A DNA stretch of 34,658 nt. Source: Dehalococcoidia bacterium. GTDB lineage: Bacteria > Chloroflexota > Dehalococcoidia > Dehalococcoidales > W111. How positions within the stretch are numbered: position 1 is the first letter of the stretch; the number at the start of each line of letters is the position of its first letter. Shown here one piece after another: positions 1-34,658 of this stretch. Location of the stretch: NCBI GenBank assembly GCA_011191985.1, contig DUEU01000056.1:1-34658 (forward strand), read 5' to 3'. A model generated the notes under the pieces. It saw nothing but the letters and a program-made list of their open reading frames with translations, was not told the DNA's origin and did not search any database. The translations under genes were made by a program, and so were the position numbers.

Positions 1-918
1 CCCGCCATGGTAGCCATTACCCCGGCCATGCCTGAGGGGAATTACCTGAACACCGTGGTCAGCGAATTCCCGCAGCGCGTTTTCGATGTCGGCATTTGTG
101 AGCAGCATGCCGTTACCTTTGCCGCCGGACTGGCTACCCAGGGGTTTATACCGGTGGTGGCGATATATTCTACGTTTCTACAGCGCGCCTTTGACCAGAT
201 TATCCACGACGTCTGCCTCCAGGAGCTGCCGGTTATTTTCGCCATCGACCGCGGTGGTATCGTCGGCGATGATGGCAAGACCCATCAGGGCTCGTTTGAT
301 ATCTCCTATCTGACGGTCGTCCCTAACCTGATCGTCGCCGCCCCCAAGGACGAAAATGAGCTTCAGCACCTGCTTTATACCGCCGTCAGGGCACAGAAGC
401 CCATGGCTATCAGGTACCCCCGCGGTCCGGGGCTGGGTGTGGACATGGACACCGAGCTACACGAGTTGCCCATCGGTAAGGCGGAAACACTCAGGCACGG
501 CGATGATGTCGCTATACTGGCTATCGGCGTTACCGTGGCCCCGGCCCTTGCGGCCGCGGAGAGACTGGCAAGAGATGGCCTTGAGGCAACCGTGGTTAAT
601 GCCCGCTTCGCCAAGCCGCTGGACTCCGGCCTGATACTGGACTTAGTCCGCCGCACTAGGCGCCTGGTTACCGTCGAGGAGAACAGCCTTCACGGCGGTT
701 TCGGCAGCAACGTGGCCAAGCTTATCCAGGAATCGGGAATATATGACGTGACCATAAAGAGCATCGGTATCCCTGATGAATTTGTTGAGCAGGGCAGTCA
801 GGCGACTCTTCGGGCCAAATACGGTCTGGATGCCAGCGGTATAGCCCAGAGCGTTCTCGCCCTGTTCCGTAGCTCCGCTTCTTCGTTAACCGCCAGGACC
901 ACTGCCTTGCCCGAGTAG
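1..918 (+). CDS. dxs: 1-deoxy-D-xylulose-5-phosphate synthase, C-terminal part (5' truncated by window edge)
   Basis: Frame open from base 1; [48 protein letters not shown] and YPRG motifs typical of DXS. Confidence 0.96.
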
Positions 919-969
919 CCCATATTGACCGAACCCCGGGGTGGGGAAGGTTAAAGGACGAGGGAGAAA

Positions 970-2166
970 ATGGATAAAATGACCGTCCGGGACATAGAAG
1001 TCACCGGGAAACGGGTGCTGGTCAGGGTTGACTTCAACGTCCCTCTGGATGAAGAAAGCGGGGCTATCGCCGATGATTCACGAATTCAGGCGACACTGCC
1101 CACCATCAAATATCTTCTGCGGCGGAAAGCCAAGGTCATCCTTGCTTCCCATCTGGGCCGCCCCAAGGGAAAGGTAGTAGACAAACTACGGATGACCGGT
1201 ATTGCCCAGCGCCTGTCACAAATCCTGGGCCAGCAGGTGGGTGTGGCCACGGACTGTATCGGGCCCGAAGTAGAGAAGTCAGTCGCCAGCCTTAAGGCTG
1301 GCGAGGCCTTACTCCTGGAGAATATACGTTTTCATCCCGAGGAGGAAGCGAATGACGCCTCTTTCGCGCAACAACTAGCCGGACTGGCCGACATATATGT
1401 CAACGACGCCTTCGGCGCCAGTCACCGAGCCCACGCCTCCGTAGTTGGTATTACCGAATATCTTCCCGCCGTAGCCGGCCTGCTGGTCGAGAAGGAAGTC
1501 TATATCATGGAAACCCTGCTCACCAATCCCGCCCACCCGCTTGCCAAGCTCGTTGGCGGGGCCAAGATAAGCGATAAGATTGACATGCTGGAAAACTTCC
1601 TGGACAAGGCGGATGTCATCCTTATCGGCGGCGGCATGGCCGCTACTTTCCTTAAAGCCCGGTCATACGAAGTCGGCCGGTCCATGGTGGATGACGCCAA
1701 GATGGATTTCGTCACCAAGCTGCTGGAGGCCGTCTCCCGAAACAGGGCCCGTTTGCTGCTTCCCGTGGATGTGATTATTGCCGAAGAACTCAACTCCGAA
1801 GCCGAATTCAAGACAGTGGCAGTTGAGGATATACCGCCCGGGTGGAAGATTGCCGACATCGGCCCTCAGACGGTAAAACTCTTTCAGGATGAACTGGCCA
1901 AGTGCCGGACAGTTTTCTGGAACGGGCCTATGGGGATATACGAGATACCCCGGTTTGCCGCTGGAACGGAGGCTATGGCCAGATGTTTAGCCGGTCTTAG
2001 GGCCACTACCATCGTCGGTGGCGGCTCCACTGCCGAGGCGGTAATTGAGATGGGACTGGCAGGTAAAATGACTTTTGTCTCCACCGGTGGCGGTGCTTCT
2101 CTTCAATTTTTAGGCGGCAATAAGCTACCCGGGATAGAGGCATTGAGTGATAAAACACCGCGATAA
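970..2166 (+). CDS. pgk: phosphoglycerate kinase
   Basis: RVDFNVPLD, SHLGRPKG, LENIRFHPEE, NDAFGASHRAHAS, WNGPMGIYE, GGGSTAEAV; upstream GAGGGAG RBS. Confidence 0.98.
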   Translation: MDKMTVRDIEVTGKRVLVRVDFNVPLDEESGAIADDSRIQATLPTIKYLLRRKAKVILASHLGRPKGKVVDKLRMTGIAQRLSQILGQQVGVATDCIGPEVEKSVASLKAGEALLLENIRFHPEEEANDASFAQQLAGLADIYVNDAFGASHRAHASVVGITEYLPAVAGLLVEKEVYIMETLLTNPAHPLAKLVGGAKISDKIDMLENFLDKADVILIGGGMAATFLKARSYEVGRSMVDDAKMDFVTKLLEAVSRNRARLLLPVDVIIAEELNSEAEFKTVAVEDIPPGWKIADIGPQTVKLFQDELAKCRTVFWNGPMGIYEIPRFAAGTEAMARCLAGLRATTIVGGGSTAEAVIEMGLAGKMTFVSTGGGASLQFLGGNKLPGIEALSDKTPR

Positions 2167-2198
2167 TACACCAGCAATACAAGAGATCAGTAACTCTT

Positions 2199-3410
2199 AT
2201 GGTAATGGATAATTTTAACCTGATGAAAGCAGTCTCCCGCCACTCGCCGAGCAAGATAGTGCTGGTAGTGCTTGACGGACTGGGCGGCTTGCCCGACCCG
2301 GCCACCGGCAAGACGGAACTGGAAACTGCCCGTACCCCCAACCTTGACAGGCTGGCCGCCTATGGTATCTGCGGACTTATCGACATCGTCGGCCCGGGGA
2401 TTACCCCCGGCAGCGCCCCCGGCCATCTGGCCCTGTTTGGCTACGACCCGGTAGGCTGTATTATCGGCCGGGGAATACTCGAGGCGGTAGGCATAGATTT
2501 TGACCTCAAGCCGGGGGATATTGCGGCGCGGGGTAACTTCTGCACCACAGACAAAGACGGCCTAGTCACCGACCGCCGGGCCGGCCGTATCTCCAACGAA
2601 CAGTGCGCCGAACTGTGCCGTCTGCTGGACGGTCAGGTAATAGACAACGTAAAGCTCTTGGTCTGTCCGGTACGGGAGCACCGCTTCGCCGTTGTTTTTC
2701 GGGGCGACAGTCTATCACCGGATGCCAGCGACTCCGACCCACAGCAGACGGGGGTAGCCCCAAAGGAGGTTACCGCCCTCAACTCCCAGGCCGATAATAT
2801 GGCGGCTACTGCCAATAAGTTCATCGCCATGGCAAAGGACATCCTGGCCGAACACCACCCGGCCAATATGGTGCTGCTACGCGGCTTTTCCCAGGCCCCC
2901 CAGCTTCCCACCATGGGTGAAGTCTATAAACTCAAACCGGCGGCCATTGCCAGCTATCCCATGTACCGCGGTTTAGCCAAGCTGGTCGGCATGGATGTCC
3001 TCAAAACCGGAGCCAGCATCGAGGAGGAGTTGGCCACTTTGAAGGCCAGCTACGCCAATCATGACTTTTTCTTTCTGCATATAAAAGGAACGGACAGCGC
3101 CGGTGAGGACGGCAACTTCCAGCGCAAGGTACTCACCATTGAGCAGGCCGACAGGGCGCTGCCACAAATACAAGGCCTTGAGCCCGATGTTATTGTTATC
3201 ACCGGCGACCATTCAACGCCGGCCCTGCTGAAAGGACACAGCTGGCACCCGGTCCCCGTCCTTCTGTACTCCAAATGGTGCCGCTCCGACCCGGTCCGCC
3301 AGTTCTCGGAGTCAGCCTGTATCTCTGGTGGACTGGGACACATTCCGGCCAAACAAATCATGCCCCTGGCCATGGCCAACGCCCTGAAGCTTACGAAATT
3401 CGGTGCTTAA
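2199..3410 (+). CDS. apgM: 2,3-bisphosphoglycerate-independent phosphoglycerate mutase, archaeal ApgM type
   Basis: VLVVLDGLGG, GSAPGHLALFGYDP, RGNFCT, KGTDSAGEDGNFQRKV and TGDHSTPALLKGHSWHPVPVLLYS are ApgM-type alkaline phosphatase superfamily motifs. Confidence 0.93.
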   Translation: MVMDNFNLMKAVSRHSPSKIVLVVLDGLGGLPDPATGKTELETARTPNLDRLAAYGICGLIDIVGPGITPGSAPGHLALFGYDPVGCIIGRGILEAVGIDFDLKPGDIAARGNFCTTDKDGLVTDRRAGRISNEQCAELCRLLDGQVIDNVKLLVCPVREHRFAVVFRGDSLSPDASDSDPQQTGVAPKEVTALNSQADNMAATANKFIAMAKDILAEHHPANMVLLRGFSQAPQLPTMGEVYKLKPAAIASYPMYRGLAKLVGMDVLKTGASIEEELATLKASYANHDFFFLHIKGTDSAGEDGNFQRKVLTIEQADRALPQIQGLEPDVIVITGDHSTPALLKGHSWHPVPVLLYSKWCRSDPVRQFSESACISGGLGHIPAKQIMPLAMANALKLTKFGA

Positions 3411-3473
3411 TATATATTGCTTGGGAGATCTTAAAAAGGCCGTTCCCTTTAACGCTCATCCGTCAGGGAGGTA

Positions 3474-4235
3474 ATGATGCGGGTACCGTTAATTGCCGGT
3501 AACTGGAAGATGAACACTACGGTAGACGAAGCCATAGAACTGGTCATTGAGCTGCGTCAGGGGCTTGACGAAATAGCCGACGTAGAGAAAGCTCTCTGCC
3601 CGCCGTTTGTTTCTTTAGCCACGGTAAGGGAACTGATAAAAGGGACCTCAATAAAGCTCGGCGCTCAGAATGTGTACTTTGAGCCCAAAGGGGCCTATAC
3701 CGGTGAGGTCTCGCCGCTGATGCTCGCCGGGCTGTGTGAGTATGTTATTATCGGGCACTCGGAGCGCCGACAGTACTTTAACGAAGACGGTGAGCTTATT
3801 AATAAGAAAATCAGGGCGGCAATGGCCGTGGGGCTGAAGCCAATCCTGTGCGTCGGGGAAAGGCTGGAGGAGAACGAGGCCGGAAAAACCGAGGCGGTGG
3901 TAAGCGGGCAACTGGAGTCAGCGCTGGCCGGTCTTGACCATCTTGGCGGCCCGGTGATTGCCTACGAGCCGGTATGGGCCATCGGTACCGGCCGGGCAGC
4001 TACCGGGGAGCAGGCCAACGGCACTATTGCTTTCATCCGCCGGACTGTGGCCCGGTTAGCCGGCGAACAAGCGGCGGCAGACAGCCGTATCCTGTATGGC
4101 GGCAGTGTCACTGCCGCCAACGCTACCGAGTTCATGCAGCAACCGGAGATAGACGGCGCCCTCGTCGGCGGTGCCAGTCTCAAGGCTGCTGAGTTTATTA
4201 GTATTGTCCGGCAAACTTCGGAAACCAGAAGATAA
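3474..4235 (+). CDS. tpiA: triosephosphate isomerase
   Basis: AGNWKMN, IIGHSERRQYF, AYEPVWAIGTGRAAT, ILYGGSV, DGALVGGASL. Confidence 0.98.
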   Translation: MMRVPLIAGNWKMNTTVDEAIELVIELRQGLDEIADVEKALCPPFVSLATVRELIKGTSIKLGAQNVYFEPKGAYTGEVSPLMLAGLCEYVIIGHSERRQYFNEDGELINKKIRAAMAVGLKPILCVGERLEENEAGKTEAVVSGQLESALAGLDHLGGPVIAYEPVWAIGTGRAATGEQANGTIAFIRRTVARLAGEQAAADSRILYGGSVTAANATEFMQQPEIDGALVGGASLKAAEFISIVRQTSETRR

Positions 4236-5198
4236 ATGGACAGTCTGGTAGCTATCGTCGGCCCCACCGGCACCGGAAAAAGCCGGCTGGCCCTAGAACT
4301 GGCCCGGTTCTTTAACGCTGAGATAGTCAGTGCCGATAGTCGGCAGATATACCGTTATCTGGATATTGGCACTGCCAAACCTACCCCTCAGGAACTGTCC
4401 CTCATCCCACACCACCTAGTCAACATCGCCTATCCCGACGACGATTTTGACCTAGCCCGGTACCAGCGTCTGGCCCGGACCGCCATTAACGACATCCAGG
4501 AGCGCAACCGGCTGCCGCTGCTGGTGGGCGGCAGCGGGCTTTACGTGTGGGCGTTACTGGAAGGCTGGGAAGTACCTTCCGTCCCCCCTGACCACGAGTT
4601 CAGAGACAGCCTGGCCAAGAAAGCCGCTGAGGTCGGTGAGTATGAGCTATACCGCGAGCTTGAGCAGATAGACCCGGCAGCGGCACAGCGCATCGACCCG
4701 CGCAATCTGCGCCGCACCATCAGGGCCTTAGAGGTAAACCGGACGGGAACCCTTTTCTCACGACTCCAGCAGAAAAAGGCACCTCCTTTCCGCAGCCTCG
4801 TCATTGGACTGACCATGGACAGGCAGGAGCTATACCGCCGGCTTGACGCTCGGATTGATGATATGATAGCGCAGGGCTGGGTGGAGGAGACAGAAAAACT
4901 GCTGGACATGGACTATGACCTGAACCGGCCGGCCCTGTCCGGTATTGGCTACCAGCAGATAGCCCGGTTTCTCAAGGGCGAGCTGACCTTGGCGGCCGCC
5001 ATACAGCAGATAAAGTTTCAAACCCACCGCTTTGTCCGGCACCAGTACAACTGGTTCCGGTTGACGGACACAAGGATAAAATGGTTTGATATGCAGAGAA
5101 AGATAGGGCCGGAAGTAACCGGTCTGGTGGCCGATTTCATCGACGGTGCTAAGCATGGAGAGAGAAATTTGAAAGAGGGCGAGGGCAAAGAGACGTGA
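4236..5198 (+). CDS. miaA: tRNA dimethylallyltransferase
   Basis: IVGPTGTGKSRLALELA P-loop, SADSRQIYRYLDIGTAKP, GGSGLYVWAL, RNLRRTIRALEV, FQTHRFVRHQYNWF. Confidence 0.97.
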   Translation: MDSLVAIVGPTGTGKSRLALELARFFNAEIVSADSRQIYRYLDIGTAKPTPQELSLIPHHLVNIAYPDDDFDLARYQRLARTAINDIQERNRLPLLVGGSGLYVWALLEGWEVPSVPPDHEFRDSLAKKAAEVGEYELYRELEQIDPAAAQRIDPRNLRRTIRALEVNRTGTLFSRLQQKKAPPFRSLVIGLTMDRQELYRRLDARIDDMIAQGWVEETEKLLDMDYDLNRPALSGIGYQQIARFLKGELTLAAAIQQIKFQTHRFVRHQYNWFRLTDTRIKWFDMQRKIGPEVTGLVADFIDGAKHGERNLKEGEGKET

Positions 5199-6058
5199 AC
5201 TTCACCAAGTTGCAGGGCGCCGGGAATGATTTTATACTGGTCGATGCCCGCAACCAGGAGAGGGACTGGCCAAAACTAGCCGCAGCCATGTGTGACCGGC
5301 ACTACGGCATTGGCGGGGATGGCCTGCTGCTGCTGCTGCCCTCGGCTAAAGCCGACTTCTGTATGCGGGTGTACAACGCCGACGGCTCTGAGGCCGAGGC
5401 CTGCGGTAACGGCCTGCGCTGCTTTGTCCGCTATCTGCTGGAAAACGGTCTGACAGCCGACGGTGCCGACCATATATTGATAGAGACCAGGGCCGGGATA
5501 AGTGAAGTGAGGCTGCAACAGACGGCCAATCAGTTGCCAGCGATACAGGTCTCTCTGGGGTTGCCAGTATTCAAGGCAAGTGAAATCCCGGTAACCATAG
5601 ATGTGGCACCGAATATAGTTGACATAAAACCAATACTGGACTATCCGGTAGTTATAGATGGCGACACACTGCCCATGAGCTTTGTCTCCCTAGGTAACCC
5701 CCATGCCGTGTACTTTGTGGCACATCCGGTAGCTGACTTCCCGCTATCGCAAACAGGGCCGAAGGTCGAGCGGCACCGGATGTTTCCCAACCGGGTCAAC
5801 TTCGAGGTCGCCCGGGTGATAGACCGCCAGCGAATAGAGGCCCGGGTATGGGAGCGCGGGGTAGGGGAGACCCTGGCCTGTGGCACCGGGGCCGCGGCTA
5901 TCGCCGTCATTGCCCGGCTTCACGGACTTATTGACCGTAGCGCCGACATAAAACTACCCGGCGGCACGTTGAACGTGGAGTGGGACGGGGCGGGGGAGGT
6001 CTTGCTCAGCGGCCCCGCCGAAACAGTATTTACCGGAGAATGGCCGACAGAGGTGTGA
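5195..6058 (+). CDS. dapF: diaminopimelate epimerase
   Basis: KLQGAGNDFILVD, GGDGLL, NADGSEAEACGNGLRC, ERGVGETLACGTGAAA; GTG start overlaps the miaA stop by 4 bp. Confidence 0.97.
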   Translation: MNFTKLQGAGNDFILVDARNQERDWPKLAAAMCDRHYGIGGDGLLLLLPSAKADFCMRVYNADGSEAEACGNGLRCFVRYLLENGLTADGADHILIETRAGISEVRLQQTANQLPAIQVSLGLPVFKASEIPVTIDVAPNIVDIKPILDYPVVIDGDTLPMSFVSLGNPHAVYFVAHPVADFPLSQTGPKVERHRMFPNRVNFEVARVIDRQRIEARVWERGVGETLACGTGAAAIAVIARLHGLIDRSADIKLPGGTLNVEWDGAGEVLLSGPAETVFTGEWPTEV

Positions 6059-6061
6059 CAT

Positions 6062-7252
6062 ATGCGACTATCGCGACGCGTTGAAAAGCTACCCCCTTAT
6101 CTTTTCGTTGAGATAAGTAAGAAGATTGCCGAGAAGAAGGCTAGAGGGGAGGAGGTAATCAGTTTTGGCATAGGGGACCCCGATATACCCACCCCCGCCC
6201 ATGTTATCGAGCGACTGTGCCAGGCGGCCCAGGACCCGGCCAATCACCGCTACCCCGAGAGCGAGGGCCTACCCGAACTGCGCCGGGCGATGGCCGGCTG
6301 GTACCAGCGCCGCTTCGGTGTATCCCTTGACCCGGACAGCGAGGTACTGCCTCTCATTGGCTCGAAGGAAGGCGTGGCCCACATTGCCCTGTGTCTCATC
6401 GACCCGGGAGATACTGCCCTGGTGCCTGACCCGGCTTATCCGGTATACTCGGTATGCGCTATGCTGGCCGGCGGCCGGCTCTATCATATGCCGCTCATTG
6501 AGAAGAACAAATTCCTGCCCAACCTGGGGACAATACCACAACACATCGCTAAAAAGGCCAAACTCCTGTGGCTTAATTATCCCAATAATCCCACCGCGGC
6601 GGTCGCCGACCTCGCTTTCTTTAAGCAGGTGGTCGAATTCGCCCGGCAGCACGAAATCGTTGTCTGCCATGACGGGCCATACTCAGAGGTTGCCTACGAT
6701 GGCTACCGACCGCCCAGCTTCATGGAGACCGAAGGCGCCCGGGAGGTCGGTATCGAGTTCCATTCTCTCTCCAAGAGCTACAACATGACCGGCTGGCGCA
6801 TCGGAATGGCGGTGGGCAACGCTGAGGTAATCGATGCCCTGCGCCGGCTAAAATCAAACATGGACTCGGGTATACCTCAGGCAATCCAGTACGCAGCCAT
6901 TGAGGCGCTTAATGGCCCCGACGACTGCGTAGAGGAACATAACCGGATCTACCAGCGGCGCCGCGACCTGATTATTGATGTCCTGCAAAGCATCGGCGTC
7001 GAAGCCCAGCCGCCAAAGGCATCGCTTTACATCTGGGCCAGAGTGCCGGAAGGCTATACATCCGTTAACTTCGCCACCGAGCTGCTGGAAACAGTCGGCG
7101 TCGTGGTCACTCCGGGTACCGGCTACGGCCGGAACGGCGAAGGTTACATAAGGCTATCGCTGACTATACCGGACGCAGCACTGGTAAAGGGCCTTTCCCG
7201 ACTGGCCGACTGGCGTAAGGGAAAAAGAGGGTCCAACATCAAAATAACTTGA
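6062..7252 (+). CDS. dapL: LL-diaminopimelate aminotransferase-like PLP aminotransferase
   Basis: [44 protein letters not shown] (PLP lysine); directly follows dapF. Confidence 0.85.
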
Positions 7253-7260
7253 CATAAATT

Positions 7261-8436
7261 ATGAAGCGATCCACTCAGCAGACCATTGTCGTTACCCAAG
7301 CACCGGAGCGGGCGATTCTGGTAGCCGTTGCCAGAAAAGACAACCGGGATGGCTGGGATGTTGAGGTCACCTTGGACGAGCTGGCCCAGCTAGCTCACAC
7401 CGCCGGGGCTAAGGTAGTGGGCAAGATTGTTCAGCGATTACCGGTGGCTTCTAAAACTCACTACATCGGCACCGGCAAGCTAAGCGAACTGAACACGCTA
7501 AAAAGCAGTGCCGATTTCAACGTGGCCATCTTTGATGACGAGCTTTCACCCCTCCAGCAGCGCAATTTGGAAGAAACGCTGCAGATAAAGATAATTGATC
7601 GGGCTGCCTTAATACTGGATATTTTCGCCCGGCGTGCCCGTACCCATGAAGGCCAGCTACAGGTAGAGCTGGCCCAGCACCAGTACCTCCTGCCGCGCCT
7701 GGCCGGACAGTGGAGCCATCTGGAAAGACTCGGCGGTGGCATCGGCACCCGGGGGCCGGGCGAGGCACAAATCGAGACGGACCGGCGGCTTATCCGCCAG
7801 AAAATCAACCGCCTGAAGTCGCAACTCGAGCAGGTACGGAAACACCGCAACCTCTACCGCCAGCAGCGCCGTAAAAGCGGTATCCCCATAATCGCCCTGG
7901 TCGGCTATACCAACGCTGGTAAAAGCACCCTCCTCAACTCACTGACCCGGGCCAGTGTGGTCGTCGTCGACAAGCTATTTGCCACCCTTGACCCCACCAC
8001 CCGACGCCTGTCCCTCCCCGGTAACCGTCCCGCCCTGGTTACGGATACTGTCGGCTTCATCCGCAAGTTGCCGCCCACCCTGGTCACCGCCTTCCGGGCA
8101 ACCCTGGAAGAACTGGCCGAAGCCAGCATCCTGGTTCATGTGGTTGACTTAACCGCCCCCCACGCCGCGGAGCAGTGCCAGACGGTGGAGAGCATCCTGG
8201 CCGACCTGGAAATCGCCGATAAGCCCCGGATTACGGCGCTCAACAAGATAGACCAGTTGCTGCCGGCCGGCCGGATCTGGGACGAGACGTCCGCCATAGA
8301 TTATCTCTGGCAACAGAGCCCGCCCGCCGATGAAAATACGGTGCTGATCTCCGCGGAAAAGCGGTGGGGCTTTGCCAAACTGCTGGAGACCGCCGGCCGA
8401 ATTTTGGCCGAAAACGGGGAAAGCCCGGCCAGTTAA
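7261..8436 (+). CDS. hflX: ribosome-associated GTPase HflX
   Basis: HflX N-domain (FDDELSPLQQRNLEE, DRAALILDIFARRARTHEGQLQVELAQ) and G-domain (ALVGYTNAGKSTLLN, DTVGFIRKLP, NKID). Confidence 0.97.
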   Translation: MKRSTQQTIVVTQAPERAILVAVARKDNRDGWDVEVTLDELAQLAHTAGAKVVGKIVQRLPVASKTHYIGTGKLSELNTLKSSADFNVAIFDDELSPLQQRNLEETLQIKIIDRAALILDIFARRARTHEGQLQVELAQHQYLLPRLAGQWSHLERLGGGIGTRGPGEAQIETDRRLIRQKINRLKSQLEQVRKHRNLYRQQRRKSGIPIIALVGYTNAGKSTLLNSLTRASVVVVDKLFATLDPTTRRLSLPGNRPALVTDTVGFIRKLPPTLVTAFRATLEELAEASILVHVVDLTAPHAAEQCQTVESILADLEIADKPRITALNKIDQLLPAGRIWDETSAIDYLWQQSPPADENTVLISAEKRWGFAKLLETAGRILAENGESPAS

Positions 8437-8653
8437 CATAACCCCCCAAAAATTATTTTTTATACCATCCGCCGGGGCCGGCATCTTCACCAGTTTTGAC
8501 CCGGTTTACCGCCTCTAAAAACAGGCCCTGAGAGCCGAAATAAGGCCCCTTAAATATATCGTGAATGGTTTTACCCATATACAGGCATAATAACGTCACT
8601 TTTCTTTCCGTTTCCTGACCTTAACTAACAGCAAGTTTTATTAATTAAGGAAA

Positions 8654-8721
8654 CCTACCCCCTTTATCCCCCTCCCTTAACAAGGGAGGGGGAGGATGAG
8701 GTAGGGGGGCTAACGCCCCCC
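8654..8721. repeat. intergenic C/G-run inverted-repeat element with two overlapping hairpins
   Basis: TCCCCCTCCCTT (8667-8678)/AAC/AAGGGAGGGGGA (8682-8693) perfect 12-bp stem, extended outward by CCTACC/GGTAGG; second stem GGGGGGC (8704-8710)/TAAC/GCCCCCC (8715-8721). Confidence 0.8.
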
Positions 8722-8827
8722 TTAACCCCCCTTGACATAACTTACATGTATCTTATTAAAGTATCAAAGGCAAGACCGAACTGGGCGGGCCGGGTGGGAA
8801 GTAATTGACATAAAATATCACGTTATT

Positions 8828-8837
8828 GTGGTATAAT
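8828..8837 (+). promoter_or_regulatory. extended -10 promoter upstream of the small ORF
   Basis: TGTGGTATAAT-like element (TGGTATAAT) ending 33 nt before the ATG at 8871; the TTGACA upstream is spaced 21 nt, longer than optimal. Confidence 0.5.
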
Positions 8838-8870
8838 AGTTACGCGAAGGGAAATTTTGGGGGATTCAAG

Positions 8871-9176
8871 ATGAAAAAAGGCCAAGATATTGTAGCTAAA
8901 ATATTAATAAAGGTTTATACGGTCTCTGGGTTGACGATAACCCATGAATATGAACCACCCCCAAAGAATAAGCTAAAAGAGTTTATTAAAGAAATGGTCT
9001 ACAGGTCTAACTTATTATGCAGGGAGGAAAAAGGGCTTATGTATTTCGATAACCCTCATATTACTTATAATCCTGATAATGTAGTTGGTATTGAGATTTG
9101 CTCAGTAGGAGTGAGCGAGTTGAAGAGCGCTATTGAAAAAGCACAAAGGAAAGCAGGGTTAATTCGTAAGGAATAA
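8871..9176 (+). CDS. hypothetical protein, about 101 aa
   Basis: ORF track starts at 8826, but ATG 8871 has GGGGGA upstream and the track start overlaps the predicted -10; no recognised domain. Confidence 0.6.
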   Translation: MKKGQDIVAKILIKVYTVSGLTITHEYEPPPKNKLKEFIKEMVYRSNLLCREEKGLMYFDNPHITYNPDNVVGIEICSVGVSELKSAIEKAQRKAGLIRKE

Positions 9177-9441
9177 CATTTGCAATGAAGTTAGTTAATA
9201 ATTTATGTAAACCACACCCGCTACCGCATAAATATATTTCGCACAATAAGTCTTATGTAATGTTAAGCGTGCTTTCGGGGGCCCCTACCGCTTCGCTACA
9301 ATTTTCATTTTCCCCAGAAACAGGAAGGCAGAACCAGCATAAAACCAGTTCCGCCTTTGGACGGTATAACTTCTGCGGTATGAGGCACACCACGCAGCTA
9401 TAACACTATTATTATATAAAAAATAATTTTCCGGTGCAAAT

Positions 9442-11943
9442 TTAAAACAGGTCGTCCAGCTCGCGGTTGCCCTCGGGCATGTCGCCGTGCTGGGCCATAT
9501 ATTGCTGCAATAGCTCGCTCTCCCGCTTGGTATACATGGGCTCTTCGTCATACATGAAGAAACGTGCCTTCTCGTTGACCTCCAGCTGCTCGTCCAGCTC
9601 ACGATGCAGGTTCATGGTCCCTTTTATGTAAATGATGTTCTTTTCTTCGTCCAGCAGCTGGTAGACCCCCTCAGCCTCCGGAACCTGGCCTACGTTTTCC
9701 AGGTTGAACTCACGCCACAGTTCTAGCTTGGGTGCAAATACGGGCTTGTTGAAAATGAGCCTGAGGTCGCAGTTGAGGCAGCGCTCGGCTTCCCGGATAG
9801 CTTCAGGTTCACCAAAGCCCAGCTCCACCTCAGCAAAGCTGCCGAGCCGCTCCCCTGCAGGTAAGCACAGCACGGGAACACGAAGCCTGTCGGCGAAGCC
9901 CTCTTCCCGCCCGAGGTAATGGCTGGTGGCCTCAGTATCAACCAGTTTCTCGTCTATTTCGCCACTGCCGCCGAGGTATCTGTCAATGGAACCAGCCGCC
10001 TGACGCCCGGCGGCAATCGCTTCAACAATCGAGGCCGCCCCGGTTACCGCATCACCGGCGGCGAAGACACCTGCCTTACTAGTAGCCAGTGTATTTATGT
10101 CAACCTCTATGGTGTGCTGGCGACTGGTCTTAATGCCATCGACTCCAGCAATCAGACCGAGTTCTGGCAGCTGACCTGTGGCAAAGATGACGGTATCCGC
10201 AGGCAGGATATGCTCTGAGCCGGTAACAGGATCAACATGAAGACCGCCCTCTCTATCGAACTCAAAATTCTTCACATCAAGGCATTCAACGCCGCTCACC
10301 TGCCCGTTATCGCCCGTAATCCGGCTAAAAGTCTGTGAGTTATGAATTTTAATACCTTCCTGGGCACCACAACCAACTTCTTCCGGTATGGCCAGCATGC
10401 AATCTCCTGCCTCAAGGCAGGCAATATGGACATCGCTAGCCCCCAACCTCAGTGCTGTCCGGGCGCAATCAAAGGCAACGTTACCGCCGCCAAGCACTAC
10501 CACCCGCTTGCCAACCCTGACCTCCTTGCCCAGGCTCACATCTCTCAGGAAGGGGATATTTACCAGCACGCCGTTAAGGTCAGCCCCGGGAATAGGCAAC
10601 TTCTGCCCCATATGGGCCCCCACGGCTACCAGAACGGCGTCATAACCTTCTTCCAGGATCTTGTCTACCGATTCAACCCTGGTATTTGTCCTGACCTCGA
10701 CACCGGCACTCTTTATCTCTTCTATCTCCCCGCCCAGCACTTCCCTACTTAGACGGTATTCCGGGATGCCAACCCTCATCATACCACCAGCTACCGGTAG
10801 TGCTTCAAAAACAACCGCACAGTGACCGAGTCTGGCTAGATAGTACGCCGCCGTCAAGCCGGCCGGGCCTGAGCCGACGATAGCCACCCGCTTGCCGGTA
10901 GGCGGGGCCGCCTTTACCCTGTTCTTCCAGAGCCCGCTATCACGCTCGGCAGCGAAGCGTTTAAGTGCCCTTATCGCTATCGCTTCGTTCACCTCGCCAC
11001 GCCGGCACTTGTCCTCGCAGAAGTGGAGGCAAACATATCCCAGGACAGCTGGAAACGGGGCCTTTTCCCGGATTACGGCAACTGCCTCGCCAAACCGGCC
11101 TTCTTTTATCAGACGAACATAGCGGGGCGCGTCTATTCCGGCGGGGCAGGCCGACTGGCAGGGCACTGCCTCGAATGGTTCCTTGTCTGCCAGGGCACCG
11201 GTGGGGCAGACCTCAACACAGGCCGTACAGAAACGACAGGCCGACTCGCGTAAATCGGGACCGACACTACCCACCACCACCCTGCCCTCCTCATCAAAGA
11301 CAAAGTCAACGGCACCAATTCCCCGCACCTCTCGACAGACCCGGATACAGCGGGTACAGCCGATACAGAGGTTATAGTTCCTTTCGAACAGCGGCTCGTC
11401 TTCAACGGGGATATCTTCAAAGACGTATCTCGGTGTCTGCGGTGGCACACCCAGGTACTCGGCCACCCTCTGGCACTCACATTTGCCAAACTGCGGACAG
11501 CACCTTTCCTTTTCCGGTATGTTCAAGGAGCAGGGAAATCGGGCACAGCCTTCTTTTTGGGCACAGGTCAAGCAGGCATGAGGGTGCCTGGCCAGAATGA
11601 GCATCAGCCTTTCCTGGCGATATTGTTTGATTTCGAGGGTATCGGTATGGACCACCATACCCTCAGTTACCGTAGTAGAGCAGGCACGCTGAAGACCATC
11701 TCTCCCCTCAATCTGCACCACACAGAGCTGACAGCCTTGGTACATGAGTTCGGGTTTCTTGTTCTCAACGGGTTTACCATTGCGGTAGACCACTTCAGCC
11801 GGTGGCAACTGGTCCACCGGCGGCAGGTCGGGATGGGAGCAAAGATGAGGGATGTAGATATCCGCCTGCTGGGCGGCATCCAGTATGGTGGTACCTTCAG
11901 GCACACTAACTTCGACTTCATCTATTTTCAGGGTTATCATCAT
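9442..11943 (-). CDS. multidomain NAD(P)H:ferredoxin-type oxidoreductase: NuoG-like [2Fe-2S]/His-Cys region, 2x[4Fe-4S], GltD-like FAD/NAD(P) module, C-terminal GIY-YIG-like domain
   Basis: GCQLCVVQIEG...CST; HPHACLTCAQKEGC; CIGCTRCIRVC and CRFCTACVEVCP; CQSACPAGIDAPRYVRLI...; VAIVGSGPAGLTAAYYLARLGH; GGGNVAFDCARTALRLGA; ATSKAGVFAAGDAVTGAASIVEAIAAGRQAA. Confidence 0.9.
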   Translation of the reverse strand: MMITLKIDEVEVSVPEGTTILDAAQQADIYIPHLCSHPDLPPVDQLPPAEVVYRNGKPVENKKPELMYQGCQLCVVQIEGRDGLQRACSTTVTEGMVVHTDTLEIKQYRQERLMLILARHPHACLTCAQKEGCARFPCSLNIPEKERCCPQFGKCECQRVAEYLGVPPQTPRYVFEDIPVEDEPLFERNYNLCIGCTRCIRVCREVRGIGAVDFVFDEEGRVVVGSVGPDLRESACRFCTACVEVCPTGALADKEPFEAVPCQSACPAGIDAPRYVRLIKEGRFGEAVAVIREKAPFPAVLGYVCLHFCEDKCRRGEVNEAIAIRALKRFAAERDSGLWKNRVKAAPPTGKRVAIVGSGPAGLTAAYYLARLGHCAVVFEALPVAGGMMRVGIPEYRLSREVLGGEIEEIKSAGVEVRTNTRVESVDKILEEGYDAVLVAVGAHMGQKLPIPGADLNGVLVNIPFLRDVSLGKEVRVGKRVVVLGGGNVAFDCARTALRLGASDVHIACLEAGDCMLAIPEEVGCGAQEGIKIHNSQTFSRITGDNGQVSGVECLDVKNFEFDREGGLHVDPVTGSEHILPADTVIFATGQLPELGLIAGVDGIKTSRQHTIEVDINTLATSKAGVFAAGDAVTGAASIVEAIAAGRQAAGSIDRYLGGSGEIDEKLVDTEATSHYLGREEGFADRLRVPVLCLPAGERLGSFAEVELGFGEPEAIREAERCLNCDLRLIFNKPVFAPKLELWREFNLENVGQVPEAEGVYQLLDEEKNIIYIKGTMNLHRELDEQLEVNEKARFFMYDEEPMYTKRESELLQQYMAQHGDMPEGNRELDDLF

Positions 11944-12053
11944 AAAACAACCAGCGGCCGTTACCGTACCTACAGAGGGCCATATAAGCGCCAGACTATC
12001 CCGGTTACGGCAGGCCAGTGAAAATTACTACCTGGGGCAAGCCGAGCCAGGCG

Positions 12054-12365
12054 TTAACGCCCGTAGAGCAGTCTCCAGCCTTCTGAGTGGGAAATGGCCC
12101 CCGGCACACAGGCGGCGACACACGGCGGGGGCTCTTCCCCGTACCCTGGATGGCAGGGAGCACAGGTATACCTGAGCTTCTTGCGCTCTTCATGCTTCAC
12201 CCTGGCCACCGGCTCCTCCCGGAAGGGATCATACTCGTCCTCGCCCACCTCAAGAGCGTTTGCCGGGCAGACTGCTACACACTGGCCACAGCCATCGCAC
12301 TTGTCGGTATCAATGGTCAGGAACCAATCACCCGAGCCGTCTTTGAAGCCATAATTAGCAATCAT
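12054..12365 (-). CDS. ferredoxin, two [4Fe-4S] clusters (BzdM-like context)
   Basis: CDGCGQCVAVCPANAL plus a second set C-x2-C-x10-C-x3-C (CAPCHPGYGEEPPPCVAACVPGAI). Confidence 0.88.
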   Translation of the reverse strand: MIANYGFKDGSGDWFLTIDTDKCDGCGQCVAVCPANALEVGEDEYDPFREEPVARVKHEERKKLRYTCAPCHPGYGEEPPPCVAACVPGAISHSEGWRLLYGR

Positions 12366-12370
12366 GTCTT

Positions 12371-13303
12371 TTATACCTTTCTGGCGCTCTTGACTCTACC
12401 TCTCTCCAACATAGCCTGGGAGAACAGGGCAGCTCCGATGGCTCCGGCGATCTGAGTGTCAAAGGGTAGACCATTATCGCGCATCTTGGGGTCATACCAG
12501 CCCAGTTCGGCCGTCTTAACGCCCAGCTCTTTCTCCAGCCTCTTCACTACCCCCACGTTCTTGGCAATACCGCCGGTAATGGCAAATTTCTCTTCCACAC
12601 CAAGGCGGTTAAGCAGTTCGGTTATACGATGGGCCATGGCCGAGCAGTAGGCCGCCATGATATCATTTTCCGGCGTTCCTGCCTGCAGCAGGCCGACAAC
12701 CTCGGTCTTGGCGAAGACAACACAGGTGCTGCTAATCATCGGGGGCTCTTGGTCCACCTGGAAGGAGCGTTCCCCAATCTCCCAGACGGGGACGCCAATG
12801 AGGTCGGCAAATACCTCCATGCCCCGGCCGGTACCGGCGGCACACTTATCGTTCATCATGAACTTCAATACCTTACCACGGTCATCAGTACGGATGGCCT
12901 TGCAGTCCTGACCACCCATATCCATCACCGTCCTTATCTCCGGGCCATACATGAAATTGGCCCCGCGGGCATGGCAGGCGATCTCGGTTACGGTCTGCTG
13001 GGCCATGGGTACGTTGACCCTTCCATAGCCGGTACCGATACAGTAGTCAACGCGTTCCTCGGGCAGGTCGCTATTTTCCAGGGCCATAGCCATTGCCTTA
13101 CGGGCACTTTCTGGGCTATCAGAACCGGTACGCGTATTGCTGTATGCATAAAGCTGGCCGTCAACCATGACCACTGTCTGCGAGCTAACCGAACCAATAT
13201 CAACGCCAGCGGTAACAAAATGGCCACTCTTCCAGTCAACATCAGGATTCACCCACGATGTCTCCGGCCATCTCCAGAATTCTACTTTTTGGGCCTCGAC
13301 CAT
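12371..13303 (-). CDS. BadF/BadG/BcrA/BcrD ATPase family, D-type activator subunit (class I benzoyl-CoA reductase-like)
   Basis: AGVDIGSVSSQTVVMVD, DMGGQDCKAI, NDKCAAGTGRGMEVFADLIGVP, STCVVFAKTEVV, ITGGIAKNVGVV. ORF track begins at 13330; AGGAGG precedes ATG 13303. Confidence 0.9.
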   Translation of the reverse strand: MVEAQKVEFWRWPETSWVNPDVDWKSGHFVTAGVDIGSVSSQTVVMVDGQLYAYSNTRTGSDSPESARKAMAMALENSDLPEERVDYCIGTGYGRVNVPMAQQTVTEIACHARGANFMYGPEIRTVMDMGGQDCKAIRTDDRGKVLKFMMNDKCAAGTGRGMEVFADLIGVPVWEIGERSFQVDQEPPMISSTCVVFAKTEVVGLLQAGTPENDIMAAYCSAMAHRITELLNRLGVEEKFAITGGIAKNVGVVKRLEKELGVKTAELGWYDPKMRDNGLPFDTQIAGAIGAALFSQAMLERGRVKSARKV

Positions 13304-13341
13304 TAACCTTGCCTCCTTATCAGAATTCATGCCTGGTTAAC

Positions 13342-14169
13342 TTACTTGCCTTCTTCAATATCTTCTTTTTCAACGACCTTGGCTTCCACCTTCTCGTCGG
13401 TGACGCCGGCCGTTGCGGCCACCGCGGCACCCAGGGCACTGACGTATTCCGGGTCGGCGGGTACCGTGACATCCATACCGATATCCCGTTTCAGAGAATC
13501 CACAAAACCAACGTTCTTGGCCACGCCACCAATCATGACCACGTCGCTCTCCAGTCCCACGATGCGGGCTACCGAACCGACCCGGCCGGCGATGGCATCA
13601 TGTACCGCCCGGGCAATATCCTGCTTGGTTGTCTTCTGGTGAATCAGTGAGACTACCTCTGACTCGCCAAATACGGCACACTGGGCGTTCATGGGAATGG
13701 ACTTCGTGGCGGTGAGCGATATCCTGGCCATTTCCTCAACCGGCACTTCCAGCGCGCGGGCCATGGCATCAACAAAGGTGCCGGTGCCGGCAGCGCATCG
13801 CTCGTTGATGGCGAAATCCAGGACCTTTCCCTCCGGGCTGATTTTTATAGCCCGCCCCTCTTCACCACCGACATCAATAACGGTTCTCGCCGAGGGAACG
13901 AGCTTAATCACCCCTCTGGCATCAGCGGCAGCATCGGGCACGTAACCGTCGGCAAATTTAAGCAACTGGCCGGAGCTGCCGGTAGCCACCACCCGGGTAA
14001 CATCCTCCCGCTTGATGCCAGCCTCCTTCAGCGCTTCATCATAAACTTGTTCGGCTGCCTCACGCTTGTTTATGCCTGACGGTGCCTCTGCCCTGGCCAG
14101 TATATCACCGTTCCTGGTGATTACGGCATGCACATTCTTGCCACCTACGTCTATTCCGGCAAATATCAC
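13342..14169 (-). CDS. BadF/BadG/BcrA/BcrD ATPase family, A-type activator subunit / 2-hydroxyacyl-CoA dehydratase activase-like
   Basis: FAGIDVGGKNVHAVI, DVGGEEGRAIKI, NERCAAGTGTFVDAMARALEV, NAQCAVFGESEVV, MIGGVAKNVGFV. ORF track start 14208; GGAGG precedes GTG 14169. Confidence 0.9.
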   Translation of the reverse strand: MIFAGIDVGGKNVHAVITRNGDILARAEAPSGINKREAAEQVYDEALKEAGIKREDVTRVVATGSSGQLLKFADGYVPDAAADARGVIKLVPSARTVIDVGGEEGRAIKISPEGKVLDFAINERCAAGTGTFVDAMARALEVPVEEMARISLTATKSIPMNAQCAVFGESEVVSLIHQKTTKQDIARAVHDAIAGRVGSVARIVGLESDVVMIGGVAKNVGFVDSLKRDIGMDVTVPADPEYVSALGAAVAATAGVTDEKVEAKVVEKEDIEEGK

Positions 14170-14204
14170 CTTTGCCTCCTTTCTCGAGATAGCCACTAAG
14201 TTGG

Positions 14205-15089
14205 TCATTCCATCGGCTTGGCCAATACTGATGCCTGGTATTCTTTATATACTGAATCAAAATATTTATTAGCCTTGTCAGCCAGCAGGTCATGGTATTG
14301 ATGGAATAGGGCTGCCGCCTGGGGGCGCAACCAATCCTCCGGTAGCAACGCTGCTGGCAAGTCAGGATCAAAGAAAGAAAGCTTACGATATTCATGAATC
14401 AGTTCGAATCGCTCGACAAAACACTGACTTGGTTCGATAACCGAGCTGGCCTTAAGACGTGTCACATGCTCTTCGAGCAGAGGGCGGTATCTGGTCAGGA
14501 AATCAGCATACTTGCCATGTATAGTGGCCAGGTCCCAGCAGCGGGACACAATGACTTTAGGGTCGGTGTGTCCTTTATGCTGAGCATCGAAAATCTGGAC
14601 GTGCTCCCCGATACCAATTTTTTGCACCAGAGCCTCGACCTCTCTGGTTAGGTCATAGGGCGAAATCCAAGCGGCCTCACCCAGGGCACCGTATCCCATC
14701 CAGCCTAACTCACGGCGCAACCTGTCTCTAGCCTGTCGCCTGTGCTCCGGAACGGAGTAAGTAACAACGTTCCAGGTGCCATCCCAATGGCCGGTCTTTT
14801 GATGGAAGATGCGTTGCGCCCCTTCAGTAAGTTGATTTCGGATTTCTCCCGTCAGCGAATAATAGCTCTTTCTACCGTCCCGCCTCACCGTTAAAAAGCC
14901 GGAACGGCTCATTCTTGATACGGCCGACCTTATAGCATGTTCGGATAGACCAAAGTTGGTCAGCAACGTTATCAGGCTCCCAATCCCGATTTCTCCGCTA
15001 CGGTCAAGGACATAGTCACCGTAGAGGGTCAATATAGCTGACTGGGGACGAAGCCTCTTCTTTTTCAGACCCGTGGTTGAATATGTCAT
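14205..15089 (-). CDS. PaaX-family transcriptional regulator
   Basis: RPQSAILTLYGDYV, GLSEHAIRSAVSRMSRSGFLTVRRDGRKSYYSLT winged-helix, WDGTWNVVTYSVPEHRRQARDRLRRELGWMGYGALGEAAWISPYD. Confidence 0.92.
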   Translation of the reverse strand: MTYSTTGLKKKRLRPQSAILTLYGDYVLDRSGEIGIGSLITLLTNFGLSEHAIRSAVSRMSRSGFLTVRRDGRKSYYSLTGEIRNQLTEGAQRIFHQKTGHWDGTWNVVTYSVPEHRRQARDRLRRELGWMGYGALGEAAWISPYDLTREVEALVQKIGIGEHVQIFDAQHKGHTDPKVIVSRCWDLATIHGKYADFLTRYRPLLEEHVTRLKASSVIEPSQCFVERFELIHEYRKLSFFDPDLPAALLPEDWLRPQAAALFHQYHDLLADKANKYFDSVYKEYQASVLAKPME

Positions 15090-15098
15090 AAGCTCAAA

Positions 15099-15119
15099 AT
15101 AGCGTTAAATAAACGCTAT
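15099..15119. promoter_or_regulatory. perfect 8-bp inverted repeat (ATAGCGTT-AAATA-AACGCTAT), candidate operator upstream of the PaaX-family gene
   Basis: Read directly from sequence; lies 10-30 nt upstream of the regulator start codon. Confidence 0.6.
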
Positions 15120-15286
15120 GCTAATATTATCACAGGCCAGCTATCCTGTCAATGCCTTTTCGGCTAAAAATTAGCCTGGTTTTTTGCTAAATATTCTGGC
15201 AAAATGATAACGTACCATGTTAATATCATTAATATCACACAGCACTCCCCTATTCCCATAATTCAACCTATTATGAGGCGGTGAAA

Positions 15287-15799
15287 ATGACCTTTATTCT
15301 ATCCCGGCAGGACATCTACCGCTTACTTGAGCAACAACCACCGCTGGTAGAAGGCCACGTGAATCTAGGCGAGCAGATGCAACCCAACGGCATTGACCTC
15401 ACCCTGCGCGAGGTGGCCCTGCTTCAATCACCCGGTAGGATAACGACCAGTGATGAACAGAGACGGGTAGCCGACCTAGCCCCGCTGGTGTTCGACGGCC
15501 TGGGTTTTATCGACCTCATACCCGGTGCCTATGTTGTTACCTATAACGAGATTGTAAATCTGCCCCGGGACATAATGGCGTTAGGCAGACCCAGGTCAAG
15601 CCTGATCCGTTCTGGTATTACTATTGAAATGGGGGTATGGGATGCGGGCTACTCCGGCCGCTCCCAGTCACTCATGGTAGTATATAATCCCCAGGGAATT
15701 CGCCTGCAGCGGAATGCCAGGATTGTACAGCTTGTTTTTCTTAGATTAACACAGGAAACAGAGGGCTATCAGGGGGTCTACCAGGGAGAAAACCAATAA
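15287..15799 (+). CDS. dcd: dCTP deaminase/dUTPase-family protein
   Basis: QPNGIDLTL, LGRPRSSLIRSGI, DAGYSGRSQSLMVVYNPQGI; GAGG RBS favours ATG 15287 over GTG 15281. Confidence 0.85.
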   Translation: MTFILSRQDIYRLLEQQPPLVEGHVNLGEQMQPNGIDLTLREVALLQSPGRITTSDEQRRVADLAPLVFDGLGFIDLIPGAYVVTYNEIVNLPRDIMALGRPRSSLIRSGITIEMGVWDAGYSGRSQSLMVVYNPQGIRLQRNARIVQLVFLRLTQETEGYQGVYQGENQ

Positions 15800-15939
15800 A
15801 ACCGCGTAACGAGGACTAAATTGGAAGCCGGCTATTGATTATGCCGGCCTTATTATAGTACTATATCAAGGACTTTGTGACACCTTCACAGTTCCGTGAC
15901 ACTCGACAAAGTACGGCAAGACCAGCGACAGGAGTTATC

Positions 15940-16629
15940 GTGAAATTTGTAGACCTTTCGTGGGCAGCCCTTCTTTATTATTACAAATCAGGCGGCGATA
16001 GAAAATACATAAAACTCTTCCGTGATACTGAGTTCACCAACAAACTTCGCCAGACGCCATGGGATATCCCCTATGAGGAGTTCGAGTCGAAGGTCATCTT
16101 TGGCTTTATCAGCAGTGTCGGCCTGCGCCTGCCGGCGGTACGGGGCAAGGACAACCTGCTCACGCAAATAGTCGATTTGCACCCGTCTATATCTGCCCTT
16201 CAGGATATACACCTGCACGATTGTGATCTTACCAACGAGGACCTGCTTAACAACGTAAGGCAAATATATGATAGTTTTAGTGAAATTCACGGTTTCTGGG
16301 TAACCGGCATTAGCAAAATCAGCCATGTTCTCAACGACTCTCTGTTTGTCCCCCTCAATTTGAGCACGTCAAGCTATTTCGGTCTCTTCGGGGGCTCCGA
16401 GGACTTTATCAAGTGGCTGAAGCTGACCCAGGAGAACGTCCAAGAAGTTGTCGCGGACTTCAAAGACCTAGGGCTTCCCGGCTCACCGGAGGAATTCCTT
16501 TCCGACAAGCTCGGCTATACCACCTATGGTTGTCAGAAATCACTGGCCCGGTACATTGACGAGTACTTCTGGCTGACTACCAGCGAGAACCTGCCCATTC
16601 CGCCCAAGTGGCTGCCCCCGTTAACGTGA
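15940..16629 (+). CDS. hypothetical protein, about 229 aa
   Basis: ORF track 15877..16629; AGGAG before GTG 15940 suggests the true start; no family recognised. Confidence 0.65.
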   Translation: MKFVDLSWAALLYYYKSGGDRKYIKLFRDTEFTNKLRQTPWDIPYEEFESKVIFGFISSVGLRLPAVRGKDNLLTQIVDLHPSISALQDIHLHDCDLTNEDLLNNVRQIYDSFSEIHGFWVTGISKISHVLNDSLFVPLNLSTSSYFGLFGGSEDFIKWLKLTQENVQEVVADFKDLGLPGSPEEFLSDKLGYTTYGCQKSLARYIDEYFWLTTSENLPIPPKWLPPLT

Positions 16630-16646
16630 CCATCAGAGGAGGGGAA

Positions 16647-16904
16647 ATGGTGGAAGATACTGACCAACTACAGAAGCTGATTTCCATCGCCAGCGACAAG
16701 GAAATCTCAAGGGAACTCCGGATTCGGGCTATTGTTCAACTCGGCAGTGTTGGCAGCCACGCCGCACTGGTTGCCCTGTTGAACCTAGTCGCCGATGAAA
16801 CCGCCGTCTGGGAAGAGAGAATGCTCGCCCTGAGGCAGGCAGAAAAAACCCTGAAACCGCAGCGGCCGTGGTGGCATTATTTTAAACCGCGCCGCCAGGA
16901 CTGA
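16647..16904 (+). CDS. small HEAT-repeat-like alpha-helical protein
   Basis: AGAGGAGGGG RBS before ATG 16647; ISRELRIRAIVQLGSVGSHAALVALLNLV resembles one HEAT repeat. Confidence 0.6.
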   Translation: MVEDTDQLQKLISIASDKEISRELRIRAIVQLGSVGSHAALVALLNLVADETAVWEERMLALRQAEKTLKPQRPWWHYFKPRRQD

Positions 16905-16924
16905 TACCGCACAATACGAGCCGC

Positions 16925-17791
16925 TCAATGAGCCACCGGCTCGTTTGAGGCCGGCATATTCCCCCTGAGTATAACCGCCAGCGTACCCGGCCCCGCATGC
17001 ACGCCAACCACCGGTCCTAACCGGGCAACCGTGATTTTTTCTTTCGAAAAAATCGGGTCAAGGCTCTCAACCAGTGCTCGCGCTTCGTCGGGTGTCGTGC
17101 TGTATATGACAGCTATGTCCTCAATATTGGTGGCACTGCTGACAAATTCAGCCAGCCGCCGGGCCCCTTTAGAACGGGTACGGACGTTACCCGCCGGTAG
17201 TAGCTCACCGTCCTTCAGCGCCAGCATCGGCTTTACATTCAATATCGAGCCCAGCAGCGCGCTGGCCTTGCCAATCCGCCCCCCAAGCTGCAGATATTTC
17301 AGCGTATCAACGAAAAAGAGTATGTGGATGTTCGGGATAGCATCATTGATTACCGCCACTACCTCGGATAGACTCTTACCGTCCCGGGCCGCTTCAGCAG
17401 CCAGTATTGCCAGCATTCCCAGACCCATTGTGGTCACCTGTGAGTCAATCACCTCGACAGGACACTTTGTCTCAACACTCGCTTTACCCTGTGCCGCCGA
17501 GTTGAAGGTGCCACTCAGTTTGCTTGATATATGAACGGAAACAATCCCGTCCGCCTCCCCGGCCAATCTCTGGTAAACCTCGGTAAAATCCTGAGGGGTT
17601 GGCTGAGTAGTGTTGGGATGGACAGGGCCATGCTGCAACTTCTGGTAAAACTCATCATGGCTGATATCGACCTGGTCACGATATATTTTTTCCCCGAAAC
17701 GTACGTATAGCGGTACCACGTTTATGCCTAACTCTTCAATCACGGAAGCCGGCAGGTCGGCAGTGCTATCGGTAACAATTTTTACTGTCAT
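16925..17791 (-). CDS. DegV family (fatty-acid-binding) protein
   Basis: VTDSTADLP, VPLYVRFGEKIYRDQVDIS, TTQPTPQDF, SSKLSGTFNSA, LKYLQLGGRIGKA, VVGVHAGPGTLAV. Confidence 0.95.
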   Translation of the reverse strand: MTVKIVTDSTADLPASVIEELGINVVPLYVRFGEKIYRDQVDISHDEFYQKLQHGPVHPNTTQPTPQDFTEVYQRLAGEADGIVSVHISSKLSGTFNSAAQGKASVETKCPVEVIDSQVTTMGLGMLAILAAEAARDGKSLSEVVAVINDAIPNIHILFFVDTLKYLQLGGRIGKASALLGSILNVKPMLALKDGELLPAGNVRTRSKGARRLAEFVSSATNIEDIAVIYSTTPDEARALVESLDPIFSKEKITVARLGPVVGVHAGPGTLAVILRGNMPASNEPVAH

Positions 17792-18138
17792 GGTTACCCC
17801 CCATTACTTAATTATAGCAAGGTATTTATTTACAGTAATGTATATTTATTTGGCCAGTTTTGTCAATAGCAGTCGCCATGAAGCCATTAAAAAGATAGCG
17901 ACGGCATTTTGCAGGCACGATATTCGGGGGAAATAATTAATGGGCGTATTTAGGTAAAACAACCGGCCGGGGAATGTTTTTATCTCAACCGGTAACTGTG
18001 GTCACGTGGGGTAACCTCAATAATGAGCCGCCCCCTGCCCTATTGTGAGCGCTGCACCGGCAAAGCGAGCTACTAAAAAGACAGAGGGCGGTAACTAGCT
18101 CACCAATAATAACCTGGTTATGGTTAATATTTAACCGG

Positions 18139-19215
18139 CTAATGTCCGCCGGACAGTACCCTTCGCTGCCTCAGGAAAGCTGGGACAGCCAACTCTTCCT
18201 CAGTCTTAAGGTTCTTAAGTACGCGGGTGATTTCTTTCTCCCGCCCGGCACCGATTAATGTCTCCTTATCGGCAAAGCCGGTAGCAATTAGCGTCAGCCT
18301 GACCTCGCCATTCAGGTTGGTATTAAGCGTGACGCCGAAGATGATATTAGCGTCCGGGTCAACAGCCTGCCGGATAACGTCGGCTGCCCGGTTGACCTCG
18401 AGCAGACTAAGGCCATCGCCGCCAGAAATGTTGAACAGCACCCCTTTGGCCCCCCGGACCGATACATCCAGAAGCGGGCTGTCCAGCGCTGCCTGAGCCG
18501 CCTCAATGGCCCGGTTCGGCCCGGCACCGCGGCCGATAGACATCCATGACGGGCCGGCATCCGACATCACCGCCTTCACATCGGCAAAATCAAGGTTAAT
18601 CAGCCCGGGAACCGTGATGACCTCGGCAATAGCTTGAACTCCGTGACAGAGGACTTCGTCGGCCAGTTTAAAGGCGCCGTCAACCCCGGTCTTCTGGTCG
18701 CACAAAGCAAACAGGCGGTCATTGGGGATGATGACCATCGTGTCCACCTTATCAATGGTGCCGGCAATACCTTCCTCGGCAACCTGGCAGCGGTGGACAC
18801 CCTCAAACAAGAACGGCTTGGTGGCCACCGCGATGGTGAGGGCCCCACTCTGCTTGGCGATTTCCGCCACCACGGGTAACGACCCGGTGCCGGTGCCACC
18901 ACCCATACCGGCGGCAATAAATACCATATCGGCCCCGGCAACGAGTTGCCTGATTTCGTCGCGGTTCTCCTCAGCCGACTTCTGTCCCATGTGTTGGTCA
19001 CCGCCAGCACCCAATCCCCGGGTAAGCTTATTACCAATCTGGAGCCGGACTTCGGCCTCAGTAACTGCCAGATGCTGGGCATCAGTATTCATGGCGATGA
19101 ATTCCACGCCCTGTATTTGCTCTCGAACCATCCGGGTAATGGCATTACAGCCGGCGCCACCAAGGCCAACGACCTTAATCTTAGCCGGACTGGGTACGTA
19201 ACTTGCTCTTGCCAT
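18139..19215 (-). CDS. ftsZ: cell division protein FtsZ
   Basis: VVGLGGAGCNAITRM, MNTDAQ, FIAAGMGGGTGTGSLPVVAEIA, IIPNDRL, NLDFADVKAVM; C-terminal VPAFLRQRR peptide. Confidence 0.97.
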   Translation of the reverse strand: MARASYVPSPAKIKVVGLGGAGCNAITRMVREQIQGVEFIAMNTDAQHLAVTEAEVRLQIGNKLTRGLGAGGDQHMGQKSAEENRDEIRQLVAGADMVFIAAGMGGGTGTGSLPVVAEIAKQSGALTIAVATKPFLFEGVHRCQVAEEGIAGTIDKVDTMVIIPNDRLFALCDQKTGVDGAFKLADEVLCHGVQAIAEVITVPGLINLDFADVKAVMSDAGPSWMSIGRGAGPNRAIEAAQAALDSPLLDVSVRGAKGVLFNISGGDGLSLLEVNRAADVIRQAVDPDANIIFGVTLNTNLNGEVRLTLIATGFADKETLIGAGREKEITRVLKNLKTEEELAVPAFLRQRRVLSGGH

Positions 19216-19250
19216 TTCTCATCTCCTTATTTTGGACTGCTCAGACGCTT

Positions 19251-20465
19251 CTAATTCCGGCTGCTGAAGTAGCTCAGTAACCGGGGAGGTAAAATACGCC
19301 AGCCCTCTCGCTGGCCCCTCAGGTCCGGCACGTTCTGGTTCCTTATTTTCCAGCACACCAGACCGAAGCTGGTAGCATATTCCGGCCAGCGCAGGCTGCT
19401 ATCGTGCCCATCCGGTACAATCGGCGTACCGACCCTTACCGGCAGGCCAGTGACTCTACGCCCCAGATCAGCTATGCCAGCAAGGTTACTGCAACCACCG
19501 GTGAGCACCAGCCCCGAGGAGACACCATAGCTAGAGTCGGTGCGCGGTATCCGAAACAGGATAAGACGCAACAACTCCTCAACACGGGCGTTAATAATCT
19601 CGCACAAATCGCGGTAGAGGATAGCATAGCCACCTCCTGTTAAGGTGAGGTCGCCATCGTCCGTTTCTCCTGGCAGCAGAGCGCTACCATGCTTTCTTTT
19701 CATTTCCTCAGCCACACCAAAGGGAATACTCAGGCCAACCGCAATATCATTGGTAATGTGGTAGCCGCCCACGGGCAGAGTCGACGTGTGACAAACACTG
19801 CCACCCTTGAAAACGGCAATATCGGTGACGGCGCCGCCGATGTCAGCCACAGCAACACCATCCTGTCTCTCGTCCTCGGTGAGCACCGCTTCGGCGCTGG
19901 ACAGAGACCCGAGAACTAGACCATCAATACCGATACCGAGGTGCCGGATACACCTGGTCAGGTTCTGAACTGAGGTTGCCGCCGTGGTAACAATGTGTGT
20001 CTCAACCCCCAGGCGAAAGCCCGTCATCCCCACCGGATCCTTGATATTATCCTGCTCATCGAGGGTGAAAGAGCGCGGTATAAGATGGAGCAGTTCCTGG
20101 TCAGACGGTACCTCGACGCTCTGGGCAACTTCAAGGGCCCGTTTCCTATCAGCGATATGCACCATCTGGTCCTCACGGGAGATGGAGATGACCCCATGGT
20201 TGTTCAGTGAACTCATCTCCGGGTCGGAAATACCAACATAAGCCGATTTACAGCGGTAGCCGGCCATCTTTTCCGCCTTGCTTATCGATTTTGAGATTGC
20301 CGCCGCCGCATTCCGGGTATTTGCCATGGCGTTTTTTTCTATCCCCTGAGACTCGGCAACGCCAACCCCTAGTATCCGGAGAGCCCCCGTACCATTGGTA
20401 TCGGCCATAATTGTGCATACCTTGGTGGCTCCGACATCAATAGCCGAAATTCTGTTTCTTTTCAT
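19251..20465 (-). CDS. ftsA: cell division protein FtsA
   Basis: AIDVGATKVCTIMA, HIVTTAATSVQNLTRCIRHLGI, VADIGGAVTDIAVFKGG, GLVLTGGCSNLAGI; immediately upstream of ftsZ. Confidence 0.94.
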   Translation of the reverse strand: MKRNRISAIDVGATKVCTIMADTNGTGALRILGVGVAESQGIEKNAMANTRNAAAAISKSISKAEKMAGYRCKSAYVGISDPEMSSLNNHGVISISREDQMVHIADRKRALEVAQSVEVPSDQELLHLIPRSFTLDEQDNIKDPVGMTGFRLGVETHIVTTAATSVQNLTRCIRHLGIGIDGLVLGSLSSAEAVLTEDERQDGVAVADIGGAVTDIAVFKGGSVCHTSTLPVGGYHITNDIAVGLSIPFGVAEEMKRKHGSALLPGETDDGDLTLTGGGYAILYRDLCEIINARVEELLRLILFRIPRTDSSYGVSSGLVLTGGCSNLAGIADLGRRVTGLPVRVGTPIVPDGHDSSLRWPEYATSFGLVCWKIRNQNVPDLRGQREGWRILPPRLLSYFSSRN

Positions 20466-20490
20466 TTATTTCTCCCTGTCTGAAGACCGA

Positions 20491-20706
20491 TTAATACTTT
20501 CCGTTTTCGCGGTAGTGAATATTCCACTTGCCGCACAGGGCATTGAGCTGGGCCTTCATATGACTGTCCTGCGACCGGTACAGATCCGCCAGGAAGCCGT
20601 GCAGTAGCTCTCCCCCAGTCATCCCCGGGGTGGGCTCATCTGGCCCAGGCAGGTTGATGAAGACAATTTCCGTCATTACCTTCTGATACTCTACAGCCGT
20701 TCCCAT
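20491..20706 (-). CDS. hypothetical small protein, 71 aa
   Basis: AAGGAGGAAAATC-ATG start, 25 nt upstream of ftsA on the same strand. Confidence 0.6.
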   Translation of the reverse strand: MGTAVEYQKVMTEIVFINLPGPDEPTPGMTGGELLHGFLADLYRSQDSHMKAQLNALCGKWNIHYRENGKY

Positions 20707-20920
20707 GATTTTCCTCCTTTTTTGACCAGATTTCTCGAATTTTATTCCGTACCAAAAGCATGCGTCAATTATTGTCCTCTCTTATCCCCCTTAATTCCAT
20801 AATCTCCTGACACAAGTTAATCTGGTACTATCCCAGTCCTGTGTTTTAAAATTGGGGGTGAAAGGCCCTTGAAATTCTGGTTTCCCTACAGTATAATGGC
20901 ACTCAAGTCGAGGTGCTATA

Positions 20921-21622
20921 TTGGTTGATGTCAGGGACAAAAAGACATTGCCGCCATATGTCTCATACCGGACATTCCGCAATTTCATTGACGGACTGGA
21001 GACGGGCATACCGGACCGGATCGACCGCAGTTACTGGGGGGACAGATATTCCGGGAGTTCTGGAACTCAACTGATGACAGCGCTGCGCTTTCTAGGCCTT
21101 GTGGACAGTACGGGCATCCCAACCACCCGCATGAGACAGCTGGTATCAGCCAAGGGTGCCCAGAGATCAGAGATTTTAAAACAGATAGGCCATACTGCCT
21201 TCGACTTCCTGTCGGAAAGGTCATTTGACCCACGGGGAGCCACCTACTCCCAGCTTGAGGAGGCCTTTTATAATAACTACCAGGTAACCGGCGATGTCGC
21301 CCGCAAGTGTATCAAGTTCTTTATCAGCCTGGAAAACGATGCCGGCGTTCCCCTATCCCCCTTCATAATGAAAAAGACCAAAACAATACGGGCCAGCACG
21401 GGCAGAAAGAAAACCACCGCCAGGGCCATCCCCGGGACAAAAGGGAATTCGATAGCCCAACAGTCGGAAAGCGCCATGCCGGTACCGGCAACCTGGTACG
21501 AAATGGTACTAACAAAGTTCCCCACCTTTGATCCCGCCTGGTCCGAGGACGTTAAGCTCAAGTGGTTTGAAGCTTTCGACACCCTGCTCAAGAAGGGCTC
21601 GCCCTCCCATAGCGACGGGTGA
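20921..21622 (+). CDS. DUF5343-like protein
   Basis: LPPYVSYRTFRNFIDGLETGIPDRIDRSYW...SGTQLMTALRFLGLVD resembles DUF5343 proteins from memory; TTG start; TATAAT at about 20892. Confidence 0.6.
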   Translation: MVDVRDKKTLPPYVSYRTFRNFIDGLETGIPDRIDRSYWGDRYSGSSGTQLMTALRFLGLVDSTGIPTTRMRQLVSAKGAQRSEILKQIGHTAFDFLSERSFDPRGATYSQLEEAFYNNYQVTGDVARKCIKFFISLENDAGVPLSPFIMKKTKTIRASTGRKKTTARAIPGTKGNSIAQQSESAMPVPATWYEMVLTKFPTFDPAWSEDVKLKWFEAFDTLLKKGSPSHSDG

Positions 21623-21928
21623 CATGGGCTAATATCACCGCGCCATTATTGACCCTCCTAATCACTACCCTCTCGCCATCAAGGTACCGACAGCATCCGT
21701 GATTCCCATGTGGTGCTGGCTAATAGATGCTCTTGCAGTCCGAATTACCTAAGGCAAATCCTCCACTGCTGAAGTGTCCTAAGAAGCACTGTGAGCCATA
21801 TAGGACGGTATATCTTTATTTATTTAAATATTGACTGCCTTGACTGGATATAGGGCTATGGTATAAATTATGGCGAATACCTAGAAATGCTAGGTACACT
21901 TCACGATAGCGGAGGTTGCCGTCATTTT

Positions 21929-22540
21929 ATGGTGGTTTTACTGGCGCTGGCCGCTTTCTGGCTTGGTGCCTGCCCGTTTTCGCTGTGGGTGGGGCGGTGG
22001 TTTTTGGGCAAGGATATAAGGGACTACGCCGACGGTAACCCGGGGGCCGCTAACGTGTTCCGGGCCGGAGGTCGTAAGTCAGGCTTCCTAGCCCTGGTAC
22101 TGGATATTGCCAAGGGAATGCCCCTGGTATTTCTGGCTCATGCCTTCTTCGGGCTGGCCGAACCGCTGGCTATGCTGGTGGGTATTTGTGCCATAGCCGG
22201 CCATTCTTTTTCTCCTCTGCTCAGGCTAAGAGGCGGCAAGGCAATAGCGGTTACCTTTGGCGTCCTTATGGCACTGCCGCAACACGAGGTGCTTTTTACA
22301 TTTGCCGCCTTCATGTTGCTTGGCTTTTTCTTCATAGAAAACAATGCCTGGATAGTGATGCTCGGCCCGGTCGGCTCGCTGGCTTATCTGGCGGTTACTG
22401 GTATGGACTTCTGGTATTCGCTCTTCATGATGGGCGTGCTCATGCTGCTGGTGATAAAGCACTTTAATGAACTGAAGACGATTCCCCGACCCAAGGTAAG
22501 AGTTATCGCCTGGTTACAATCCAGAAGGAGGGTAATCTAG
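21929..22540 (+). CDS. plsY: acyl-phosphate:glycerol-3-phosphate acyltransferase
   Basis: DIRDYADGNPGAANVFRAGGRKSGFLALVLDIAKG, AGHSFSPLLRLRGGKAIAVTFGVL, IKHFNE; start could be further upstream (ORF from 21887). Confidence 0.93.
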   Translation: MVVLLALAAFWLGACPFSLWVGRWFLGKDIRDYADGNPGAANVFRAGGRKSGFLALVLDIAKGMPLVFLAHAFFGLAEPLAMLVGICAIAGHSFSPLLRLRGGKAIAVTFGVLMALPQHEVLFTFAAFMLLGFFFIENNAWIVMLGPVGSLAYLAVTGMDFWYSLFMMGVLMLLVIKHFNELKTIPRPKVRVIAWLQSRRRVI

Positions 22541-22564
22541 CTCGGCGATGACAGAGTCAGGATT

Positions 22565-23710
22565 ATGTTATACCAAGTAATAGTAGCCGTAGCCCTAATT
22601 GGTTTTGCCCTTAATCTTGTCCTCAATCTGAGAAGTCTCAAGAAGCCCCGTGACAGCCAGATACCAGGCACAGTCCCCTTCGTCTCTATCCTTATCCCGG
22701 CCCGGGATGAGGAGACAAACATAGGGGCCTGCCTGGAATCCCTGCGGAGACAGGACTACCCCAACTTTGAGATCCTGGTGCTGGACGATAGTTCTTCAGA
22801 CAACACCAGGAGCGTTGTGGCCGGGATAGCCGCCAAGGACAAGCGCATCCGGCTGGTCGAAGGTGAGCCTCTTCCCGCCGGCTGGGCGGGTAAGCCCTTT
22901 GCCTGCCATCAGCTGGCCAGGCAGGCAAGCGGCGACTGGTTCCTCTTTATTGATGCTGACACGATACACACTGCCAGTATGCTGCGTACGACAATGGGCC
23001 TAGCCCTCGAGGAAAGAGCATCACTGCTCTCTGGATTTCCTCGCCAACTGGCCGCTTCACTGCCTCAGAAAATAGCCATTCCGGTACTCTACTTTGTCAT
23101 CCTTAGCTGGTTACCGCTGTGGTGGCTGCAAAGCTCCCGGAAACCGAGGCCGTCGCTGGCTATCGGTCAATTCCTCCTTTTCCCCAGGGGAGAATACCGG
23201 CGCATCGGCGGACACGAGGCAGTTAAATCCAGAATACTGGAGGATGTCTGGCTGGGCATTGAGGTAAAAAGACACGGCGGCCGCCATATCGCCATTGACC
23301 TATCACCGGTGGTCTCGTGTCACATGTACCGGAACATAGGTGCCATGTGGGAAGGATTTGTCAAATGGATATACTCGGTGGCGACACTGTCATCCCTGGC
23401 GCTGGTTGGACTGCTGGTTGCCGGCTACATCTTCTTCCTGGCCCCATTCTACTGGCTCTGGAACGAGTTATTTGTCGTTACCGTGCCCACAGGTTGGGGC
23501 CCCATCCTTATTTTCCAGGTAGCGACGATTCTGGCCATGCGCTGGCTGGTAGATAATCATTTCCGTGAGCCGTTTATCTCATTTCTGCTGCATCCGCTTG
23601 GTTTCTCCTTCCTTTTTCTGGCCTGTCTCTACGCCGGCGCCCGGCGGATACTCGGCGCCGGCGTGCAGTGGAAGGCACGGCTGTACAGTAAAGAGTCCAG
23701 TATCGATTAG
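22565..23710 (+). CDS. membrane-associated family 2 glycosyltransferase
   Basis: VSILIPARDEETNIGACLESLRRQDYPNFEILVLDDSSSDNT, FIDADTIH, GQFLLFPRGEYRRIGGHEAVKSRILEDVWLG; C-terminal hydrophobic helices. Confidence 0.92.
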   Translation: MLYQVIVAVALIGFALNLVLNLRSLKKPRDSQIPGTVPFVSILIPARDEETNIGACLESLRRQDYPNFEILVLDDSSSDNTRSVVAGIAAKDKRIRLVEGEPLPAGWAGKPFACHQLARQASGDWFLFIDADTIHTASMLRTTMGLALEERASLLSGFPRQLAASLPQKIAIPVLYFVILSWLPLWWLQSSRKPRPSLAIGQFLLFPRGEYRRIGGHEAVKSRILEDVWLGIEVKRHGGRHIAIDLSPVVSCHMYRNIGAMWEGFVKWIYSVATLSSLALVGLLVAGYIFFLAPFYWLWNELFVVTVPTGWGPILIFQVATILAMRWLVDNHFREPFISFLLHPLGFSFLFLACLYAGARRILGAGVQWKARLYSKESSID

Positions 23711-23817
23711 GGTCTCGGGTATTGACAATCAGAGAATTCATGTCTTTAATAGTAAGCAGGACCGGATAGACTAAAGGCACATGCTTTTACACCAGCCAGA
23801 TAGAGAGGATAAGTAAG

Positions 23818-24705
23818 ATGTATAAAAAAGTACTAGTCCCGTTAGACGGGTCAAGTGCTGCGGAGATTGTCCTTCCATACCTGGAAGAGATAGCGGCTAA
23901 ACTTGGTACCGAGATTACCATGGTCACCATTTCTGAGTCAAGCGCTACCGACATCGAGCACCTCTACCGCTCTTACCTGGAGCATCTTACCGGCCAGGTA
24001 AGGCGCGAGCTAAATGAATACGGGGCCAAAGAAGGGCTAGCCGTGAACAGTGAAGTCCTGCTGGGTATTCCGTCCGATGAAATAGCGCGCTGCGCCGCCG
24101 AGGTTGACGTCGGGCTCATCGCCATGGCCAGTACCGGCTCGTCGGGCCAGGGGCCGTTACTGCTGGGCAATATCACCCCTAAAATTATCCGGTCCACGGA
24201 CAGGCCGTTATTGCTGATCAGGGTACCGGCCAGCAGCGAGGCCCTCCAGCAGAAGAGGCTGGTCAAGAAGATTCTGGTGCCGCTGGATGGTTCCCGGGTG
24301 GGCGAGACGGCAATTTTGCATTCTGAGGCACTGGCCCGAGCACTAGGCGCCGAACTGATCTTGATCCAGATCATAGAGCCGGTAGTAGCCTGGGCCGGCT
24401 TTGAAGGCAGTATGTCCTACGTGGCACCACAGGACGAAGAGGGCATGAAGTCAGCCGCGATAGCCTATCTCTCCAGCATAGCCAAACCGCTAAAGGAAAG
24501 TGGGCTGAGCACCTCAATCGCCATTGGCTTCGGGGCTTCGGCAGACCAGATTATAGACTACGCCGTTGCCAACGCCATCGACCTTATCGCCGTGTCAAGC
24601 CATGGGAGGTCGGGTATCGGACGGTGGCTTTTTGGCAGCGTTACCTCCAAGCTCTTACGGGCGGCGGATACACCGCTCCTGGTAATACGCGCCACCAAGG
24701 CATGA
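23818..24705 (+). CDS. universal stress protein, two tandem UspA domains
   Basis: KKVLVPLDGSSAAEIVLPY and KKILVPLDGSRVGETAILHSE; VSSHGRSGIGRWLFGSVTSKLLRAADTPLLVIR. Confidence 0.95.
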   Translation: MYKKVLVPLDGSSAAEIVLPYLEEIAAKLGTEITMVTISESSATDIEHLYRSYLEHLTGQVRRELNEYGAKEGLAVNSEVLLGIPSDEIARCAAEVDVGLIAMASTGSSGQGPLLLGNITPKIIRSTDRPLLLIRVPASSEALQQKRLVKKILVPLDGSRVGETAILHSEALARALGAELILIQIIEPVVAWAGFEGSMSYVAPQDEEGMKSAAIAYLSSIAKPLKESGLSTSIAIGFGASADQIIDYAVANAIDLIAVSSHGRSGIGRWLFGSVTSKLLRAADTPLLVIRATKA

Positions 24706-24715
24706 GTACTGGCGG

Positions 24716-25288
24716 CTAGTGCTCCTCGATACGTATTGTTATTATAGTGTCCCCGTTCTCCAGTTTCTTGAGGACATCCATCCCCTCTATAAGCTGACCG
24801 AATACCGAGTGCTTGCCATCAAGATGGTGCTGAGGAGTATAGGTAATAAAGAACTGGCAGCCGTTGGTATTGGGGCCGGAATTGGCCATTGACAGAGCGC
24901 CGGTAACATGGGTATGCTTGGTGAATTCATCAGCGAAACGGTAACCGGGACTACCCGTGCCAGTACCAGTAGGGTCTCCTCCCTGGGCCATGAAGTCGGG
25001 GATAACGCGATGGAAGGTGGTACCATCGTAGAAACAATCACGGGCGAGAAAGACAAAGTTATTCACCGTCACGGGCACATCGCTGGCAAACAGCTCCAGT
25101 TGCAGATTCCCCTTTTTGGTTACAATGGTCGCCGTATACTGCTTGCCGGGGTCAATCACCATCGGGGGCGGTTCTGAATAGAATTTACGCTTTGGCGCTT
25201 CATTGCTGCAGGCTGCTAGAAGCAGCATCGGCATAACCAGAATGATGCCAGCTATTCGAGATAAACGCGTTACAGTCATAAGTTGCAC
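24716..25288 (-). CDS. cyclophilin-type peptidyl-prolyl isomerase, predicted lipoprotein
   Basis: LLLAAC lipobox; [52 protein letters not shown]. Confidence 0.95.
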
Positions 25289-25385
25289 TCTCCCCTTGGG
25301 TAATAAGCACGCTCATTATACGGGGAGTTGACATTGCCCGTCAATTGTGGCTAGAATAGTACAGTCTCTGGTATTGGAGCATGAA

Positions 25386-26561
25386 GTGAAACTACTGGTT
25401 ATAGGTTGCGGGCAATGCGGTGGCCGGATTGCCGATCAATTTGCTCGCCTGAATAGAAGGGCACACATCCAGCGTGGTATTGATATCGTCGCCGACGTGC
25501 TGGCGGTTAACACCGATATAGCTGATTTAAGCGGTCTGTCCTATATAAAGCCCGACTATCATCACCGCATTTTAATTGGCGGGCAGAAGACCGGTGGTCA
25601 TGGCGTCGGTAAAATAAATGAGATCGGCGCCGAGCTGGCCAGAGAAGATACCGACAAGGTTATCGAAGGCATCAGGACGATACAACGGTTTGCCGATACC
25701 GATGGCTTCTTGCTGATTGCCGGTGGCGCCGGCGGCACCGGCTCGGGGGCCATGCCGGTGATGACCCAGCATTTAAAAGAACGCTATATGTACAAACCGG
25801 TCTATAACCTGGTTGTTCTCCCCTTCAAGTACGAAGAGATGACCGAGGAAAGGTCTATTTACAACGTAGGCACCTGCCTCAAATCGGCCTACCTGGTAGC
25901 CGATGCCATATTCCTAGTTGATAACCAGAGATTCGTTAAGAAAAACACCTCAATAAGAAAAAACCTGGCGAAAATAAACACTCAAGTCGTTGAACCGTTC
26001 TATAACCTACTCTGTGCCGGCGAGGAGACAAACGCCAAGTTCATCGGGTCAAGGGTACTCGACGCTGGAGATATTATACAGACACTGGCGGGATGGACCG
26101 TAATCGGCTACGGGCGGGCCCGGTTGCCCCGTATCAGAATCCCCGGCGAAGACAAGCTCCACTTCCGGGACAAGGCCACCGAGGCCGAGAAGGGGGTTCA
26201 GGCAATGGATGAAGCCATCGGTGAGCTGTCCCTCAAGTGCAACCCTACCGATGCCAAAAGAGCCCTCTACCTCCTGACGGCGCCGCCCGAGGAAATGAAC
26301 ATGGAGATGATAAACGAGCTCTCGGCGTCCCTGAAAAACGTCGCTACTGAGGCGATCATACGAAGCGGCGATTACCCCAGGGGGAAAGGGGCACTGGATA
26401 TCACCGTGATATTATCTGACCTGCTGAACTCCAGAAAAGTCATGGAATATTTCACGAAGACTATTGGTTACATCTCGACTACGCGGAGAAGGCGAGGCGG
26501 GGCCGAGTACGAACAGAGAGGAATTGAGGAGGCATTTAAGGATATACCCTCGTTATTATAA
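25386..26561 (+). CDS. divergent tubulin/FtsZ-superfamily GTPase, not canonical FtsZ
   Basis: LLVIGCGQCGGRIADQFARLN (tubulin-like G1), AVNTDIADL, LLIAGGAGGTGSGAMPVMTQHL (GGGTGSG-like signature); GGAG before GTG 25386 (ORF track starts 25347). Confidence 0.85.
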   Translation: MKLLVIGCGQCGGRIADQFARLNRRAHIQRGIDIVADVLAVNTDIADLSGLSYIKPDYHHRILIGGQKTGGHGVGKINEIGAELAREDTDKVIEGIRTIQRFADTDGFLLIAGGAGGTGSGAMPVMTQHLKERYMYKPVYNLVVLPFKYEEMTEERSIYNVGTCLKSAYLVADAIFLVDNQRFVKKNTSIRKNLAKINTQVVEPFYNLLCAGEETNAKFIGSRVLDAGDIIQTLAGWTVIGYGRARLPRIRIPGEDKLHFRDKATEAEKGVQAMDEAIGELSLKCNPTDAKRALYLLTAPPEEMNMEMINELSASLKNVATEAIIRSGDYPRGKGALDITVILSDLLNSRKVMEYFTKTIGYISTTRRRRGGAEYEQRGIEEAFKDIPSLL

Positions 26562-26603
26562 CTGGCCCGTACGCTCTTATTCTGAAACGCACCAGAAATA
26601 ATT

Positions 26604-27071
26604 TTAACTGCCCCCGGTGACTTTGCTATTACCCTGGAACATCTGCCAGGCCTTCTCGGTAGTTTCTTTGGAGACTTCCCAGGCCAGCTCTATGGCCTCA
26701 TCACGTGCTTTCAAGGCCTGCTCTATACTCTGCCGGTATACTTCCATGGCCTTTTCTTTGGCCTTCCTACATGCCTCATCAGCTTGCAGTTCTGCCTGCT
26801 CACGAACCCTCACGGCCTTTTCTATGGCTGCCTCGCAGGCTTTGCTGGCCTTCCGTTCCGCCTCTTTATAGGACACCTCAACCTGCTTTTCCCGTTCCTT
26901 ATAGGCCTTGGCTACCTCTTTTTGAGCCTCCATATAGTCCAGGTAAGCACGTTGGGCACGGCCTAACAGTTCAGCAAGCGGGTCAACAACCGTTTCGGGA
27001 GCCTCGTCCGTTTTTTGGGGCTCGGCCACTGGTCTGACACCTTTTCCGGACTGCTCCTTCTGATTCACCAT
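26604..27071 (-). CDS. hendecad-repeat coiled-coil protein, 155 aa
   Basis: Residues 44-142 divide into nine consecutive 11-residue units (LDYMEAQKEVA/KAYKEREKQVE/VSYKEAERKAS/KACEAAIEKAV/...). Confidence 0.8.
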   Translation of the reverse strand: MVNQKEQSGKGVRPVAEPQKTDEAPETVVDPLAELLGRAQRAYLDYMEAQKEVAKAYKEREKQVEVSYKEAERKASKACEAAIEKAVRVREQAELQADEACRKAKEKAMEVYRQSIEQALKARDEAIELAWEVSKETTEKAWQMFQGNSKVTGGS

Positions 27072-27120
27072 AAAGATACCCCCTTCGTTCCAGGAAAACC
27101 CGTATAGTATATCAGACTAT

Positions 27121-29175
27121 TCAGTCTTTGTCCTCTTCGTCATCTGGCTCTTCTTGTCTGGACCGGTTGGATGAATACATCCTAGTGAGAGACTCAAGCC
27201 TGGTTTCGATTTTCCGCTGAACCTCCCGCGTCCCTTTTTTTGTCTTGGTATCGGTCCCGATATCACCGATAGCTTTCCCGAAGGTCCGGCTCAGTACCTC
27301 AGCCGTATCTTCAGAAGTTTCAGCTATCTCCTCAGGACTGTCAGCGGCCGGTTCCGGGGCCACCTTGCTGGCCGGCGGCTCAACCGACTTACCGGCTTCT
27401 CTGGCACTACCAACCAGCTCTTCAAACACCCGCCGCGATACTTCAGCGGCCTCCCGCGCGGCCCTCTTCGACGCCTCAGTAGCTTCCCGGGCGGCCCTTA
27501 TTGATGCCTCGGCCGTCTCCCGGGCGGACTGGCTCACCGCCTCAGCTCGCTCAATCGCTTCCTGGGCGGCTCTGGCCGCCATCTCAGCCGCTTCCTTTGC
27601 TGCCCGGCTGGCCGCCTCAGCCTTGCTTATCACTTCCTCAGATGCCTTAGTCCACGCGGCTACGGTCTCTGTTGCCGACTTCCTTACCTCATAGGCCTTA
27701 TCGATAGCTTCCTGCGACGCCTTCACCGACAACTCAGCCGTCTCCTGGCACAGCCTCACCGATGCCTCGGTTGCCTCCCGGGACTCCTGGCTGGCTACCT
27801 CGGCTCGTCTGGCGGCTTCATCCGAGGCTGCTTTTGACACCTCCACCGCCTCCAGGGAATTTCTTATCGACTCCTCCGCCTTCTGTCGGGCGCTCCAGGC
27901 TGATTCCTCGGCCCGGCTGGTAGCCTCATCCGAAGCCCTTGTCGATAACTCAGCGGCTTCTTTAGCCGCCCTTATTGCTTCCCAGCTTGCCTCCCGGGAC
28001 GTGCGGCTGGCGGCCTCGGCCCGGCTGGCAGCCTCATCCGAAGCTGCTTTTGATGCCTCCGCCGCCTCCAGGGCAGTTCTCATCGACTCCTCCGCCTTTT
28101 GTCGGGCGCTCCGGGTTGATTCCTCGGCCTGGCTGGCGACCTCACCCGAAGCCCCTGTCGACATATCAACTGCCTCCTGGCACGACTGCTCAGCTGCTGC
28201 CACCCTGGTGATTGCTTCCTGCGACGCTTTCGCGGCCATATCGGCAACCTCTTTGGCCCCGGCCACCCATTTCTCAGCAGTCTCCCTGGCATTCCTGCCT
28301 GTCTCTTCAGACCGCTTTATCGCCTCCTCAGAAGCCCTTATCGATGCCTCGGCTGCCTCTCTTGTTGACTTGCTCACTGCCTCGGCCTTCTGTATGGCTT
28401 TTTCAAAGTTCCTGGCGTATGCTTTGGCCGCGCTATCTGCCGACTTGGTTACTTCCTCAACCTTGCGTACCGCTTCTTGAGATACCCTGGCCGACTTCCT
28501 GGCCATCTCTTTGGCCGATTCACCCACCTCCCCGGCCCGTTCCACTGCCTCCTTAGATGACCTTATCGATTCCTGGGCCGCTTCCTGGACCGCTTGATAT
28601 ATCTGCTCGGACCGCTCTACTACTCCCTGAGAGGTCTTTATCGATTCCTCAACCACGTCTTTGGCTGATTTGGCGGTTGCCTCGGCTCTATACACGGCCT
28701 CCTCATACGTCTTTACCAGACCCTCAACAGTCTCTTTGGTTGACCGGATTATTTCTTCAACCCTGCCTGTGGCCTCCCGAAAAGTCTTTCTTGATGCCTC
28801 AGTAACCTCCCTGGCCGCCCGGCCGGCCGCCTCGGCCTCACCAATGGCCTGCTCAAAAGCCCGGCTCAAATCTGCCGAAGTCTCCTCAGTCGACCGGTAT
28901 ATCTCCTCCGCCCGGCTCACTGCCTGCTGGGACGCCCGGGCTGCCTCCTCGGCCGCCGCTTTAGCCTTTTTGCTTACCTCTTCGGCACGCGTAATGGCTT
29001 CCCGCGACACCCGTACCGACTCCTCGGTCGCCTGTCTGGCTAACTCACCCAGCTTCTCAGCGGTCGCCACCGCTTTCTGAAACATCCCGGCACCGCCCCC
29101 GTCCTCGCCCAAGGCTTCTGCGAATACCTCTTGCGGTACCTCTGTCCGAGCAGACCTTCCTTTTTTGTCAGCCAT
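27121..29175 (-). CDS. 684-aa Ala/Glu-rich repeat coiled-coil protein
   Basis: Long ORF with 25-aa repeat units and 36-aa variants; acidic tail EEPDDEEDKD. Confidence 0.85.
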   Translation of the reverse strand: MADKKGRSARTEVPQEVFAEALGEDGGGAGMFQKAVATAEKLGELARQATEESVRVSREAITRAEEVSKKAKAAAEEAARASQQAVSRAEEIYRSTEETSADLSRAFEQAIGEAEAAGRAAREVTEASRKTFREATGRVEEIIRSTKETVEGLVKTYEEAVYRAEATAKSAKDVVEESIKTSQGVVERSEQIYQAVQEAAQESIRSSKEAVERAGEVGESAKEMARKSARVSQEAVRKVEEVTKSADSAAKAYARNFEKAIQKAEAVSKSTREAAEASIRASEEAIKRSEETGRNARETAEKWVAGAKEVADMAAKASQEAITRVAAAEQSCQEAVDMSTGASGEVASQAEESTRSARQKAEESMRTALEAAEASKAASDEAASRAEAASRTSREASWEAIRAAKEAAELSTRASDEATSRAEESAWSARQKAEESIRNSLEAVEVSKAASDEAARRAEVASQESREATEASVRLCQETAELSVKASQEAIDKAYEVRKSATETVAAWTKASEEVISKAEAASRAAKEAAEMAARAAQEAIERAEAVSQSARETAEASIRAAREATEASKRAAREAAEVSRRVFEELVGSAREAGKSVEPPASKVAPEPAADSPEEIAETSEDTAEVLSRTFGKAIGDIGTDTKTKKGTREVQRKIETRLESLTRMYSSNRSRQEEPDDEEDKD
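27430..29085 (-). repeat. coding repeat tract: about 21 units of 25, 36 or 11 residues
   Basis: Unit boundaries read from translation, e.g. VSREAITRAEEVSKKAKAAAEEAAR, ASQQAVSRAEEIYRSTEETSADLSR; covers residues 31-582. Confidence 0.85.
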
Positions 29176-29453
29176 TCTGAATCCCAGACTATTGTATAAT
29201 AGCCAGTTCCCTTAATCAATCACTATTTCATAACAAATCGGCTAATGAAGCGTCCAACTATTATAACACCCGGTAAAGTCCAAACATCAAGTAAGAGCAC
29301 TTTTCTTACCAATTTCCTACCAAAGCGACTATACCGAAGAGCGTTGGCCATAATTTCAAGGCAAAAAAGATGGGCAGTACCCACCATAACGAATGGTGCT
29401 TAGTTGATTGTCGTTGGTGGTACTACCCTGTCTGATTGGCAGTTCCCGGTGGT

Positions 29454-30017
29454 CTATACTGCTTCCATCACCAGCTGAAGGCTATCCTCCTCCTTTACGA
29501 CGCTGTTAATAATAGGTTCCTGTCTCAGGAGACTCGGCAGCGGTAATTTATCCTCAGCATGAACAACAATCGTACTCTTGCCATCAGCGGAACCGCCCAC
29601 TGATACTAACCGCAGCCCGGCCACCCCGCATAAGAAAGTCTGTAATTTCAGTACCTGGAGAAAATCAGCTGGTTCAGTTATACGAAGCTCTACCCGGCCA
29701 AAATATAGCTCATCATCGTCGGTCTCTTTGACCACTTCTTCCGTAACGGCACCCACAGCAACAGTTTCCTCAGCAACAGCCTCTTCCGCCACAACGTGCC
29801 CGGCAGTAGCTGCTGCTACGACAGCTTCTGCCTCAGCAATAGCAGCGCTTACCGGCTGTGATGGGCGTCCACGGGAAAACCGCCCAAACAAATCGTTGAG
29901 GAAAGTCCTCTCTTGTTTTTTAAGAAATCGCAAAATCAGGTGGCTCAGCAGTGCTCCCACCAAGACGCCAACCACAGCGCAGACCAGAAGCACCGGTACC
30001 ATTTGCAGCCATTCCAT
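29454..30017 (-). CDS. membrane-anchored protein: N-terminal TM helix, Ala/Val/Glu-rich linker, C-terminal globular domain
   Basis: VPVLLVCAVVGVLVGALLSHLIL; then AEAVVAAATAGHVVAEEAVAEETVAVGAV, then ELYFGRVELRITEPADFLQVLKLQTFL...; GGAGG before ATG 30017 (track start 30056). Confidence 0.75.
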   Translation of the reverse strand: MEWLQMVPVLLVCAVVGVLVGALLSHLILRFLKKQERTFLNDLFGRFSRGRPSQPVSAAIAEAEAVVAAATAGHVVAEEAVAEETVAVGAVTEEVVKETDDDELYFGRVELRITEPADFLQVLKLQTFLCGVAGLRLVSVGGSADGKSTIVVHAEDKLPLPSLLRQEPIINSVVKEEDSLQLVMEAV

Positions 30018-30068
30018 CTCTATCCTCCAACAACCATTATTATTAATCAGGCTCAAATACTACCAATT

Positions 30069-31085
30069 CTACCGTTGCGCTACCTTCTCAGTATGTCCCT
30101 GCAGGTTCTTATTGGCCATCTGTTCGGCCTCTTCAATTATCTTTTGCGCCTTTTGCATTACCTCAGCGATAATCTTGTCCGACTCTGCCTTGGCCATGTT
30201 CTCGGCCTCTCTAACAATCTGCTCCGCCCTTTGCTTGGCCGCGGCAACAATCTCCGCCGCCTCCCACTGCGCCTTCTGCTTCACCTCGGCAGACGTTTTA
30301 GAAAGCTCCTTCTCTACCTTCTTCCGGCCCATCTCCCGGGCCTCCTCGATAATCTGCTCTTTCTTCTGTTCCGCTTCAAGGATGATTCTCTTCGCCTGCT
30401 CCCTGCCTTCTTCCAAGCCCAGCTCTCTGGCCTCCTTTTTAATCTGCTCCGCTTCCAGTTGCGCTCGCCTCTTTTCCTCTGTACTGTCCTTCTCTATTTG
30501 CTGTTTCATTTCGGCGGCGGCCCTGGCCAACTCTTCTGTTTCCTTCCGCGCACCCTCTATCAGTCGAGCAGAAACGACTTCGGCTTCTTTCCTGGACTCA
30601 GCTACTATCTTCTCCCACTCCACGTTAGCCATCTGCCTCGCTTCAGCGACCACCCTGGTGGCTTCCTCACTGGCCTTAGCCATGAGTTGCTCTACCTCAC
30701 GCTGCGTATCTTGTTCCGCTTGCTTCCTGGCTTCTCTTTCCGCCTCTCTCTTAATCTCTTCGGTAAATTGCTCGGCTATTTTCTCCGCCCTCTGTCGCGA
30801 CTCTTCAGCATACTTATCTACCTGCTGCTTGGCTTCAGCCCTTATCTGCTCCACCTCCTCATGAGCTCGAGCAACGATACTGGCTGACTCCCTCCCCGCC
30901 GCTTCCAGCATTTTCTCTTTTTCCGAGCGGGCATGATCAACAATAGCCGCCGCTTCCTGTTCGGCCTCTTCCCTTATCTGCTCACCCTGTTCAATGATAA
31001 CCTGTGTCAGCCGTTGCTTGTACTCATCAACGATTTGGGCGGCTTCTTCTGCCTTTTGTTTTAGTCCGTCCTTAGCCACTACCAT
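30069..31085 (-). CDS. long coiled-coil protein resembling ATP-synthase-b/DivIVA-type helices
   Basis: REEAEQEAAAIVDHARSEKEKMLEAAGRESASIVARAHEEVEQIRAEAKQQV...; GGAGG before ATG. Confidence 0.8.
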   Translation of the reverse strand: MVVAKDGLKQKAEEAAQIVDEYKQRLTQVIIEQGEQIREEAEQEAAAIVDHARSEKEKMLEAAGRESASIVARAHEEVEQIRAEAKQQVDKYAEESRQRAEKIAEQFTEEIKREAEREARKQAEQDTQREVEQLMAKASEEATRVVAEARQMANVEWEKIVAESRKEAEVVSARLIEGARKETEELARAAAEMKQQIEKDSTEEKRRAQLEAEQIKKEARELGLEEGREQAKRIILEAEQKKEQIIEEAREMGRKKVEKELSKTSAEVKQKAQWEAAEIVAAAKQRAEQIVREAENMAKAESDKIIAEVMQKAQKIIEEAEQMANKNLQGHTEKVAQR

Positions 31086-31506
31086 ATTAAATACCTCCTG
31101 ACCACGGTGGTTTAATCACCTTTATTTGACCGTCACTATTTATATGTCAGACGACATAGCGGCGATTTAATACCTGCTGACCCGCGAATTTTATTTTTAA
31201 TTTTACGACTGATCGTGCCCAATTACTACACTACTTTCGATTAGATTGCCCCTTATTCCCGGCTCTCTTTAGTAATAGTACAATAGTAATGGTACAGGCA
31301 CAATCACCCTTTTGAGTGATTTACAGAAACCATCACCCCTCGGGACTGAGGCCGGTGCTTAACCCCCGGCCGATGGCAGCGTCCTTTCCGATGTGGCCGC
31401 GATGGGCATGGTCGTGCGGTTGAAGGAAGAGGTAGCAAATAGAGGAGCAAACTAGCCAGTATCGGCTGAGACGACTGATTACTTATGACATTCCTTGGAA
31501 CGAAGG

Positions 31507-32709
31507 CTATTCGTGGGCAGCGCCTTCTACCATTAATCTTTTTAGCTCGACCATCATCTCGGGGGTATCTATGCCTACCGGGCACCTTATACGGCACCGG
31601 GCGCAGGTCAGACAGGTGTAGGCTAATGCCGCCGCCTTTTCCCTGTTGCCCGTTATCATCGCTGACCAGACAGCGCCATTGCCGGCAAAATACTTGTCCC
31701 CAAAATGACCGGCCGTCACCGCGAATACGGGGCACTCATAGAGACAGCCGCCGCACCGGAGACAGTACAGGGCCTGACGCAATACCGGGTGTTTGGCCAA
31801 TTCGGTTCGGCCGGCATCCAGAAAGATGGCGTGGAACTCCCGGGGGCCATGGGCCCCGTAGGTTATCACCTTCTCAATGTCACCGGTGGCACTGGGCCCG
31901 GAAACAACGCTCAGGTACTTGGGCATGGTATAACCGGCATATCGCCAGGTCACCTCGGCTACCTTGCAGGCATCGCTAAAGGTTGGCACCAGCTTCTCCA
32001 TGCCGACCAGGGCGATGTGAACCGGCGGGGCGCCGGTAGCCAGACGGATATTCCCCTCATTCTCGATGAGAAACAGTGACCCCGTCTCGGCGGCAACCAC
32101 GTTAGCGCCGCTCATACCAACGTCGGCCAGGAAATACTTCTCCCTCAGCAGCTGCCGGGCGGTAGCCACTAATGCCTCAATATCATCCGGCGGCAGTTCC
32201 TGCCCGGTCATCTCGGAGAACAGCCGGGCCACGTCTTCCCTGGGCACGTGTACGGCCGGCGACAGGATATGCATCGGCCTTGAGCCCAGCTTCTGTATGA
32301 TAAACTCACCTAAATCAGTCTCGTAGACCTCGTTTCCCCATTCTTCCAGATGCTCCCGCAATCCAATCTCTTCGCCGGTCATGCTTTTACCTTTGACAAC
32401 CACCTTACCGGTCCCTACCAGATCACTGATGACCTTCAGTGCTTCTTCAGCCGTCCTGGCGATATACGCTTTACCCTTGTTACTCTCGATGGCTTCACAT
32501 GCCCGCGCCGTGAGACGCTCCATCTCGCTTATAGCTCGTTCCTTTATTTCTCTCACTTCCTCCGCCAGCTTGACCGTATGCGGGAACGCCTTCAGGGCGC
32601 TGTCTACATTAGCCCGGTACGACTTAACCGCCCGGGACAGGGCAGTCCTTATCCGCTCGTTGTGAGCGGCGCCCATTATCTCCTTCTTGTAATTCCTAAA
32701 GACAGACAC
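31507..32709 (-). CDS. LutB-like protein: LUD domain plus [4Fe-4S] ferredoxin domain
   Basis: VVVKGKSMTGEEIGLREHLEEWGNEVYETDLGEFIIQ, GMSGANVVAAETGSLFLIENEGNIRL, YCLRCGGCLYECPVF, TCLTCARCRIRCPVGID. Confidence 0.92.
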   Translation of the reverse strand: MSVFRNYKKEIMGAAHNERIRTALSRAVKSYRANVDSALKAFPHTVKLAEEVREIKERAISEMERLTARACEAIESNKGKAYIARTAEEALKVISDLVGTGKVVVKGKSMTGEEIGLREHLEEWGNEVYETDLGEFIIQKLGSRPMHILSPAVHVPREDVARLFSEMTGQELPPDDIEALVATARQLLREKYFLADVGMSGANVVAAETGSLFLIENEGNIRLATGAPPVHIALVGMEKLVPTFSDACKVAEVTWRYAGYTMPKYLSVVSGPSATGDIEKVITYGAHGPREFHAIFLDAGRTELAKHPVLRQALYCLRCGGCLYECPVFAVTAGHFGDKYFAGNGAVWSAMITGNREKAAALAYTCLTCARCRIRCPVGIDTPEMMVELKRLMVEGAAHE

Positions 32710-32714
32710 CGGCC

Positions 32715-33728
32715 CTATACCTCCATGGCCATCGCCAGAACCTGTGCCAGGTCAAGGACTTCAACATCGTTAATCTTGAGCTTTTTAAGGCCATCCTTAA
32801 TCTGCAGAATACAGCCTGGGCAGTGGGTGACGATAATACTGGCCCCGGTTGCTACCAGTTCCCGGGCTCTGTTTTCGGCCAGAATCTCGCTTAACTCAGG
32901 GAAGACGGCCTCAAAGCCACCGCCACCGCCGCAGCATGTCGCCCACTCCCCGTTGGTCCAATCGGTCTCGACAAGCTCCAGACTCTTGATTGACCGGAGT
33001 ATCTGGCGCGGTTCCGCCGTCAGCCCCAGGTAGCGGGCTAGCTGACAGGGGTCATGATAGGTGACCTTTACTGCCCGGGGGAATTTTAAATCACGGTCTT
33101 TAATGCCCTCGAGGACAACCTCCAGGAAATGCTTCACTTCCAGGTCATAGTCGGCAACAAACCGGGGAAATAGATTGCGCATGGTATAGGTACAAGAGGG
33201 TACCATGCCAATGATGCGCTTCACACCTCGGGATTTCAGCTCGTTATACACCTTCTGGGCGTTCTGGGCGAACTCGTTATGCATTCCAACGTAGTATAAA
33301 AGGCCACCGCAGCATGGTTCGGCGTCAGCCAGATAGCCGAAGGTAATACCGAGGTTATGCAGCACCCGAACCGCGTCCCTTAAGGGCTGCCCGTCGCTAT
33401 CACCGCCCCTTACCGATAGCTTGCGGTAAACCCCGGCCAGGTCAACGCCCATCTTTCTCTGAAAGCGGGCCAGCCCCATGGGCAATTCCGCTCCAACCGG
33501 GCTTTTATCCATCTTCCGTATCAGCGACATCATAGAGTCCAGGCCGGCGCTATACTGATAGCCGCAGCCGGCGAAGAATACGGTCTGCCCTTCGCCGGGT
33601 AAGTTGAGGTCACGGGCCCACCTGGCCCCGGCCTCCCGGGAAACGCCCAGTATGTTATGCCAGGAGATAATGTTATCGGCGATATAAGCCAGCCCTGGCG
33701 GAATAAGGTCTTTCGCTTTCTTGCTCAT
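32715..33728 (-). CDS. CCG-domain (Fe-S)-binding protein (HdrB/LutA/GlpC-like)
   Basis: FFAGCGYQYS, PCCGGLLYYVG, VPSCTYTMRNLFP, TYHDPCQLARYLGL, CCGGGGGFEAVFP, VTHCPGCILQI. Confidence 0.9.
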   Translation of the reverse strand: MSKKAKDLIPPGLAYIADNIISWHNILGVSREAGARWARDLNLPGEGQTVFFAGCGYQYSAGLDSMMSLIRKMDKSPVGAELPMGLARFQRKMGVDLAGVYRKLSVRGGDSDGQPLRDAVRVLHNLGITFGYLADAEPCCGGLLYYVGMHNEFAQNAQKVYNELKSRGVKRIIGMVPSCTYTMRNLFPRFVADYDLEVKHFLEVVLEGIKDRDLKFPRAVKVTYHDPCQLARYLGLTAEPRQILRSIKSLELVETDWTNGEWATCCGGGGGFEAVFPELSEILAENRARELVATGASIIVTHCPGCILQIKDGLKKLKINDVEVLDLAQVLAMAMEV

Positions 33729-33879
33729 ACAGTATTCCTAACCACCAAACACCTACCCTACTGACTGCCAATAATATATAGTACCTGGCACAAGACCAAG
33801 TGTCAAAAGCATATTGGTGATGATTTACTTATCTGGAGATAACGAGTGAGACAGCCCGCTTCAAAACAGCGAGAAACCG

Positions 33880-34658
33880 CTAGCGGAGCTTTAAACACTT
33901 CTGCACCAGCTCCACCACCTGGGCCGGGAACCGGGCCACCTCCACGCCGACCTGCCGGAGGGCTGTCATCTTGCTCTGTGGTGTGTCCGTACCACCCTGA
34001 ATGATGGCACCGGCATGACCCATCCGCTTCCCTTCCGGGGCATCCTGGCCGGCTATGTAGGCAACCACTGGCTTGGTCATCCACCGGTCAATATACTGGG
34101 CCGCATTCTGTTCCTGGGTACCGCCAACTTCACCGACAATCACCACCGCATCGGTATCCGGGTCTTTCTCGAACAGCTCAAGCAGCTCGGGCAGGTTGGT
34201 AAGCACCACCGGGTCAGCCCCCAGGCCAATCACGGTGCTCTGCCCAAGACCGGCTGTGGCCAGGTTAACACTTATCTCGTAGGAGAGAGTGCCACTCCTG
34301 GAGATAACGCCGATGCGCCCGGAATTAAACATATTGGCCGGCATGATGCCCATCTTGGCTTCACCGGGGGTGATTATGCCCGGAGTGGTCGGGCCAATGA
34401 GCCACACGTTCAGGTCCTTGGCATATTCCCTTATCTTCATGGTATCGTGAACGGGAATGTACTCGGTAACAACGACAATAAGTTGGATACCGGCTTGCAG
34501 GGTCTGCAGGGCAGCATCCTTGGTTGCTGCCGCTGGTACGAAGAACACTGAGGCCTGGGCACCCCGCTCGCGGACGGCCTCATCAACGGTATTGTACACC
34601 GGGATACCCTCAACTTCCTCACCGCCCCGGCCCGGGGTAACGCCAGCAACAACGTTAG
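33880..34658 (-). CDS. sucD: succinyl-CoA ligase (ADP/GDP-forming) alpha subunit, truncated at the window edge
   Basis: NVVAGVTPGRGGEEVEGIPVYNTVDEAV, GPTTPGIITPGEAKMGIMP, GVISRSGTLSYEI, GQDAPEGKRMGHAGAII (catalytic His); N-terminus lies beyond 34658. Confidence 0.95.
   Translation of the reverse strand, partial: NVVAGVTPGRGGEEVEGIPVYNTVDEAVRERGAQASVFFVPAAATKDAALQTLQAGIQLIVVVTEYIPVHDTMKIREYAKDLNVWLIGPTTPGIITPGEAKMGIMPANMFNSGRIGVISRSGTLSYEISVNLATAGLGQSTVIGLGADPVVLTNLPELLELFEKDPDTDAVVIVGEVGGTQEQNAAQYIDRWMTKPVVAYIAGQDAPEGKRMGHAGAIIQGGTDTPQSKMTALRQVGVEVARFPAQVVELVQKCLKLR

Follow-up and report, generated by a model that had tools for sequence, protein, structure and literature searches.

The closest described relatives of the protein treated here are the CetZ proteins of archaea, such as CetZ1 and CetZ2 of Haloferax volcanii. 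A passage of a 2024 article still calls CetZ archaea-specific (PMC11621097), and one sentence of another paper reports CetZ-like proteins in Chloroflexota-Dehalococcoidia, in groups that it calls paraphyletic (PMC9871819). The CetZ family itself is thus not new, as Dehalococcoidia members are already in print, and the open-licence literature yielded nothing beyond that paper on CetZ combined with Chloroflexota. The window, by which we mean the whole stretch of 34,658 nucleotides that was analysed, is contig C52 of a 2.0-Mb genome (Chloroflexota, Dehalococcoidia). Its cetZ-like gene, the loops and C-terminal end of the product, and the ftsA-ftsZ pair nearby are located as follows:

18139-19215, minus strand: canonical ftsZ (TIGR00065, 400 bits), with the C-terminal peptide VPAFLRQRR
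19251-20465, minus strand: ftsA (TIGR01174, 343 bits), whose product is a possible adaptor for the DIPSLL end
25386-26561, plus strand: cetZ-like gene of type A, 391 aa, GTG start, in an ORF open from GTG 25347
25722-25748, plus strand: predicted T4 GTP-binding loop GGAGGTGSG, residues 113-121; G116, G117, T118, G119, S120 and G121 invariant in 38 aligned relatives
26058-26075, plus strand: predicted T7 catalytic loop LDAGDI, residues 225-230; D226 and D229 invariant in the 38 relatives
26541-26558, plus strand: FtsZ-CTP-like C-terminal peptide DIPSLL, residues 386-391; the protein ends in KDIPSLL-COOH

Translation from GTG 25386 gives 391 residues opening M/V-KLLVIGCGQCGG, and this start is preferred over GTG 25347 because paralogue C23 (L003) has an ATG at the same residue. 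In the long ORF, residues 16-198 match Pfam Tubulin (111 bits, E = 8.4e-32) and residues 202-368 match CetZ_C (PF21011; 62.5 bits, E = 4.5e-17, cut-off 21.6), E-values that exclude a chance match. CetZ_C proved specific, with matches only in H. volcanii among 14 control genomes and none in the FtsZ-only controls. The Pfam search returned the Tubulin GTPase domain and CetZ_C only, with no match to FtsZ_C (PF12327) or to the tubulin C-terminal domain (Tubulin_C). On the FtsZ equivalog model the protein scores 65.4 bits against a cut-off of 295.2, where the neighbouring ftsZ reaches 400; together with the CetZ_C match, this indicates that the gene is real and is not FtsZ. A PDB sequence search ranked CetZ1 (4B46, 5e-45), CetZ2 (4B45, 4e-29) and a Methanosaeta CetZ (3ZID) first to third, and tubulin structures aligned mostly over the GTPase core. 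An AlphaFold2 model built from an alignment of 38 relatives (mean pLDDT 87.3, pTM 0.89) has a CetZ-like fold; CetZ1, CetZ2 and CetZ were its top three Foldseek matches, with a TM-score of 0.94 on CetZ1 and about 0.82 on FtsZ. Profiles and model together make it very likely that the product is a bacterial CetZ.

An initial annotation had read the gene as a tubulin/FtsZ-superfamily GTPase distinct from the division FtsZ encoded nearby with ftsA. All of this is borne out, and the motifs it quoted, LLVIGCGQCGGRIADQFARLN and GGAGGTGSGAMP, both occur in the protein. The affiliation that it left open is to the CetZ branch. Its suggestion of an undescribed subfamily fails at the level of the family, which is CetZ, characterised and reported in Dehalococcoidia (PMC9871819), with no bacterial member of known role; it can be kept, in a weaker sense, for the paralogue types, the end peptide and the pair of coiled-coil neighbours. 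For these, as for the peptidoglycan pattern discussed below, the open-licence literature gave no description, and an earlier one elsewhere is possible.

The annotation had also counted the gene as the second of its superfamily, but the genome holds seven, two FtsZ and five CetZ-like. The two ftsZ genes belong to separate ftsA-ftsZ pairs (window 18139-20465 and L001:226-2601), each ftsZ downstream of its ftsA, and two FtsZ also occur in several other genomes of the class. Close relatives of the CetZ were found at 77 loci, with up to 77% identity (60-77% across the class), nearly all labelled Dehalococcoidia, Dehalococcoidales or Chloroflexi. Among 301 sampled Chloroflexota genomes, CetZ_C occurs in 22, all from the same order or class. 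Two labels, Syntrophaceae (L055) and Deltaproteobacteria (L091), would suggest a wider spread, which we reject. Both contigs are read as mis-binned Dehalococcoidia, the first because its aligned protein is identical to that of L056, the second because it carries the order typical of the class, eno-gapA-cetZ-dnaX-ybaB-recR. In L106 (9841-10146) and L062, a truncated cetZ of 101 aa adjoins the full-length gene, with gapA on one side and the coiled-coil module on the other, and is probably a decaying tandem duplicate.

Seven other Dehalococcoidia genomes (G130, G310, G336, G346, G356, G368 and G371) carry a different CetZ, whose CetZ_C scores are 105-132 bits; the window's kind scores 45-76 and was found in none of the seven. 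The representative in G130 (L108:4495-5553) groups with haloarchaeal CetZ in the tree and is without the DIPSLL end. A separate transfer from archaea is possible for this kind.

Relatives of the window's protein also appear to include proteins of Dehalococcoides mccartyi, a bacterium important in cleaning up chlorinated solvents. In genome G007, FtsZ genes lie at 363,684 and 624,746 and a dnaX-linked cetZ at 575,580. DET0343, DET0589 and DET0636 have been listed as FtsZ (PMC5102406); from the gene order and spacing in G007, DET0589 is probably a CetZ, so that some published FtsZ expression data may concern CetZ instead.

The residues on which nucleotide hydrolysis depends in this superfamily are conserved. 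In pairwise alignments D226 and D229 stand opposite the D and E of VVDSSEII in H. volcanii CetZ1, D229 at the position of E218. Given the invariant T4 glycines and T7 aspartates, GTP binding and assembly-coupled hydrolysis are expected by analogy with the family. The C-terminus is conserved as well. The pattern [DEN][ILVM]Px[LFIVM], mostly as DIPSLL, ends 104 of the 105 near-complete bacterial relatives, and in the AlphaFold2 model the last residues have a pLDDT of 92 after a linker at about 53. Close to the C-terminus, the two FtsZ proteins of the same genome have VPAFLRQRR and DVPSFLRRP, and DIPSLL is without the basic residues that come next in the FtsZ peptide (xIPxFLR). The FtsZ tail, described as absent in the initial annotation, is thus missing in its basic part, but an FtsZ-CTP-like end is present. 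Four of seven sampled haloarchaeal CetZ proteins end in EIESLF, ELDALF, RLENLF or ELDSLF, and a short hydrophobic end may therefore be general in CetZ. The likeness of DIPSLL to the FtsZ and archaeal CetZ ends appears to be one of sequence, with no homology implied.

Downstream of the cetZ-like gene lie two genes for coiled-coil proteins, transcribed towards it:

26604-27071, minus strand: small coiled-coil protein, 155 aa, with a hendecad-like periodicity of about 3.66, the core ..AYAAY..A.+.VA.AY.. and a C-terminal EQAW
27121-29175, minus strand: large coiled-coil protein, 684 aa, of Ala/Glu-rich 25-residue tandem repeats, with a C-terminal RLxxLxxMY and an acidic end

The large protein is 22% Ala and 17% Glu, and its family has a sharp period at 3.58 residues. 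A repeat unit of 25 residues is indicated by the self-identity of the window protein at lag 25 (0.258, with 0.117 expected) and by the same lag being the strongest across the family; RLxxLxxM[YFL] stands at the C-terminus of 49 of the 56 near-complete copies. Neither protein has a Pfam or NCBIfam match over cut-off, the large one giving a weak sub-threshold hit to Phasin_2. We infer that both are rods acting on CetZ. Only two copies of the small protein occur in the window's genome, each adjoining a type A cetZ. A homologue of it lies away from cetZ in two other genomes (G242 and G256; L096:372-1968 and L097:1303-3055), where it immediately precedes a DivIVA-like gene whose C-terminal domain is conserved. 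Upstream of the large coil gene, the window has two further minus-strand genes (29454-31085), one for a 200-aa protein with a hydrophobic segment at its N-terminus and one (30069-31085) for a coiled-coil protein of 338 aa, rich in Glu and Ala and weakly similar to Wag31/DivIVA. The latter does not match the DivIVA-like genes of L096 and L097 and is therefore not counted in the module.

The association with coiled-coil genes separates two kinds of bacterial cetZ. In a tree of 131 proteins, the window gene falls within a clade of 73 rows with an SH-aLRT of 100 (type A); with FtsZ as the sole outgroup, the archaeal CetZ rows form a long branch inside the bacterial rows, flagged as long-branch attraction. 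The sequences suggest two ancient paralogous types, A and B. A coiled-coil gene transcribed towards cetZ is the immediate downstream neighbour at 55 of 66 type A loci (median gap 72 bp) and at none of 37 type B loci, 25 of which have dnaX next. If small ORFs in between are tolerated, a coil gene stands no more than three genes away at 63 of the 66 type A loci; one of these is L006, whose coil genes are upstream of cetZ on the same strand. Of 767 ORFs of these loci that are not from the two families, 2 are coil-like. The common order is eno - gapA - cetZ(A)> <small <large - cetZ(B)> dnaX ybaB recR, and the pairing of type A with coil genes is kept in at least seven families with differing flanking genes. 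In complete single-contig genomes of two genera of one Dehalococcoidales family (L102, L104), cetZ faces one large coil gene. The whole module occurs twice in the window's genome (C52 and C28). Conservation of neighbourhood, the only basis here, makes a functional partnership between type A CetZ and the two coiled-coil proteins likely. It does not establish that the proteins bind one another, and their convergent transcription speaks against a single operon.

CetZ also keeps apart from the cross-linking enzymes of the cell wall. In 119 Dehalococcoidia genomes, CetZ_C was found in 23, a penicillin-binding (PBP) transpeptidase domain in 51 and both in none (Fisher, 4.9e-7), so that neither the window's genome nor any other CetZ-positive one has this domain. 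At the level of 63 families, 10 have CetZ and 26 the transpeptidase, again with no overlap (p = 0.004). The exclusion fits the reported history of cell-wall gene loss, in which the ancestor shared by Dehalococcoidales and SAR202 lost a division and cell-wall gene cluster and D. mccartyi has an S-layer-like wall (PMC10608941). It is not independent evidence of function, as the genomes are related by descent and CetZ is lacking from many that are wall-less, and a small number of gains and losses in a single clade may account for it. From the many transpeptidase-negative genomes that are without CetZ it also follows that CetZ is not required for life without peptidoglycan. SepF was rejected as a docking partner, being found in none of the 119 genomes. 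Because CetZ1 of H. volcanii affects the archaellum, a link to motility was considered as well, and was rejected: archaellin (PF01917) occurs in 25 of the 119 genomes, four of them CetZ-positive, with no association.

From the sequences and by analogy with FtsZ and archaeal CetZ, a GTP-dependent CetZ filament that works with a coiled-coil scaffold of its own in peptidoglycan-free cells has in our judgement an even chance of being correct. CetZ would bind GTP and assemble head-to-tail into protofilaments in which the next subunit along supplies the T7 acidic residues that complete hydrolysis, as it does in FtsZ and CetZ. Through the variable linker and the DIPSLL end, the filament would attach to an adaptor, which may be FtsA or the coiled-coil proteins encoded next door; this end could also have a quite different partner. 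The large 25-residue-repeat and small hendecad proteins would be rods that cross-link CetZ filaments or position them at the membrane, and the most likely task would be to maintain cell shape or support the envelope, and perhaps to constrict as well, after peptidoglycan loss. The type B paralogues, linked to gapA and dnaX, would form a second, coil-independent filament. That shape or envelope support is the main role we consider about as probable as its contrary, division being the leading rival, and the roles of CetZ and FtsZ could overlap since canonical FtsZ is also present. The fuller proposal, in which type A CetZ and the small and large coils make up one composite cytoskeleton that maintains shape after peptidoglycan loss, is put forward tentatively. 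The initial annotation had foreseen a chromosomal accessory cytoskeletal protein; it was right about the chromosome and probably right about the role.

CetZ might instead be an accessory protein of the division ring that assembles together with FtsZ or alongside it; FtsA would recruit it by its C-terminal peptide, and the coils would be division scaffolds. The resemblance of DIPSLL to both FtsZ ends of the genome speaks for this, as does FtsA in 18 of 20 CetZ-positive genomes tested; FtsI-type transpeptidases are missing from the CetZ-positive genomes, so that other division parts may be needed. However, DIPSLL does not have the Arg-rich part of the FtsZ peptide, division proceeds without CetZ in most Dehalococcoidia (absent from 96 of the 119 genomes, FtsZ being present in 111), the genome already has its two ftsA-ftsZ pairs, and no cetZ is linked to ftsA-ftsZ or other division genes among the loci examined. 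A division role is on balance rather unlikely. Less probable still is a metabolic or general intracellular scaffold, with filaments that organise enzymes and do not serve as a shape cytoskeleton. Archaeal cetZ genes are linked to biosynthetic genes, and part of one article raises a possible role in stabilising multi-enzyme complexes (PMC9856176); eno and gapA adjoin cetZ in many of our loci, and type B is linked to both. This linkage looks positional, given that dnaX-ybaB-recR are linked too, and the window's type A gene keeps its coil partners away from eno and gapA, adjoining genes for a cyclophilin and a universal stress protein.

A TubZ-like DNA-segregation tubulin from a former plasmid or prophage would belong to the same superfamily, and TubZ is placed near CetZ in a section of one study (PMC9871819). 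We regard this origin as highly improbable, for the gene is chromosomal, with no adjacent DNA-binding adaptor gene in the loci examined, is one of five copies beside housekeeping genes, matches CetZ_C and ranks structurally with CetZ first, and no TubZ appears among the 50 Foldseek matches listed. A functionless FtsZ duplicate in decay, which a second ftsZ-like gene near an intact ftsZ might suggest, is in practice refuted by the invariant catalytic residues, the 60-77% identity across the class and the conserved neighbours and tail.

Returning to the CetZ filament with a coiled-coil scaffold, five cetZ genes and a conserved coil arrangement suggest an internal skeleton suited to wall-less cells. 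The coil pair are candidate binding partners of CetZ; archaeal gene neighbourhoods have pointed to none in the portions of the literature searched. The system also offers a test case for whether CetZ-type filaments are tied to wall-less life rather than to archaeal ancestry. If the composite cytoskeleton were true, it would be a bacterial counterpart of the archaeal CetZ system, with partners not so far known from archaea.

Among known systems, archaeal CetZ (H. volcanii CetZ1 and CetZ2, Methanosaeta CetZ) shares with the window protein the fold, CetZ_C, the GTP loops, the T7 acidic pair, expansion to several copies in cells without a peptidoglycan wall and, in four of the seven sampled, a short hydrophobic C-terminal end. 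It differs in its host and in sequence (about 31% identity over the aligned model), with E218 of CetZ1 in place of D229 in T7 and no counterpart to the proline of DIPSLL, and dedicated coiled-coil genes are absent among the archaeal cetZ neighbours given in the available part of PMC9856176. The archaeal-type CetZ of L108 is much closer to haloarchaeal CetZ1 (260 bits) than is the window protein (157 bits). The Dehalococcoidia CetZ-like sequences of PMC9871819 come from the same class, match the CetZ_C HMM and are almost certainly the same proteins as those described here; the part of that paper that treats them does not include the paralogue types, C-terminal peptide, coil partners or peptidoglycan pattern. 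Bacterial FtsZ, as encoded at 18139-19215, has in common with the CetZ the superfamily, the GTP loops, the D..D of T7 and an xVPxFL-like C-terminal peptide, but identity is 24-26%, and the CetZ has CetZ_C instead of FtsZ_C and no Arg-rich end. FtsZl-1 and FtsZl-2 (PMC2875224) are likewise extra FtsZ-superfamily proteins, and FtsZl-1 has a coiled coil in the same chain; here, by contrast, the coiled coils are encoded by separate neighbouring genes and the GTPase is of CetZ architecture.
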